Shown piece by piece: positions 1-64,000 of a DNA stretch of 64,000 nt. How positions within the stretch are numbered: the first letter of the stretch is position 1; each line of letters starts with the position of its first letter. Below the pieces are notes generated by a model, which had not been told where the DNA came from, searched no databases, and saw only the letters and a list, made by a program, of their open reading frames with translations. Origin of the DNA: Halomonas sp. HL-93 (lineage in GTDB: Bacteria; Pseudomonadota; Gammaproteobacteria; Pseudomonadales; Halomonadaceae); assembly GCF_900086985.1 (NCBI RefSeq), contig NZ_LT593974.1, positions 2,046,001-2,110,000 on the forward strand. Direction: 5' to 3'. A program made the translations under genes and the position numbers.

Positions 1-650
1 CGTGAACGGCGCGCCACCTCTACGGCACCATCATGATGAGTCTCTACGCCAAGCAGCTTTGCAGAGCGAGTGACGATCTCAGTGAGCTCTGTCAGGTTGT
101 AAAACTCAAGTCGCTGAACGATACCAAAACGATCGCGTAAAGGTGAAGTAAGCAGCCCCGCTCGGGTAGTGGCGCCCACTAAAGTAAAGCGTGGCAAATC
201 TAACTTAATCGAACGCGCAGCTGGCCCCTCTCCAATCATGATATCGAGTTGAAAATCTTCCATCGCCGGGTAAAGCACTTCTTCCACAACGGGAGATAAA
301 CGATGGATTTCATCGATAAACAAAACGTCACCGGGCTCTAAGTTAGTAAGCATCGCGGCCAAGTCACCCGCGCGCTCTAGTACCGGTCCTGAGGTAGACT
401 TGAGCCCCACACCCATCTCAGCGGCGATAATGTTGGCCAAGGTGGTTTTACCCAAGCCTGGTGGGCCAAATACCAGCGTATGATCAAGGCTTTCTTCACG
501 TAGGCGCGCGGCGCCAATAAATATTTCCAGCTGCTCGCGAACGCGGGGTTGGCCAATATAATCTTTAAGCCGTTTGGGGCGGATCGCATAATCGATGCGG
601 CCTTCACCCTGCTCTGGCTCAGCGGCAATCAGTCGATCGTGCTCTAGCAT
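1..650 (-). CDS. ruvB: RuvB Holliday junction branch-migration ATPase (3' part outside window)
   Basis: The reading frame starts at ATG 648-650 and runs off the window start, giving about the first 216 residues of a protein usually about 340 long. Visible are the Walker A motif GPPGLGKT (about residues 62-69) and the Walker B/DEIH box (about 113-116), followed by the RuvB segment [12 protein letters not shown]. RuvB is the hexameric AAA+ motor that drives branch migration of Holliday junctions together with RuvA. It lies directly downstream of ruvA and ruvC on the same strand, the usual ruvCAB order. The gene is cut only by the window edge; I see no internal damage. Confidence 0.97.
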
Positions 651-685
651 AAGCGCTCTTTTTTACGTCCGTGGTTAAACCGCGA

Positions 686-1294
686 TCAGCCTTTCATACG
701 CTGCGTTAGTGCCGCTTTAATAAGCGCTTCGGTAGATTGGGAACCATCAAGATCCGCCAACATTCTTGAAGCCTCAGTTAGTTTATAGCCAAGGCTTACC
801 AAAGCCGCCTCCGCGTCTGCCACGCTATTGCGGGCAGCCGCTTGCCCATTGGTCGCTTCAAGAGGTAGCGAGGCACCGCGTCCGCTTTCCCAATTAGGGA
901 AACGGTCGCGCATTTCAATGATCAAGCGCTCAGCGGTTTTCTTACCCACGCCAGGGAGCTTGGTGAGTGCCTTGCTATCGTCATCTCTTACACAACGCAT
1001 AAAGGCGTCTTCGTCCATGCCTGACAAAATAGCCAGAGCCAATTTTGGCCCCACGCCGTTAACTTTGATCAAGGCGCGAAACAGGGCGCGCTCATGCTCT
1101 CGACCAAACCCATAGAGCAGATGAGCGTCATCGCGGATGCTTAAGTGGGTATACAAAAAAACGCGCTCACCTACCATCGGCAGCGCGACTAGCGTCGTCA
1201 TCGACGTTTCCAGCTCATACCCCACTCCCTGTACATCCACTACAATCCAGGGTGGTTGCTTGTCTATTAACTGGCCTTGAAGCCGTCCGATCAT
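686..1294 (-). CDS. ruvA: RuvA Holliday junction DNA-binding subunit
   Basis: A 202-residue protein beginning MIGRLQGQL, the standard RuvA start; the open frame extends nine codons further upstream, but family length and conservation favour the internal ATG. The N-terminal OB-fold is followed by helix-hairpin-helix segments (VNGVGPKLALAILSG and LPGVGKKTAERLIIEM) and a C-terminal domain that contacts RuvB. RuvA tetramers hold the four-way junction and load RuvB. The gap to ruvB is about 35 bases, so the two are probably cotranscribed. Confidence 0.96.
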   Translation of the reverse strand: MIGRLQGQLIDKQPPWIVVDVQGVGYELETSMTTLVALPMVGERVFLYTHLSIRDDAHLLYGFGREHERALFRALIKVNGVGPKLALAILSGMDEDAFMRCVRDDDSKALTKLPGVGKKTAERLIIEMRDRFPNWESGRGASLPLEATNGQAAARNSVADAEAALVSLGYKLTEASRMLADLDGSQSTEALIKAALTQRMKG

Positions 1295-1360
1295 ATTTAC
1301 GCTCACGCTAAGCAAAATCAATCACTACTATAAAGCGACTCTGTACAAGTGACCAGTAGT

Positions 1361-1413
1361 TAGGGTCTGTTGTGACTTCAGCGCAACCATGAGCGAAACG
1401 TCAATAGACCCTA
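1361..1413. repeat. Long-arm inverted repeat between ruvC and ruvA
   Basis: TAGGGTCTGTTG at 1361-1372 is mirrored by CAATAGACCCTA at 1402-1413 (11 of 12 bases complementary), with about 29 bases between. The interior is partly self-complementary as well (GAC..GCGC / GCG..GTC). It lacks a T-run, so it is not a standard terminator. It could be a dispersed palindromic repeat or a small non-autonomous element. Copy number cannot be judged from this window. Confidence 0.6.
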
Positions 1414-1424
1414 GCGCTTGATCA

Positions 1425-1979
1425 TCAGAGTCGCCAGCGCCCCGCCGAACGTCGACGCCCTCCCCCTCGGGTTGATAGCGCCTGAGGAGCCTGACTGGCG
1501 TACGCATGGGTCAGCGCAATAGCCAAGGCGTCGGCAGCATCGGCTTGCGGCGAGGCCGCAAGGTGCAAAATTGCCGCCACCATATGCTGTACTTGCGTCT
1601 TATCAGCGCCACCTTGGCCGGTTACGGCCTGCTTGATCTGCCGGGCGGCGTACTCCTCAATCGCCAAGCCGTGGTTGGCCATACACACCAATGCCACCCC
1701 TCGCGCTTGTCCCAACTTCAGCGCTGAATCGGGATTTTTTGCCATAAAGACGCGCTCTATCGCCACTGCATTCGGCCGGTGCAATCCCACCACCTCGCCA
1801 AGCCCAGCGTATATTTGCGCTAAACGCTGCTCTAGAGCGCCTTCAGCAGTACGAATGCAACCGCTGGCAACATACTGGGGAATCAATCCCTCTAGCTCAA
1901 TAACACCATAACCAGTAATACGTGAGCCAGGATCAATACCCAGAATGCGCACCGGCGAGGAGGCGGAGGGTGTCTGCAT
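1425..1979 (-). CDS. ruvC: RuvC crossover junction endodeoxyribonuclease
   Basis: A 184-residue resolvase that nicks Holliday junctions symmetrically. The acidic active site is visible: Asp in [14 protein letters not shown] near the N-terminus, Glu in VAIERVF, and the C-terminal Asp pair in [10 protein letters not shown]. Length is slightly above the family's usual 170-175 because of an Arg-rich C-terminal tail. It lies upstream of ruvA-ruvB with an inverted repeat between, and about 70 bases after aspS, from which a terminator separates it. Confidence 0.96.
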
Positions 1980-2003
1980 GTAACAGCACTCAGGTTATCC
2001 ATA

Positions 2004-2033
2004 CAAAAACACCGACGCCTAAGCGCCGGTGTA
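2004..2033 (-). terminator. Rho-independent terminator after aspS
   Basis: On the minus strand ACACCGGCGC, loop TTAG, GCGTCGGTGT is followed by TTTTTG. The ten-base stem has one wobble or mismatch. It lies just after the aspS stop and before ruvC, so ruvCAB probably has its own promoter or depends on readthrough. Confidence 0.8.
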
Positions 2034-2050
2034 TAAGGGCGACAGAACAC

Positions 2051-3832
2051 TTATTCAGCGTTGGTTTCCGCTTTGGCTTTTTGGCGTAAACGAATATTCA
2101 GGTCTTTCAACTGATCTGAACTTACCTCGCCCGGCGCGTCGGTCATCAGACAGGCGGCGCTCTGGGTTTTCGGGAAAGCAATAACTTCACGGATGGTTTT
2201 GGCACCGGCCATCAACATCACTAAGCGGTCTAGACCAAAGGCCAGCCCACCGTGGGGTGGCGCGCCGTATTGAAGCGCATCGAGTAAGAAGCCAAATTTC
2301 TCCTGGGCCTCTTCCTGACCGATACCCAAAATATCAAATACCGTGCTTTGCATGGTTTGATCATGGATACGGATCGAACCGCCGCCGAGCTCCGTACCAT
2401 TAAGCACCATATCATAGGCTCGGGATAGCGCGTTCGCCGGGTCTTTCTTGAGAGCTTCAGGTGAGCAGGATGGCGCGGTAAAGGGGTGGTGTAACGGGCT
2501 TAGTCGACCGTTAGCGTCCGCTTCGAACATTGGGAAGTCCACTACCCACAGAGGAGCCCAGGCTTGAGTATACAAGTTGAGGTCCGCGCCAAGTTTAACG
2601 CGTAGCGCACCGATGGCTTCGTTGACGATACGAGTTTTGTCAGCACCAAAGAAAATAATATCGCCGTCTTTAGCATCAACACGATCGAGCAACTCCTCGA
2701 CCACGTTTTCCATGAACTTCACAATCGGTGATTGAAGCCCCTCAAGCCCTTTAGCGCGCTCGTTAACCTTGATCCAGGCGAGCCCCTTGGCGCCGTAAAT
2801 ACCGACAAATTTGGTGTATTCGTCGATTTCCTTGCGTGACAACGAAGCGCCGCCGGGTACTTTTAGCGCAGCAACTCGACCGTCGGAGGCGTTGGCTGGA
2901 CCTGAGAACACCTTAAAGTCGACCTGCTGCATCAGGTCATCAACGTCGGTCAATTCAAGCGGGATGCGCAAATCTGGCTTGTCTGAACCAAAACGGTCCA
3001 TAGCTTCCTGCCAGGTCATGCGCGGAAATGTGGCTAACTCGACATCAAGCACTTCCTGGAAGAGCTGGCGAATCATGGATTCGGTAATGTCCATGATGTC
3101 GCTTTCTTCGACGAATGAGGCCTCAATATCGATTTGCGTGAACTCAGGCTGACGATCGGCGCGTAGATCTTCATCACGGAAACATTTGGCAATCTGGTAG
3201 TAGCGGTCAAACCCCGCCACCATCAATAACTGCTTGAATAGCTGAGGTGACTGCGGCAGCGCAAAGAAACTACCTGCATGAGTGCGGCTTGGCACCAGGT
3301 AGTCACGGGCCCCTTCCGGCGTTGCACGCGTCAATACCGGCGTTTCAATATCCAAGAACCCTTGGTTTTCGAGATACGCACGGACATTGTGCGATATGCG
3401 AGAACGCAGACGCAGCTTGTCGATCATATCCGGACGGCGTAAATCGATGTAGCGATGCTTAAGACGCACCTCTTCACCGACTTTGCCATGCTCATCAAGC
3501 TGAAAAGGCGGTGTGACAGCGGTGTTAAGCACTTCGACGTCTTTTGCCAGTACTTCAATCATCCCTGTCGGCATGTTGGGGTTTTGCGTGCCTTCGGGGC
3601 GCAGTCGCACACGGCCCGTAATGCGCAGAACGAACTCATTACGAGCGCGGTCTGCATTGGCAAACGCCTCGGCGGTATCCGGATCCACCACGAACTGAGC
3701 GACGCCATCGCGATCGCGCATATCGAGGAAAATAACCCCACCGTGGTCACGGCGGCGATGTACCCATCCGCATACGGTGACCGTCTGGTCTACCAAGGTT
3801 TCGTTTAGCTGGCCGCAATAATGACTGCGCAT
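2051..3832 (-). CDS. aspS: Aspartate--tRNA ligase
   Basis: A 593-residue class II aminoacyl-tRNA synthetase of the bacterial type. The N-terminal anticodon-binding OB domain ([12 protein letters not shown]) is followed by the class II core with motif 2 ([18 protein letters not shown]) and motif 3 ([12 protein letters not shown] near the C-terminus), and the GAD insertion domain in the middle. It charges tRNA-Asp in the cytosol. Whether it is strictly tRNA-Asp specific or also charges tRNA-Asn cannot be told from this reading alone. Length is typical. Confidence 0.97.
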
Positions 3833-3896
3833 GTCTCATCCTGTTGTGTTTCGTGGCAAAAGTGATCGTAGGCCTTACCGGCCCTGACAACGCCGG

Positions 3897-4181
3897 CTAA
3901 GCCGCCGTGTCTTTTTTCTTGGGCTCTGAACTGGCGCTTTTTTGGCCACCAGTCTCTGCTGTTGCGCTTTTCGCGTCAGCAGCTAAATTCTTTTTACTGC
4001 CGGTTTTGAAATCCGTCTCATACCAGCCGCCACCGGCTAATCGGAAGCCTGCAGCTGATACCAGACGCGATAAGCTAGCACTTTCACAGGCTGGGCAGTC
4101 CGTTAACGGATCCGCACTGATTTTTTGCAATTTATCCATGCGATGGCCGCAGGCCTTGCACTCATATTCATAGATGGGCAT
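3897..4181 (-). CDS. FmdB-family zinc-ribbon protein
   Basis: A 94-residue protein starting MPIYEYECKACG; the frame extends 11 codons upstream but this ATG is the family start. Two CxxC pairs (CKAC and CPAC, about residues 8-11 and 27-30) form the zinc ribbon, followed by the conserved GGGWYETDFK segment and a low-complexity Lys/Ala/Ser tail. The family (named after FmdB of the formamidase/acetamidase operon) is a putative regulatory protein with no settled function. It lies immediately upstream of aspS on the same strand, a common arrangement in proteobacteria. Confidence 0.9.
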   Translation of the reverse strand: MPIYEYECKACGHRMDKLQKISADPLTDCPACESASLSRLVSAAGFRLAGGGWYETDFKTGSKKNLAADAKSATAETGGQKSASSEPKKKDTAA

Positions 4182-4364
4182 GTTGATGGCTCCTGAAAAG
4201 CTCAACTCCGACAAAAAACAGCAGTATAAATGCTGACAAGCTGCGATATGCGGCCAGTCGGGATAAATTCCAAGGCGATGATTATTTACGCCACGTTATT
4301 ATACCCTTTTGTGCCCCCTGCCGAGCAAGGCTATACGTCTCCGGTGGGTTATGGAGGTCAGAAA

Positions 4365-5306
4365 ATGCTTAATGCAGTGATGCTGGATGCCGATAGCCTT
4401 GGCCCACAAATTGATCTAACCGCTATCCGCAGCGTGGTATCTCACCTTGGGGTGTTTGGCCAAAGCTCCCCTCAGCAAGCTCGCGAACGCTTGGTTAATG
4501 CCGATATCGCGATTGTAAACAAAGTAGTCTTGGATGCGGAAACGCTACAACAATTACCGGATCTTAAATTGATCTGTGTGCTCGCCACGGGGCTGAACAA
4601 CATCGACCTGGACGCCGCCAAACAACAGGGCATTGAGGTTAAAAATGTGACGGCCTACGGCACCGCCAGTGTATCGCAGCACACCTTGATGCTTATGCTA
4701 ACGCTGGCAAACAGACTACCGCTGTATCAACGGGATGTGGCGGCAGGCGCATGGCAGAAAAGTGACTTCTTTTGCCTGCAGCATTATCCAACGTTGCAGC
4801 TGTCGGGCAAGCATCTGGTGATGGTAGGCCAAGGCGAACTTGGCTCAGAAGTTGCGCGTCTGGCTGAAGCGCTGGGAATGCGCGTTAGCTTTGCGGCCCG
4901 CCCGGGTAATGAGGCTAACGATACCCGGGCGTCGCTTGACGAATTACTGCCCGAGGCTGACGTTATCAGTCTGCACTGCCCACTTAATGAGTCGACAAGC
5001 CACTTGATCAATGCCGCGCGCCTTGCCAGGGCAAAATCGTCGCTCTTGCTGATCAACTGCGCCCGTGGGGGAATTATCGATGAAGAAGCTGCATTAGCGG
5101 CGCTAAAGAATCAACAAATCGGAGGCCTGGCTGTCGATGTGTTACCTCAAGAACCACCGCGGGAAGGCCATCCGCTATTGTCAGCGTTGGCCGAACCTCT
5201 CAATTTGATTGTCACGCCCCATAACGCTTGGGTTACCCCGGAGGCGAGGCAAAACATTGTCAGCTTAACCGCTGACAATATTCAGCAGTGGGAAGCAAAA
5301 CGTTAA
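4365..5306 (+). CDS. D-2-hydroxyacid dehydrogenase (hydroxypyruvate reductase-like)
   Basis: A 313-residue NAD(P)-dependent dehydrogenase. The start is chosen at ATG 4365 because GGAGGT at 4353-4358 precedes it and the upstream in-frame extension is not family-like. Visible are the Rossmann motif GQGELGSEVA (the usual GxGxxG carries a Gln start), the substrate Arg in INCARGG, and catalytic His in TPHNAW. The family reduces 2-oxoacids such as hydroxypyruvate or glyoxylate; the substrate is not decided by the sequence. Its stop overlaps the convergent acylphosphatase gene by four bases. Confidence 0.9.
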   Translation: MLNAVMLDADSLGPQIDLTAIRSVVSHLGVFGQSSPQQARERLVNADIAIVNKVVLDAETLQQLPDLKLICVLATGLNNIDLDAAKQQGIEVKNVTAYGTASVSQHTLMLMLTLANRLPLYQRDVAAGAWQKSDFFCLQHYPTLQLSGKHLVMVGQGELGSEVARLAEALGMRVSFAARPGNEANDTRASLDELLPEADVISLHCPLNESTSHLINAARLARAKSSLLLINCARGGIIDEEAALAALKNQQIGGLAVDVLPQEPPREGHPLLSALAEPLNLIVTPHNAWVTPEARQNIVSLTADNIQQWEAKR

Positions 5307-5578
5307 TAATTCGCAAAATGATCCGGGGCGTGGCACTGATCCAGCACGTTAAATTCAACGTGGGTCACCTGCGCCCCCTCTGGGCCTCTCCACAACCACT
5401 CGCTAACCGTTTTCACATTTTCCGGACTGCCGCAAAGCAGTACTTCTACACGGCCATCGGGCAAGTTTTTTGCGTAGCCCGTCAAACGCTGCTGGAGCGC
5501 CTGCTGCTGAGTAGAACGGCGAAACCATACACCTTGCACTTTGCCTGTCACCAATGCACGTACACAACATTCGGCCAT
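5303..5578 (-). CDS. Acylphosphatase
   Basis: A 91-residue protein with both family signatures: GKVQGVWFR with the catalytic Arg near residue 20, and GYAKNLPDGRVEV with the catalytic Asn. It hydrolyses carboxyl-phosphate bonds in acyl phosphates in the cytosol. Length is standard for the AcyP family. It is convergent with the hydroxyacid dehydrogenase and separated by only 15 bases from the yihY-like gene upstream on the same strand. Confidence 0.95.
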   Translation of the reverse strand: MAECCVRALVTGKVQGVWFRRSTQQQALQQRLTGYAKNLPDGRVEVLLCGSPENVKTVSEWLWRGPEGAQVTHVEFNVLDQCHAPDHFANY

Positions 5579-5593
5579 TGTTGCCTCCGGTTC

Positions 5594-6502
5594 CTAGCTG
5601 TCGACACTTTCTTGATATTTAATCACAACGGCGCTATTGCGTGGCACCAGTGGCCGACCTCTGCGCAGTAAAAGAGACCTTGTAAACGCAGCACCAAACA
5701 ACAAAATAAGCGATGAATAGTAAACCCATAGCAATATCATCACCACCGATCCGGCCGCCCCGTAGGTCGAAGCAGTGGCTGTGTATGCTAAGTAAACGGC
5801 AATAACGCTGCGGCCAATTGTGAATAGTACGGCGGTCACAAGCGCCCCAATAAACACATCCTGCCAACTTAACACCACATCGGGCAAGACTTTAAAAATC
5901 GTCGCGAAAAGCAGTGCTACCACCATGAGCGAAATCAATGACTCGGCTAATTGGCTGAGAAAACCAACATATGGCAGCAATTGATCAGCTGCCCCTAGCG
6001 CGCCGCGAATCGCCACGCCCATTACCAACGACACCAGCAATATAAACCCGATGGAGAGCACCACCGTTAACGAGAGTATGCGATTTTTTATAAATACCAG
6101 CGCCCCATTAGCAGTCGGCTTTGCGGTCACCCCCCAGATCGTATTGAGCGAAAACTGCATTTGCGCAAATACCGTCGTCGCACCAACCATGAGCGCCGCG
6201 ATCCCCAGCAACGTAGGCATAATGCCCGCTTCTTGAATACGCGATTGAGCAACGGCTTCTTCCACCACCGCCGCGGCGTCACTACCGATAGTGCCTTGCA
6301 GCTGAGCCACAATCTGCCCTTGAGCCGCCTCCTCTCCCAGCACAAGGCCAATGACGGTGACCGCAATAATAATGGTAGGCGCCAGTGAAAAGAGGGTGTA
6401 AAACGCCAGGGAGCCTGCATAGCTGAAGGCATTGCGCTTCAACCACAGTGACGCTGAATCCTTGATAACGTTGCCCCAAAAATAAGCACTGCGTTTGAGC
6501 AT
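5594..6502 (-). CDS. YihY/BrkB-family inner-membrane protein
   Basis: A 302-residue membrane protein with about six hydrophobic segments. The family signature is visible in SYAGSLAFYTLFSLAPTIII near the N-terminus, the central NTIWGV segment and the glycine-rich YGAAGSVVMILLWVYYSSLI segment before the last helix. The family was once called RNase BN by mistake and is now regarded as a transport- or envelope-related protein of unknown function. It is cotranscribed in all likelihood with the downstream acylphosphatase gene. Confidence 0.9.
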   Translation of the reverse strand: MLKRSAYFWGNVIKDSASLWLKRNAFSYAGSLAFYTLFSLAPTIIIAVTVIGLVLGEEAAQGQIVAQLQGTIGSDAAAVVEEAVAQSRIQEAGIMPTLLGIAALMVGATTVFAQMQFSLNTIWGVTAKPTANGALVFIKNRILSLTVVLSIGFILLVSLVMGVAIRGALGAADQLLPYVGFLSQLAESLISLMVVALLFATIFKVLPDVVLSWQDVFIGALVTAVLFTIGRSVIAVYLAYTATASTYGAAGSVVMILLWVYYSSLILLFGAAFTRSLLLRRGRPLVPRNSAVVIKYQESVDS

Positions 6503-6657
6503 GACGACTCCCTAGTGATTGATATAGGGTCAGTTATCCATGACCTATTTTAATTAGCATACCCAATCAAACCGTTGGCTGCAGAGCTAGATTGCGCCAC
6601 CTAGCCAAGCCCACCATAATGCTCAGCTAATCACTTGCAGACAAAGGACAGCCTCGC

Positions 6658-7761
6658 ATGCCCACTGATGCCCCTCATCCGAGCAAGGCCTACGACTTTG
6701 ACTGTCTCGTCTTCATTGGCCGTTTTCAGCCACCGCACATGGGCCACCTGGCGGTTATTCGTGAGGCACTCAAGCAAGCGCGTCAGGTAATTGTATTGGT
6801 GGGGTCATCCTGGCAAGCACGCTCGTTACGCAACCCATGGCGATTCGAAGAGCGCGAGGCAATGCTGCGTTCGGGATTTGACGAGGAGGATCACCAGCGA
6901 TTGGAAATTACGCCGCTGCTCGATGCCCTTTATAACGACGATGTATGGGTTCGGGACGTCCAGCGTAAAGTGCGCGACCTGGCAGCGCCGGCAAACGCCC
7001 GGCTGCCACGGATCGGCCTGATTGGGGCTAGCCGTGGGCAATCAAGCTATTACCTATCGTTATTTCCCCAGTGGGAATCGGTAAGCGTCCCGTTGATCGA
7101 AGGCATTTCCGCCAATCATATCCGTGAACGCCTATTCCGCTCGCCCGGCTCTACAGACGATTATCTAAGCACAGGGGCTTACCACGATTTACCGCCTGGA
7201 GTGGTTGAGCGGGTACAAAATTTCTGCCGGGACAGCGACTACGAGCAACTGCTAGAGGAACAGCAGCTCTTGGACCAATATCGTCAAGCATGGCAACAAG
7301 CGCCCTACCCACCTATTTTTGTCACGGTTAATGCCGTAGTGGTCCAATCGGGCCATGTGCTGCTAGTACGACGCACCGCGGCGCCGGGTAAAGGCCTGTT
7401 TGCGTTACCTGGTGGGTTTATCAACCCTCATGAACGCCTACTGGATGCATGTCTGCGCGAGTTACGCGAACGCATTCGTTTAAAAGTACCTGAGCCAGTT
7501 CTAAAAGGTTCATTAAGAGGCCAACGCTTGTTTGATGAGCCTCACCGGAGCTGGCGAGGCCGTACGCTAGCCGAGGCGTTTTATTTTGCATTACGCCCCG
7601 ATCAACAGCTGCCCCGCTTAAAACCCGTTAAGGGCGGCGATCATGCCCGCTGGGTTGCGTTGGCTGACCTGGAGCCCGACAGTCTATTTGAAGACCATTT
7701 TTTCATTATCCAAAACTTTCTAGGCTTGCCCGCGGACTTTAGTAGCGCGCTGTCGCATTAA
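6658..7761 (+). CDS. Bifunctional NMN adenylyltransferase / Nudix protein with degenerate Nudix box
   Basis: A 367-residue fusion. The N-terminal nucleotidyltransferase (about 15-190) shows FIGRFQPPHMGH with the HxGH active site at 27-30 and ISANHIRE, as in NadM enzymes that make NAD from NMN and ATP. The C-terminal Nudix domain (about 215-360) has G253, E259, R267, E268 and E271, but the last Glu of REUxEE is Arg272 and the following Gly is Arg274. ADP-ribose pyrophosphatase activity may therefore be weak or lost, although the adenylyltransferase half looks intact. It stands alone, with its start about 155 bases from the divergent yihY-like gene. Confidence 0.93.
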   Translation: MPTDAPHPSKAYDFDCLVFIGRFQPPHMGHLAVIREALKQARQVIVLVGSSWQARSLRNPWRFEEREAMLRSGFDEEDHQRLEITPLLDALYNDDVWVRDVQRKVRDLAAPANARLPRIGLIGASRGQSSYYLSLFPQWESVSVPLIEGISANHIRERLFRSPGSTDDYLSTGAYHDLPPGVVERVQNFCRDSDYEQLLEEQQLLDQYRQAWQQAPYPPIFVTVNAVVVQSGHVLLVRRTAAPGKGLFALPGGFINPHERLLDACLRELRERIRLKVPEPVLKGSLRGQRLFDEPHRSWRGRTLAEAFYFALRPDQQLPRLKPVKGGDHARWVALADLEPDSLFEDHFFIIQNFLGLPADFSSALSH

Positions 7762-7770
7762 GCCTAATGA

Positions 7771-8688
7771 TTAGCCTTGCAGAAAATCCCGTGGCAGCTT
7801 CATCATTTGCCGCCACAGGCGTTCGACGCCGGGTTTATGCACCAACGAGCATCGGTATAGCCGTATTTCTAGTGGAATATCCCATTGAGCATCGGCGGCG
7901 CGCACCAAGCGACCGCTTTTTAGCTCCTCCCGGATACAGAAATCAGGAATCCACGCCATACCAACTCCTTGCAATACCATTCCCTTTAGCCCTTCTGCCA
8001 TGGCAGTTTCATAGACCGTGCGCAGCTTCATGCGCAGGGGGTCGTTTTTGAGTAGCATGCGAACGCTGCGCCCCAGGAAGGCCCCTTGCGTATAGGCCAG
8101 ATAAGGCACTGAGCTGTCGTGCTGGAGCGAGAACATTGGCCGACCCTTTGCATCAGGCAAGGACACCGGCAGCATATTGACATTGCCGATTGAAAAAGAC
8201 GGAAACACTTCGGCGTCTAACTGCATGGTGGCAAAGGGATCATAATAGGCCAGCATAAGATCACAGTTTCCCTCTCGCAGAACGTGAATTGCCTCCCCAA
8301 CGTTCATGGCAACCAATCGGGTTGGCAGCTCACCGAGACCTTTCTGCAAGCGAGATATCCAGGGCGGATAAAAGCTCAACGCTAATGAGTGGGCGGCGAC
8401 TATATCCAACGCCTCATTGGCCATCGAAAGTCCGCGCAAATGGCCTAGCGATTCAGCGAGCTGCTCAACTAAGTTGCGTGCTGTGACCAGAAATAGTTGA
8501 CCTTCTGATGTCAAACCCACCGGCGTCGTCGAGCGGTCCACCAACGTAACCCCTACTGCCTGCTCCAAGGCGCGAATCCGGCGGCTAAAGGCTGGCTGAG
8601 TGACGTGCCGCTGCCTTGCCGAGGCGGAAAAACTACGCGTATTGGCCAATGCAACGAAATCTTCTAGCCACTTTGTTTCAAGGTTCAC
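7771..8688 (-). CDS. LysR-family regulator, HypT (YjiE)-like
   Basis: A 305-residue LysR protein using a GTG start at 8686-8688, preceded by AAGGAG. The N-terminal winged helix (about 5-65, VTQPAFSRRIRALEQAVG) and the opening ETKWLEDF resemble E. coli HypT, the hypochlorite-responsive regulator, from memory of that sequence; the rest is the substrate-binding-like effector domain. It ends ten bases from the convergent nadM-like gene. What it regulates cannot be read from the neighbours. HypT identity is likely by family, but the stress response itself is inference. Confidence 0.88.
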   Translation of the reverse strand: MNLETKWLEDFVALANTRSFSASARQRHVTQPAFSRRIRALEQAVGVTLVDRSTTPVGLTSEGQLFLVTARNLVEQLAESLGHLRGLSMANEALDIVAAHSLALSFYPPWISRLQKGLGELPTRLVAMNVGEAIHVLREGNCDLMLAYYDPFATMQLDAEVFPSFSIGNVNMLPVSLPDAKGRPMFSLQHDSSVPYLAYTQGAFLGRSVRMLLKNDPLRMKLRTVYETAMAEGLKGMVLQGVGMAWIPDFCIREELKSGRLVRAADAQWDIPLEIRLYRCSLVHKPGVERLWRQMMKLPRDFLQG

Positions 8689-8743
8689 CTACGACTCCTT
8701 GTCACCCTAAAGGTCTAAATTAATCTGACACCGAGCCGTTGAG

Positions 8744-10162
8744 CTACTGAATCGGGGCGGTTAAATAAGCGGCGCGCGAGACGACTTTTTTCCACCAGGG
8801 GCGTTGAGCAATTTCGTCCAGCCCGATACGTCGGCACTGCGCAAAGTCTTTTTCGAGCATCACCCGAACCTGGGCGGCCACAGCGGCACTAGGCATAAAC
8901 GCTGTAATTTCAAAGTTTAAACGGAAAGAGCGATTGTCCATATTAACCGTGCCCACGGTAGCCGCCTTATTATCGACAAGCATCACCTTTTGATGCAAAA
9001 ATCCAGGAAGATAACGGTATATTTTTACGCCTGCACGTAGCATATCGGGTAGAAACGAGAACGCCGAAAGAAATACCAATAAATGATCAGGGCGTTCGGG
9101 AATCATCACGCGAACATCTACGCCGCGCATCGCGGCTAAACGAAGAGCATCCTGTACTCCCTGATCAGGAACGAAGTAGGGGCTGGTGACCCAGAGCCTT
9201 TCTTCGGCACTTTGTATTACCTGCTGTATCAACAAGCTCGCAGTATCTTGCCGGTCCGCAGGGCCGGAAGGGACTACCACCACGTGATGGTTGCTGGCGA
9301 ACGTTTCCTGTGGCTGCCAATCTAACGTAATGACCTCACCGGTGGCCCAATGCCAATCTTCCCAGAAGGCTTCCTGCAAACCCAAAACACTAGGTCCTTG
9401 CAGCTTTAGATGGGTATCTCGCCAGGCACCACGACTGGGGTCTTCCCCCAAATACTCCACGCCCACGTTGAATCCACCGAGCCAGCCTTCCTGGCCATCC
9501 ACTACCATTACTTTACGGTGATTTCGAAAATTTAACTGAAAGGGGTGTTTTAGACCGCGGGAGGAGCGAAACGCACTCACTTCAATACCTGACTGAGTTA
9601 AGTCGTTTAAATAGCGCTCACTGAGTTTGCGACTTCCCATTTCATCATAAAGGAAATAGATATTGACGCCGCGACTAGCGGCTTGCTGAAGATATCCCAT
9701 CAATCGACGCCCAAGGGCATCGTCTCGCACGATAAAAAACTGCAGCAAAATATAGCGCTGTGCGTGCTCGATGCCTGCAAATAGACTATCGAACGTCGCC
9801 TTACCATCGATCAATAAGGTTGCTTGGTTGCCATGCGTCATCGGCATCATGGCTAATTGCTCAACCGCCTGGACGTCGGCACTTTTAGACGGAACAGAAT
9901 AAGGATCAACGTGGGTGCGATAGCGGACTAGCATACGGCGTAAGATATTATCTCGTACGCCCCGCGCGGTGACATAACCATAAAACCGCGGCCGACCAAA
10001 CAGCCAATAGGCAGGCACCGCGACATAAGGAAACGTTAACAGTGAGATAATCCAGGCGACCGCCCCCTGGGAGGTTCGGCTTGACATCAAAGCCATCACC
10101 GCTGAAACGATGCCTAGCACGTAGATTAATAATATGCCGGTCCCTAGCAACCACGAGGTCAT
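8744..10162 (-). CDS. cls: Cardiolipin synthase (ClsA type)
   Basis: A 472-residue membrane enzyme. The start is placed at ATG 10160-10162 with GAGGACACC upstream; the longer frame would run into the fumarase terminator. Two N-terminal transmembrane helices (about 3-60) precede two phospholipase D HKD motifs, HRKVMVVD and HQKVMLVD, the latter followed by NMDNRSF. It joins two phosphatidylglycerol molecules into cardiolipin at the inner membrane, a lipid important in salt-adapted bacteria. Length and twin HKD motifs match ClsA rather than the soluble ClsB. Confidence 0.94.
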   Translation of the reverse strand: MTSWLLGTGILLIYVLGIVSAVMALMSSRTSQGAVAWIISLLTFPYVAVPAYWLFGRPRFYGYVTARGVRDNILRRMLVRYRTHVDPYSVPSKSADVQAVEQLAMMPMTHGNQATLLIDGKATFDSLFAGIEHAQRYILLQFFIVRDDALGRRLMGYLQQAASRGVNIYFLYDEMGSRKLSERYLNDLTQSGIEVSAFRSSRGLKHPFQLNFRNHRKVMVVDGQEGWLGGFNVGVEYLGEDPSRGAWRDTHLKLQGPSVLGLQEAFWEDWHWATGEVITLDWQPQETFASNHHVVVVPSGPADRQDTASLLIQQVIQSAEERLWVTSPYFVPDQGVQDALRLAAMRGVDVRVMIPERPDHLLVFLSAFSFLPDMLRAGVKIYRYLPGFLHQKVMLVDNKAATVGTVNMDNRSFRLNFEITAFMPSAAVAAQVRVMLEKDFAQCRRIGLDEIAQRPWWKKVVSRAAYLTAPIQ

Positions 10163-10217
10163 AGTGGTGTCCTCAATATGCGTGTTAATTCCGTGCGCTG
10201 TACCTGTCGGCATGGAT

Positions 10218-10248
10218 AAAGGCCCCACCAATGGCGGGGCCTTTTAAG
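10218..10248 (-). terminator. Rho-independent terminator after fumarase gene
   Basis: Minus strand GGCCCCGCC, loop ATTG, GTGGGGCC then TTTAT. It follows the fumarase stop by about 30 bases and lies upstream of cls, separating the two units. Confidence 0.85.
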
Positions 10249-10275
10249 CCAAGGATATTTTACTCTACGCGTAGC

Positions 10276-11787
10276 TTACGCCGTTTGGGCGATGATTTCT
10301 TTCCACTTGGCAGGGCCAGTCTGGTGCACCGAAGTTCCTGCGCTATCCACGGCCACAGTTACGGGCATGTCTTCCACTTCAAATTCGTAAATGGCTTCCA
10401 TACCTAGATCTTCAAAGCCAACCACACTAGACTTCTTAATCGCCTGAGCAACGAGATAGGCCGATCCACCTACCGCCATCAGATAAACTGCTTGGTTATC
10501 GCGAATAGCGTCGATCGCCGCCTGACCACGCTCGGCTTTACCCACCATTCCCAACAAACCGGTTTCCTCAAGCATGGTGCGGGTAAACTTATCCATGCGC
10601 GTTGCGGTCGTGGGTCCGGCGGGTCCTACCACTTCATCGCCAATGGGGTCGACGGGGCCGACGTAATAGATGAAACGGCCCTTCATATCCACGGGTAGCG
10701 GTTCGCCCTTGGCAAGCATATCCACCATGCGCTTGTGCGCGGCGTCGCGGCCGGTGAGCAGCTTACCATTGAGCAGCAGCGTGTCCCCGGGCTGCCAGGT
10801 TTTGACGTCTTCCGGGGTCACGGTATCGAGGTTGACGCGCTTGACGTTATCGCCAGCCTCGCGGGTGATTTCCGGCCAGTCTTCGAGCTTAGGCGCCGGC
10901 AGGGCCACGGGGCCCGAACCGTCCAGGGTAAAGTGCGCATGGCGGGTAGCGGCACAGTTGGGAATGATGGCGACCGGCTTGTTCGCCGCATGGGTCGGAT
11001 AATCCTTGACCTTGATATCCAGCACGGTGGTTAAGCCGCCCAGCCCCTGAGCCCCAATGCCGCTTTTGTTGACCTTGTCGAACAGCTCAAGACGCAGTTC
11101 CTCGGCGCGGTTGCTCGCGCCACGTGCCTGAAGCTCCTGGATATCGATCGGCTCCAGCAGTGCTTCCTTGGCGATCTCCATGGCCTTTTCCGCCGTACCG
11201 CCAATGCCGATGCCCAGCATGCCCGGCGGACACCAGCCGGCCCCCATCTTGGGCAGCTGCTCCATCACCCAGTCCACGACGCTGTCAGACGGATTGAGCA
11301 TGGCAAACTTGGATTTTGCTTCGCTACCACCGCCCTTCGCTGCCACGTGAATATCGACCTTGTCGCCCGGCACGAGCTTATGGTGGATAATCGCGGGCGT
11401 GTTGTCCTTGGTGTTTTGACGCTTGCCGTCGGGGTCTGCCAGCACCGAGGCGCGCAGGATATTGTCGGGAAGCTGATAGGCGCGGCGCACGCCCTCGTTG
11501 ACCATGTCATCCAGGCTCATGTCGGCGTCCCAGGTCACCTGCATGCCTACGTGGACAAAGACCGTCACGATGCCGGTATCCTGGCAAATTGGCCGATGAC
11601 CCGTGGCGCACATCCGCGAGTTGATCAGAATCTGCGCAATCGCGTCCTTGGCAGCGGGGTTTTCTTCGCGCTCATAAGCGGCCGCCATGGCGTCGATAAA
11701 GTCTTTGGGATGATAGTAGGAGATATACTGCAGGGCATCGGCAACGCTTTGAATCACGTCGTCCTGGCGAATCACGGTCATGGACAA
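10276..11787 (-). CDS. Class I (iron-sulfur) fumarate hydratase
   Basis: A 503-residue class I fumarase, the oxygen-sensitive type with a [4Fe-4S] cluster, which interconverts fumarate and malate in the TCA cycle. The N-terminal alpha domain shows RPICQDTGIVTVFV with a cluster cysteine, and further cysteines lie in GWCPPGMLGIG and IPNCAATRH; the C-terminal beta domain carries the FIYYVGPVDPI and GPTTATRMD segments. It is a single-chain enzyme of the FumA/FumB kind, not class II FumC. Monocistronic, with a terminator just downstream. Confidence 0.95.
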   Translation of the reverse strand: MSMTVIRQDDVIQSVADALQYISYYHPKDFIDAMAAAYEREENPAAKDAIAQILINSRMCATGHRPICQDTGIVTVFVHVGMQVTWDADMSLDDMVNEGVRRAYQLPDNILRASVLADPDGKRQNTKDNTPAIIHHKLVPGDKVDIHVAAKGGGSEAKSKFAMLNPSDSVVDWVMEQLPKMGAGWCPPGMLGIGIGGTAEKAMEIAKEALLEPIDIQELQARGASNRAEELRLELFDKVNKSGIGAQGLGGLTTVLDIKVKDYPTHAANKPVAIIPNCAATRHAHFTLDGSGPVALPAPKLEDWPEITREAGDNVKRVNLDTVTPEDVKTWQPGDTLLLNGKLLTGRDAAHKRMVDMLAKGEPLPVDMKGRFIYYVGPVDPIGDEVVGPAGPTTATRMDKFTRTMLEETGLLGMVGKAERGQAAIDAIRDNQAVYLMAVGGSAYLVAQAIKKSSVVGFEDLGMEAIYEFEVEDMPVTVAVDSAGTSVHQTGPAKWKEIIAQTA

Positions 11788-11963
11788 ACAGCTCCTTGGT
11801 TATCGTCTTATCGGCAAGCCTAAGCGATCTTTTGCCGCAAGGGCCTGCTCGGCTTTACGCATTATACCGTATTGGCCCCACCCCGGCAGCAACACCAACG
11901 TCATAGAAACGAACAGATATAGGCAGTTGCCAAATTTAAAACGATACAAGATAACGGTATAAA

Positions 11964-12791
11964 TTATGGTGTATTAACCTGACAGCCCGGGCACCAATAC
12001 AGCCGCCTGGACCCTACCATGGTGCGCTCGATGACCTCGCCGCAGCGGTGACAGGAAAGCCCGGCCCGCTCGAAGACGCTGAACCGCCATTGGCGACGCG
12101 GTTCGCCGGCGGTGATGGCCTGCTCAATCCAGGCTTTGGTATTAGTGACGCCCGCCTGTTCATACGCCTGACGCGTCACTTGGATAATACAGGTGGCCAG
12201 CTGATGGCGCTGAGACTCGGTCAAGTCAACCGGACGTTGCTTGGGGTGGCACTGGGCAAAGAACAGAATTTCTGAGCGCAGGTAATTACCCAACCCCGCG
12301 ACAAGACCCTGGTCGAGTAACAGACCACCCAAGCGACGGCGTAGAAAGGCGCGTGAGGCAAGCCGCACCGCCACGTCATCAGCGGTCAGCGAGTGGCTGA
12401 GCAAATCCGGCCCCAGCCGAGATAAAAAGGGATGTTGCTTCAGATCTTGCGCATGCCAGAGCGAAATATCAGACGCACTGTAGAGACTCGCCGCCCTACC
12501 GTCGGCCACCAGACGAACGCGCAGCGAGCGCTTGGTGGAAGGAGGCTTGGCCGCGTCGTGGAGTTTCCACACGCCGTATAGCTGGTTGTGGGAATACAGC
12601 ACCTGCTGGTTGGCAAAGCGCAGCAGCATGGCCTTCCCCCAGGTATCCACTGCGTCGACGCGAACCCCCTCCAGAACGTTTGCCTGCTCGGCAAGCTCAG
12701 GAAAGGCAAACCAGGCCTCGTCGACCACCCTGCCGCCAATCTGAAGCTGAATCTTGTCCGCCGCGCGACGGATTTCCGGGCCTTCAGGCAT
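11964..12791 (-). CDS. nei: Endonuclease VIII DNA glycosylase
   Basis: A 275-residue Fpg/Nei family glycosylase. The N-terminus MPEGPEIRRAADKI carries the catalytic Pro2 and Glu3, SHNQLYGVW matches E. coli Nei rather than Fpg, the helix-two-turn-helix is LLLDQGLVAGLGNYLRSEILF, and a C-terminal zinc finger has C-x2-C (CHRC) and CPGC. It removes oxidised pyrimidines and nicks the abasic site. It begins only three bases from the uvrB stop on the same strand, so repair genes uvrB and nei probably form an operon. Confidence 0.95.
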   Translation of the reverse strand: MPEGPEIRRAADKIQLQIGGRVVDEAWFAFPELAEQANVLEGVRVDAVDTWGKAMLLRFANQQVLYSHNQLYGVWKLHDAAKPPSTKRSLRVRLVADGRAASLYSASDISLWHAQDLKQHPFLSRLGPDLLSHSLTADDVAVRLASRAFLRRRLGGLLLDQGLVAGLGNYLRSEILFFAQCHPKQRPVDLTESQRHQLATCIIQVTRQAYEQAGVTNTKAWIEQAITAGEPRRQWRFSVFERAGLSCHRCGEVIERTMVGSRRLYWCPGCQVNTP

Positions 12792-12794
12792 GCC

Positions 12795-14822
12795 CTACCC
12801 CAGCGCCAGTTGTTTTTCTTTCATTTGATGCAGCTGGTCGCGCAAACGGGCGGCTTCCTCGAACTCGAGATTTTGCGCAGCCTCGAACATCGCATCTTCC
12901 AACTTGCTGATCGCCGTGAGGAAATCGTGCTTGTTCATGTTGGCCGTATCGTATTCGGCGGCGGCTTCGGCAACCTTGCGATCACTGCCGCGTTTACGGC
13001 TGTTTTTCTTGCCGGGCGCCTGAGCGGCTTCCATGATGTCGGTTACCGAGCGGGTAATCGTGGTGGGGGTAATGCCATGGGCGTCATTGTGTGCCTTCTG
13101 CTTGTCACGCCGACGCTCGGTTTCGTCCATCGCCCGACGCATGGAATCGGTCACTCGATCGCCATAGAGAATGGCTTTGCCCTGGGCGTTGCGCGCGGCA
13201 CGGCCGATGGTCTGGATCAAGGAACGCTCGTTACGCAGGAAGCCTTCTTTGTCGGCATCAAGGATAGCGACCAGCGACACCTCAGGGATATCCAGGCCCT
13301 CGCGGAGGAGGTTGATCCCCACCAGGACGTCGAACTTGCCCAGACGCAGATCGCGAATGATTTCCACCCGCTCGACGGTATCGATATCCGAGTGCAGATA
13401 ACGCACGCGAATCCCGTGCTCGTCCAGGTATTCCGTCAGGTCTTCGGCCATTCGCTTGGTCAGCGTGGTTACCAGGACCCGCTCGCCCACCTCGGTGCGC
13501 AGGCCGATCTCTGACAACAGGTCGTCGACCTGGGTACTGGCCGGGCGCACCTCCAGTTCAGGGTCCAGCAGCCCCGTCGGCCGCACGACCTGCTCGACGA
13601 TTTGCCCGGCATGCTCGGCTTCGTAGGGGCCGGGCGTTGCCGAGACAAAAATCGTTTGCGGCGAAATCGCCTCCCACTCTTCAAATTTCATAGGACGATT
13701 GTCCAACGCCGACGGCAAGCGAAACCCGTACTCGACAAGCGTTTCTTTGCGCGAGCGGTCGCCTTTGTACATGCCTCCCACCTGGGGCACGCTGACGTGG
13801 GATTCATCGATGAACAGCAGCGCATCGTCGGGCAGGTAGTCGAAGAACGTCGGCGGCGGCTCGCCGGGCGCGCGGCCCGATAAATAGCGCGAGTAGTTTT
13901 CGATGCCGTTGCAGTACCCAAGCTCGAGCATCATTTCGATATCGTACAGGGTGCGCTGTTCGAGGCGCTGTGCCTCGACAAGCCGCTCATGCTTGCGCAG
14001 CCAGTCGAGGCGCTCCTTGAGCTCGGCCTTGATATCATCGATGGCGCCGAGGATGGTCTCGCGGGGCGTCACATAGTGCGACTTGGGGTAGATCGTCATG
14101 CGCGGGACCTGGCCCCTTACGTCACCGGTCAGCGGATCAAACAGCCGGATCGAATCGATTTCATCATCGAACAGCTCGACGCGCACCGCCTCTTCTTCAG
14201 CGTCCGCCGGAAAAATATCGATCACGTCGCCACGTACCCGGTAAGTACCGCGGCGAAAATCCATATCGTTACGGGTGTACTGAAGTTCCGCGAGCCGGCG
14301 CAGAAACGCCCGCTGGTCGATCAGCTCGCCGCGGGTAAAGTGCAGGCGCATCTTCAGGTACTGATCAGGGTCACCCAAGCCGTATATCGCCGACACCGAC
14401 ACGACGATCAGGGCGTCGCGACGCTCCAGCAGCGCCTTGGTGGCGGAAAGGCGCATCTGCTCGATGTGATCGTTGATCGAGGCATCCTTTTCGATAAAGG
14501 TGTCCGATGACGGCACATAGGCTTCCGGCTGATAGTAATCGTAGTAGGAAACAAAGTACTCGACGGCGTTGTCGGGAAAAAACGCCTTGAATTCTCCGTA
14601 CAGCTGGGCGGCCAACGTTTTATTGGGCGCCATGACGATCGTTGGGCGCTGCTGCTGCTCGACGATATTGGCCATGGTAAAGGTTTTGCCGGACCCCGTA
14701 ACGCCGAGCAATGTTTGGTGGGCAAGCCCCGACTCAAGACCGCCGATCAAACCTTTTATAGCATTGGGCTGATCCCCTGCGGGCTTAAATTTTGACTGCA
14801 ACCGGAATTCCTTGCTCATCAT
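12795..14822 (-). CDS. uvrB: UvrABC system helicase-like subunit UvrB
   Basis: A 675-residue protein with all UvrB landmarks: Walker [13 protein letters not shown] near residue 40, the beta-hairpin [12 protein letters not shown] (about 95-106) used in damage verification, the DESH box, helicase motifs V-VI ([22 protein letters not shown]), and a C-terminal UVR coiled-coil motif that contacts UvrC. It is the central damage-recognition factor of nucleotide excision repair. The start at ATGATG is preceded by GGAG. nei follows at three bases. I see no obvious LexA box immediately upstream. Confidence 0.97.
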
Positions 14823-14845
14823 CGCTCCTGTCGGGGTAAGACGAG

Positions 14846-15256
14846 CTACTCGGTGCTCGTCGTAATATCCACGGTAGAATGGGTCATCAACCGCTGGATG
14901 GGGCAGCGGTGGCTGATATCTTCAAGCCTAGCGCGCTGCTCAGGATCATCAATGCCGTGGAACGTCAATATGACAGCCAACTTGTAGACGCCTTTCCTTT
15001 CCTGACTATCATCGCGCTGCACCCTGACGGTAATGCCTTCCAAAGGCCATTGCTTGCGTTTGGCGTACATTTGTACCGTGATCGCCTTGCACGTACCCAA
15101 CGCAATATCGAAGTAGTCATGGGGGTCCGGGGCACTGCCTTCCCCCCCGACAACGGGCGGCACATCGGCATACATATCCTCCCAACCGTCTACTTCTACG
15201 CGCTGGCGGAAAATGCGGTTGCGTTCACTGATCACGGTAATGGGCTTGTGCATCAT
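14846..15256 (-). CDS. OsmC-family peroxiredoxin-like protein
   Basis: A 136-residue OsmC/Ohr-fold protein with both redox cysteines: [10 protein letters not shown] (about residue 55) and [10 protein letters not shown] (near 120). The family reduces organic hydroperoxides or acts in sulfur chemistry. Its ATG overlaps the stop of the small upstream HMA-like gene by four bases (ATGA), so the two are translationally coupled. It is closer to the YhfA/OsmC-like subgroup than to classical Ohr, judging from the N-terminus, but the substrate is unknown. Confidence 0.88.
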
Positions 15257-15450
15257 ATTACCTTTATGCCGAGGTTGAGTTTTTCAACGGCCTTGATGAG
15301 CGCCTCGCGTTTTACCCGACCGTCTATTTCGGCGCCGTAGCGGCCAACTTCGGCACTGTCCACGCCATCAAGCATCATCAACGCAGTGGTAATCTGGTTG
15401 ACTTGCTCGGCGGATTTAACACCGTGAAAGGTTAATGATTGCTGTGCCAT
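15253..15450 (-). CDS. Small HMA-fold-like protein without the metal-binding CxxC
   Basis: A 65-residue protein starting MAQQSLTFHG at ATG 15448-15450. The size, the GVDSAEV turn and spacing suggest the beta-alpha-beta-beta-alpha-beta heavy-metal-associated fold (as in CopZ), but the expected CxxC loop is absent; the protein contains no cysteine at all. It cannot bind copper in the usual way. It overlaps the OsmC-family gene by ATGA, and this tight pairing suggests a joint function, possibly redox or hydroperoxide related. The family assignment is moderate and the function unknown. Confidence 0.6.
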   Translation of the reverse strand: MAQQSLTFHGVKSAEQVNQITTALMMLDGVDSAEVGRYGAEIDGRVKREALIKAVEKLNLGIKVI

Positions 15451-15653
15451 CGCGCTGGGCTCCCTCATTACGACTGCAGTATATCGCCACAGGCCATCGC
15501 CAACCGAAGTGGCTCGCCAAGTGCGCTGGTTTCGCCCTATGCAAAACTGATACAGACAAATGAGTCTAGCATGCAGCATGTACCTTGCAATCGCTGCCTA
15601 CTGCCCACACGTTAAACATTATTGATTTATATTCTTTATTAGGAGTTGTCATT

Positions 15654-16613
15654 GTGATCGTTCCCTCATTCGACACTCTCAACAGCGGTGTATGGCTTAA
15701 CCACCTAGCCGCGTTAGACGTGAAAGGTGTCGACGCTGAGAAATTTCTACAGGGACAAACCAGCACTCAGGTTAGCCTCGCAGACGGCCGATTTGCTCCC
15801 CTCACCTGCTTCTGCACCCCGAAAGGGCGCATGCTGGCAAATGCTCAGCTGATGAAAATCGGTGACGCTCACTATCGCCTTTTGCTCAGCGCGTCGCTGC
15901 TGGAAACTCTGGCCAGTCACTTAAAAAAATTTGCTGCCTTCTATAAAGCTGAGTTAACCCCACTTCCTGAGCTCTCGCTGATTGGAGCAGGTGAAAATGC
16001 TCGCTCGATCGCGCAAGCGCTAGGTTTAACCCTGCCCACCGCGCCTGGGACTCACTTCACCAATGAGCACGCCAGCGTACTTTGTTACCCGGGCGACACG
16101 CCGCGCTGGCTATTCTGCCTGGAAGACAACGCCGACATCTCAGCGCTGGATGATGATGCAGGCCGGGCGGCCTGGCAGTTGGCTGACATACGAAGCGGCC
16201 TCGCGTGGCTGACCGATGCACAGCAAGACCACTTTTTGCCGCAGATGCTTAACTGGGAAGCACTGGGAGGTATCAGCTTTAAAAAAGGCTGTTACACCGG
16301 TCAGGAAGTCGTTGCCCGCGCCCACTTCCGTGGCCAGGTAAAAAAACGCCTGGTGCGCGCCGAGCTGACAAACGCGACTGCGCCAGCAACCGGGGAGACT
16401 ATCGTCAACGAAACCGACAAGGGCGTTGGCGAAGTCGTCACCAGCGCTTTTAGCGAAACAGGCAATATTGAGCTTCTGACCGTCATGAACACCAAGGTAA
16501 TGGACGAGGCAATGCCCGTTTATCTTGGGGAAGCACGCTTGACACTACTCGACCTTCCCTACCCTATTGAGCGGCTCGACCCTGAGCAGCTCGCCATGGG
16601 CCTGGCTAATTAA
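15654..16613 (+). CDS. ygfZ: YgfZ folate-binding protein
   Basis: A 319-residue GcvT-like folate-binding protein. A GTG start at 15654 is chosen because AGGAG lies at 15641-15645; upstream residues in the open frame are not family-like. The defining motif KGCYTGQEVVARAHFRG with its essential Cys is present (about residues 208-224). YgfZ supports tetrahydrofolate-dependent repair or assembly of certain Fe-S enzymes such as MiaB. The stop overlaps the convergent tatD gene by four bases. Confidence 0.93.
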   Translation: MIVPSFDTLNSGVWLNHLAALDVKGVDAEKFLQGQTSTQVSLADGRFAPLTCFCTPKGRMLANAQLMKIGDAHYRLLLSASLLETLASHLKKFAAFYKAELTPLPELSLIGAGENARSIAQALGLTLPTAPGTHFTNEHASVLCYPGDTPRWLFCLEDNADISALDDDAGRAAWQLADIRSGLAWLTDAQQDHFLPQMLNWEALGGISFKKGCYTGQEVVARAHFRGQVKKRLVRAELTNATAPATGETIVNETDKGVGEVVTSAFSETGNIELLTVMNTKVMDEAMPVYLGEARLTLLDLPYPIERLDPEQLAMGLAN

Positions 16614-17383
16614 CCGCAGGTAGGCAAGCGAAACATGCGGGCAGCATTAGCGCTACTAATCGCGGCGACATGCTCGCATGTTTGGCCGCGTAATCCGGCC
16701 ACTACCTTGCACACGTCGCTCACTCGGCAAGGCTCATTGCGTTGGCCTTGATAGCCGCTCAATGGCATGTCCGGGCTATCCGTTTCCAACACAAAGCTGT
16801 CATCGGGCAATGCCTTGATAACGCGTTGCAGCCGTTTTGCCCGCCGATAGGTTGCCGCACCGCCAAGACCCAGCACATAACCGAGATCCACAAATTTTTT
16901 GGCCTGTTCGTAAGACCCGGCAAAGGCGTGGATCAGACCAGCTCTGGCAAGCGCGCGTTGGCGAAGCCGTTTGGCGACGGTATCGTTGGCTTTGACACAG
17001 TGCACGACGATGGGCAATCCATGTTGCTTGGCCAGCGTTAATTGGGCATCAAAATAATCCCACTGCGCGGCGAGCGTATCGTCAAAGCGACCATCGATTC
17101 CGCATTCGCCCACCGCGACGAGTTCGGGATGCTCACTCAATACGCTATCTAATTGGTTGATATCTTGCTCGCGGTGCTCCGCTATGAAGTAGGGATGAAG
17201 GCCAGCGCAGACGCTAATATCAGCCCGGCACTGGCCCAATGCCAGCACGCTTTGCCAGCGGGCTCGCGTGGTGCCTGGCACGATAAAATGCTTAACGCCC
17301 ACGCCTCTTGCGGCTTCGATGACCGCATCGCGGTCTGGATCGAAAGCTGCAAAATCAAGATGGCAGTGGGCATCGATCAGCAT
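16610..17383 (-). CDS. TatD-family metal-dependent DNase/hydrolase
   Basis: A 257-residue TIM-barrel amidohydrolase. The start is ATG 17381-17383 preceded by GAGGCGAAC; a longer frame would overlap prfC. Metal-binding residues are visible: DAHCHLDF at the N-terminus, GECGIDGRF, VVHCVKAND, LIHAFAGS and ETDSPDMP. The family hydrolyses DNA 3' ends or acts on D-aminoacyl substrates, and which applies here is not decided. It lies 29 bases after prfC on the same strand, probably cotranscribed. Confidence 0.93.
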   Translation of the reverse strand: MLIDAHCHLDFAAFDPDRDAVIEAARGVGVKHFIVPGTTRARWQSVLALGQCRADISVCAGLHPYFIAEHREQDINQLDSVLSEHPELVAVGECGIDGRFDDTLAAQWDYFDAQLTLAKQHGLPIVVHCVKANDTVAKRLRQRALARAGLIHAFAGSYEQAKKFVDLGYVLGLGGAATYRRAKRLQRVIKALPDDSFVLETDSPDMPLSGYQGQRNEPCRVSDVCKVVAGLRGQTCEHVAAISSANAARMFRLPTCG

Positions 17384-17411
17384 GTTCGCCTCGTGATGGC
17401 AAGGCGAGCGA

Positions 17412-19001
17412 TTAGTGTTCACGTGTCGGCTGGAAGCGGACCTCAGGCCAACGCTCTTGCGTCATCTGCAGGTTAACCCGGGTCGGCGCAATATAAGTTA
17501 AATAGCCACCACCATCGATGGCCAAATTGGCACTTGCCTTACGCTTGAATTCCTCAAGCATCTTGGCGTCCTCGCAATACACCCAGCGCGCCGTCTGAAC
17601 ATTGACGCCTTCATACAGGCAGTCAACCTTGTATTCTTCTTTTAAGCGATGTGCCACCACGTCAAACTGCAGGGTCCCTACCGCGCCAAGAATCAGGTCA
17701 TTATTGTCAATCGGCATAAAGACCTGGGTGGCCCCCTCTTCCGAAAGTTGCTGCAACCCTTTTTGCAGAGCCTTCATCTTAAGCGGATCTTTTAAACGAA
17801 CGCGTTTGAAAAGCTCGGGGGCGAAGTGAGGAATCCCAGTGAAGCGCATATCTTCACCGACAGTGAACGTGTCCCCAATCTGGATGGTGCCGTGGTTATG
17901 CAAGCCAATAATATCGCCGGGCCAAGCTTCCTCAACCTGGGAGCGGTCGGAGGCCATGAATGTCAGCGCGTCAGCAATTTTGACATCCTTACCGATACGC
18001 ACATGGCGCATCTTCATGTTCTTATCGTATTTACCCGAGCACACCCGCAGAAACGCGATACGGTCACGGTGATTAGGGTCCATATTGGCCTGGATCTTGA
18101 ACACAAAGCCGGTGAAGCGTGGATCATCGGCTGGTACATTCCGCACATTGGTTTCCCGGGCTTGAGGCGCTGGGGCATATTCAACAAAGCCATCCAGCAT
18201 TTCACGTACGCCAAAATTGCCCATCGCGGTCCCAAAATAGACTGGCGTCAATTTACCGCTACGGTAAGCCTCCAGATCAAACTCATGGGAAGCCCCACGC
18301 ACCAGTTCTACTTCCATACGGAGCTCTTCGGCCTGCTCTTCGCCCAGCACTTCGTCAACATCGGGATTATCCAGCCCCTCGATGCGCTTGTCCTCGGGAA
18401 TGCGGCTGCCCTGGCCCTGGGTATAGAGATGAACCACATCGTTATAGAGGTGATAAACGCCTCGGAAATGCCGCCCCATGCCGATGGGCCATGTCATTGG
18501 CGCACACTGGATATTGAGAACCGTTTCGACTTCATCCATCACCTCGATAGGATCTCGGATATCGCGGTCCATCTTGTTGATAAACGTCAGAATCGGCGTG
18601 GTGCGTAGGCGGCATACGTCCATCAGTTTGATGGTCCGGTCCTCAACACCTTTCGCCCCGTCAATCACCATCAGGGCGGAATCCACCGCCGTCAATGTAC
18701 GGTAGGTGTCTTCAGAGAAATCTTCGTGACCCGGCGTATCCAGCAGGTTGACGATACGCCCGCCATAGGGGAACTGCATCACCGAGGTCGTTACCGAGAT
18801 GCCCCGCTCCTGCTCCATTTTCATCCAATCTGAGGTGGCATGCCGGTCGTTACGCTTGCTCTTCACCGAGCCGGCTAACTGAATGGCATTGCCAAACAGC
18901 AGCATTTTTTCAGTGATGGTCGTTTTCCCGGCATCGGGGTGCGAAATGATAGCAAAGGTTCTTCTAAGCCCGGCTTCTTGGGCTAATTGAGTATCTTTCA
19001 T
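17412..19001 (-). CDS. prfC: Peptide chain release factor 3
   Basis: A 529-residue translational GTPase. G1 [13 protein letters not shown]3 [13 protein letters not shown] and G4 NKMDRD are visible, with the switch region between, followed by the EF-Tu-like domain 2 and the RF3 C-terminal domain. It removes RF1/RF2 from the ribosome after peptide release. The residues [16 protein letters not shown] are characteristic of RF3 rather than EF-G. tatD follows directly. Length is as in E. coli RF3. Confidence 0.97.
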
Positions 19002-19166
19002 CGGGCCTCATCATTAGCGTGGACTCAGCCGAACATATAGATACCAAGTGACAACGGCTGAGCTAAATGGCAATGCCGGGATTGTACCCTTGCAGAGCGC
19101 ATTGAGCCACAAGGGGCCAGGCAGGCTAACGGGTAGGTAACGAAGCGCAACCGGATACAATGGCAT

Positions 19167-19197
19167 AAAAAAACACCGGGCGAACCGGCGTTTTTTT
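19167..19197 (-). terminator. Bidirectional-looking terminator after the YjfB-like gene
   Basis: Minus strand AAAAAAACGCCGG, loop TTCGC, CCGGTGT followed by seven T. The same hairpin has T's on the plus strand, so it could act both ways. It separates the small YjfB-like gene from prfC. Confidence 0.85.
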
Positions 19198-19232
19198 CAA
19201 TCACAGCTTTATAACTGCTAGAACACAACCAC

Positions 19233-19442
19233 TCAGGCGAAAGTATTAACCTGAGTGCCTACGCTCCCTTCCTGAGCCAAGTCTGGCTCAGCACCCATAT
19301 CAGCTGAAGCCATAATTTCACTGACCTGCTGCTCTTGGGTATTAAGCGCATCTTTAAACACTTTCATTTGCGCTTGTTCAGCACTTTGTGCCTGATTCAT
19401 GGATAGCGACGTGCTTACCGCATTACTAACCGCAACATCCAT
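19233..19442 (-). CDS. YjfB-like putative motility protein
   Basis: A 69-residue soluble protein resembling the YjfB family of small proteins seen near motility genes in Bacillus and many proteobacteria, from the opening MDVAVSNAVSTSLSMNQAQ and the Gln/Ala-rich amphipathic helix that follows. No cysteine, no membrane segment. A function is not established; flagellar or chemotaxis links in the literature are by association. Here there are no motility genes nearby. It has its own terminator and stands alone between prfC and the oxidoreductase gene. Confidence 0.6.
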   Translation of the reverse strand: MDVAVSNAVSTSLSMNQAQSAEQAQMKVFKDALNTQEQQVSEIMASADMGAEPDLAQEGSVGTQVNTFA

Positions 19443-19515
19443 AGGTTCACCTCATTGTAGTGCGAATGTATGAGCAGCCTAGCAAAGAGTATGAAAACAC
19501 GCAAAATCAGACCTA

Positions 19516-20757
19516 TTAAAACCGCTCAGCCCTAAAGGGCGCCATATCGATGGCCGGTGTTTTGCCCTCCATCATATCGGCAAGCAAATAGCCCGTCGCC
19601 GGTCCCAATGTAAACCCTTGATGACCATGCCCAAAGGCCAACCACAGCCCTTTATGATGCGGGGCGGGCCCAATTACCGGCTTCATATCGGGAAGACATG
19701 GACGCGCGCCTTTCCAGGCCGCCTTGTCTCGCCGCTCACCTAACGGGAAGAGCGACCGAGCAACTTTTTCTGCGGCGCCTAATTGTTGCTCGTCCGAGGG
19801 CGACTCAAGACGATCCAACTCAGCACCGGTCGTGAGCCGTATGCCAGCATTCATCGGCGCCAGCAAATACCCCACTTCAGCGTCCATCAGCCAGTAACGC
19901 AGGCAGGCAGGCGACTGCGTCGAATAGTGCATGTGGTAGCCTCGCTTAACAAAGGTCGGAAAGCGGTAGCCTAATCCTTTCAACCACTCGCCTGCCCAAG
20001 GCCCGAGTGCCATTACGACGTCGTCTGCGGCTAGTTCCTCATCGGCGGTAGTAATACGCCATTGGGCTTCGAGCTGCGTTACCGACTGAATATCGCTTTG
20101 TACAATCCGACCGCCATTGGCAACAAATGACGCCGCATACGCGGCCACCAGAGCACCAGGATCTGCGACCGTCCAGGGGTCAAGCCAATGAATTGCCCCA
20201 ATAATGTCATCACTAAGGTCGGCTTGTTTGTCTAGTAAGGCCGGGCGATCTAGCACTTGAAACTGAACATCATAACGTTCACGGGCTTCTTGCGCCTCTT
20301 GCGCACGCTTAGCAAGCTTTTCCGGCGTTCGGTAGATTTCCAGCCACCCATTTCGACGCACCAAATGCTCGACGCCGGCCGCTTCAATCATTGGTCCGTG
20401 GGTCTTAAGACATAGCTGAATCAGCGATGCATATTCCGGCACAATTTGCTGGTAGCGGCGCGATGATGAGTGATGCCAATAACTTAGTAAGGGCGATGCA
20501 GCCTTAAACATCCCACCGGTGCGGTAGCGAATATCGACCCGGCGATTGGGCAGTACGCTTAGGATGGTTTTCATATCGCGAGGAAACGGGTAAGGCTTTA
20601 TCGCTTCCCGCTGGATAATACCAGCATTACCAAACGATGTTTCCTGCCCTGGCTGGCGTCGATCAACTAACGTGACCTGAATGCCACGCTGCTGTAAGTG
20701 CCATGCAATGCTGACACCTACCATGCCTGCTCCTAACACCACCGCGTGACGCGACAT
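19516..20757 (-). CDS. FAD-dependent oxidoreductase, D-amino-acid dehydrogenase (DadA) family
   Basis: A 413-residue flavoprotein. ATG at 20755-20757 is preceded by GGAGGGCG, so the 14-codon upstream extension is discarded. The dinucleotide-binding motif VVLGAGMVGVSIAWHL opens the protein, then ETSFGNAGII, and the C-terminal FAD-contact stretch ends GHGHQGFTLGPATG. The family oxidatively deaminates D-amino acids (or glycine, sarcosine, hydroxyproline) and passes electrons to the respiratory chain. The substrate cannot be told here; no racemase gene is adjacent. Confidence 0.88.
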   Translation of the reverse strand: MSRHAVVLGAGMVGVSIAWHLQQRGIQVTLVDRRQPGQETSFGNAGIIQREAIKPYPFPRDMKTILSVLPNRRVDIRYRTGGMFKAASPLLSYWHHSSSRRYQQIVPEYASLIQLCLKTHGPMIEAAGVEHLVRRNGWLEIYRTPEKLAKRAQEAQEARERYDVQFQVLDRPALLDKQADLSDDIIGAIHWLDPWTVADPGALVAAYAASFVANGGRIVQSDIQSVTQLEAQWRITTADEELAADDVVMALGPWAGEWLKGLGYRFPTFVKRGYHMHYSTQSPACLRYWLMDAEVGYLLAPMNAGIRLTTGAELDRLESPSDEQQLGAAEKVARSLFPLGERRDKAAWKGARPCLPDMKPVIGPAPHHKGLWLAFGHGHQGFTLGPATGYLLADMMEGKTPAIDMAPFRAERF

Positions 20758-21245
20758 TAATAACGCCCTCCATCTGCTGATTACTCGACGCGCAGGCAAG
20801 GTCCATCGCGCGCCTCTCTATCTAAAAAAATAGCACTGATAAACAAGCATTAATACAGTGTAAAAAACTGTTTTTAATTGAGAAATCAGGAATTAATGTC
20901 GCCAAATCAGCAATAACGCCAACATCATGCATTGCGGCACAGCAATTGCTTAGCCTTATAACTACGCGGGCCATCGCAAAGCGATAAGAGGTTAATTCAG
21001 CACTACCTTAATCATCTTTACGTGGCACAGCGCACTAAAAAAGCACGTCAATCGCACCAAAATTTGATGTTAAGCATCGACTACGCGCAGTTTTTTATTA
21101 GGGCGCCCCGTCCCACTCACCCAAGCGACCGGTCGCCCAATCAAAGTAATGCCACGCTAGAGCAAGGCAAATAAAACTAAGTAAGTATAATGGGACAACA
21201 AACGAGGACAGAGTAAAGCGGAAATGAGCTGCATGAGGAGGTTAA
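20758..21245. other. Intergenic stretch with no clear gene
   Basis: No gene I can support. It holds the probable promoter region of the oxidoreductase gene, a perfect 12-base palindrome GCGACCGGTCGC at 21125-21136, and a short minus-strand open frame (about 21098-21237) without a start codon that reads like a transmembrane helix followed by WHYFDWATGRLGEWDGAP. This frame is described separately under findings. Confidence 0.5.
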
Positions 21246-21321
21246 TGGGGTGGATGATGGGGATCGAACCCACGACCACCGGAGCCACAATCCGGGGCTC
21301 TACCACTGAGCTACACCCACC
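21246..21321 (-). tRNA. tRNA-His (GTG), copy 2 of the tandem
   Basis: A 76-base gene with encoded CCA and the extra 5' G typical of tRNA-His (GGTGGGTG pairing with CATCCACC). The anticodon loop GATTGTGGC gives GTG. The sequence is identical to the copy at 21371-21446. Last gene of a four-tRNA minus-strand operon. Confidence 0.97.
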
Positions 21322-21370
21322 ATAACCTAAAGAAGGGAAATACTACTGCTTGATTTTGCTGCGTTGTCGC

Positions 21371-21446
21371 TGGGGTGGATGATGGGGATCGAACCCACGA
21401 CCACCGGAGCCACAATCCGGGGCTCTACCACTGAGCTACACCCACC
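21371..21446 (-). tRNA. tRNA-His (GTG), copy 1 of the tandem
   Basis: A 76-base tRNA-His identical to its neighbour, with encoded CCA and anticodon GTG. Spacer between the two copies is about 49 bases. Confidence 0.97.
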
Positions 21447-21497
21447 ATTGACAACTGCGGCTTAAAACACATTGAGGCTGATCGCCAGTGTTACAAA

Positions 21498-21574
21498 TGG
21501 CGCGCCCAGCAGGATTCGAACCTGCAACCTACGGCTTAGAAGGCCGTTGCTCTATCCGGTTGAGCTATGAGCGC
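21498..21574 (-). tRNA. tRNA-Arg (TCT)
   Basis: A 77-base cloverleaf: acceptor GCGCTCA/TGGGCGC, anticodon stem CGGCC/GGCCG-like with loop CTTCTAA giving TCT, T-loop GGTTCGAATCC, encoded CCA. It decodes AGA/AGG. Confidence 0.96.
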
Positions 21575-21661
21575 ACATGTAATATCTGTAAGCAAAGACA
21601 TTGATGAGCACTTGACCACAACCACCGCCTGGAAAAGCAAAACTACCTTTCACGTTAGACG

Positions 21662-21738
21662 TGGTCGGGGTGGAGGGATTCGAACCCCCGACATCCTGCT
21701 CCCAAAGCAGGCGCGCTACCAGACTGCGCTACACCCCG
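21662..21738 (-). tRNA. tRNA-Pro (TGG)
   Basis: A 77-base gene with acceptor CGGGGTG/CACCCCG, anticodon loop CTTTGGGAG giving TGG, T-loop GGTTCGAATCC and encoded CCA. First gene of the tRNA operon, nearest the promoter. Confidence 0.97.
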
Positions 21739-21786
21739 ATTTTACTAGCCTAAACGCTGCCGCATGGCCCGTCTCAAGCGAGGCAT

Positions 21787-21814
21787 ATATTACTGTTTTT
21801 AATTTTAAAGTCAA
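21787..21814 (-). promoter_or_regulatory. Sigma-70 promoter of the tRNA-Pro-Arg-His-His operon
   Basis: Minus strand TTGACT (21809-21814), 16-base spacer, TAATAT (21787-21792), followed by a GC-rich discriminator GCCTCGC. This is the layout typical of strong, stringently controlled stable-RNA promoters, and it sits about 50 bases before tRNA-Pro. Confidence 0.75.
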
Positions 21815-21939
21815 CCATCAAGCTAACAACTTACCCAGGCACTTTGCCTAACTGCCCCATCATGCGAAAATTAGCCATGGCTGGCCTTTGGTTAACCCTA
21901 TTACTTTGTTCGCCTTCAACCTCACAGGGATTTCTTTAC

Positions 21940-22803
21940 ATGACCGCCCAACTCATCGATGGCAAAGCTATCGCCGCCAATGTCCGTCAACAGGTTGCTC
22001 TAAAGGTAACGGCTCGCCAACAAGCTGGCAAACGAGCACCCGGACTTGCGGTTGTGGTGGTAGGAAACGACCCTGCTTCGCATGTTTATGTAAACAATAA
22101 GCACCGTGCCTGTGAGCAGGCAGGCATCCTTTCCTTTCAGCACGCGCTGCCCAGCAACACTTCCCAGCAGGCACTTGAAACCCTGATTGACCAATTTAAC
22201 GACGACCCCGCCGTAGACGGCATTCTCGTCCAACTGCCACTACCCGACCATCTCGACGCCGAGCCAATTTTAGAGCGTATCCGCCCTGACAAAGATGTGG
22301 ATGGCTTTCACCCGTTTAACATTGGCCGACTCGCCCAACGCATGCCCGCCCTTCGCCCCTGCACACCAAAAGGCATTATGACGTTGTTTGAGCAGAGCGA
22401 TATCAAAGTGCGTGGCCTGGATGCCACGGTAGTAGGCGCCTCCAACATTGTCGGACGTCCCATGGCGCTGGAGTTGATGCTCGCCGGCGCAACAACGACG
22501 GTATGCCACCGCTTCACACAAGACTTAGCGGCGCACGTTCGACGCGCCGACATTGTCGTGGTCGCCGTTGGCAAACCCGGCATCGTTAAGGGTGAATGGA
22601 TTAAACCCGGCGCGGTGGTCATTGATGTAGGCATTAACCGCCAAGACGATGGCACATTGAGGGGGGACGTGGATTTTACCGCCGCCGCCGAACGCGCCAG
22701 CTTTATTACACCCGTTCCGGGGGGCGTGGGGCCAATGACCGTTGCCACGCTACTTGAAAACACCTTAGCTGCCGCTGAACAACACGATCAATCTGAAAGC
22801 TAA
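21940..22803 (+). CDS. folD: Bifunctional methylene-THF dehydrogenase / methenyl-THF cyclohydrolase
   Basis: A 287-residue FolD. ATG 21940 is chosen since AGGGA precedes it and family proteins begin with a segment like [12 protein letters not shown]; the in-frame hydrophobic extension upstream mimics a signal peptide but is not part of the family. Catalytic Lys sits in [15 protein letters not shown], then [11 protein letters not shown], and the NADP-binding segment [17 protein letters not shown]. It interconverts 5,10-methylene- and 10-formyl-THF. Typical length. Confidence 0.96.
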
Positions 22804-22846
22804 CGACGGCTAATGGCCATCCCTTTAACGATAGGAAATTAACACA

Positions 22847-23554
22847 GTGAAGCGTATTGGCATTATCGGCGCCATGGCACAAGAGGTCAGCATCTTAGCG
22901 TCACAGCTGGACAATCCAGAGCGTTACGAGCACGCGGGCTTTATTTTCCATCGCGGCACGCGCCACGGCCTGGACATCACTATACTCCAGTCAGGCATCG
23001 GCAAGGTAAATGCGGCCGTTGGCACGGCGCTACTTTTAGAGCGACATCAGCCAGACGCGATAATCAACACTGGATCAGCCGGCGGGTTTGCCAGCGATCT
23101 GCGTATTGGCGACATCATTATTTCGGACGAAGTACGCCACCACGACGTGGACGCGGTGGTATTCGGCTACGAGATGGGCCAGGTTCCCGGCATGCCAGCG
23201 GCGTATCCAGCCGACGCGACATTGCGAGACATCGCCCGTGGAGCTATCAAAACACTGGGCGAGGTTAACGTGCGCGAAGGCTTAATTGCCACTGGCGATG
23301 CCTTTATGGCTGACCCTGCCCGAGTGGACGCAACGCGCGCGCTATTTCCCAGCATGTTAGCGGTAGAGATGGAAGCGGCTGCCATCGCCCAGACATGCTA
23401 CTTGTACCAATGCCCCTTTGTAGTCATTCGCGCCCTATCCGACATTCCCGGCAGCGGTGATAACCACCTATCTTTCGAGCAGTTTCTCGATGTGGCTGCC
23501 GACCACTCATCGCGAATGGTCGATCAGATGCTACTTACGTTAAGTGCTAGCTAA
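22847..23554 (+). CDS. mtnN: 5'-methylthioadenosine/S-adenosylhomocysteine nucleosidase
   Basis: A 235-residue MtnN/Pfs enzyme with a GTG start and AGGAAA ahead of it. Visible are [17 protein letters not shown], the substrate loop NTGSAGGF, and the [14 protein letters not shown] segment ([12 protein letters not shown]) with catalytic Glu, then [11 protein letters not shown] with catalytic Asp. It cleaves MTA and SAH to adenine, feeding methionine salvage and relieving product inhibition of methyltransferases. It lies 43 bases after folD, likely cotranscribed. Its stop overlaps the convergent pyrC gene. Confidence 0.96.
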
Positions 23555-24581
23555 TTGACCAATCGAGTTTTTCCCCGGCCAGCAACGGGATAATTGCTTC
23601 GCCATCGGCATAGGGATAGCTGGCGGGGAGTGTTTGCGAACGCCTGGATAGGGTAATCGTGTCGCCATTAGGCGGCATACCGTAAAAATGCGGCCCATTC
23701 AGGCTGGCAAATTTTTCCAACGCAGAAAGCGCCCCCGCCTCTTCAAACGCCGTGGCATACAACTCAATGGCAGTTGATGCCGTGTAAGCACCCGCACAAC
23801 CACAGCCAGACTCTTTCGCCGTTTGCGCATGCGGTGCGCTATCGGTGCCCAGGAAAAACTTCCCACTGCCGCTGGTCGCTGCTTTTAAAAGCGCCTGGCG
23901 GTGCTGTTCGCGTTTGAGAATGGGCAGGCAGTAATAATGTGGCCGTATGCCGCCCACCAGCATTTTATTGCGATTAAACAATAGGTGGTGCGCGGTGATT
24001 GTCGCGGCCACCGTATCCGGCGCTTGGGCGACAAACTCAGCGGCTTGCTGGGTAGTAATATGCTCAAACACCACTTTTAGCGTGGGATGACGCGCCAAAA
24101 GAGGTGTCAGCACGCGCTCTATAAAAACCGCTTCACGATCAAAAATATCAATATCACTATCGGTGACTTCGCCATGCATCAATAACGGCATGCCCGCCTC
24201 GGCAAGCGCCGCAATCGTGGCGTCGCAAAGCGCTAGATCGGTAACGCCTGAGGCGGAATTGGTTGTCGCGCCAGCAGGGTAAAGCTTGACGGCTTTAACA
24301 ATGCCGCTTTTGACCGCCCGCTCGATTTCTTCCGGGGGAGTGGTATCGGTCAGATAAAGCGTCATGAGAGGCTCAAAGCGACTCCCAGCGGGCAGAGCCG
24401 CGAGAATACGCTGACGATAGGCCACGGCCTGTTCCGTCGTAGTGATTGGCGGCGTCAAGTTCGGCATAATGATAGCGCGCCCCATTTGGGCCGCCGTATG
24501 GCCCACGACCGCTTTAAGCGCCTCGCCATCACGCAGATGTAGGTGCCAATCGTCTGGCCGAGTCAAAGTAATAGCGTCCAC
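23547..24581 (-). CDS. pyrC: Dihydroorotase (PyrC, class II)
   Basis: A 344-residue dihydroorotase of the E. coli type. The zinc motif [18 protein letters not shown], the carbamylated Lys segment [22 protein letters not shown] and GTDSAPH with the catalytic Asp are all visible. It cyclises carbamoyl-aspartate to dihydroorotate in pyrimidine synthesis. It ends eight bases inside the convergent mtnN gene. Confidence 0.96.
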
Positions 24582-24765
24582 GGAAAATCCTGTACGTAGT
24601 CAGTAACGTCGTATGATGCATAGCAAAGTAAAAAATGAGCCATGCAGTGCCCCAACTCCTCAGTATACCGGATACGCCACCAGGTTGAATCGACCAGAAG
24701 TCACCCACAGCTAACGTGATCTGGCGTATGATTAATTATCGTTGTTTGGTTAAAGGATACACTTT

Positions 24766-25182
24766 ATGCAGAACGTTCGGCGCTATGCCGATATCATTGC
24801 CAGCGCCGAAGGCCTGATATGGCTGGGCCTTGCATGGTCGGTATCGTTTTCTGCGTATTACGGCAGTACAGAAGCGACCCTCGCCATGCTGCTTATCATT
24901 GCCACACTGGTATTTTTTAGCTGGGCGCACCGCCCGTTTCGCTGCCTGCTGCGACGCTACCACGTGCGTAAACGGCGTACCGATATGTGGATTCACCTGC
25001 TGGCTTTGCCGCTTCTTATCGCGATGTTTTTCCACATTATGATCGAAGGCCTGCTGGGCAGCGCTTGGCTGCCACCTAAAATGCTTATGGTCAATATTGT
25101 CGCCACGGCGGGATGGCTAACCTATGTGGTGACGCTATGCATTAAATTTTTAATCCACCGCTTTAAAACCACCGCCAAGTGA
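24766..25182 (+). CDS. Small four-helix membrane protein coupled to regB
   Basis: A 138-residue protein with about four hydrophobic segments: LIWLGLAWSVSFSAYYG, ATLAMLLIIATLVFFSW, LLALPLLIAMFFHIMIEGLL and MLMVNIVATAGWLTYVVTLC, joined by a basic loop (LLRRYHVRKRR). I do not recognise the family. The stop codon overlaps the GTG start of regB by four bases, so translation is coupled and the two products should be made in equal amounts. A role as an accessory of the redox sensor is inference. RBS is AAAGGA about nine bases before the start. Confidence 0.75.
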   Translation: MQNVRRYADIIASAEGLIWLGLAWSVSFSAYYGSTEATLAMLLIIATLVFFSWAHRPFRCLLRRYHVRKRRTDMWIHLLALPLLIAMFFHIMIEGLLGSAWLPPKMLMVNIVATAGWLTYVVTLCIKFLIHRFKTTAK

Positions 25183-26456
25183 GCGACATGCCAACCGAGC
25201 TCCCACTGCCGCTATCAACCCCAAACCGAAACTTGGTTCGCTTGACCATTGTGCGAGGCATTACCTGGACGGGGTTTCTAATTGCCATCATTGTGGGCAC
25301 GAAGTTTCTGGCATTTGAGCTACCCATTCCCGAGGTGTTGAGCGTTGTTCTAGCGATGGGACTGCTCAATATTGCCACATGGTGGCGACTGGGGCGCCCT
25401 CGTGCTGTCGAGCATCTAGAATATTTAATGCACTTACTCGCCGACTTGGTGGGTTTGACGCTGCTGTTTTATTTTTCCGGCGGCTCTACCAACCCTTTTA
25501 TTACCTATTATCTCGTGCCGATTACCATAGCGGCAGCCACCTTACCCTGGCGCCATGCATGGATTATTGCAGGCTGCGCCATGGCGGCGTATAGCTTTCT
25601 GATGATTGATTACCATCCCATTCCCCAACTTGGCCATATCAATAGCAGCAGTCCCTTGAGCCTACACATTCTTGGTATGTGGGTGAATTTTGGTATGTCG
25701 GCGGGGCTAGTCACTTTTTTCATTTATAAAATGGCCCATGCCCTAAGACGCCGGGACCAAGCGCTTTCTCGCACTCGAGAGGCAGCATTACGCAATGAGC
25801 AAGTACTGGCTGTCGCGACTCAAGCCGCAGGTACAGCACATGAATTGGGCACGCCTTTATCGACGATGGCGGTCCTGCTTAAAGACATGCAGGAAGAAGC
25901 CAAAGACAACCCGGAACATCAAGAAGATATCGCCTTGCTGCGCCAGCAAGTCGATATTTGTAAATCACGCTTACAGCATCTCGTCAGCCAAGCGGACAGG
26001 CGGCGCATGGCGGAGCCAGAAATGCTTGACGCTGAAACGTGGCTCACCGGTGTTGTGCAACGTTGGCTAGTACTCCGACCCGATGTAAGCCATCGACTTG
26101 AAATTGCAGAACGTCGTGGGCGGCCCTGGCTGGCGGTCGACGCTACGCTCGACCAAGCACTCACCAACCTGCTCAATAACGCCGCAGATGCCAATCCCGA
26201 GGGCGTTGCCATCGGTTTGGATTGGCATTCGGATCGCATCGTGATCGATATTCGTGATCACGGCCCAGGCGTTGCCATGTCAATTGCTGACCAGCTTGGC
26301 GATACGTTTATTTCAACTAAAAGCAAAGGCATGGGCATTGGCTTATTTTTAACCCACGCCACCATCAATCGCTTTGGTGGCGGGGTCAGTCTGTATAACC
26401 ATCCCGAGGGCGGCACGTTAACCGAAGTCACGCTTCCCCGTGCAGGCGCTGCTTAA
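25179..26456 (+). CDS. regB: RegB/PrrB/RoxS-type redox sensor histidine kinase
   Basis: A 425-residue membrane kinase; GTG 25179 (or ATG 25188) starts it. Six transmembrane helices fill residues 20-185, with the quinone-binding heptad GGSTNPF at 101-107. The H-box AAGTAHELGTPLSTM carries His221, and the conserved redox Cys is Cys261 in QQVDICKSRL, 40 residues after the His as in Rhodobacter RegB. N and G boxes follow (LLNNAADA, GPGVAM, GMGIGLFL). It senses quinone/respiratory redox state and phosphorylates the neighbouring RegA. It overlaps the small membrane-protein gene by four bases. Confidence 0.93.
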   Translation: MSDMPTELPLPLSTPNRNLVRLTIVRGITWTGFLIAIIVGTKFLAFELPIPEVLSVVLAMGLLNIATWWRLGRPRAVEHLEYLMHLLADLVGLTLLFYFSGGSTNPFITYYLVPITIAAATLPWRHAWIIAGCAMAAYSFLMIDYHPIPQLGHINSSSPLSLHILGMWVNFGMSAGLVTFFIYKMAHALRRRDQALSRTREAALRNEQVLAVATQAAGTAHELGTPLSTMAVLLKDMQEEAKDNPEHQEDIALLRQQVDICKSRLQHLVSQADRRRMAEPEMLDAETWLTGVVQRWLVLRPDVSHRLEIAERRGRPWLAVDATLDQALTNLLNNAADANPEGVAIGLDWHSDRIVIDIRDHGPGVAMSIADQLGDTFISTKSKGMGIGLFLTHATINRFGGGVSLYNHPEGGTLTEVTLPRAGAA

Positions 26457-26497
26457 CGCCCTACTGCGTGTTCCGTTAGTTATTTATTGAGGTCATC

Positions 26498-27037
26498 ATG
26501 CAAACACAAGACCAACGGCTGCTGATTGTCGACGACGACGAAATGTTTTGTCACGTGCTCAGCCGATCGCTCACCCGGCGAGGCTTTGAAGTCATCGTCG
26601 CACATGATGCTGACCAAGCCCTTACGCTGGCGGCTCAACATATGCCCACTATGGCCACACTCGACTTAAAGCTGGAAAACTCCTCGGGACTCAAGCTACT
26701 GCCCGAGCTTCTGACGGTGTCTCCAAGTTGCCGTGTGGTCGTGTTGACCGGCTATTCAAGTATTGCGACAGCGGTTGAAGCCATCAAGCTAGGGGCGGTC
26801 AACTATTTATGCAAGCCGGTCGACGCTGACGATGTGTTAACTGCGTTCGAACGATCAGACGGTGACCCTAATATTGAGGTTGCTGATAACCCACCCTCGA
26901 TTAATCGCATTACCTGGGAGCACATTCAAAAGGTATTACAAGAGCACGACGGCAATATTTCCGCCACTGCCAGGGCGCTTGGCATGCACCGCCGCACGCT
27001 GCAGCGCAAACTACAAAAACGCCCCGTTCGCCACTAA
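26498..27037 (+). CDS. regA: RegA/PrrA/RoxR-type response regulator
   Basis: A 179-residue two-domain regulator. The receiver domain has the acidic triad (VDDDE), phospho-acceptor Asp56 in ATLDLKLE, the conserved Thr in LTGYSS and Lys in LCKPVDADD. The C-terminal Fis-like HTH ends DGNISATARALGMHRRTLQRKLQKR, the near-invariant RegA recognition helix. It is the partner of RegB and controls respiration and redox genes. Start follows regB by 41 bases with TGAGGT upstream. Confidence 0.94.
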   Translation: MQTQDQRLLIVDDDEMFCHVLSRSLTRRGFEVIVAHDADQALTLAAQHMPTMATLDLKLENSSGLKLLPELLTVSPSCRVVVLTGYSSIATAVEAIKLGAVNYLCKPVDADDVLTAFERSDGDPNIEVADNPPSINRITWEHIQKVLQEHDGNISATARALGMHRRTLQRKLQKRPVRH

Positions 27038-27081
27038 CGGCACGCCGAGATTAACCAGCAGCCGTTTTGAGTTAACACTAA

Positions 27082-27855
27082 TTAATGGGCGGTCCAGCCA
27101 AGATCAATGTTCCAACTCGCTCCGGTCACCGCCCCGGCTGCATCGGAGGCCATATAGGCCACAAGCTGCGCCACTTCACTGGGCTCAATAAGGCGTTTTA
27201 CCGCTGCGTTTTTGAGCATGATATTTTCAATCACTTCTTGCTCGCCCATGCCATGCAACTTCGCTTGGTCAGCAATTTGATTGTCGACCAGTGGCGTTTT
27301 CACATAGGCCGGGCAAATCGCATTGGCCGTAATTCCCTGCTCACCGCCTTCTAATGCAGCCGTTTTGGTCAGGCCAATCATGCCGTGCTTAGCACTTATA
27401 TAGGCTGCCTTGCCTGGCGAGGCCACTTGGGCATGAATGGAGGCAATATTAACAATTCGCCCCCAGCCCTTTTTGCGCATATGCGGCCACGCTGCCTGAG
27501 TAAGCAAAAATGGCGCCGTCAGCATCAGGTCGATAATTTGACGCCATTTTGCTTCAGGAAAATCTTCAATGGCCGCGACATGTTGAATCCCTGCATTGTT
27601 AACCAGGATATCCACGCCACCAAAGCGTTTCACTGCTTCGGCGACGGCTCCTCGGCAGGCAACCGGATCGGTTAAGTCAGCTTGATAAAACGCAGCACCT
27701 GCTGCCTCAGCGACGGCTTTACCATCCGGGTTAAAATCGACCGCTAATACTTGATGGCCTAATTCACAAAACTGCTTTACCACCGCCTCGCCAATACCGC
27801 TACTAGTACCGGTTACGAGGGCAATACGAGGGGTAACCGCTGGTGTCGTTGTCAT
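27082..27855 (-). CDS. hbdH: D-3-hydroxybutyrate dehydrogenase
   Basis: A 257-residue short-chain dehydrogenase. The cofactor motif VTGTSSGIGEAVV, NNAGIQHV, catalytic Ser in ASIHAQVASP and YISAKHG with the Tyr-x3-Lys pair are visible; VASPGKAAY and LVDNQI residues match 3-hydroxybutyrate dehydrogenases. It oxidises D-3-hydroxybutyrate to acetoacetate, linking polyhydroxybutyrate or ketone-body use to CoA transfer by the scoAB products found about 1.4 kb further on. The start is followed by a clean N-terminus MTTTPAVTPRIALVTG. Confidence 0.92.
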   Translation of the reverse strand: MTTTPAVTPRIALVTGTSSGIGEAVVKQFCELGHQVLAVDFNPDGKAVAEAAGAAFYQADLTDPVACRGAVAEAVKRFGGVDILVNNAGIQHVAAIEDFPEAKWRQIIDLMLTAPFLLTQAAWPHMRKKGWGRIVNIASIHAQVASPGKAAYISAKHGMIGLTKTAALEGGEQGITANAICPAYVKTPLVDNQIADQAKLHGMGEQEVIENIMLKNAAVKRLIEPSEVAQLVAYMASDAAGAVTGASWNIDLGWTAH

Positions 27856-28053
27856 GGCAATTCCTGTTAATCAAATGCATTTAGTGGATGAATTTAGTTT
27901 AGTCGATTGCTCACGGCACCACTGCGTCTATACGATAAAAAGCTGCAGATGATAACGTGATTCAATAACCTTTTTAGCGTGGCCCTATTGGATAACATTC
28001 GATGGCTGGTTCACAATTGACCATTCTTTATGGGGTTGGCAAAGGAGTTATGC

Positions 28054-28329
28054 ATGTTTGTAGTCATTTTTGGGCGCTTATCCTGCCCGTTTTGCGTTCG
28101 CGCCAAGCAGCTCGCTGAGCAACTAGAACAGCTAGGCAATATTGAAGGCTACCGTTACATTGACATGCCTTCTGAAGGTGTCAGCAAAGAGGATATTGCC
28201 AAAACCGCTGGCAAACCCATCCATACGGTTCCACAAGTGTTTGTGGATCAGCAACACGTAGGCGGTTTTACCGAGTTTGATCAGTTCGTACGCGACCGCC
28301 AGTTACTCAGCGCATCATCTACCGCCTAG
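28054..28329 (+). CDS. grxA: Glutaredoxin 1 (GrxA type)
   Basis: A 91-residue glutaredoxin beginning MFVVIFGRLSCPFC; ATG 28054 is preceded by AAAGGAG at 28041-28047. The active site is CPFC, with GKPIHTVPQVFVDQQ (cis-Pro loop) and GGFTEFDQ (glutathione-binding). It reduces disulfides, including ribonucleotide reductase and OxyR in E. coli, with glutathione as electron donor. Length is typical for GrxA. Confidence 0.94.
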   Translation: MFVVIFGRLSCPFCVRAKQLAEQLEQLGNIEGYRYIDMPSEGVSKEDIAKTAGKPIHTVPQVFVDQQHVGGFTEFDQFVRDRQLLSASSTA

Positions 28330-28443
28330 ACGATCGTTAGTCCGCCGTTTAGCTGCGTTGAACCATCGTATTGCCACTTGCCTATACTTGAATCGATATA
28401 AACCCATACCCAAATGGGCCGACACGTTGGCAAGGAAGGCACT

Positions 28444-29211
28444 ATGCACCGCGAGGAGTTCATCCAGCAGTTATGGCTGGATTATATTCATACCCACCCT
28501 GATATCGGGGCACTTCGCCTATGGCCCCTTTCCACCCCAGCGGATTACCTCACCCTGGTAACACTTAACGTGGGTAATTTCTCCGCTCAAGCGCTATCGC
28601 CAGCGCTTGCTCACATGGGGTATCGCCATACTGGGCATTACGCGATGGCCGATAAAGGACTATTAATTTATTTGCTCGCTCCAGCAGACGGTGGCAGCTG
28701 GCTAGTCCTCGCCGAATTGCAGACAGGCACTCTATCCAAGCCCCTGCGCGATGCATTGCTTGATCTCGTCCAGCAAACACACCCGCAAGACGGTAAGGGA
28801 CAAAACCTGCTATGCCGCGGCCGCCCTTGGCCAATGCCTTCATGGGCGCTTTATCAGCAACTGCACAATGCGCATCCGCTCGCCGCTTGGCTGGCCGTCA
28901 TGGGGCCCAGGCTGCACCACGCAGGTTTTGATTGCGAACAGCTAGGCAACTCACTTGAAGCGCTTGACGAACAACTTCTACAAAGTGGTTTAACACACAT
29001 GGACGACCAGCAAAACGGGGTATTCGGCGTTTCTAACCTCCTTGCACATCGCTTTTATCCTGCCACGCCGCAAAAGATAATTTTCAGCCAAGGGGATGAA
29101 CATCGACTTTGTTTGGGTGGCCTTGCCATTGTTCAAAAGTACCTGGGCAATGACCACGAGCGGGTGGCGGAATTATTGCTGCCTTTACACGCTCGCTGCG
29201 AGATGGCGTAA
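28444..29211 (+). CDS. DUF1338-like protein, possibly catalytically altered
   Basis: A 255-residue protein starting MHREEFIQQLW. The layout resembles the DUF1338 family (2-oxoadipate dioxygenase HglS/YdcJ type): a leading segment in the place of the usual DH-x-A-x-R-T-F box (here DYLTLVTLN), the GYRHTGHY strand, WLVLAELQTGTLSKPLRD, and an AAWLAVMGPRLHHAG segment where relatives have AWxxxxG...NH. The first metal-binding His position appears to be Tyr or Leu here. It may be a noncatalytic or divergent member. I hold the family call at moderate confidence. Confidence 0.5.
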   Translation: MHREEFIQQLWLDYIHTHPDIGALRLWPLSTPADYLTLVTLNVGNFSAQALSPALAHMGYRHTGHYAMADKGLLIYLLAPADGGSWLVLAELQTGTLSKPLRDALLDLVQQTHPQDGKGQNLLCRGRPWPMPSWALYQQLHNAHPLAAWLAVMGPRLHHAGFDCEQLGNSLEALDEQLLQSGLTHMDDQQNGVFGVSNLLAHRFYPATPQKIIFSQGDEHRLCLGGLAIVQKYLGNDHERVAELLLPLHARCEMA

Positions 29212-29252
29212 CCGAGATTAACCGTTACGCCGCCCGCCGGACAACGCGCCCG

Positions 29253-29918
29253 TCACACTTCAACAAACGTCATTTCAGGCACGTGGTCCGGCACCACCAG
29301 CTTGCCAGCGGTTTTTTCGATAATTTCTTCAACGCTGACACCGGGTGCCCGTTCTTTCAGGATGAAAGTACCGTCTTTGATTTCCAGGTAGGCCAGATCC
29401 GTCAAGACGCGGTTAATACAGCCGGCGCCGGTGAGTGGCAGGTTGCACTGCTCAAGCAACTTGGACTCGCCGTGTTTCGAGGCGTGGGTCATGGTACAGA
29501 TGATATTTTCCGCGCCAGCAACCAAATCCATGGCGCCGCCCATGCCTTTAATTAACTTACCGGGAATCATCCAGGAAGCGATATTGCCGTTTTGGTCCAC
29601 CTCAAAAGCGCCCAGCACGGTGAGGTCGACGTGACCGCCACGAATCATCGCAAAGGACTCTGCCGACGAAAAGATCGCGGCGCCGGGGCGCGCCGTAACG
29701 GTCTGTTTGCCAGCATTGATCATATCGGGATCAACTTCCTCTTCAGTGGGATAACGTCCCATACCCAGCAGACCATTTTCCGACTGCAGCATGACGTCCA
29801 TGCCGTCGGGAATATAATTAGCGACCAGCGTCGGAATCCCAATACCCAAGTTAACGTAAAAACCGTCTTCAAGTTCGCGTGCCACACGCTGTGCCATTTG
29901 TTCACGTGTTAAAGCCAT
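29253..29918 (-). CDS. scoB: 3-oxoacid CoA-transferase subunit B
   Basis: A 221-residue beta subunit. The active-site Glu lies in MLQSENGLLGMG, and the conserved GGHVDLTVLGAFEVD follows. With subunit A it transfers CoA from succinyl-CoA (or acyl-CoA) to acetoacetate or other 3-oxoacids. The next gene upstream is scoA, 50 bases away on the same strand. With hbdH nearby, use of 3-hydroxybutyrate is the likely pathway. Exact acid specificity (acetoacetate versus 3-oxoadipate) cannot be settled by eye. Confidence 0.93.
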   Translation of the reverse strand: MALTREQMAQRVARELEDGFYVNLGIGIPTLVANYIPDGMDVMLQSENGLLGMGRYPTEEEVDPDMINAGKQTVTARPGAAIFSSAESFAMIRGGHVDLTVLGAFEVDQNGNIASWMIPGKLIKGMGGAMDLVAGAENIICTMTHASKHGESKLLEQCNLPLTGAGCINRVLTDLAYLEIKDGTFILKERAPGVSVEEIIEKTAGKLVVPDHVPEMTFVEV

Positions 29919-29967
29919 GGTCAGTTCCTCATAGTGAATCGATTAAAAGCCGAAGCAACAACGTTTG

Positions 29968-30666
29968 TTAAGAGCGTACCGTGCGTTTTTCGATGCGCTT
30001 CTCAAACGTGCCCTGGATGATTCGGTCGACATAGATACCCGGGGTATGAATCTGACTGGGTTCTAACTCGCCAGGCTCGACGATCTCTTCAACTTCAACG
30101 ACGGTAATTCTGCCCGCCGTTGCGACCATGGGATTAAAGTTTTGCGCAGTGTGACGGTACATCACATTGCCGTAGCGGTCGGCCTTCCAGCCCTTAACAA
30201 TAGCGAAATCGCCGGTAATCGCTTCTTCCAAAATATGCGGACGACCATTGAACTCACGAACTTCTTTGCCTTCACCGATGGGCGTACCGTACCCAGTAGC
30301 AGTGTAGAAGGCCGGGATGCCCGCCCCGCCTGCGCGCATTTTTTCCGCTAGTGTCCCTTGGGGCGTCAGGATCACTTCAATTTCATCATTGAGCATTTGC
30401 TGCTCAAACAGCGCGTTTTCACCTACATAGGATGCCAGAATCTTGCGTATTTGACGGTCTTCAAGCAACAAGCCAAGCCCAAAACCGTCAACGCCACAGT
30501 TATTCGATACAACGGTAAGGTCCTTAACCCCACGTCGCTTTATTTCGGCGATTAAGTTTTCGGGGATACCGCATAGGCCAAAACCGCCGGCTAACACGGT
30601 CATACCGCTTTCAATGCCTTCCATCGCTTCTTCATAGGAAGCAACACGCTTATCAAATCCTGCCAT
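29968..30666 (-). CDS. scoA: 3-oxoacid CoA-transferase subunit A
   Basis: A 232-residue alpha subunit with the glycine-rich [12 protein letters not shown] motif and the [14 protein letters not shown] segment seen in SCOT-type transferases. It forms the enzyme with scoB, which follows 50 bases downstream. It is divergent from a LysR-family gene, whose product is the probable activator of scoAB. Confidence 0.93.
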
Positions 30667-30839
30667 TGTTATGCCTCGTCTTATTGTCGGTGATACGCCA
30701 ATGTCGCTAAGCCCACGATCCGCAAGCTGTGACGGCTAACGCGACGCAGACTTCTGACTTGCAGTGTTGTGCCAGATGATATATTTGTTAAGTTTGTTTT
30801 TCTTATCAATTTATTTGTATAACTTATAAAGAGCCTTCC

Positions 30840-31751
30840 ATGACCGTCAAGCAACTCCGCGCCTTTCTGGCTGTTGCCCAGACTCTGAGCTTTACACAGG
30901 CCTGTGAACGGCTGCATTTATCGCAGCCTGCCCTGAGTTTAGCCATAAAAGGTCTGGAGGATGCGCTGGGCGGCAAATTATTGCTGCGTAGTACACGCAG
31001 CGTCCGTTTAACGCCTGAAGGCGAATCGTTGCTGCCGCTGGCTAAACATTTACTTGCCCAATGGGACAATACCGAAGAGCGTCTGCGGCAACGCTTCACC
31101 CTACAGCTGGGTCGGCTAAGCGTGGCGGCGATGCCTGCCTTTGCCTGCAATCTGCTACCCGCCGCACTGGTGCGTTTTCGTCAACAGTACCCCAAAATTA
31201 ATGTGACCGTGCACGATGTCATCAACGAAGACGTGACCGATATGGTGCGCTCACGCCAAGTGGAAATGGGCATCGCGTTTTCGCCGGAAGGTACCGATAG
31301 CCTGTCGTTTACGCCCCTGTTCGAGGATCATTTTGTCGCCGCCGTCCCCCAGGATTCAGCGTTGAACGGTCATGCATCTATAACATGGGAACAGCTGCTT
31401 AAAGAGGACTTTATTACCTTGCAGCGTCCGTCGATGGTCCGCCGGTTGCTGGAGCACGCACTTTCCAAACAGCGGATTGACTTGCCGGTCGCATTCGAAA
31501 GCCATCAACTCTCTACGGTCGGCCGCATGGTCGGGGCGGGTCTCGGCGTCAGCGGGGTGCCCTCAATGTGTATTCCTCAAATGCAGGCGTTGGGCGCTCG
31601 TTGCGTACCCTTAACATCGCCTACCATCGCCTGCCGAGTTGGCATACTGACGCAACAAGAATTATCAGTAGCCGCTCATGCATTGCGCACGGTGTTGCTG
31701 GAAACGGTACAAGCACCCTACTTACCTGAGCAAGAGGCTGGGCAGGGTTAG
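30840..31751 (+). CDS. LysR-family regulator, divergent from scoAB
   Basis: A 303-residue LysR protein. The winged HTH is MTVKQLRAFLAVAQTLSFTQACERLHLSQPALS (positions 1-33 in pieces) and the effector domain follows, with GRMVGAGLGVSGVPSM near the C-terminus. It is transcribed away from scoA with about 170 bases between, the classical arrangement for a LysR regulator of the adjacent operon. The inducer is unknown. The reading frame starts shortly after an AT-rich stretch holding the shared promoters. Confidence 0.9.
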   Translation: MTVKQLRAFLAVAQTLSFTQACERLHLSQPALSLAIKGLEDALGGKLLLRSTRSVRLTPEGESLLPLAKHLLAQWDNTEERLRQRFTLQLGRLSVAAMPAFACNLLPAALVRFRQQYPKINVTVHDVINEDVTDMVRSRQVEMGIAFSPEGTDSLSFTPLFEDHFVAAVPQDSALNGHASITWEQLLKEDFITLQRPSMVRRLLEHALSKQRIDLPVAFESHQLSTVGRMVGAGLGVSGVPSMCIPQMQALGARCVPLTSPTIACRVGILTQQELSVAAHALRTVLLETVQAPYLPEQEAGQG

Positions 31752-31803
31752 CAATATCCTTTAGCATTCATCAATACGCACGACGATGGTAAGGAAATGC
31801 GGT

Positions 31804-32685
31804 ATGCCAATATTGAAAGGAGTGATTAGCGTTACGCTATTAACGCTCAATACGCTGTTCTGGGGAATACCGCTGATTGCGCTTACGCTGGTCAAATTAG
31901 TCACCCCTTCTGGTCGCCCTAGGCAAACAGTGCTTCAGGGGCTAAACCGCGTTGCCCTGAATTGGATTGGCGTCAATTTGTGGTGGATGCGCCGTTGGCT
32001 CAAGCCTCAGTTGAATGCCTCCCTTCCTAACCATCTGCATCCAGACCAATGGTGGCTGGTCATTTCCAACCACCGCAGCTGGACGGATATTTTCATGTTG
32101 TTAATGGTCCTCCATCGACGCATACCCATGCCGCGTTTCTTTGTTAAGCGGCAATTGCTCTGGATACCCGTTGTCGGCCTTGCCTTTTGGGCTCTCGAAT
32201 TTCCTGTGATGCGCCGTATCACCCGGGAGCAAGTGGCCCAAAACCCGACACTTGCAACGTTGGATCAAAAGGCAACAGAGCGCATGTGTGCCCGCGCTCG
32301 ACAGACCCCCATTGCAATCTTTAATTTTGTGGAAGGTACTCGCTTCACACCGCACAAGCATGGCCTGCAGCAAAGCCCCTATCGCCACCTGCTTCGCCCC
32401 AAAGCCGGCGGTGTCGCCCAGGTGCTCAGATTGTTGGGTGACAAACTCGACGGCATCCTTGACGTCACGTTGAGCTATGCCAACCCCACGCCTACCTTTT
32501 GGGGTTTTCTGTGTGGAAAGGAAGCACCTGTCACCTTACAGGCACGTGTCCTTGACGTGCCCCAATGGATGCTAACCGCTGATTATCACGCTGAAACCCA
32601 GCACAAGGAAAAATTTCACACATGGATCAACGCACTCTGGCAGGAAAAAGACTGTCAGCTGGATGGTCAGATCGATCACGCCTGA
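31804..32685 (+). CDS. yihG: YihG-type acyltransferase (PlsC superfamily)
   Basis: A 293-residue membrane acyltransferase; ATG 31804 has AAGGAA before it. An N-terminal transmembrane helix is followed by NHRSWTDIFM (the H-x4-D catalytic motif), KRQLLWIPVVGLAFWALEFP, and NFVEGTRFTPHKHG, matching E. coli YihG closely by eye. In E. coli YihG acylates lysophosphatidic acid or 1-acyl phospholipids with unusual chains. A start six codons upstream is possible. The 3' end overlaps the start region of the next gene. Confidence 0.9.
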   Translation: MPILKGVISVTLLTLNTLFWGIPLIALTLVKLVTPSGRPRQTVLQGLNRVALNWIGVNLWWMRRWLKPQLNASLPNHLHPDQWWLVISNHRSWTDIFMLLMVLHRRIPMPRFFVKRQLLWIPVVGLAFWALEFPVMRRITREQVAQNPTLATLDQKATERMCARARQTPIAIFNFVEGTRFTPHKHGLQQSPYRHLLRPKAGGVAQVLRLLGDKLDGILDVTLSYANPTPTFWGFLCGKEAPVTLQARVLDVPQWMLTADYHAETQHKEKFHTWINALWQEKDCQLDGQIDHA

Positions 32686-33581
32686 GCCATTGGCTTGGCA
32701 TGTTCATGTTGGTCAGCGCGATGGCCGGTTGCGCCAGTTCGCCCCCTTCTTCCCAACGAGTCACCGCCCCGGCGGCGGCTCAGATCAGTGGCAGTTGGGT
32801 GGAAATCCAGCGCGGTGACACATTGGGCCAGTTAGCCAAACGCGCTAATGTGCCACTAGAGCGCTTACAGCGCTTCAACCCCGGCGTCAAAGCACGTCAC
32901 TTGGTGGTTGGCCAACGGTTGCTTGTCCCTACTCAGCAGGAGCGTGCTCCAGCGAGCGGCCCATACCGTTATCAAATTCGCCCTGGTGATACCTTTTCGA
33001 GCCTAGCTCGCCACTTCGGGACGACTTCATCTCGCTTGCAAGGCGCCAATACCGGCAGCTCGGCGACAGCGCTACGCGTTGGGCAGATGATCAACATCCC
33101 TATCGGCTCAAACCCCAGCGCCTCAAGCACCGCGAGTTCGACCCCAGTCAGTGCTAGCCAGCCTGCTAAGCCAACGTCTAGCAAAAACAACTCATCACTC
33201 CCCGCCTCAGCCAAAGGCTGGCCCTGGCCGCTGGAAGACTACCGTGTCGTTCGACGCTTTGGTCCCGATAGCCGGGGCACGCTTCAGCCCATGCTGCTAG
33301 CAACACAGGCGAATGCAAATGCGCACGCGGTAGCCGCAGGCGAAGTGCGTTTTGCGGGCAGCATGCGGCAACTTGACAAGGTGGTCATTGTCCACCATGC
33401 GGATAATCTGCAAAGTGTCTATGCGCTTTGCGAAACAATAACCGTTGAAGAAGGACAGGAGGTATCCGCTGGGGACCCTCTTTGCCAAGTAGGCAAAAGC
33501 CGCGCAACCGACCGATATGATTTGTTGTTTGACTTACGTCAGGGAGGGAAACCTATTGACCCGAGGAAAATATTGGAATGA
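32622..33581 (+). CDS. LysM lipoprotein with catalytically dead M23 domain
   Basis: A 319-residue probable lipoprotein: basic n-region, hydrophobic WLGMFMLVSAMAG, then Cys37 as lipid site. Two LysM domains follow (VEIQRGDTLGQLAKRANV and YQIRPGDTFSSLARHFG), then a linker and an M23/LytM fold. The zinc ligands of active M23 peptidases are not present (no HxxxD and no HxH; the last strand reads RYDLLFDLR), so it probably activates an amidase, as NlpD and EnvC do. The ATG lies 64 bases inside the preceding gene; ATG 32700 would remove the charged n-region. Confidence 0.85.
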   Translation: MDQRTLAGKRLSAGWSDRSRLSHWLGMFMLVSAMAGCASSPPSSQRVTAPAAAQISGSWVEIQRGDTLGQLAKRANVPLERLQRFNPGVKARHLVVGQRLLVPTQQERAPASGPYRYQIRPGDTFSSLARHFGTTSSRLQGANTGSSATALRVGQMINIPIGSNPSASSTASSTPVSASQPAKPTSSKNNSSLPASAKGWPWPLEDYRVVRRFGPDSRGTLQPMLLATQANANAHAVAAGEVRFAGSMRQLDKVVIVHHADNLQSVYALCETITVEEGQEVSAGDPLCQVGKSRATDRYDLLFDLRQGGKPIDPRKILE

Positions 33582-33586
33582 CGACA

Positions 33587-33613
33587 CCCCCGCGGCGTAT
33601 GCCATCGCGGGGG
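33587..33613. terminator. Strong GC hairpin between convergent genes
   Basis: CCCCCGCG (33587-33594) and CGCGGGGG (33606-33613), an eight-base perfect stem with an 11-base loop. It lies between the LysM gene stop and the gcvT stop. No strong T-run follows on either strand, so it may slow transcription or act as an mRNA 3' end rather than a classical terminator. Confidence 0.6.
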
Positions 33614-33635
33614 CTATCTCAAGCGGCTTTCAGAC

Positions 33636-34748
33636 CTAGCCACGATAAAAGTTGGCTGTTACAAAAGGCGTCTTGCTAACGGTCATGGGCAGCCGCTTGC
33701 CGCGTACTTCGGCATACACTGTCGTGCCCGGGGTTTCGGCGTCTCGGGTGACATAGCCCATCGCCACCGGTTTGCCAACACTCGGACCGAAACCGCCAGA
33801 CGTTACCTGCCCCACCTCGTTGCCTTCTTCATCTACCAGCAAGGCCCCTTCACGAACCGGCGCCCGTCCATCAGCGACTAAACCAACACGCTTACGGCTA
33901 TGGTCTTTGGCCTCTACTTGGTGAAGAATCAAATCTGCGCCCGGAAAACCTCCAGGCCGCTCGCCTCCATGTCGACGCGGTTTGCTGATTGCCCAGATCA
34001 AACCGGCCTCAACCGGTGTGGTGGTGGTATCCATATCGTGGCCGTAAAGACATAGACCTGCCTCAAGACGTAATGAATCCCGCGCGCCAAGACCAATCGC
34101 TTCCACTTCAGGCTCTGACAGCAAGCGCTCAGCCAACGTTTCAGTGGCGTCGGCGGGGACTGATATTTCAAAGCCATCTTCACCGGTATAACCACTGCGA
34201 CTAATCCAAACCTCATGATCAAGCACCTGGAAGCGTCCGTGCTGCATAAAGACCAGTTCACAGGCAGCCGGGCAAAGACGCTGCATCACTCGGTGAGCAG
34301 TAGGGCCCTGCAAAGCCAGCAAGCCTCGGTCCAATCGCTCTACGGTCAGGTGATCGCCCAAGTTAACTCTCAGGTGGGCAATATCCTGGTCTTTACAGGC
34401 AGCATTGACCACTAAATAAAAGTGATCACCGGCGTTGACGGCCATCAGGTCATCAAGAATCCCGCCTTCGTTATTGGTAAGTAGGCCATAGCGTTGTGCA
34501 CCCTGTGCCAAGCCTATCAAGTCGGCAGGAATTAACGTTTCCAGCGCCTCAGCCACGTTATCGCCAGAAACAATCACCTGCCCCATGTGTGAGACATCAA
34601 ACAAGCCACACTGCTGGCGAGTGTGCTCGTGTTCTTTTTTTACGCCCATCGGAAATTGAACGGGCATATCGTAACCGGCAAAAGGCACCATTTTCGCCCC
34701 TAGGCGGCCGTGCAGTGCATGCAACGGTGTTTTTTTAAGCTCAGTCAT
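33636..34748 (-). CDS. gcvT: Glycine cleavage system T protein (aminomethyltransferase)
   Basis: A 370-residue T protein beginning TPLHALHGRLGAKMVPFAGYDMP with GxDxP-type folate contacts, LFDVSHMGQ and SRSGYTGEDGFEI. It takes the aminomethyl group from lipoyl-H protein and makes methylene-THF and ammonia. gcvT is split from gcvH-gcvP: it is on the opposite strand with the AGCS symporter gene upstream of it, the three forming a glycine-use cluster. Confidence 0.96.
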   Translation of the reverse strand: MTELKKTPLHALHGRLGAKMVPFAGYDMPVQFPMGVKKEHEHTRQQCGLFDVSHMGQVIVSGDNVAEALETLIPADLIGLAQGAQRYGLLTNNEGGILDDLMAVNAGDHFYLVVNAACKDQDIAHLRVNLGDHLTVERLDRGLLALQGPTAHRVMQRLCPAACELVFMQHGRFQVLDHEVWISRSGYTGEDGFEISVPADATETLAERLLSEPEVEAIGLGARDSLRLEAGLCLYGHDMDTTTTPVEAGLIWAISKPRRHGGERPGGFPGADLILHQVEAKDHSRKRVGLVADGRAPVREGALLVDEEGNEVGQVTSGGFGPSVGKPVAMGYVTRDAETPGTTVYAEVRGKRLPMTVSKTPFVTANFYRG

Positions 34749-34842
34749 TGATCACTCCTTTACAAACAAGAGCGGGAAGTCACATGAGTGCCTTCCCGAC
34801 TCTTCAAAAGCATTGCAAATGCGCACGAGCGCCTAGCAACTA

Positions 34843-36243
34843 TTAGTTATCGTGGTCTAACGATTCCCCTGGCAACACATCTTTGCCATCGAAATAGTCT
34901 TTGGTCAGTTTAAACACGACGGGCGATAGCAGCGCCAAGGCGATTAAGTTCGGAATGGCCATCATGGCGTTGAAGGTATCCGCCATCAGCCAGATGAAAC
35001 CAAGCTGCGCGATAGCACCGAGCGGAATTGCTAATACGAATAGCACGCGATACAGCATAATGGAGCGCGTTCCAAACAGGAACTGGAAGCATTTTTCGCC
35101 GTAGAACGACCACCCAAGAATGGTTGTAAAAGCGAATACGGCCAACGCAATGGCAACAATTTGATTACCAAACCCGGGTAGCGCCGCATCGAAGGAAAGC
35201 GCCGTCAGCGATGCGCCCTCTTCACCATCAACCCACACCGTAGAGGTGAGGATAACCAGCGCTGTGATAGTACAGATAACAATGGTATCAATGAACGTTC
35301 CCAGCATGGCAATTAAGCCCTGACGCACAGGATTTTTGGTTTGCGCCGCCGCGTGGGCAATGGGCGCACTGCCTAGACCCGCTTCGTTAGAGAAAATCCC
35401 TCGCGCTACGCCAAAGCGAATAGCCGCCATGACGGCAGCACCCGCAAAACCACCAGCGGCAGCAATCGGGTTAAAGGCGTAGTAGAAAATCAGGCTGAAG
35501 GCTTCACCGATCTGCCCAGCATTGACAATCAAAACAATAATACCCGCGACCACGTAGGCGATACCCATCACCGGCACCAGCTTGCCGGCCACCTTTGCAA
35601 TCCGCTTGATGCCACCAAGAATGACTGCCCCGGCGAGCACCATAATGACAACGCCAGTAAGCCAAGTGGGCACACCAAAAGTCGAGCTCATGGCATCGGC
35701 CACCGAGTTGGACTGAACCGTATTGCCGATCCCGAATGCCGCGACAGCCCCAAAGAAAGCAAACAAGCCGCCTAACCACATCCACTTTTTGCCAAGACCG
35801 TTTTTGATATAGAACATCGGCCCACCGACATGGTAGCCAGTGCTATCGGTCTCGCGGAAACGAACCGCCAGTACGGCCTCGGAGAATTTCGTGGCCATCC
35901 CCACCAGGGCAGTGATCCACATCCAAAAAACCGCCCCGGGCCCACCGAGCGCAATCGCAGTGGCTACCCCGGCAATATTACCGGTACCAATCGTTGCCGA
36001 TAATGCCGTCATTAACGCGTCAAAAGGCGAAATTTCGCCTTCTTTATCATCGGCACTTTTAACGTCAGCTGCCGCCCCACTGCGCCCCTGCCACATTAGC
36101 TTGAAACCCATACCGAGCTTTCTAATCGGCATCAGTTTCAAGCCAAGCTGAAGGTAAATCCCCACACCTAACAGCAAGATGAGCATCAACGGGCCCCAGA
36201 CCACCCCGTTAATGGCTCCGAAGAGACTTGTTAATGTTTCCAC
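34843..36243 (-). CDS. Sodium:alanine/glycine symporter (AGCS family)
   Basis: A 466-residue carrier with about ten or eleven transmembrane helices. The family signature GPGAVFWMWITALVGMATKF is followed by SEAVLAVRFRETD, and GIFSNEAGLGSAPIAHAAA is the characteristic AGCS repeat segment. It imports glycine or alanine with sodium. It is cotranscribed in all likelihood with gcvT, 94 bases downstream, so glycine is the inferred substrate. The C-terminus ends in a soluble acidic tail. Confidence 0.93.
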   Translation of the reverse strand: METLTSLFGAINGVVWGPLMLILLLGVGIYLQLGLKLMPIRKLGMGFKLMWQGRSGAAADVKSADDKEGEISPFDALMTALSATIGTGNIAGVATAIALGGPGAVFWMWITALVGMATKFSEAVLAVRFRETDSTGYHVGGPMFYIKNGLGKKWMWLGGLFAFFGAVAAFGIGNTVQSNSVADAMSSTFGVPTWLTGVVIMVLAGAVILGGIKRIAKVAGKLVPVMGIAYVVAGIIVLIVNAGQIGEAFSLIFYYAFNPIAAAGGFAGAAVMAAIRFGVARGIFSNEAGLGSAPIAHAAAQTKNPVRQGLIAMLGTFIDTIVICTITALVILTSTVWVDGEEGASLTALSFDAALPGFGNQIVAIALAVFAFTTILGWSFYGEKCFQFLFGTRSIMLYRVLFVLAIPLGAIAQLGFIWLMADTFNAMMAIPNLIALALLSPVVFKLTKDYFDGKDVLPGESLDHDN

Positions 36244-36653
36244 TTGTTATCTCCTTAACCCTTTCATGGTTTGATTTATTCGAAGTCGACCCAACCGGTC
36301 AATGTCTTACACATCAATTTATTCTGGCCATCAAACGCTAACGTGTCACGAACCATTCGCCGACCACGCTAAACGTAAGATTGGCATGTTTTACACCATA
36401 ACTTCGGTGGCTTGCTATGCCATTGTCGAGTTAATGCAGCAAATATCGCTATTTTGACAATTCATCGCCACGTAATCCTCATTGCTGGCAAGGTTGATCA
36501 AATGCAGAGGCAGGCGGCATCAAGAAACTTGTTTCCTATCGGAAACACGTTACCATGCACCGCTAAACGCTTGCCGTGAACAGCGCCCATCGCCAAGGTG
36601 GACTACAAGCGCTAACATGGCGGCTCCACATCCGTTTCGTATAGGGAATCATT
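36244..36653. promoter_or_regulatory. Divergent regulatory region between the AGCS gene and gcvH
   Basis: A 410-base region without a gene. It holds a perfect 7-base inverted repeat TGTTTCC-TATC-GGAAACA at 36530-36547, a TGT-N12-ACA arrangement like TyrR/PhhR/GcsR-type operators. A TTGACA box is at 36454-36459 but I see no well-placed -10 partner. No glycine riboswitch consensus was seen on either strand. Confidence 0.5.
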
Positions 36654-37043
36654 ATGAGCAACCTTCCTGCCAATCTTCGTTACGCTGAGAGCCACGAGTG
36701 GGTACTTGATCATCAAGACGGCACAGTCACCATTGGCATTACTGACCACGCACAGGCCGCGCTTGGCGATGTTGTATTTGTCGAATTACCAGACGTTGGC
36801 GCTACGCTGACCAAAGGCGATGAGTTTGGTGTGATTGAATCGGTCAAGGCCGCTTCCGATCTCTACGCCCCCGTTGATGGCGAAGTCATCGAAGTCAACG
36901 AGGCGCTGGAAGATGCCCCTGAAACGGTCAACGATGCACCCTATGAAGGCGGCTGGATCATGAAGGTGCGTCTAAGTGACCCTAGCCTTGACGGGCTAAT
37001 GGATGCCGATGCTTACCAAGCGACGCTAAGCAGCGACGACTAG
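36654..37043 (+). CDS. gcvH: Glycine cleavage system H protein
   Basis: A 129-residue lipoyl carrier protein starting [17 protein letters not shown]. The lipoylation site is Lys in [16 protein letters not shown] protein shuttles the aminomethyl intermediate between P, T and L proteins. It is the first gene of a gcvHP unit that reads away from the AGCS-gcvT pair. Length and motifs are standard. It starts 75 bases before gcvP ends the spacer. Confidence 0.97.
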
Positions 37044-37049
37044 CCGTTA

Positions 37050-37071
37050 ACGCCTGTCTTTTGTCAGGCGT
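37050..37071 (+). terminator. Hairpin between gcvH and gcvP
   Basis: ACGCCTG (37050-37056) and CAGGCGT (37065-37071) with an eight-base loop TCTTTTGT. No T-run follows. It may stabilise the gcvH mRNA end or set the gcvH:gcvP ratio rather than terminate. Confidence 0.45.
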
Positions 37072-37118
37072 AATTCCAAGCCCTGCACGGTTTTCTCATC
37101 ACGTTCGGAATTTTCTCC

Positions 37119-40016
37119 ATGCCTTTTGAAACTCGCCGATTAGCCGAACTGGCTGACCACGATGCTTTTATCAAACGTCACAATGGCCCCAACGCCGATG
37201 ACGCGTCCACAATGTTAAAAGCGCTCGACCTTCAGCGCATGGATGACCTGATCGAGCAAACCATTCCGGGCGACATCCGCCTGGGCCGAGAACTTGCCCT
37301 GGACGACTCCAGAAGCGAAGCCGAAGCGCTTGATTACCTGAGCCAGCTGGCGCGTCAAAACCGGGTCGCCAAAAGCTATATCGGCCAGGGGTATTACGGC
37401 ACCCACATGCCCGCGGTGATTCAGCGCAACGTGCTGGAAAATCCAGGCTGGTACACCGCCTACACGCCCTATCAGCCGGAAATTTCCCAGGGCCGTCTCG
37501 AGGGGCTACTCAATTTCCAGCAGGTCGTGATGGATTTGACCGGCATGGAACTGGCCAATGCGTCGCTGCTGGATGAGGCCACCGCGGCCGCAGAAGCCAT
37601 GGCGCTGTGCAAGCGGGCCAACAAGAAAAGCAAGTCCAATGCATTTTTTGTCGCTGACGATGTCTTTGCACAAACCCTGGACGTGGTGAAGACCCGCGCC
37701 AACTTTTTTGGCTTTGAACTGATCACGGGGCCCGCAGACTCGGTTGCCGAGCATGATGTGTTTGGCGCTTTACTGCAGTACCCCACCGCCAGCGGCGAGA
37801 TCAGCGATTTGGCACCGCTGATCCGTGCGGCGGCTGACCGCTCAATCATGACCTGTGTCGCCACCGACTTGCTAAGCTTGGTGCTGCTTAGAGAACCGGG
37901 CGCTCTCGGCGCCGACATTGTGGTGGGTAACTCCCAGCGCTTTGGGGTTCCCATGGGCTTTGGTGGCCCCCACGCCGCGTTTTTTGCCACGTCGGACAAG
38001 CTCAAGCGGTCAATTCCTGGCCGGATTATTGGCGTGTCCAAGGACAGCCGCGGCAATACGGCGCTGCGCATGGCGATGCAAACCCGCGAGCAGCACATCC
38101 GCCGCGAAAAGGCCACGTCGAACATCTGTACCGCTCAGGCACTGCTGGCCAATATTGCTGGCTTCTATGCCACTTACCATGGTGCCGAAGGGCTGCGTAA
38201 AATTGCCGGGCGCGTACATCGCTTGACTACCTTGCTGGCGCATGGCCTTCAGCAGTCGGGAGTTCGACTGGGCCACGACACCTGGTTCGATACGCTGCGT
38301 TTGACCGAGGTAGACGCAGGTAAGATTCACGGCCGCGCCATGACCCACGATATCAACCTACACTACTTTGCCAACGGCGACGTAGGCATCAGCCTGGACG
38401 AAACCACTACGGCTCATGATGTGGCGACGCTCTTTGATGTACTACTTGGCGATGAGCATGGCCTTTCAGTCGCCACCCTTGACGAACAGATTGTTGCTGA
38501 ACGTATTTCAGGCATACCTAGCGCTTACCAGCGCGAAAGCGATTTCCTGACCCACCCGACGTTTAAGCGCTACCGCAGCGAAACCGAAATGCTGCGCTAC
38601 TTGAAGCGGTTGGAAAATAAAGATTTATCGCTTGCACACGCGATGATTCCGCTTGGCTCGTGCACCATGAAGCTCAACGCCACCAGCGAGATGATTCCCG
38701 TTTCCTGGCCGGCCTTTGCCCATATTCACCCGTTTGCCCCTCGCGAACAGGCGGCAGGCTACCATCAGATGATTGATGAGCTAGCCGCCTTCTTAGTCGA
38801 AGTGACCGGCTATGACCATATCTCCATGCAGCCCAACTCTGGTGCTCAAGGTGAATACGCCGGGCTAGTGGCAATTCGGCGCTACCAAGAGGCCCAAGGC
38901 GAAGGCCATCGTAATGTTTGCTTAATACCCAGCTCCGCCCACGGCACCAATCCGGCATCGGCGGCGATGGTGCAAATGAAAGTGGTGGTGGTCGAATGCG
39001 ACGCAAACGGCAATATCGACCTGGCGGACCTGCGCCAGAAGGCAGAACAGCACAGCGAGCAGCTCTCCGCCATCATGCTCACCTACCCGTCCACTCACGG
39101 TGTCTTCGAGACCAGCGTGCGTGAAGCCTGCCAGATCGTTCACGATAATGGCGGCCAGGTGTATATCGACGGGGCCAACATGAACGCCCAGGTAGGATTA
39201 ACGCGGCCCGGCGATTTTGGTGGCGACGTGTCTCACCTCAATCTGCACAAAACGTTCTGCATCCCACACGGTGGCGGCGGCCCTGGCATGGGGCCCATCG
39301 GCGTTAAAGCCCATTTGACGCCCTACGTGTCCAACCATGTCGTCACGCCGATCAACGGTGTCAATCCAGAGAGCGGCGCCGTATCCGCTGCGGCGTTTGG
39401 CAGTGCTTCCATTCTGCCGATTTCCTGGGCCTATATTAAAATGATGGGCGCACGCGGGCTGCGCGAAGCAACCGAGCTGGCCATTTTAAACGCCAACTAT
39501 ATTGCCAAGCGGCTTGAAGCAGCCTACCCGATTCTATATCGCGGCCAGAACGGCACGGTGGCCCATGAATGTATCATTGATATTCGCCCAATCAAGGCGG
39601 CGTCTGGCATCAGTGAAGAAGATATCGCCAAGCGCTTGATGGATTACGGCTTCCACGCCCCGACCATGTCGTTCCCCGTGCCGGGCACGCTGATGATCGA
39701 ACCCACCGAGTCGGAATCGCTCTACGAAATTGATCGATTCTGCGATGCCATGATCGCCATTCGCGAAGAGATTACTCGTGTCGAACAGGGCGAATGGCCG
39801 CTGGACAATAACCCGCTAGTAAATGCGCCGCACACCCAGGCCGATATTATCGACACCGAATGGCAGCGCCCTTACAACCGCGAACTGGGCGCCTTCCCTA
39901 CTGAAGCCGTCAAGGCGTCGAAATACTGGCCAGCAGTGAATCGAGTGGATAACGTCTTTGGTGACCGCCAGTTGATTTGCTCTTGCCCCCCAATTGACGA
40001 GTACCGCGACGAATAA
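37119..40016 (+). CDS. gcvP: Glycine dehydrogenase (decarboxylating), P protein
   Basis: A 965-residue PLP enzyme in the single-chain form (homologous halves), starting [11 protein letters not shown]. The pyridoxal Lys is in [19 protein letters not shown], about residue 710, and the first half has [14 protein letters not shown]. It decarboxylates glycine and loads the aminomethyl group onto H protein. It follows gcvH, and a terminator lies just after the stop. Length is typical of the gammaproteobacterial enzyme. Confidence 0.97.
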
Positions 40017-40037
40017 CGGCTCACTCAGCCGCCTGAC

Positions 40038-40082
40038 CGCCTTGAGGCTTCCTGTATCCCAGCGAGCCTCAGGGCGTTTTTT
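40038..40082 (+). terminator. Terminator after gcvP
   Basis: CGCCTTGAGGCT (40038-40049) and AGCCTCAGGGCG (40065-40076) form a 12-base stem with one wobble, followed by TTTTTT (40077-40082). It overlaps the 3' end of the convergent LysR gene and may serve both. Confidence 0.9.
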
Positions 40083-40959
40083 CCTGCAGCCGCTGCTGGT
40101 GAAAACCGTCGAGTAGCTTTTCATACCGCTTGGGAAGCACGGAATCTTGCCGCCGCAGTAAATACAATACTTCATTAACCGTATTGGGAAGGTTAAGCGC
40201 CTTCACCTGGCGCTGCCAGGGGGATGTCTCAAGCACCAGGCGAGACACCACCGTAAAACCCAGCCCCCGCGCAACGGCATCCAATACCATGCTGACTTCA
40301 TTAGTGAAGCCCTGGTGCCGGAAATGCGTCATCGATCGAAAATCATCGGGATAGTTGGCGCGCAATAGGGCGTTGGCGTGATTGATGCCATCGTAATAGT
40401 TAAGAAACCCAATGCCCATTAGGTCCGAAAGTGTACCTTCGGCAAAATCAGCAGGCACGACCAAACACAGCGGTTCCTGGTGCCAGATTTGGCATGCCAA
40501 ATCTGGATGATTGACTGCTTCGGTGACGATCCCGATATCGTAACGTCCTTCTAATAAATCATTTACGATCTCGTGGTTAAACGCGAAACTATAGCTAACG
40601 GTTAAATTGGGATGCCTTTGCTGCTGGCCCAAGATATAAGGGTAAAACATCAGGCCAACGCTACCCGGTGACGCAATACGGCATTCGCCGCTATCCAGCA
40701 AATCGTCATCTAACGCGTGACGAAATTGCTCGTGCTCAGCAAATAGTTTTAACGCATAGTCGTAAGCACGGCGTCCCGACTCGGTTAACGTAAAACTTCG
40801 GCCACGCCGTTCTAATAAGGTCTTATTTAAATAACGCTCCAACTTGCGAATATGCTGGCTCACCCCCGGCTGCGTCATATCAAGCCGCTGCGCCGTGCGT
40901 GTAAAACTGCCAGTTTCTACTAAGGTGATGTACGTTCGAAAATATTGCGCATTAAACAT
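40069..40959 (-). CDS. LysR-family regulator next to ppnN
   Basis: A LysR protein of about 296 residues if the ATG at 40957-40959 (MFNAQYFRTYITLVE) is the start; the frame runs 12 codons further to 40995, and neither site has a clear Shine-Dalgarno. The HTH is GSFTRTAQRLDMTQPGVSQHIRKLE, and the effector domain ends in LPNTVNEVLYLLRR. It is convergent with gcvP and divergent from ppnN, and the spacer between the divergent genes holds an inverted repeat that may be its operator. The inducer is unknown. Confidence 0.87.
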   Translation of the reverse strand: MFNAQYFRTYITLVETGSFTRTAQRLDMTQPGVSQHIRKLERYLNKTLLERRGRSFTLTESGRRAYDYALKLFAEHEQFRHALDDDLLDSGECRIASPGSVGLMFYPYILGQQQRHPNLTVSYSFAFNHEIVNDLLEGRYDIGIVTEAVNHPDLACQIWHQEPLCLVVPADFAEGTLSDLMGIGFLNYYDGINHANALLRANYPDDFRSMTHFRHQGFTNEVSMVLDAVARGLGFTVVSRLVLETSPWQRQVKALNLPNTVNEVLYLLRRQDSVLPKRYEKLLDGFHQQRLQEKTP

Positions 40960-41015
40960 GTTGGGCATCATCGGGTTAGCAATGGTACTTATCATATCAT
41001 ACTGCCCGCAGGGCT

Positions 41016-41073
41016 CTGACGGTGTACCTACTTAAGGAGCGTGATAGTATGCGATAAGACCTCACACCGTCAG
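41016..41073. promoter_or_regulatory. Inverted repeat in the LysR / ppnN divergent spacer
   Basis: CTGACGGTGT (41016-41025) and ACACCGTCAG (41064-41073), ten perfect bases separated by 38. The spacing is too wide for one protein dimer but would suit two operator sites or an RNA hairpin in the ppnN leader. Confidence 0.55.
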
Positions 41074-41087
41074 GAACTGCACCACTA

Positions 41088-42470
41088 ATGACCCACAACG
41101 CTCAACCGCGCGACACTATTTCCAGCATTATCTCGCCTGAAGGCAGCCTTGAAGTTCTCTCACAACACGAAGTCAATCGACTGCACCGCACGTCAAAAAG
41201 CGGACTGCATGATTTACTTAGGCGCTGCGCATTAGCCGTGCTTAACTGCGGTAGTCCGACTGACGACAGCTTAGCAATTTTAGAAGCCTATAAAGACTTT
41301 GATATTGAAGTGCTTCAGCAGGATCGTGGCATTCGTTTAAAATTGACCAATGCGCCCGCCGAAGCCTTCGTTGATGGGCGCATGATTCGCGGTATTCGGG
41401 AACACCTTTCATCGGTAATCCGCGATATCGTTTATATTTACAACGAAATCCAACGCCACGATCGTTTTGACCTCACCACCGCCGAAGGTACCACTAACGC
41501 GGTGTTTCATATTTTACGCAAAGCGGGCACGCTCAAACCTGGCCGTGACCCTAGCCTGGTGGTTTGCTGGGGCGGCCACTCCATTTCTCGGGAAGAGTAC
41601 GAGTACACTAAAGACGTCGGTTACCACTTGGGCTTGCGCGACTTGGATATTTGCACAGGCTGCGGCCCCGGCGCCATGAAAGGCCCGATGAAAGGCGCCA
41701 ACGTGGCCCACGCCAAGCAGCGTCGCCGCGATGGCCGCTATCTAGGCATTTCAGAGCCAGGCATCATTGCGGCCGAAGCGCCAAATCCTATCGTCAACGA
41801 GCTTGTGGTCATGCCCGATATCGAAAAACGCCTTGAGGCGTTCGTACGATTGGGCCACGGTATTATTGTTTTCCCCGGGGGTGTCGGTACCGCGGAAGAA
41901 ATCCTTTACCTGCTGGGTATTCTGTTACATCCCTCGAATCAAGATATGCCGTTCCCGCTGATCCTAACCGGTCCGGCCAATTCAGCGGCCTACTTTGAGA
42001 AAATTGACGAATTTCTGGTATATACCCTTGGCGAAGACATTCGACGCTTTTACACCATCATCACCGGCGACCCGGTAGCCGTCGCACGCCAGATGCGCCA
42101 AAGCATCGATGAAATCACCGAATTCCGCCGCACCCACCAGGACGCCTTTTACTATAACTGGCGCTTAACGGTTGCCCGTGACTTCCAGGCCCCTTTCGAT
42201 CCCACACACGATGCCATGCGCGCCTTGGCGCTTCACCGCCAACAGCCGACCCATGAGCTCGCCGCCAACTTACGACGCGCTTTCTCGGGCATCGTTGCGG
42301 GTAACGTCAAAGAGCAAGGTATCCGCGCCATAGAGGCACACGGCCCTTTCGTGCTTAATGCCGAGCCTGAGCTTATGCTGCGTTTAGATGAACTGCTAAG
42401 CTCGTTTGTAGCGCAGGGGCGGATGAAACTCGACGGGCAGGATTACACTCCTTGTTACGTTTTGACGTGA
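41088..42470 (+). CDS. ppnN: Nucleotide 5'-monophosphate nucleosidase PpnN (YgdH, LOG family)
   Basis: A 460-residue protein. The LOG core shows CWGGHSISREEYEYTK, CTGCGPGAMKGPMKG and the nucleosidase loop PGGVGTAEEIL; N- and C-terminal PpnN extensions flank it, as in E. coli YgdH. It cleaves nucleoside monophosphates to base and ribose-5-phosphate and is stimulated by (p)ppGpp. Full length for the PpnN subgroup, not the short LOG enzymes. Confidence 0.94.
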   Translation: MTHNAQPRDTISSIISPEGSLEVLSQHEVNRLHRTSKSGLHDLLRRCALAVLNCGSPTDDSLAILEAYKDFDIEVLQQDRGIRLKLTNAPAEAFVDGRMIRGIREHLSSVIRDIVYIYNEIQRHDRFDLTTAEGTTNAVFHILRKAGTLKPGRDPSLVVCWGGHSISREEYEYTKDVGYHLGLRDLDICTGCGPGAMKGPMKGANVAHAKQRRRDGRYLGISEPGIIAAEAPNPIVNELVVMPDIEKRLEAFVRLGHGIIVFPGGVGTAEEILYLLGILLHPSNQDMPFPLILTGPANSAAYFEKIDEFLVYTLGEDIRRFYTIITGDPVAVARQMRQSIDEITEFRRTHQDAFYYNWRLTVARDFQAPFDPTHDAMRALALHRQQPTHELAANLRRAFSGIVAGNVKEQGIRAIEAHGPFVLNAEPELMLRLDELLSSFVAQGRMKLDGQDYTPCYVLT

Positions 42471-42553
42471 CAGGGCGGGCAAAACACCGCCAACCCGCTA
42501 CACTAGGCTAGTCTGATTAGCCATTTAGGGTTCACCACGGATAGGAGATCAAT

Positions 42554-42754
42554 ATGGACATGATTAATCAGTTAAGTGATGGCAAAACCAAGGCGTTCGC
42601 CAAGCATTGTTTTGAAAGGCATTCGAAAGATGAGCTCGAAACTGCCGCCAAAGGAAGCCCCGATCAAGCTGAAATGAAGCACTGGGGCATTAGCGAAGGA
42701 GAGTGGGAAGAAGCGGTTGCCGCCGCCCTCGCCGATCATCAGTCGCAAGGCTAA
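42554..42754 (+). CDS. Small acidic protein of unknown function
   Basis: A 66-residue protein with a good AGGAG ahead of the ATG. It is charged and helical, with FAKHCFERHSKDELETAAKG and KHWGISEGEWEEAVAAALADHQ. One Cys. I do not recognise the family. It has its own stem-loop just downstream (AGATAATAAG/CTTATTATCT at 42761-42789), so it is a probable real, separately regulated gene rather than a shadow. Confidence 0.7.
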   Translation: MDMINQLSDGKTKAFAKHCFERHSKDELETAAKGSPDQAEMKHWGISEGEWEEAVAAALADHQSQG

Positions 42755-42760
42755 TGCCAA

Positions 42761-42789
42761 AGATAATAAGTCTACAAGGCTTATTATCT
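42761..42789 (+). terminator. AT-rich hairpin after the small acidic gene
   Basis: AGATAATAAG and CTTATTATCT form a perfect ten-base stem with a nine-base loop TCTACAAGG, beginning six bases after the stop codon. It is AT-rich and lacks a following T-run, so it is a weak terminator or mRNA-stabilising end. Confidence 0.5.
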
Positions 42790-42812
42790 GCACATGAAAT
42801 ATGCCGCATACC

Positions 42813-42850
42813 CATAATGCCGCCTGAGAATAAAATCTGGCGGCATTATG
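42813..42850. repeat. Perfect 12-base inverted repeat upstream of the MFS gene
   Basis: CATAATGCCGCC (42813-42824) and GGCGGCATTATG (42839-42850), perfect over 12 bases, loop of 14. No T-run follows. It lies about 140 bases before the MFS start. Candidate operator or leader hairpin. Confidence 0.7.
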
Positions 42851-42988
42851 ATTCAGCTTAAGCCTAGCTTTTCCGGATCTACTTCTCCCCATACACAAAG
42901 AAGTCTTATTGCATTGCTCATCAGCGATGTCACTGAGACAATTCACCGGCCAATTAGAGTTCAGCCAAACGCAACGCTGGAGGCCTGT

Positions 42989-44290
42989 ATGAAGCCTTTA
43001 TCAAATATGGGGTTTGCCCTCTTTGGGGCCGCTCTCGTTGCAATCAGTTACGGACTTGCGCGCTTTGCGTTTGGCTTGTTCGTGCCGTCCATCAGTAACG
43101 AGTTGGATCTGTCAGCATATGTCGTCGGCATCATCGGCGCATTGCCATTTGTCAGTTTCGTGCTTGCCACGATGGTGGCACCGCTTGCCGCTAATCGCCT
43201 CGGGGCTCGCAACCTGGCGATGCTCTCGGGGTGTTTGGGTGTTGGCGGCCTTGCACTGATAAGCCGGTCCTCAGACGCCCTATCGCTGTCTATTGGTGTG
43301 TTTATTTGCGGCATCTGTACGGGTTTGATGATGCCGGCGCTTACCTCCGCCATGCAGGTAATGGTTAGCCGTTCGATGCACGGGCGCGTTAGCTCGATTA
43401 TGAACGCCGGCACCAGTATCGGCATCATCGTGGCGGTGCCCACCGTCGTGTTTCTTGCAGATGCATGGCGTTTTACCTACACAACCTTTGCCGTACTGGC
43501 AGGCACGGGAGTCGTGGCAGCATGGTTTTTTATCCCCTCGGTCTCACGGGTTATTCCCGCCAACGCGGCTCCCCCACCGCCCGTGACTCGGCAGCAGTGG
43601 TCGCGCCTTACCCGGCTTTCGCTGTTCGCCTTCGCGATGGGTTTTGTGTCTGCGCCGTACTGGATTTTCGCTCCGGACCTAGTGGTTAAGCTGGGCGAGT
43701 TGCCTTCCGCCTTTACAGGCTGGCTATGGTTTGCAGCCGGCATTGCCGGTCTTGGAGGTGCTGTGATCAGCGATTTAGCTGATCGAAATAATCCTCCCAT
43801 TACGCAAGCATTGATGCTTATGATGCTGTCGTCGAGCCTTGTGCTACTGGCCGCCAGCCCTGACGAGTTGGCCCTGGCGATGTTTTCCGCTTTGATATTC
43901 GGCCTTGCCTACATGAGTTTGACAGGGTTGTATCTGATGACCGGCATCCGCCTATTGCCGGGCCGCCCATCAATGGGCCCGGTACTGCCTTTCATGGCCT
44001 GCGCGCTGGGACAGGCCGCCGGCTCTCCAGTGGTCGGCATGCTGGTCGGCGAGTTCGGCTATGCCGATGCTTTTTCAATATTCTGCGTCATCGGCATTCT
44101 GATGGCGGTGCTCTCACCTATCTATCCAGGCCACATTGACTATTTGACAGAAGACGACGAGCCGCAAGAGGGAGAGCCCGAAGAAACAGGCCTTCAGGCA
44201 GCATACGACCACCAATTCCTTGACGAGGATGGTAACCCCCTCGAACCGGTCGAGAACGAAGAGGAAGCATCTCCCCAGGAACAACGCTAA
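42989..44290 (+). CDS. MFS transporter (YbfB/YjiJ-like) with acidic C-terminal tail
   Basis: A 433-residue major facilitator. The ATG at 42989 follows CTGGAGG; the longer open frame would begin within the upstream inverted repeat. About 12 transmembrane helices are visible, with GLARFAFGLFVPSI near the start, a signature that resembles the YbfB/YjiJ branch. After the last helix comes a Glu/Asp-rich soluble tail of about 50 residues. The substrate is unknown. No regulator gene is adjacent, but the large inverted repeat upstream may be a regulator site. Confidence 0.87.
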   Translation: MKPLSNMGFALFGAALVAISYGLARFAFGLFVPSISNELDLSAYVVGIIGALPFVSFVLATMVAPLAANRLGARNLAMLSGCLGVGGLALISRSSDALSLSIGVFICGICTGLMMPALTSAMQVMVSRSMHGRVSSIMNAGTSIGIIVAVPTVVFLADAWRFTYTTFAVLAGTGVVAAWFFIPSVSRVIPANAAPPPPVTRQQWSRLTRLSLFAFAMGFVSAPYWIFAPDLVVKLGELPSAFTGWLWFAAGIAGLGGAVISDLADRNNPPITQALMLMMLSSSLVLLAASPDELALAMFSALIFGLAYMSLTGLYLMTGIRLLPGRPSMGPVLPFMACALGQAAGSPVVGMLVGEFGYADAFSIFCVIGILMAVLSPIYPGHIDYLTEDDEPQEGEPEETGLQAAYDHQFLDEDGNPLEPVENEEEASPQEQR

Positions 44291-44327
44291 CAGTTGCGCT
44301 GAGCGTTATACTTCCCCCATAAAAAAG

Positions 44328-44363
44328 GCCACTTGCTTTATTAGCTAGTGGCCACTTTTATAT
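44328..44363. terminator. Terminator hairpin shared by the MFS gene and the tRNA remnant
   Basis: GGCCACT and AGTGGCC form a seven-base stem with a loop of about 13 bases, followed by CTTTTATATATTTT on the plus strand. On the minus strand the stem is followed by TTTTTT. It matches in form, but not in loop sequence, the hairpin near 53165 on the other side of the island. Confidence 0.75.
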
Positions 44364-44413
44364 ATTTTGGTCGGAGCGACAGGATTCGAACCTGCGACTT
44401 TTGCAACCCCATT
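44347..44413. repeat. Left end of the 67-bp direct repeat (att site) with tRNA-Pro 3' fragment
   Basis: Identical at 66 of 67 positions to 53179-53245; the one difference is at 44399. It includes the last 46 bases of tRNA-Pro(GGG) (44368-44413: CCA end, acceptor 3' strand, T arm, variable region and anticodon stem/loop 3' side), then stops. The 5' part of the tRNA is missing, so this is the duplicated attachment site, not a working gene. Confidence 0.95.
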
Positions 44414-45152
44414 CCGTTTACCCCAAATTTAAGCAGGAACTAACAGAAACAAGAAGCAACATTAAAATATTGAAAATATTAAATTAATCATGAATTATAG
44501 TTTTCCCATTGTTTCCCTCTGTACCCTATTATATTCAGCTCCTGCTACCTATTTGCTACCTAGAAAATAAGAGACCAAGCATGGAAACCACGGGAAAATG
44601 AAGCTAACCGGCAAAGCGCTTGAGCAGCTTATCAATCAGGGGGAGATGTCGGCGGGAATGTTACGTAGAAGTGAGTGCATCAGCCGGCACGAGCACGACG
44701 AGCTGGCATACAAAGTATAATCAAGGGCTGCCAATTTAAGCGCACCTTGGCCCTGAACGGTGAAAGCGTCAACGTCACCCCACCCTAGCCCAGGTCTATA
44801 TTAGAATCGCCTTGTAAGCGAACTGCTTAACAACGATCATCGAAACCTCTGATATTGCACTGATGGTCGACCAGCTGTCAGTCTGCCTTATGCTTTTGGC
44901 TTAGCAAGAGAACTGAAAGTACGAAGCATTTCAACATTCCATCACCATGCTCATTCGACCCAAGAGAACGCTTTCTCAATTAAGCACCTTAACAGGCAGC
45001 ACAATTAGGCTTGTGCGGAGCCCAAACCGGAAAACGTAATCTATCTGCTTTTGTGTCCGACATAAATCGTGACAATGCACTGGTTGAGCGGCACTTCGAA
45101 CCCTCGGATCAATTCTCAGGCATGCTAAAACATTAATGCCTCAAGTCTAATT
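44414..45152. other. Island left arm, no intact gene
   Basis: A 739-base stretch, AT-rich near 44450-44570. No intact integrase or transposase can be read. A 40-codon plus-strand frame begins at ATG 44598 and a one-base frame change near 44718 would extend it to 44788. The repeated motif TGCTACCT occurs at about 44547 and 44560. I take it as decayed integration-end DNA. Confidence 0.5.
44598..44788 (+). pseudogene. Possible frameshifted small gene remnant in the island
   Basis: The frame from 44598 reads MKLTGKALEQLINQGEMSAG and on to ...DELAYKV, with the stop at 44718-44720. A one-base shift just before this stop continues with IIKGCQFKRTLALNGESVNV and stops at 44786-44788. The two pieces join smoothly as one small basic protein. 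I do not recognise the family, so the gene status is uncertain; a phage-derived remnant is plausible. Confidence 0.3.
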
Positions 45153-47942
45153 TTATTTTACATGCGCTTTAGTTGGTGCATTCGCATGCTCGTTTAACCT
45201 GACCGGCCATAGGCGCCTGCGAACCCAGGTTTCGATTTCCAAAATCACCAGCACCGCCACTCCGGCTAGACAAGCTAAGACCAGCATTTCCAGGGATAAG
45301 GCACTAGTTTCAAAAGTGTTATGGAACCAAGGCAAATAAGTAAACAGAAGTTGCAAAACTACGATTGCCGCTACTGCAAGTAATACAATAGGAGTGCCCA
45401 AAACACCACGAAGCGTAATAGACGGTGTGTCGAGATAGCGCACAGCGAACAGATAAAACACCTCCATGGCTACTAAAGTATTGACGGCCAGGGTGCGAGC
45501 TATACTTTGGTCGTCATAGTGGTGCATGGCAAAGAACCAGGCGCCGAAAATGCCTGTTAGAAACAGTAGTGACACGAAAATTACCCGCCAGATCAAGAAG
45601 CCTTGCAGCAAGGACTGTTCTCTCGGCAGGGGCGGGCGTTTCATGACATCCGGTTCTGGTGGCTCAAAAGCCAGGGTCATTGCCAATACAACAGCGCTGA
45701 CCATGTTGACCCAGAGAATCTGCAGCGGCGAAATCGGTAACGCGAGTCCCAGTAATAAAGCGATGATAAGGCTGATGGACTCACCGCCATTAATTGGCAG
45801 CATGAACGCAATGCCCTTTTTCAAATTAGTATAAACCGATCGCCCCTCGCGAATGGCCGCAACTATGCTGGCAAAATTATCGTCCAGCAATACCACGGAT
45901 GAGGCCTCACGCGCTGCTTCTGATCCCTTCACACCCATGGCAATTCCCACATCGGCCCGCTTCAGGGCCGGGGCGTCATTGACACCGTCTCCGGTCATGG
46001 CAACAACCCCATGCTGTGCCTGGAGGGCTTCGACCAATCTCAGTTTATGCTCCGGGCTAGTGCGCGCGAACACATCTACTTCAGTCACTAGTTGTTGCAA
46101 CTCATCAGTGGTGAGATCATCCAAATCCATTCCGGTCAAAACACGCTCGCTGTTACGCAGCCCCAGTCTTCTCGCAATGGCCCCCGCCGTCAGAGCATGA
46201 TCCCCAGTAATCATCTTTACTCGGATACCCGCCGCATGGCAGTCGGAGATGGCGCGTATTGCTTCTTGCCGGGGCGGATCCAGCAACCCCACTAGGCCCA
46301 GAAGTTCTACGCCGGTGCCAATATCCTCCACTGCGAGATCGGCCGTGCCTCGGGAAACGGGTTTCCGGGCCAAGGCTAGTACCCTCAATCCATCCGATGC
46401 CAAATCGGCAATCATCTGGTCCCACCAAGAACGCTCAAGGGCAGCGGTACCATCGTTTTCTGTCACTTCCACCTCGCACATGTCCAGGATGCGCTCCGGA
46501 GCACCCTTGACGTACACCATGCTGTGGCCATGGTGATCATGGTTAAGAGTGGCCATAAAACGGGTCTGGGTGTCGAAAGGGATTTCATCTCTGCGGGGCC
46601 AATCATGTGCACTACCTTCAATATCAAACGCCGCCTTGTGAGCAAAAACTTTCAGGGCTGCCTCCATAGGATCGCCCTGAATACGCGGCTGCTTTTCTCG
46701 AAAATCAAGGTGGGCATCGTTGCAAAGCCCGGCGGCCCGAGCCAGCTCCTCCAGCGCCCCGGTGATATCCACGGGCTTGCTATTCTGGCTTACGACCCCC
46801 TCCAGTTCATAACCCTCACCGGTTATGTCAAGTCGCTGCTTGCCCACCACTGCTGTGGTCACCACCATTTCATTGCGAGTGAGCGTGCCGGTTTTGTCGG
46901 AACAAATTACTGATACCGCCCCCAGTGACTCAAGGACGGGCATTCGACGTACCACGGCCTTTCGTCTAGCCATCTGGCGGACACCTATCGCCAAGGTGAT
47001 GGTCAGTATGGCCGGTAATCCCTCTGGAATAGCGGCCACCGTCAGCCCTACAACAGCCATGAACAGCTCTCGGAAAGGCAGGTCACTGAAGACCAGCCCC
47101 CCGGCAAATATGACCGCACCGGCAATGACCACAATGATGGACAAGATTTTGGCAAAGCGGTCCATCTGTTCTACCAAGGGTGTTTTTAGAGACGTGGTCC
47201 GTGCCAACAGACCAGAGATACGACCAATCTCCGTCGACGCTCCGGTGCGAACCACCACGCCACGCCCGGTACCCGTAGATACCATGGTGCCGGAAAACGC
47301 CATGCTGGTTTGGTCACCCAGCGCCGCCTCTTTCTCCACCGGTTCCGGGGATTTCTCTACCGCTACGGATTCACCCGTAAGGATGGCTTCCTCGATCTTC
47401 AAGTTATGGCATTTTTCCAGGCGGGTATCCGCCGGTACGCGATCGCCGGGTTCCAATAGCACCGTGTCTCCGGGCACCAGGTCAGCGGCGTTAATTTGAT
47501 GCTGGCCATCCTCACGGACTACACGTGCCTTCGGTGCCAGCATGTGTCCAATGGCGGACAATGCCTGCTCGGCCTTGCCTTCCTGGATAAAGCCCACAAG
47601 CGTCTGGATCACAACCACAGCCATGATGACCCCAGCATCTACCCAGTGGCCAAGTGCCCCTGTAATAGCCGACGCAGCCAAAAGAACGTATATCAGGAAG
47701 TTGCGGAGCTGGCGAATGAGTCTAGCAATGGGCCCGCTTGCCTTTCCTTCCGGAAGACGATTAGGGCCATAGACTGCAAGTCGCGCGGCGGCTTCCTCAC
47801 CACTAAGAGGCGCTGTTGCTTCCAGTTGCTCTCTGGTACCGAAGGCATCCACTGTGTGCCAGTGCTGTTCTGGAGACTGGACGGGTAAGTTATCAACGGA
47901 CAACACAGGTACCTGCCCGGCGCTCAAGAATTGCGAGAGCAT
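45153..47942 (-). CDS. P2-type cation-transporting ATPase, last gene of the arc operon
   Basis: A 929-residue P-type ATPase. Visible are LTGES (189-193), PEGLP in M4 (306-310), phosphorylated Asp in DKTGT (349-353), [17 protein letters not shown], and about ten membrane helices. M5 keeps the Asn and Glu of calcium pumps (NGGES), and M6 keeps Asn (VNMVSA), but the M6 Asp is replaced by Ala, so calcium specificity is doubtful; sodium or another ion is possible. The start overlaps arcC by 50 bases (ATG 47942); an internal GTG at 47903 would shorten this to 11. It lies in the arc island. Confidence 0.88.
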
Positions 47943-48798
47943 CCCTCAGCCTACCAATGCCACTGACACCACCGCTTTCGGCGAAGTTGCCCGCTGCCGC
48001 CATTTTGGGATCCATTGAGCCGGCCGGCAGGTCAAGTTCTCTGGCTTCAGCAAGAGTTAATTCATTGATCGGTTCAGCGGAGTCCATTCCGAAATCGCGA
48101 TAGATGGCATCCACATCTGTGAGGAGTAATAAGGCATCGGCACCCAGTTGGCGGGCCAGCAGTGCGCTCGCAGCATCTTTATCGATCACAGCTTCCACGC
48201 CGATCATGCTGCCATCATCAAGGCGAAGAACGGGAATGCCCCCGCCCCCTGCGCAGATCACCACAACGCCCTGCTCCAGCAGCAGTTTCAGCACCCGCAT
48301 GTCGGGTATCTCCAAAGGTTTGGGCGAGGGCACGACTCGCCGCCACTTATCACCGTCCTGAGCTATCTTCCAACCTGCCGCTTCAGCTCTGGCTTCGGCC
48401 TCTTCTCTGCCATACACTGGACCGATAAATTTCGTGGGTTTGCTGAAAGCAGGATCGTCCTTGTCTACCACTACCTGGGTAAGCAGAGTTGCTACCGGCC
48501 GGTCATGTTCAAGAGCATTTTCCAGCTCCTGTTCGATGACATACCCAATCATGCCTTCGGTTTCGGCGCCAAGCACGTCCAATGGATAGGCTTCTTCAGA
48601 TTTGTAAGCCGCACCCTGCAGCGCCAGCAGGCCTACCTGCGGGCCGTTGCCATGAGTGATCACCAGCTGATGGCCTGCCCGGACGATTTTGGCCAGTGAT
48701 TCGGCGGCAACCTTCACATTTGCTCGTTGAGCCTCAGCGGTCAGTGGTTCACCGCGACGCAACAGGGCATTGCCGCCCAGAGCTGCAACTACCAGCAT
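47893..48798 (-). CDS. arcC: Carbamate kinase
   Basis: A 301-residue carbamate kinase, opening [17 protein letters not shown] with the phosphate-binding glycines, then [15 protein letters not shown] and CAGGGGIPV. It makes ATP from carbamoyl phosphate and ADP, the third step of the arginine deiminase pathway. Gene order here is arcA-arcB-arcC-ATPase; the stop overlaps the ATPase start. Length is typical. Confidence 0.96.
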
Positions 48799-48813
48799 GT
48801 GTGACTCTCCCTA

Positions 48814-49815
48814 TCAGCTTCCAAGAGTGGCAACGAGAACCGCCTTGATGGTATGCATTCGGTTCTCCGCCTGATCAAATACGATTGAAGCGGGGCTTTC
48901 GAAGACTTCATCAGTAACTTCCATGGCATTAATCTTGAACTCCGCCTCCATCTCCTTCCCGACAGTGGTTTCGGTGTTGTGGAAGGCTGGCAGACAATGC
49001 ATAAATCTTGCCCTGGGGTTACCGGTTTTCTCCATCAGAGCCGTATTCACCTGATAAGGCTGAAGCAGCTTGATCCGTTCCGCCCACTTTTCCTTAGGCT
49101 CACCCATTGACACCCACACGTCGGTATAGACGAAATCCACGCCCGCGACAGCGGCATCAGTGTCTTCAGTGATCATGATCCTCGCGCCGGTGTCAGTGGC
49201 AATGGCCTGGGCTTCCTTCTGAATTGCCTCGCTTGGCCAGCAAGCTTTAGGGGCACACATACGGACATCCATACCCATCTTCGCACCCCCGATCAGCAGG
49301 CTGTCGCCCATGTTATTTGCGGCGTCGCCGATGAACACAAACGCTACGTCCCGCAGCGGCTTTTCAACGTTTTCCTGCATGGTCAGGAAGTCGGCCAGTA
49401 TCTGAGTAGGGTGGAATTCGTTGGTCAGGCCATTATAAACGGGCACGCCAGCGAACTTGGCCAGCTCCTCAACCACCGACTGGCCAAACCCTCGGTACTC
49501 TATTGCGTCATACACCCGGCCTAGCACCCGTGCAGTGTCTTTCACCGACTCTTTATGGCCAATATGAGTACCTGTTGGCCCCAGGTAGGTCACCCGGGCT
49601 CCCTGATCAAACGCTGCAACTTCAAATCCCACCCTGGTTCGGGTGGAGTTTTTTTCGAAGATCAGCGCAATGTCTTTGCCTTGTAACTGCGGTACTTCTG
49701 TGCCGGCGTACTTGGCAGTTTTCAGGTCGGCAGAAAGCTTGAGCAAAAAACTTATCTCACGGGGAGTAAAGTCCCGTAGCGTCAGGAAATGACGATTCTT
49801 GAGGTTAAAAGCCAT
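48814..49815 (-). CDS. arcB: Catabolic ornithine carbamoyltransferase
   Basis: A 333-residue transferase. The carbamoyl-phosphate motif [13 protein letters not shown], then [15 protein letters not shown], and HCLPAFHN with the ornithine-site Cys are visible. In this operon it runs catabolically, splitting citrulline to ornithine and carbamoyl phosphate for ArcC. Its length and the [13 protein letters not shown] start match the catabolic ArcB rather than anabolic ArgF. Gaps to its neighbours are only about 15-17 bases. Confidence 0.95.
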
Positions 49816-49832
49816 GTACTTCTCCTTTACTG

Positions 49833-51062
49833 TCAGACAGCATCCCTGATGGTTGGGCAGCTCATGCAGCGTCCGCCGCCCCTGCCGCGGCCCAGTTCAG
49901 CACCAGGAATAGCCAGCACTTCTATGCCGGCCGCTCCCAGGGCGGCGTTGGTGTCGTCATTACGGTCATAACCGACAACTACCCCGGGGCTCAGCGCCAG
50001 CACGTTGTTACCATCGTTCCATTGCTCCCGCTCACGCTCTTGCGGGCTATTGCCGCCTGTTGGCACAACCTCCAGCGTCGGGAATCCGAGAACCTCGGCA
50101 ACTACTTCAAACAGGTGGCGGGAATCCTGTATGAAGGCCAATGTTTTGGCGCCCTCGCCCGGCCTCAGGTCATAGCAGACCACCGCATCTGCCACCTCCG
50201 TGAAAGCGGTCACAACGTTTCCGCCACAAAAGGTAAATACCGTATCCAGGTGCATTGCTGAGCGGTTTTTTGGCAACTGACAGGCAATAACTCGTTCTAC
50301 CGTACCGTCGTCGAACAGTGCTTTTGACAGCTGGCCAATGCCTTGAGGGGAGGATCTTTCGCCCATACCCACCAGGACCGTGCGATTACCCAGAGGCATG
50401 ATATCTCCCCCCTCCAGAGTGGCCAGACCATGGTCTTTCAGGGGGTCCCCCCAATGTACTTTCACTTTGCCCGCAAATTTCGGATGAAACTTGTAGATGG
50501 CGTTCATCAAAAGGGTCTCCGGCTTTCGGGCTGCCCAATACATGGGGTTCAGTGTTACCCCGTCGTAAACCCAGGCACTGTTGTCCCGGGTGAAAAGAAA
50601 GTTGGGCAGCGGGGGCAACACGAATCCGAAATGCCCAAGATGGTTACCAAACAGCCCAGTCGGGTCAAAAGGAAGATCCCCGACCTCCAGGCCGCCAATC
50701 AGGAATTCGGCCAGATCTTTACCAGGCAGTTCATTCATCCAGGCCTGAAGGTCCGATACCATGCCAACGCCGATGTAGTTCCAGTTGATACGATGGCCCA
50801 GAACCCATGCGCGACCCTCCGTAATTTCCAGCGTTTCTGCCAGAAGGTCATTAACATCTAGAACATCAATGCCGCGGCTCCGCATCAGATCGGTAAATAC
50901 ATCGTGGTCTTTCTGGGCCTGCTTTACCCAGAACACATCATCAAAAAGCAGGGAATCGCAGTTCGAGGGCGTTAACCGACGGTGGGCCAAGCCAGGCCGA
51001 CAGACAATGACCTGGCGCAGGATCCCGGTTTCAGAGTGCACTCCAATGCTTTGTCCAGACAT
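49833..51062 (-). CDS. arcA: Arginine deiminase
   Basis: A 409-residue enzyme from ATG 51060-51062, with AAGGACG upstream; nine codons more are open before it. Active-site motifs: [12 protein letters not shown], the HxDT motif in [11 protein letters not shown], and the nucleophile Cys in [11 protein letters not shown] near the C-terminus. It hydrolyses arginine to citrulline and ammonia. Second gene of the minus-strand operon, 23 bases after the yfcC-like carrier. Confidence 0.96.
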
Positions 51063-51085
51063 GGCAAACGTCCTTTTTCCAAGCG

Positions 51086-52552
51086 TCACAGCATAGTTCC
51101 GACGCTGATAATCACGGTGATAAACACGGTTAGGATGAGCAGCAGAGGCCAGATAAAGGCGAGCCAGCGATCGTAAGACACCCGCCCGATGGCAAGGCCA
51201 CCAACTACAACTGCAAAAGTGGGATTGATCAGATTTACAAGACCGTTCGCTGACTGGTAGGCCGTCACCACGAGATCTCGTCCCACGTCCGCAAAATCGG
51301 CGAGCGGTGCCAGAATCGGCATGGAAAGAACAGCCAGCCCGGAGGACGATGGCACAAAAAAGCTCATGCCGATCTCAATCCAGAACATGAGATTGATGAA
51401 AGCGAGCTCTGGCAGACCGCCTAGCGATGCTTCTGCGCTGTGGAGGATGGTATCGGCAATCATGCCCTGCTCCATGATCACCACAATGCCACGGGCTAGC
51501 CCAACCACCAGAGCAACACCGAGAAGATCTCGGGCACCATCCACAAAGCTGCCGGTCAGTTTCTTTTCACCCAGTCGGGCAATGATGCCAATAACAATAG
51601 CGGCACCAAAAAACAAAGCGCCCATTTGCGCCATCCACCACCCCTGGGACGAAACACCCCAGATCATGACAACAAAGGCCAGCCCAAAGATAATCAGCGA
51701 AATGATCTGAGTCTTGGTGAGTCTAGCGCTATGGGTATTTTCATCATGTCCCTGTATGAACAGTTTGCGGTGGGCGTCCCACTGTTTTGCAACCACCGAG
51801 CGGGACGGGTCTGCTTTAACGCGGTGGGCATACCGCATGACATAGGCAATGCAGATCAGCAGACCGCCAATAAGCAGAATAAAACGCAGCACGATACCAT
51901 CGGTAAACGGGATGCCTGCAGCATTAGCCGCAATAACGGTGGCGAAAGGATTGATAGTGGAGCCCAGTACGCCTATCCCCGCGCCAACCAAAATGATAGC
52001 GACACCGGTCACCGCGTCGTATCCGGCCGCGAGTATGACGGGAACAAGAATGGCGTAGAAAGCAAGAGTTTCTTCAGCCATCCCATAGGTTGTTCCGCCT
52101 AGTGCAAACAACGTCATCAGGATAGGAATCATCCAGATTTCATGCCCCTTTAGGTGGCGCATAGCGCTACGAATGCCGGTATCAATGGCACCGGTTGCAT
52201 TCATCACGCCGAGAAAGCCCCCTAAGAACAGCACAAATAGTGCGACATCAATGGCATTCGCAGCGTAACTCTCGGGATCGTAGAATCCGGCGGTTGGGGC
52301 CAGCATGACCTCAACAAATCCCTGAGGATTGGGATCAACGGTTTGATAGGTACCTGGCACTGCCACTTCACGACCGACCTCTTCATTCATAGTCCGTTCA
52401 TACTGCCCTGCCGGGATAATCCAGGTCAGAGCAGCAATCAGCATAATCAGACAAAAAAGAATGGTGTAAGCCGTGGGGAAGCGCGAAGCTAGGTTGTTTT
52501 CTAAGTTTACTGACGCTTTTGGATCTTCAGCCACGATATGTCTCCAGTCCAT
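51086..52552 (-). CDS. YfcC-family carrier, probable arginine/ornithine exchanger
   Basis: A membrane carrier of about 488 residues if ATG 52550-52552 is the start (the open frame goes to 52636; the true start is uncertain because no good Shine-Dalgarno lies at either place). About 12 hydrophobic segments, with [20 protein letters not shown] and [19 protein letters not shown] typical of the YfcC/C4-dicarboxylate-carrier-like superfamily. It occupies the position of arcD in classical arc operons, so arginine uptake with ornithine export is the likely job; this is inferred from context. First gene of the operon. Confidence 0.85.
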
Positions 52553-53178
52553 AATCGCATTGTGCAGACAAGCTCTCTCCTGGAACTTCAAATCAAGTCT
52601 AGCACTGGAATTCCAGTATTGGGTCGACCAAAACACGGAGCAATCGGCTATCAGCTTCCAGGACGCACCTACCTACTTCAATGTGGTCCTATTATTCGTG
52701 CTCAACTTCTCCAATCGTCCCGGTAGGCTTGTCTTCCGTCATCGTAAGAACAGTCGAACCGGGAATCTGATAGCCGATCGCTTGTCGCAGTGCTTCTTAA
52801 TTAGGAACACTAGACTGGCAATCTAATGGGTTCTGTGCGCTAAGAAACATAAGGAGCAAGAAGAGAAAAACCTTTTCTCCCGAGATAGGATAAAATGCGG
52901 CACCGAACCGTACTGGCACCCCAGGCTCCAATTCTTGGGGCAGGCCGAGCGTGACGACTGGGCAGTGGGAGGATATTACGAACTTTGAGCGTAATTAGAA
53001 CAAGCGTGATAGCAGATAGTTGGGCGTAACTCATCCAGATTCGCAATTAGACAGCTTTACATTCGATACTTGAAGTGATGTCTTAAAGACCGAAAAGGAA
53101 CCGTTCCAACTAGGTGTTTCGTACGCTTGTCACCTAGCAACAAGCACACATAAAAACGGCCACTGTAGCAATGAGCTA
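52553..53178. other. Island right arm, promoter region of the arc operon
   Basis: About 626 bases with no gene I can support. It contains a perfect 14-base palindrome ACTGGAATTCCAGT at 52604-52617 (candidate operator upstream of the carrier gene) and GAGAAAA/TTTTCTC at 52863-52879. No FNR/ANR box of the TTGAT-N4-ATCAA form is present. Confidence 0.5.
52604..52617. promoter_or_regulatory. 14-base palindrome upstream of the arc operon
   Basis: ACTGGAATTCCAGT is a perfect palindrome, 52 bases before the likely carrier start. It does not match the ArgR box (TNTGAAT-type) or an FNR box. A candidate operator for an unknown regulator. Confidence 0.4.
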
Positions 53179-53245
53179 AGTGGCCACTTTTATATATTTT
53201 GGTCGGAGCGACAGGATTCGAACCTGCGACCTTTGCAACCCCATT
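53179..53245. repeat. Right end of the 67-bp direct repeat (att site)
   Basis: Same 67 bases as 44347-44413, 66 identical. It includes the 3' half of the intact tRNA-Pro and about 21 bases beyond its CCA end. The intact tRNA at this end and the fragment at the other place the insertion on the 3' side of the tRNA, as tyrosine integrases do. Confidence 0.95.
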
Positions 53246-53276
53246 GCAACGCGCTACCAAGCTGCGCCACGCTCCG
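53200..53276 (-). tRNA. tRNA-Pro (GGG), the island's integration target
   Basis: A 77-base cloverleaf: acceptor CGGAGCG/CGCTCCG, D arm GCGCAGCTTGGTAGCGC, anticodon stem TTGCA/TGCAA with loop ATGGGGT giving GGG, T arm CAGGTTCGAATCCTG, encoded CCA. Intact, so integration restored the tRNA. Confidence 0.97.
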
Positions 53277-53402
53277 TACGTCTCAGCATACGATTCTTGC
53301 CTCAAGACGGTGCGTATACTAGCGTTTTATCGAACAAATGAAAAGCTCTTTTTGCGCTTTCTTTTCAAGTGCTTGTCTTCCATAAAGATTCATAAATACG
53401 CC

Positions 53403-54221
53403 CTACGCATGGCTATCTGCGTCGCGTAGTAAATTAGCCATCGCGGAATAAATGGCGGGTGCGCTGACGAGCAAGTGCTTGGAGTAAAGATCCTCGGGCA
53501 CGTCATCAGGTACGTCGTAAAGATGACCAATACGTGCACCCGCCTCGCGGGCAATCACCCAGCCTGCAACGAAATCCCAAGGCGAAACGCTTTCATAGTA
53601 AGCGTCCAAGCGGCCGCAGGCGACGTCACAAATATCCAGAGCGGCCGCCCCATTGCGACGCATGTCTCGGCAGTTAGCCAATACGGCGGCTAGGCGAGGC
53701 AACAGGGCATCGCGAGCCTCACGCTGGTACGGAAAACCGGTCGCCACAAGGCTATGCGCTAGCTCACGGGCTTCACTGGGAGCGATCGGCTTATCATTGC
53801 AATATGCCCCAAACCCATCGGCCGCGGTAAAGGTTTCATTCAAAAACGGCGCGTGGACGACGCCGATTTTCGCCACCCCGTTCTCCAGCCAGCCTATCGA
53901 GACCGCCACATGGCGTAGCCCCTGGGCAAAATTAACCGTGCCATCAATCGGATCGACGACCCATAGCTGCGGTGTACTGACGTTGAACGCCTGGTCGGGG
54001 GATAGCTCTTCACTTAGACGGGTCTCGTCAGGAAAATGCAAGGCTAACTGCTTGCTGATAAAGCGATCTACCGCTATATCGGCATCCGTTACTAGCTCAT
54101 CACCTGCTTTTAAGTGCCGACCAAATGACTGGTTTTGGCGTGCCTCGATAATCATTTGCCCCGCCTGTTCGGCAATCGACCGGGCAATTTCCAGGCGCTC
54201 TTTGAGCGTATAGGCCGACAT
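53403..54221 (-). CDS. Inositol-monophosphatase-family phosphatase (SuhB-like)
   Basis: A 272-residue phosphatase from ATG 54219-54221, with GGAG before it. Metal-binding motifs: ELSPD, DPIDGTVNF (the WVVDPIDGT box) and SPWDFVAGWVIA with WD. The family hydrolyses inositol-1-phosphate or related small phosphates; members also include the bisphosphate nucleotidase and SuhB proteins, and I cannot choose among them. It is downstream of the cigR-like gene by 25 bases and may be cotranscribed. Confidence 0.87.
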   Translation of the reverse strand: MSAYTLKERLEIARSIAEQAGQMIIEARQNQSFGRHLKAGDELVTDADIAVDRFISKQLALHFPDETRLSEELSPDQAFNVSTPQLWVVDPIDGTVNFAQGLRHVAVSIGWLENGVAKIGVVHAPFLNETFTAADGFGAYCNDKPIAPSEARELAHSLVATGFPYQREARDALLPRLAAVLANCRDMRRNGAAALDICDVACGRLDAYYESVSPWDFVAGWVIAREAGARIGHLYDVPDDVPEDLYSKHLLVSAPAIYSAMANLLRDADSHA

Positions 54222-54246
54222 AGCAACTCCATTAGTGGATGAGACG

Positions 54247-54699
54247 TTAGCGTAGAGCATCCACCAGGATATCGACAACCACACGAGTAGCCGCATCAAT
54301 CAGCACTACATCGGCGCCCACTCGCTGCCATTCATAACCCGGATAATCGGGAAGCTGATTGGCTAAAGAGCCGTCAAAGCGCTTGGCGATACCCGGCGGC
54401 AACGGCTTGCCACGCGCCAGGTTACGCTCAATGCCGGGCGGCAGCGACTCAGCTCGGGGCGCACCATACTCACGCAGCAAGCGCTGAAGTGCGCGCTCTT
54501 CAATGCGCGGCTGATCGTCACGGTAATCACGCTCACCGCGATGGTCGGATGACCGCTGACGGTGCTCTTGATGCTGGCCTTGCTGATGCTGTTTATCCCG
54601 AGCACCATGCGCCGGGGCATGATCAGGCTGAGCAAACGCCGCGCTACTGAGCACCAGGGCGGCCACGCCACCAACAAAAACGATTTTGAAAGGATTCAC
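54247..54699 (-). CDS. CigR/RcnB-like periplasmic protein
   Basis: A 150-residue exported protein: a signal peptide MNPFKIVFVGGVAALVLSSA ending before AFAQP, a His/Gln/Arg-rich middle, then a domain with LPPGIERNLARGKPLPPGIAK and the C-terminal YEWQRVGADVVLIDAATRVV. This pattern matches the CigR (anti-virulence) and RcnB families. The His-rich stretch (HAPAHGARDKQHQQGQHQEH) could bind metals, which is inference. Function in the envelope is not settled. Confidence 0.78.
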   Translation of the reverse strand: MNPFKIVFVGGVAALVLSSAAFAQPDHAPAHGARDKQHQQGQHQEHRQRSSDHRGERDYRDDQPRIEERALQRLLREYGAPRAESLPPGIERNLARGKPLPPGIAKRFDGSLANQLPDYPGYEWQRVGADVVLIDAATRVVVDILVDALR

Positions 54700-54835
54700 T
54701 GTAAGCTCCTCGTATGGGCTTAGAACCTACAGTGTAACGAGCGAATGCGCAGGGAATGAGCAAACAACGAGCATATTGCAGACATCAAAATATCTAAACG
54801 ACTCCTCTGCAAAAAAGCTGGCTTACTTGGAAAGC

Positions 54836-55333
54836 TTAAAGCTCTTTCTCATCACGGCAGGAACCCGGCAAATATTTTTCGTCAAGCGCATTGCCTGCCC
54901 CAGTAGTGGTTCGACAAGACCACTGAAGAGAACCCTCTGAAGCCGTAGACTCCATCACCACCCATTTACCCGCAATAGCGCTGTTGGAATTGTCACTCAT
55001 CTCCATAACAACACGGGCATCGTAATTTTCTTCGCCAGGCCAGATGCCAATATAGGCCACAAAACTGTCGTTATTGATCTCCCCTCCGTTTCCGCTCCTA
55101 TCGCTATCTTCAGGCAGACCAGCCTCCTCATTACTATCGGGGAAGCGGCCTCGTACCGAATAAAACTCACTCATGGTCGTTTTATACGCCGATGCCAGAT
55201 TAAATGCCTCAGATACCTGGGCACGGGCGGTATAGTTCTGATACTGAGGAATGGCGATAGAGGCCAGTACTCCGATAATGGCGACCACAATCATTAGCTC
55301 GATTAGCGTAAAGCCTTGCTGGATTTTCTTCAC
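54836..55333 (-). CDS. Type IV pilin (PilA-like), second of the tandem
   Basis: A 165-residue prepilin. Short positively charged leader, then the PilD site before Phe in [20 protein letters not shown] and the hydrophobic assembly helix. The C-terminal domain has two cysteines (about WSCRTT and PGSCRDE) that would form the D-loop disulfide. Its N-terminal 45 residues are almost the same as those of the pilin upstream, but the rest differs. It lies 85 bases from that pilin on the same strand. Confidence 0.93.
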
Positions 55334-55418
55334 GTTCCATCCCTCTAAGGGCGGTCTTGGTCGTCACTATATAAATTGGGGCCATTAAGGCCCCAACAGT
55401 TTGCGTTTGGTAATAAAA

Positions 55419-55889
55419 TTAGTCTTTACATCCCGCAGGAATACGATTATCAGCTATAGCATTTTCTCCATCACCACCGCTGCATACCCACCCTTCTTGG
55501 GGATCTTCGGTTTCCAGAAGCATAGTGCCGCCTTCTAATGCACTATCCGTTTCAAACGTTACAGTGATAGTGCCAGTATCCTCTTCGAATGCATATGAAG
55601 CATTTTGCACATATCTACCTGCTGGCTCATCGTCGGCTTCGACTAAGTCATCGACATCATCAGTTGATGGCATATCTCCCTGAAGTGAGTATTGCTCAGC
55701 AATATCTGCGCGCATGCCTGCCGTCACCGACAGTCCTTCACTTGCCTGGGCGCGGGCGGTGTAGTTCTGATATTGCGGGACGGCAATGGACGCCAGTACG
55801 CCGATAATCGCCACCACGATCATTAGCTCAATCAGCGTAAAACCGCCCTGTTTTTTGTTACCTACTGCCGGTTGTGCAGAATGCTGCAT
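55419..55889 (-). CDS. Type IV pilin (PilA-like), first of the tandem
   Basis: A 156-residue prepilin with a longer leader ([16 protein letters not shown]), then [20 protein letters not shown]. Two C-terminal cysteines (WVCSGG and PAGCKD) would form the D-loop. Unlike its neighbour it is very acidic in the middle ([13 protein letters not shown]). Pilins are processed by the PilD peptidase encoded about 3.2 kb downstream and assembled by PilB and PilC. Which of the two is the major pilin is not clear. Confidence 0.93.
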
Positions 55890-56128
55890 GGAGTCGTCTC
55901 CTTGGGGAATCGTACTCAGCGTCGGCGCTGGGCATCACAATTGGGTGAAGGCTTAATGACATTAACTTACAGTCTGTTATTTATCAACGCTGCGCATTAA
56001 CCCTAACGTATGAACATTATCGACCGTTATATGCTTTTCTTGAGTTTATCGGCTTAAGCCATGTTACTGCCGTGCGGGGCCAAGTATGGTAAAAGTACCC
56101 CACAGCGCTATTCACTAATGAGTCCTGC

Positions 56129-57883
56129 ATGAGCGAATCTAATGTCGAGTCCACTTTAAGCCATGCCGCCGCCCGGGGCGGGCTTCGAGGTATTGCCCAG
56201 CGTTTGGTCAAGCATGACTTGCTCACTGAGGCTCAGGCGGCCACCGCCGAGGCGACGGCCTTTGATTTAGACATTTCACTGCTACAACACGTGGTGGATA
56301 GCGGCCTAGTCGACTCTAAGCAGGCAGCAGTCGCCGCTGGCTGGGAGTACGGGCTGCCGGTGATTGATCTCAATGCAGTGCGTTTATCATCGCTACCGCC
56401 GGCCGCGGAATATCCCGTCAAAGTGCTGCAACATTTAACCGTTTTGCCGCTGGCGCGTCATGGCCACCGGCTCACCGTTGCCGTCCCCTACCCCGCAACA
56501 CTCACCCAACTGGATGAGTTGCAATTTGCCACCGGTCTAAGTGTTGAAGGGGTGCTGGCCCCCGTTGACCAACTCGCCACGGCGCTAAATCAATACCTAA
56601 CGCAAAACGAGCGCAGCATGCTGGAAGAGCTTGACGACGTCGATGATGCCGTCAGCTCTTTAAATGTCGTTCAGGGCGCGGGGGATGACGCTCCACTTGA
56701 AGAGGCACCCCAAAATAGCGACGATGCGCCGATCGTTAAATTCGTCAACAAATTATTGTTGGATGCCATTCGCCGAGGCGCGTCGGATATCCACTTTGAG
56801 CCCTATGAAACCCAATACCGCGTTCGCTTCCGGATTGACGGCATGTTAATTGAAGTGGCGCGCCCTCCTTTTGCCATGCGTAACCGCATTGCCGCGCGCT
56901 TGAAAATCATGGCGCGGCTGGATATTTCCGAACGTCGACTGCCCCAGGACGGGGCCATTAAACTGAAACTGTCACGCACCCGTTCTCTCGATTTTAGGGT
57001 TAACTCTCTGCCCACCGTGTATGGCGAAAAGCTGGTGTTGAGGATTCTAGACCCTACCGCCACACAACTGGGTATTGAGCAGCTTGGTTTCACTGATGAC
57101 CAGCGTGGCTACTACGAGCGGGCGTTAGCACAGCCACAAGGGATGATCCTGGTGACGGGTCCAACGGGCAGTGGTAAAACCGTATCGCTATATACCGGCA
57201 TCAATATGCTCAACCAGGTAGAACGCAATATCTGCACTGCCGAAGATCCTGTAGAAATCAAAGTCCCTGGCGTTAACCAGGTCAACGTGCTGCCGAAAAT
57301 AGGTCTGGATTTTGCCAGCGCGTTAAGGGCATTCTTGCGCCAGGATCCCGACGTGGTCATGGTGGGTGAAATACGCGATTTAGAAACCGCTGAGATTTCG
57401 GTCAAAGCCGCCCAAACCGGCCACCTGGTTCTGTCCACCGTACATACCAACTCGGCAGCCGAGACCTTGACTCGCTTATCCAATATGGGGGTGTCCTCCT
57501 TCAATATTGCCAGTGCGGTCAGCTTAATTATCGCACAACGTTTGGCGCGCAAGCTTTGTCCTCATTGCAAAGCACCCGCTGATATTCCCCATGAAACCCT
57601 TCGGCGCGAAGGCTTTAATCAACAGGAAATTCAGCAAGCTACTCTCTATCGTCCGGTGGGCTGTAAGCAGTGTACCCAAGGCTACAAAGGACGCGTTGGC
57701 GTTTATGAAGTGGTCCCCATTACCGATGCGATGCGTCAGTTGATTATGCGCGATGCCAATGCCCTCGATATTGACCAGTTGGCTCGTCGCGAAGGGTATC
57801 CTAGCTTGCATCGCAGCGGCCTTTTAAAAGTGATGCAAGGGATTACCAGCCTTGAGGAAGTTAACCGCATCAGCAAGGAGTAA
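56129..57883 (+). CDS. pilB: Type IV pilus assembly ATPase PilB
   Basis: A 584-residue ATPase of the GspE/PilB family. An N-terminal MshEN-type domain is followed by Walker A GPTGSGKTVSLY, Asp box DPDVVMVGEIRD, His box GHLVLSTVHTN, and a tetracysteine zinc site CPHC...CKQC. It powers pilus extension. Start of the run pilB-pilC-pilD on the plus strand, opposite to the pilin genes, with a shared divergent region of about 240 bases. Length typical. Confidence 0.96.
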   Translation: MSESNVESTLSHAAARGGLRGIAQRLVKHDLLTEAQAATAEATAFDLDISLLQHVVDSGLVDSKQAAVAAGWEYGLPVIDLNAVRLSSLPPAAEYPVKVLQHLTVLPLARHGHRLTVAVPYPATLTQLDELQFATGLSVEGVLAPVDQLATALNQYLTQNERSMLEELDDVDDAVSSLNVVQGAGDDAPLEEAPQNSDDAPIVKFVNKLLLDAIRRGASDIHFEPYETQYRVRFRIDGMLIEVARPPFAMRNRIAARLKIMARLDISERRLPQDGAIKLKLSRTRSLDFRVNSLPTVYGEKLVLRILDPTATQLGIEQLGFTDDQRGYYERALAQPQGMILVTGPTGSGKTVSLYTGINMLNQVERNICTAEDPVEIKVPGVNQVNVLPKIGLDFASALRAFLRQDPDVVMVGEIRDLETAEISVKAAQTGHLVLSTVHTNSAAETLTRLSNMGVSSFNIASAVSLIIAQRLARKLCPHCKAPADIPHETLRREGFNQQEIQQATLYRPVGCKQCTQGYKGRVGVYEVVPITDAMRQLIMRDANALDIDQLARREGYPSLHRSGLLKVMQGITSLEEVNRISKE

Positions 57884-57886
57884 ATC

Positions 57887-59119
57887 ATGGCCAAGGCGCC
57901 CCGCGCTCGACGCCAGCCGACCGTTCAACTTTATCGTTGGAAATGGGAAGGTACAGGACCACAAAATCGTACACTGAGCGGAGAAATCGTTGGCCGCAGC
58001 AAGGCGGATGTGGCAAGCGAGCTGGCGAATCAACAGATCAGCGTGCGTCGACTACGCAAAAAAACCGGCCTCAGTGGGCGCGGGCGCATTAATCCGCAAG
58101 ATATCATGGTGTTTGCTCGTCAAATGGCCACCATGATTCGCGCCGGCATTCCGCTTTTGCAGGCGTTGCAGGTGGTGGCCGAGAGCCTTAAAAAACCGGC
58201 GATGGTGGCGCTGGTACAGCAAATGATGAGCGATATTTCCGCGGGTGCCAGTTTCTCCGATGCGCTACGCCGCCATCCTAAATATTTTGATCGGCTGTTT
58301 GTGAACTTGGTAGAAGCAGGTGAGCAAGCCGGTGCGCTGGACCAGATGCTTGACCGAATCGCCACCTATAAAGAAAAAGTCGAATCGCTGAAGAGCCGCG
58401 TTAAAAAGGCCTTGTGGTACCCTTCCGCCGTGTTGCTTATCGGTGTAGGGGTCACTTTGCTGTTACTGGTTAAGGTAGTGCCCGAGTTCGATAGCATGTT
58501 TGACAGCTTTGGCGCGGAGCTACCCGCCTTGACGCAAATGACCGTCAACCTATCCGACCTTGCCCAGCGATTTTGGCTACACGCACTGGGGGCCGTCCTA
58601 GCAGGCGTATTACTGCTAAAACAATCCATTAAGCGCTCTCCGCGCATTGCTTACCGAGCGCACAGCGTTATACTGCGCCTGCCCATTGTCGGCGACATTT
58701 TGCATAAATCGGCAGTCGCCCGTTTTGCCAGAACCCTGGCGACGACGTTTGCTTCTGGCGTGCCATTAGTCGAGGGACTTGATACGGCGTCAGGTGCCAC
58801 CGGCAACAGGGTTTACGAGCGCGCAGCCACCCAGACACGTCATGACGTCGCCACCGGCCAACAGCTACATTTCGCCATGCGCATGACCAATCAGTTCCCG
58901 CCCCTGGCGGTACAAATGGTCAGTATTGGTGAAGAAGCTGGCTCACTTGATGCCATGCTAAACCGCGTCGCGGACTACTACGAAGAAGAAGTCGACAACA
59001 AGGTTGATGCCTTAACCTCGCTGATGGAACCGCTTATTATCGTGGTGCTAGGCCTTTTGGTTGGCGGTGTCGTGGTGTCGATGTACTTACCCATCTTTAA
59101 CTTAGGCTCGGCTCTATAA
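57887..59119 (+). CDS. pilC: Type IV pilus inner-membrane platform PilC
   Basis: A 410-residue protein with duplicated GspF domains and three main transmembrane helices. MVFARQMATMIRAGIPLLQALQ and FASGVPLVEGLDTASGATG are the repeated signature segments; LIIVVLGLLVGGVVVSMYLPIF is the last helix. It couples the PilB motor to the pilus. The start lies three bases after the pilB stop. Confidence 0.96.
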   Translation: MAKAPRARRQPTVQLYRWKWEGTGPQNRTLSGEIVGRSKADVASELANQQISVRRLRKKTGLSGRGRINPQDIMVFARQMATMIRAGIPLLQALQVVAESLKKPAMVALVQQMMSDISAGASFSDALRRHPKYFDRLFVNLVEAGEQAGALDQMLDRIATYKEKVESLKSRVKKALWYPSAVLLIGVGVTLLLLVKVVPEFDSMFDSFGAELPALTQMTVNLSDLAQRFWLHALGAVLAGVLLLKQSIKRSPRIAYRAHSVILRLPIVGDILHKSAVARFARTLATTFASGVPLVEGLDTASGATGNRVYERAATQTRHDVATGQQLHFAMRMTNQFPPLAVQMVSIGEEAGSLDAMLNRVADYYEEEVDNKVDALTSLMEPLIIVVLGLLVGGVVVSMYLPIFNLGSAL

Positions 59120-59140
59120 GGGTCAGTGCAAAGGCTTGTC

Positions 59141-59986
59141 ATGCAGTATTTTTCGATAACGTTCTGGCCGCTTATTTTTATACTGGGGTTATGCCTGGGC
59201 AGTTTTCTTAACGTTGTCATCACTCGACTGCCCGTCATGCTGATGCGGCAATGGCGCCAGGAAGCACGCGCTCAATTGGCGCTGGGCGACGAGCCATTGC
59301 CGCGATTCAATCTTGCCCAACCACGCTCCATGTGTCCTCGCTGTGAAACCACTCTTCATTGGCACGACAATCTACCACTAATCGGCTGGCTTAAGCGACG
59401 CGGGCGCTGCGCGCATTGCCAGGCCAGAATCAGCGTACAGTATCCGCTAATTGAGTTTGCCGGTGGTGTCCTGGCCATCACTGTTGTCTTGCTTTATGGC
59501 TTCAGTTGGCAAGCCCTATGGCTTTATGGTGCCTGCTTAACGCTGCTTGCGCTGGCGGTCATCGACTGGCGAGTGCAGCTGCTACCTGACGCTCTAACGT
59601 TGCCGTTACTGTGGGCCGGGTTACTTTACCAGTGGCTCTTTCAGCCTGCTTTCCTGGCCGATGCTGTCATCGGCGCCGTGGCCGGTTATCTAAGTCTTTG
59701 GAGTTTCTACTGGTTATTCAAACTTGCTACCGGCAAAGAGGGCATGGGCTTTGGTGACTTTAAACTATTAGCCGCATTGGGCGCTTGGCTGGGTTGGTTA
59801 TCACTACCGCTGGTCATGCTATTTTCAGCGGGCTTAGGAGCCATATTGGGCATCGTCTATCAAGCATCATCTCCCCAAGCCCGCGGCACGCCTATACCGT
59901 TTGGGCCCTTTTTGGCGCTCGCCGGCTGGATTATGCTGCTTGCTGGCAACGAGGTATTAGCAATGTACTTGAATATCGTCAGTTAA
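59141..59986 (+). CDS. pilD: Prepilin peptidase / N-methyltransferase PilD
   Basis: A 281-residue membrane enzyme. I place the start at ATG 59141 (AAAGG before it); a GTG 15 bases earlier is possible. Two CxxC pairs (CPRC, CAHC) lie in the methylase half. Catalytic Asp residues are in AVIDWRVQLLPDALTL and GMGFGDFK. It cleaves the leader and methylates Phe1 of the pilins. About 20 bases after pilC. Confidence 0.95.
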   Translation: MQYFSITFWPLIFILGLCLGSFLNVVITRLPVMLMRQWRQEARAQLALGDEPLPRFNLAQPRSMCPRCETTLHWHDNLPLIGWLKRRGRCAHCQARISVQYPLIEFAGGVLAITVVLLYGFSWQALWLYGACLTLLALAVIDWRVQLLPDALTLPLLWAGLLYQWLFQPAFLADAVIGAVAGYLSLWSFYWLFKLATGKEGMGFGDFKLLAALGAWLGWLSLPLVMLFSAGLGAILGIVYQASSPQARGTPIPFGPFLALAGWIMLLAGNEVLAMYLNIVS

Positions 59987-60026
59987 GCATCACGCAAACA
60001 AATGACATGTCACAGGTATAAACACC

Positions 60027-60629
60027 ATGATTATTGGCTTAACGGGGGGGATCGGTTCGGGTAAGTCGACGGTCGCCCGCGCCTTTGGCGAACGCGGCAT
60101 TGGTTGGGTCGATGCCGACGACGTCGCCCGTGAAGTTGTCGCGCCCGGCGAGCCCGCCCTCACCGACATCCTTAACCGGTTTGGGCCCGAGGTGATCGCC
60201 GAAGATGGCTCGCTCAACCGGGCCACACTTCGCGAGATTGTTTTTGAAGAACCAGAGCAACGCCAATGGCTTGAGCAACTCACTCATCCACTCATTCGTG
60301 AACGCCTCATTGCAGCGCTACGGCACATCGAAGCGGGACCTTCACCTTACGCGCTGCTGGTATCGCCTTTACTGTTCGAGTCTGGGCAAGCGGCATTAGT
60401 GGATCGTACCCTGGTGATCGACATTCCCACCGACATGCAGCTATCAAGAACGCTGAAGCGAGACGGTGTCAGTGAAGCAAACGTGCGTGCTATCCTAAAA
60501 GCACAAATGTCGCGTGAGGAGCGCTGCGCTAGGGCCGATGACATCATCGACAATAGTCGCGATATTGCGCATATGAAGCAGCAAGTCGCTAGCCTTGATC
60601 AAGCCTATCGCGCGTACCTTTCTTCATGA
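60027..60629 (+). CDS. coaE: Dephospho-CoA kinase
   Basis: A 200-residue P-loop kinase: GLTGGIGSGKSTVARAF at the N-terminus, DADDVAREVV, and VSPLLFESGQ. It makes CoA, the last step of the pathway. It follows pilD by 40 bases, a common pilD-coaE-yacG order in gammaproteobacteria. Length is typical. The start ATG has a weak AGGTATAAA upstream. Confidence 0.96.
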   Translation: MIIGLTGGIGSGKSTVARAFGERGIGWVDADDVAREVVAPGEPALTDILNRFGPEVIAEDGSLNRATLREIVFEEPEQRQWLEQLTHPLIRERLIAALRHIEAGPSPYALLVSPLLFESGQAALVDRTLVIDIPTDMQLSRTLKRDGVSEANVRAILKAQMSREERCARADDIIDNSRDIAHMKQQVASLDQAYRAYLSS

Positions 60630-60692
60630 TTGGCTTCACAACTATTTTCGTTTCTCACTCACTAATACGTTTTACATCACTTCGGATTTATT

Positions 60693-60926
60693 ATGCCTCA
60701 ACCCGCTAACGACAGCCCATTTGAAGTTGCTTGCCCCCAGTGTACTCGCGCCGTTCCGTGGAGTGACGAAAGCCCCTATCGTCCATTTTGCAGTAAGCGA
60801 TGCCAACAGCTCGACTTGGGTGCCTGGGCAGAGGAGTCTCATCGGATTGCCGGTGAAAACGCCATGGACGAAGCGGATATCGACACCCTTCTAGCACAGG
60901 CAGATCGCGATGCACCGCTTTCCTGA
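60693..60926 (+). CDS. yacG: DNA gyrase inhibitor YacG
   Basis: A 77-residue zinc protein: CPQC and CSKRC form the zinc site (about residues 13-16 and 31-35), then QLDLGAWAEESHRI, the conserved YacG helix. It binds GyrB and inhibits gyrase. Follows coaE by 63 bases. Confidence 0.95.
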   Translation: MPQPANDSPFEVACPQCTRAVPWSDESPYRPFCSKRCQQLDLGAWAEESHRIAGENAMDEADIDTLLAQADRDAPLS

Positions 60927-60977
60927 CCTTTTAGCTTATTTACAAAGCGCATTCCACGATCAAAGAGTCACCGCTCC

Positions 60978-61856
60978 ATGACGGCACCACACTACCCTGC
61001 CTACCAACTTATGCAGGAGCTTGAGCGGTGTTTTGACAATCTGATGGCAGCATTGGAAGTACTCGCAAAACGCTACGAGGAGCAACGTCCGCTTACCTGG
61101 ACACTATTGCCGACAAACGATACCTCATCTGAATGGTTTAGAACGGCCATGTTTGATGTCTGGCACCAACCGGGGCAGGACGGCCGGGAAACACGCAATT
61201 ACCTAGGCATTGTGGTTGCCAATGATGCGCTTATCGACGCTGCTCACAATGTTAATTTGGCGAAAGAGGCTTTTCATACAGGCTTACAAAAAATCAAAAA
61301 CACCTCACCGAAGGCGCTGAGTGACGCCAAAGCACGCCTAACAACACGGCACCCAGAAGTTAAAAGCGTTTTACGTAAAGAAGGCCTAGCTCGGCTGCAT
61401 TTAAAGCAATGCTGGCGTCAGTTACCTATCGCAGATGCGGAGGTAAGCAAAGTACGCTTTGCCTGGTACCAAAGCGGGCGGTCAATTAAACGCATCACCG
61501 TTCGAGAAGCAGAACAAAAACTTCTCCAGCTTGACGCCGAAGCACCTCATGTAAAGCTGCAACTGCGTCGCCTTGCAGGTTTGCCTAGCGGTGAGCCGCT
61601 CGCCCAAGTCCAGCCTCAGGCACCGCTAATGCGAGCCAATCTATTTTTTACCCACCCGCTTGCAGATGGCCATACCAGGCGAGCGTTAAACGTCGCAATG
61701 CCCCTATTTGTTCCCAGCACTAGCGCTGGGCTACCTAATATCAAAGCACCGCCTTCTCATCCTCAGCCCACGCGAACACGTGCAACTCGACGCGATGAAA
61801 AGCTAGAATCTGACGTTTTTTTACCCAGCCTGCGAGTCTATCGTTACCGCTCATAA
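60978..61856 (+). CDS. tus: Tus-like replication terminus site-binding protein
   Basis: A 292-residue protein of the Tus family. KVRFAWYQSGRSIKRI (about 156-171) resembles the LRFGWANKHIIKNL stretch of E. coli Tus, VQPQAPLMRANLFF its VKVQPIARVWY, and the C-terminus FLPSLRVYRY its IIPRLHLYV; spacing and total length also agree. Tus binds Ter sites and stops forks from one direction. It comes just after yacG, not beside an obvious Ter site. The family call is from visual alignment with E. coli Tus; it is good but should be searched. Confidence 0.85.
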   Translation: MTAPHYPAYQLMQELERCFDNLMAALEVLAKRYEEQRPLTWTLLPTNDTSSEWFRTAMFDVWHQPGQDGRETRNYLGIVVANDALIDAAHNVNLAKEAFHTGLQKIKNTSPKALSDAKARLTTRHPEVKSVLRKEGLARLHLKQCWRQLPIADAEVSKVRFAWYQSGRSIKRITVREAEQKLLQLDAEAPHVKLQLRRLAGLPSGEPLAQVQPQAPLMRANLFFTHPLADGHTRRALNVAMPLFVPSTSAGLPNIKAPPSHPQPTRTRATRRDEKLESDVFLPSLRVYRYRS

Positions 61857-61872
61857 CCACGACTTGAAGACT

Positions 61873-62199
61873 TTAGGCAGGCACCTGTCCGTCTGTCCAA
61901 CGCCCAGCCGTTATTAATGTCTCTATCAGGAGGCGTAGGTCATGCGGGGCAATATGGTACTCCGTCAGCAGGGCTTCAAAACGCTGCTGAAACTGCTCCT
62001 CGCGTAGATGGGCATTCTTTTCCGCGTCTTCTTTCTCAAGCGCTTCCAAAGAGCGAACAGGCGGTCCGGTAGGAATATCCATCGTGCTGCCAGGGTCTTC
62101 TAGCTGACGTAGCGCTTGCGCAAACGCATCATCTAATTCACGAAATTTGCGAAGCTTATCGCGCTCGTCCAACTGTTTATGAACTTTTTGATATTTCAT
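61873..62199 (-). CDS. Small helical protein, possibly MvaT-like oligomerisation half
   Basis: A 108-residue charged, helical protein without cysteines. The C-terminal FQQRFEALLTEYHIAPHDLR resembles the FKSKLEALMNEFGKRPADV segment of the neighbouring MvaT protein, but there is no Arg-Gly-Gly-Asn DNA-binding loop here. It could be an H-NS/MvaT-type partner lacking the DNA-binding domain; this similarity is weak and could be chance. It is convergent with the tus-like gene. Confidence 0.6.
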   Translation of the reverse strand: MKYQKVHKQLDERDKLRKFRELDDAFAQALRQLEDPGSTMDIPTGPPVRSLEALEKEDAEKNAHLREEQFQQRFEALLTEYHIAPHDLRLLIETLITAGRWTDGQVPA

Positions 62200-62556
62200 T
62201 GATGTTTCATTTACACCCTTTCGATTATGGGATTCGCCTGTTTATTTGGCTATTTTCCCTAAAAACTGTGCCCAAACGCGTAAAAAGGCAAAGCAAACTT
62301 GCCTTCATCGGCTGTTACTAGCATAAAGAGAGCATCGTTATAAATCGGTGCACATAGCAAAAAAAGCTTACGTATCGTTGCCCATTTTGCAATCACTGTA
62401 ATAGTAAGCTGCAATGTAACTATCACGGCGCCAAGTAAGCCGTCGTCACATTGCCCTAATGCGAAAGTACACCCGCTACATCAACGCACCGGGAGGGTGC
62501 ACATTACAGCCAGATCCGGCATCTGGCCGTAATACTCATGCATGGGAGGCCAGATA
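62200..62556. promoter_or_regulatory. Divergent regulatory region with a long inverted repeat
   Basis: A 357-base stretch between the small helical protein gene and the AraC-type gene. It holds ATTACAGCCAGAT (62503-62515), spacer CCGGC, ATCTGGCCGTAAT (62521-62533), an inverted repeat of 13-base arms with one mismatch, and GGAGG at 62545-62549 before the ATG at 62557. Confidence 0.7.
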
Positions 62557-63387
62557 ATGTTCAACGCAATGACACGAGCTGAGATCTGGCTGCAGGACAC
62601 ACTTGAAAAGCCATTAAGCATTGATGATCTTGCTCAAAATCTAGGGTATTCAGCTTCTCAAGTACGGCGCCAATTCCGCCATTACTTCCACACCTCGCCG
62701 AGTGCTTATCGAGAAAAACGGCGTTTGGAACGAGCTGCAGTATTACTAGCCTTTACTCCACGTAATATAGCGCAAATAGCGATAAGCTGTGGCTACCAAA
62801 ATCACTCATCTTTCTCGCGAGCTTTTCAGCGGCACTTTCAATTATCCCCGCGAAATTATCGTCAGGCTATACGCTACGTGCTACACCAGCAGATACCCTC
62901 TCACGGCTTTACGACACGTATTGAGCGCGCACCCGCGCGACAGGCAGTTTTAATGCGGCTGTATAAGTCGCCTGAACACCTACAAGGCCTGGGGGATACT
63001 ACTTACCATAGCCATCAGTTGGAAGGCCTGCAAGCACGTTTGGCTGACTCCACACCGGTCGTCTCGCTGCCCGATCTGCTAAGCGAGAAAATAGACGCAC
63101 TCAGCGATCAAACATCACATCCAGTACGCACTGATATCGGACTTTATCTGGAAACGCTTCATAATATAAAAAGCATTCCATTACCAGCGCCCTATCGCCG
63201 CGTAAATATTGCAACGCGCTATTATGCAAGCACCTACTTTCATGAATTTTCACAGCTTTCACGCGCATTAACCAACACGCTGCTAGAGCTTCTGCATAAA
63301 CCAAAAAACGTCTATATTAGCGGCGATGCACCTATGGTTCTCTGGCAGCCGGATTATTTGGAGCTAAGGGTACCGCTGACACACTGA
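62557..63387 (+). CDS. AraC-family regulator with N-terminal HTH
   Basis: A 276-residue protein from ATG 62557 with GGAGG eight bases earlier. The AraC double HTH is at the N-terminus (about 5-105; LSIDDLAQNLGYSASQVRRQ and IAQIAISCGYQNHSSFSRAF). The C-terminal half (about 120-276) is a possible GyrI-like effector-binding domain, similar to Rob/SoxS-type regulators, though I could not match it fully. It probably regulates itself through the inverted repeat just upstream. Divergent from the small helical protein gene. Confidence 0.85.
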   Translation: MFNAMTRAEIWLQDTLEKPLSIDDLAQNLGYSASQVRRQFRHYFHTSPSAYREKRRLERAAVLLAFTPRNIAQIAISCGYQNHSSFSRAFQRHFQLSPRNYRQAIRYVLHQQIPSHGFTTRIERAPARQAVLMRLYKSPEHLQGLGDTTYHSHQLEGLQARLADSTPVVSLPDLLSEKIDALSDQTSHPVRTDIGLYLETLHNIKSIPLPAPYRRVNIATRYYASTYFHEFSQLSRALTNTLLELLHKPKNVYISGDAPMVLWQPDYLELRVPLTH

Positions 63388-63408
63388 AAATAGAGATTAT
63401 TTAGGGCC

Positions 63409-63442
63409 ATAAATAAACCGGCACTTCAATAGAAATGCCGGC
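63409..63442 (-). terminator. Terminator after mvaT
   Basis: Minus strand AAGCCGGCA, a loop of about 12, TGCCGGTTT then ATTTAT. Lies 18 bases after the mvaT stop and between convergent genes. Confidence 0.8.
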
Positions 63443-63459
63443 TTGTAGATGCTTAGTAC

Positions 63460-63834
63460 TTAGTCTTCCATGCGGACGAGCCAGGACTCAACGGCCTCAT
63501 CGCCGTGTTCGTCTTTCCAGCTGCGCAGCCCTTTGTGGTTACCGCCACGCGTTTCAATAACCTCACCTGTATGGGGGTTTTTGTATATCTTCAAACGGCG
63601 CTTACGGCGACCAGCATTGCTGCCAGTTGATTTCGCACCACGCTGATCAGCGGCAGGATCAAGTAACGCCACCACATCGGCTGGCCGCTTACCAAATTCA
63701 TTCATTAGCGCTTCAAGCTTTGACTTGAACTCTAGCTCGCTTTTGAGCCGCTGATCACCCTCAAGGCGCTGAAGATCTTCTTGAAGCTGCTTCAGTTGCT
63801 GTTCTTTTTGGATGTATTCATTAAGTAGTGACAT
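63460..63834 (-). CDS. mvaT: MvaT-family xenogeneic silencer (H-NS functional analogue)
   Basis: A 124-residue protein with an N-terminal coiled coil (MSLLNEYIQKEQQLKQLQED onward), the ELEFKSKLEALMNEFGKRPADV segment, a basic linker (GRRKRRLKIYKNPHTGEV) and the C-terminal DNA-binding part with the ETRGGNHKGL loop (residues about 92-101), where Arg-Gly-Gly-Asn reads the AT-rich minor groove. MvaT silences AT-rich horizontally acquired DNA and may act on the AT-rich arc island arms, which is inference. A promoter lies upstream. Confidence 0.92.
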   Translation of the reverse strand: MSLLNEYIQKEQQLKQLQEDLQRLEGDQRLKSELEFKSKLEALMNEFGKRPADVVALLDPAADQRGAKSTGSNAGRRKRRLKIYKNPHTGEVIETRGGNHKGLRSWKDEHGDEAVESWLVRMED

Positions 63835-63917
63835 GGGGAATCCTTTAACATCAGGTCAAACCAGATAAGATACCGAACTGACATTGCCAGTATCCATTAG
63901 TTCAGAATGCGTATTCA

Positions 63918-63945
63918 TTATTACTGCAAAAGAGCCAACTGACAA
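63918..63945 (-). promoter_or_regulatory. Probable sigma-70 promoter of mvaT
   Basis: Minus strand TTGTCA (63940-63945), a 16-base spacer, TAATAA (63918-63923), about 84 bases before the mvaT ATG. The region is AT-rich, as expected for an autoregulated silencer gene. Confidence 0.5.
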
Positions 63946-64000
63946 CAGTCTAGTTCATTTTTAGTCAATTACGAAAATTTTTTAAATATTGACTTAGCAT

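Follow-up and report, generated by a model that had tools for sequence, protein, structure and literature searches.

Introduction

In the ACME of staphylococci an arc operon is carried on a mobile element with ccr recombinases and with orfX as its site. The locus described here is likewise a mobile arc operon, but it belongs to an unrelated element that appears to have used a tRNA gene and a tyrosine integrase; its five long reading frames are arc genes and an ATPase, with no ccr gene among them, and its site is a tRNA gene and not orfX. For proteobacteria, PMC3281130 describes Tn6097 of Paracoccus, where genes for ArcD, ArcA, ArcB and ArcC lie in a composite transposon with two copies of ISPfe2, so that mobile arc genes are common to both cases while the vehicle is a transposon there and a tRNA island here. 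The ends of our locus also resemble those of the tRNA-targeted islands mapped in the Islander database (PMC4383910), where a regenerated tRNA at one end and a displaced fragment at the other serve as endpoints and the integrases are of the tyrosine lineage. The endpoints are alike, whereas the integrase is here only a stub, and a search that requires an integrase gene could therefore miss such an island. PICI and capsid-forming phage satellites enter the comparison through two related genomes (G014, G003), in which elements at this tRNA, with integrases of the same family, carry packaging and head genes or a primase. Primase, packaging and capsid-hijacking genes, present in these sister elements, are absent from the five long frames of our island, as are the relaxase and type IV secretion genes of an ICE. 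A search of titles and abstract openings, with most subscription journals outside its scope and weak to that extent, brought up no paper on an arc island at a tRNA gene or on this site in halomonads.

The window, by which we mean the whole 64,000-nucleotide stretch of Halomonas sp. HL-93 that was analysed, very probably contains a decayed integrative element (genomic island) of about 8.8 kb, inserted at tRNA-Pro(GGG) by a tyrosine integrase and carrying arginine fermentation as its cargo. Events of this type are well known. The locus illustrates how a chromosome can gain a complete ATP-yielding pathway at a tRNA gene, and its attachment ends and the fossil of the integrase are still readable; related bacteria hold very different cargoes at the same site. 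It was compared with 82 genomes of congeners, the window's own included, whose genus appears to be Vreelandella. Vreelandella was formerly included in Halomonas.

Attachment ends and integrase remnant

The two ends of the island comprise the following features.

44347..44413, minus strand: distal attachment core, a 46-nt tRNA-Pro 3′ fragment (44368-44413) with the 21 nt downstream of it (67-bp repeat; relatives with the same fragment end)
44414..44580, plus strand: element-specific attachment arm, from the tRNA fragment to the integrase start (73-87% identity in seven genomes, six of them aligned)
44553..44562, plus strand: TTGCTACCTA motif, proposed arm-type integrase binding site of the distal end (shared with fragment-side loci)
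44581..44636, plus strand: tyrosine integrase gene stub, start codon and about 56 bases with the frame broken and the rest gone (tblastn with the integrases of relatives, and alignment)
53127..53136, plus strand: TTGTCACCTA motif, proposed arm-type site on the tRNA side, at a distance of 63 nt from the 3′ end of the tRNA
53179..53245, minus strand: tRNA-side attachment core (67-bp repeat)
53200..53276, minus strand: intact tRNA-Pro(GGG), the integration target (ARAGORN and Rfam RF00005)

The first-pass annotation had described an intact tRNA and a 46-base fragment within a 67-bp direct repeat, and this holds: 44347-44413 and 53179-53245 are identical at 66 positions, the sole mismatch being T at 44399 and C at 53231. 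ARAGORN calls a single tRNA-Pro(GGG), at 53200-53276, and none at 44347, so that the left copy must be the last 46 nt of the tRNA followed by 21 nt; between 40000 and 58000, Rfam at its gathering threshold detects nothing besides this tRNA. Two matches to the core pattern are present in the window versus none in 100 shuffled sequences. The concern that the repeat might be a dispersed sequence is answered by the 4.14-Mb genome, where a match of 99-100% over the repeat occurs at these two places only, the remaining 17 matches being either at most 78% identical or pieces of about 30 bases or shorter. Direct 25-mers that occur twice in the window number 82, and the first 20 outside the 67-bp pair all come from two tRNA-His genes, which lie in tandem (21246-21320 and 21371-21445) and share long identical stretches. 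Joining the island flanks in silico restores exactly one tRNA-Pro(GGG). The locus thus has the intact tRNA and the displaced 3′ fragment, as a direct repeat, by which a tRNA-targeted island is recognised.

Next to the fragment, the sequence from 44414 to 44636-44639 (up to 226 bp) matches the element end of three congeners (G027, G035, G041) at 86-87%, and that of four others (G046, G077, G057, G003) at 73-81% over 153-222 bp. A full integrase gene begins at the matching end in six of these seven, all but G077, in which the similarity to the integrase gene ends early and a relative of P0001 was not found. P0001 is the 479-residue integrase of G041, with domains PF13356 and PF00589. An alignment of the window with six of these relatives shows a common boundary after the tRNA fragment, then the arm and then, at 44581, the start codon of the integrase. 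All that the window retains of an integrase gene at the attachment site is about 56 out-of-frame bases, for which reason we class the element as a degraded tRNA-targeted island. Together with the full genes of the six relatives, this bears out the earlier proposal that the integrase has been lost. At E values of 1e-30 or better P0001 has relatives in 25 of the 82 genomes and none in the window's genome, which has eight PF00589 matches in all. Fragments of the tRNA are found in at least 23 genomes; in twelve of these 23 (G003, G004, G008, G014, G027, G035, G041, G046, G047, G048, G057, G072) a P0001 match begins no more than about 270 bp from the fragment and is directed away from it, with an identity of only 42% in G008, G047 and G048, and in the other eleven there is no P0001 relative beside the fragment. 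G002 and G074 have a relative (43-45% identical, partial in G074) about 1 kb from the intact tRNA, and in the other 11 of the 25 genomes the relatives are located elsewhere. PF00589 matches lie just inside the tRNA fragment in seven of ten genomes searched. IMG/VR holds no close relative of the integrase, its one match being 26% identical.

A short motif, TTGYYACCTA, picked after the fact from looking at the alignment, is present in the window at 44553 and 53127, and a third time at 55855, outside the island. After removal of identical sequences and of six loci duplicating the window, 8 of 11 fragment-side loci, the window among them, carry it; in seven of the ten others it lies 125-140 nt from the fragment. 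The distinct tRNA-side sequences number 39, of which 8, again counting the window, contain the motif. The seven besides the window have it at a distance of 64-65 nt, as compared with 0.065 expected for the set by shuffling; 31 of the 38 other sequences lack it.

Cargo genes and their regulation

Between the two ends lie five genes and two stretches without an intact one.

44637..45152, no strand: stretch without a recognisable intact gene (no listed reading frame of 80 aa or more; relatives give very short matches only)
45153..47942, minus strand: type II (cation) P-type ATPase, 929 aa (PF00122, PF00689, PF00690; TIGR01494 above, TIGR01522 below cut-off)
47893..48798, minus strand: arcC, carbamate kinase (NF009008 and TIGR00746 above cut-off)
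48814..49815, minus strand: arcB, ornithine carbamoyltransferase (NF003286 and TIGR00658 above cut-off)
49833..51089, minus strand: arcA, arginine deiminase (NF002381 above cut-off, PF02274)
51086..52636, minus strand: arcD-like carrier of the DcuC/YfcC family, as a mechanical reading frame (PF03606 above, NF008611 below cut-off)
52637..53178, no strand: stretch upstream of arcD (no FNR/Anr-like box; last 166 bp resemble the neighbour of the G018 fragment)

A carrier, arcA, arcB, arcC and a P-type ATPase had been read on one strand, and the family models agree with all five, each on the minus strand. It had also been said that these genes make up everything between the repeats, which must be qualified, since two flanks of 739 bp (44414-45152) and 542 bp (52637-53178) contain no recognisable intact gene. 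The claim of a complete pathway is sound for ArcA, ArcB and ArcC, each of which exceeds the cut-off of at least one family model (below cut-off are TIGR01078 for ArcA, 460.5 against 489.1, and NF002470 for ArcB, 543.9 against 545), and less so for the carrier, a DcuC/YfcC-family protein that satisfies PF03606 but scores 305.8 against 500 with the NCBIfam YfcC model NF008611. The carrier gene is co-linear with the arc genes in most relatives compared. Its homologs align from residues 7-74 onward, and the true start is probably at 52552 or 52534 rather than at the mechanical one. By the biochemistry of these families, arginine taken up by the carrier would be converted to citrulline and then to ornithine, ammonia and CO2, with a yield of one ATP through ArcC. 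Such ATP could be supplied when respiration is limited, and the P-type ATPase may be one of its consumers.

In G018 (L040, 4714-4959) a sequence like 53013-53178 adjoins a tRNA fragment, and a further, partial copy lies near the intact tRNA. An inverted repeat upstream of arcD (52639-52662 and 52759-52782, 24 nt, 88%) brackets sequence that resembles the tail end of some unknown protein. When three short peptides of the degraded flanks were searched against the loci compared, they matched only the window's own copies and, at chance level, others.

GC content and codon use, which had been suggested as a test of foreign origin, proved uninformative, the island genes being indistinguishable from 36 neighbouring genes. 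An FNR/Anr-like box (at least 9 of 10 matches to the consensus, within 420 bp before arcD) is present in 20 of 74 loci, a few of them near-duplicates, as against 1.0 expected by shuffling, and perfect boxes occur in G002, G001, G015 and G075. Before the window's arcD no such box was found, the best site having 7 of 10 matches, and expression at low oxygen is for that reason uncertain. Scores of only 7-8 are likewise found in V. boliviensis and in two closely related Marinobacter loci (L071, L073), so the absence is not unique and need not reflect a loss within the island. Past 52591 the region upstream of the window's arcD has nothing in common with that of Marinobacter.

The tRNA site in related genomes

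All 82 genomes match the tRNA together with the adjoining inositol-phosphatase-like gene, or part of this arrangement, a few of them perhaps through a paralogous tRNA only. A displaced tRNA 3′ fragment is present in at least 23 genomes including the window's, two of the 24 fragments listed being in G046. Among the matches listed, 19 of the 24 fragments start at tRNA nt 29-35, in the anticodon loop, and five at nt 17-24. One contig of G046 (C54:195502-279780) contains two fragments and the intact tRNA, perhaps as a result of tandem insertions.

Distances from the tRNA to ppnN were obtained from 64 genomes in which the place of the tRNA was taken, weaker, partial and unlisted matches being left out. 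The ppnN gene is on the tRNA contig in 49 of these. In 46 of the 49 it is encoded downstream of the tRNA and on the strand opposite to it, at distances of 187 bp to 146 kb. Of the exceptions, G031, a poorer assembly, has ppnN at 404 kb and on the strand of the tRNA, and in G005 and G042 the gene is 5 kb to the other side. Taken over the 47 genomes with ppnN downstream, the distance has a median of 12.2 kb. G016 gives the lower extreme, a nearly empty site with ppnN 187 bp beyond the tRNA match, and in G073 other genes precede a shared MFS gene. The comparison with an empty site that had been recommended, made here with congeners and not within the species, revealed nearly empty and differently occupied versions, from which the empty site is deduced.

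The other cargoes are diverse. The G077 element (C1:2757942-2781362; L175, L176) encodes, according to a Pfam search to which ten proteins, P0001 among them, were submitted, NarG, NarH, MoaA, MoeA and a NarX-like sensor, as well as a flavohaemoglobin-like protein, two MFS carriers and a Usp protein. G057 has the BREX genes for BrxA, BrxB, BrxC, PglX, PglZ and BrxL, G014 has a terminase, a portal, a head protease and a head protein, and G003 a primase; four small proteins from the G014 and G003 elements found no match in the search. A narG match exists in 45 of the 82 genomes, and in 13 of the 23 tabulated with all three genes it lies between the tRNA and ppnN. A position between the tRNA and a fragment was observed for G077 only; in G046, G047 and G075 narG is located past a fragment, and the window's genome has it away from the tRNA site. 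A P-type ATPase beside the same tRNA in G017 and G070 was considered as a version of the window's gene and rejected at 48% identity.

We suggest, tentatively and with more doubt than conviction, that the genus as a whole uses the interval between tRNA-Pro(GGG) and ppnN for exchange, with satellite, defence and anaerobic-energy cargoes brought in turn by a single lineage of integrases and the energy cargoes (nitrate respiration, or arginine fermentation with a cation ATPase) becoming fixed when the integrase decays; the arc genes here may answer to a switch other than the FNR/Anr box of some relatives. The site is worth checking in related halomonads for newly arrived genes of satellites, defence and anaerobic metabolism.

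Relatives of the arc genes and the ATPase

At a threshold of 1e-20, arcA has 12 copies in 11 of the 82 genomes and none in the other 71. Compared with the window's copy, one set is 83-88% identical and another 54-57%. The window's copy is the only one of the 12 at tRNA-Pro(GGG): eight of the eleven others have no tRNA-Pro in their 20-kb context, and the remaining three are on contigs different from the one with tRNA-Pro(GGG). An arc operon at the same place without repeat or fragment, which the first-pass annotation had named as evidence against an island, is accordingly not seen among the 12 copies in these 82 genomes.

Of the 80 named loci retained, those of Marinobacter halophilus, Marinobacter sp. 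BW6 and M. pelagius match best, at 87-89%. In a tree of four proteins from 32 taxa (31 of 88 arc loci and the window), the window's arcDABC groups with these three and G002 at a support of 0.91, while G009/V. boliviensis, G075, G001 and G015 form a separate group (0.997) with V. utahensis beside it (0.82); the arc blocks of G009 and V. boliviensis LC1 (L074) are at zero distance. At the DNA level, 24 of 25 named loci are 71-80% identical to the window over most of the arc block, L087 being without arcB, and L120 matches the window in arcA only. None of the 25 matches either island flank, and the homology to Marinobacter stops near 52591. No tRNA was found in 21 of 23 arc loci with flanks of up to 10 kb. 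Marinobacter lutaoensis (L092) has a tRNA-Pro(CGG) at 2805-2881, 5.7 kb from arcD. In Pseudogemmobacter bohemicus a single contig bears three arc blocks (L115, L116, L117), all equally similar to the window.

Relatives of the ATPase with 91-92% amino acid identity are present in G015 and G039, where the last third of arcC precedes the ATPase gene and nucleotide identity is about 90% through the junction, extending up to 45150-48192 of the window (L201 9675-12711 and L202 2084-5132); no other arc gene was matched in these pieces. The junction therefore existed elsewhere in the genus, and its recurrence in two congeners indicates that the five genes probably form a block. ATPases of 49-61% identity are beside arc genes in a few of the 88 loci: Halopseudomonas pelagia L076 (61%), L099 and L123 (52%, upstream), L121 (51%) and L088 (49%, upstream). 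In plasmid records neither flank was matched, and the whole island gave one match, of 77% over 52% (arc region, 47901-52492), on a 1.83-Mb replicon of Halomonas sp. PA16-9, which places arc genes also on a large replicon.

Origin of the island

The course of events that we favour begins with recombination by a tyrosine integrase at the anticodon loop of tRNA-Pro(GGG), in which the incoming core would have restored the tRNA and displaced its original 3′ end by 8.8 kb. With the element would have come arcDABC and the P-type ATPase; the integrase would have decayed afterwards, so that the island could no longer move by its own enzyme. That the genes came as one mobile unit, as had been proposed, is made probable by the co-linearity of arcDABC in other genera at 71-80% and by the arcC-ATPase junction at about 90% in two congeners; the unit presumably entered through the integrase whose stub remains. 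Against the account as a whole we count the two unexplained flanks of roughly 0.5 kb, a GC content and codon use that are not foreign, the absence of the motif from most other tRNA-side sequences, and the eleven fragment-bearing genomes without a P0001 relative at the fragment. In a different history, against which we lean though it may well apply, an older tRNA island with another cargo, satellite-like as in G003 and G014, received arcDABC and the ATPase by homologous or IS-driven recombination that replaced the integrase and the old cargo. It would fit with such an addition that arcDABC elsewhere sits away from tRNA genes (the 21 of 23 loci above), that the arcC-ATPase pieces of G015 and G039 are on 19-20 kb stretches without a tRNA, that the G015 piece is near frames judged by eye to be transposase-like, and that the Marinobacter homology ends short of the attachment end; general DNA searches with both degraded flanks, on the other hand, gave no pointer to an IS.

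It is very improbable that the arc genes are ancestral at this position and the tRNA fragment an unrelated duplication. Their base composition and codon use do resemble those of the neighbours, but most congeners have no arcA match and the other 11 copies are not at this tRNA, the site is almost closed in G016 and occupied by other genes before the shared MFS gene in G073, and the element arm exactly adjoins the tRNA fragment. Nor is the island likely to be still mobile in trans through an integrase encoded elsewhere: both cores and both motif sites have been kept and the genome has its eight PF00589 matches, yet none of its proteins is related to P0001 at the threshold used. Insertion by an integrase that decayed in place remains for us the best account of the ends and of the stub between them.

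Other repeats in the same genome

The window's genome has a second island-like stretch (G000:C1:3689762-3711961; L003, L004), where a tRNA-Pro(CGG) adjoins a 383-aa PF00589 frame and a 45-base exact copy of the 3′ end of this tRNA lies 22 kb away. Within the window, a 122-bp direct repeat of 80% identity (55209-55330 and 55738-55859) involves two neighbouring small frames.
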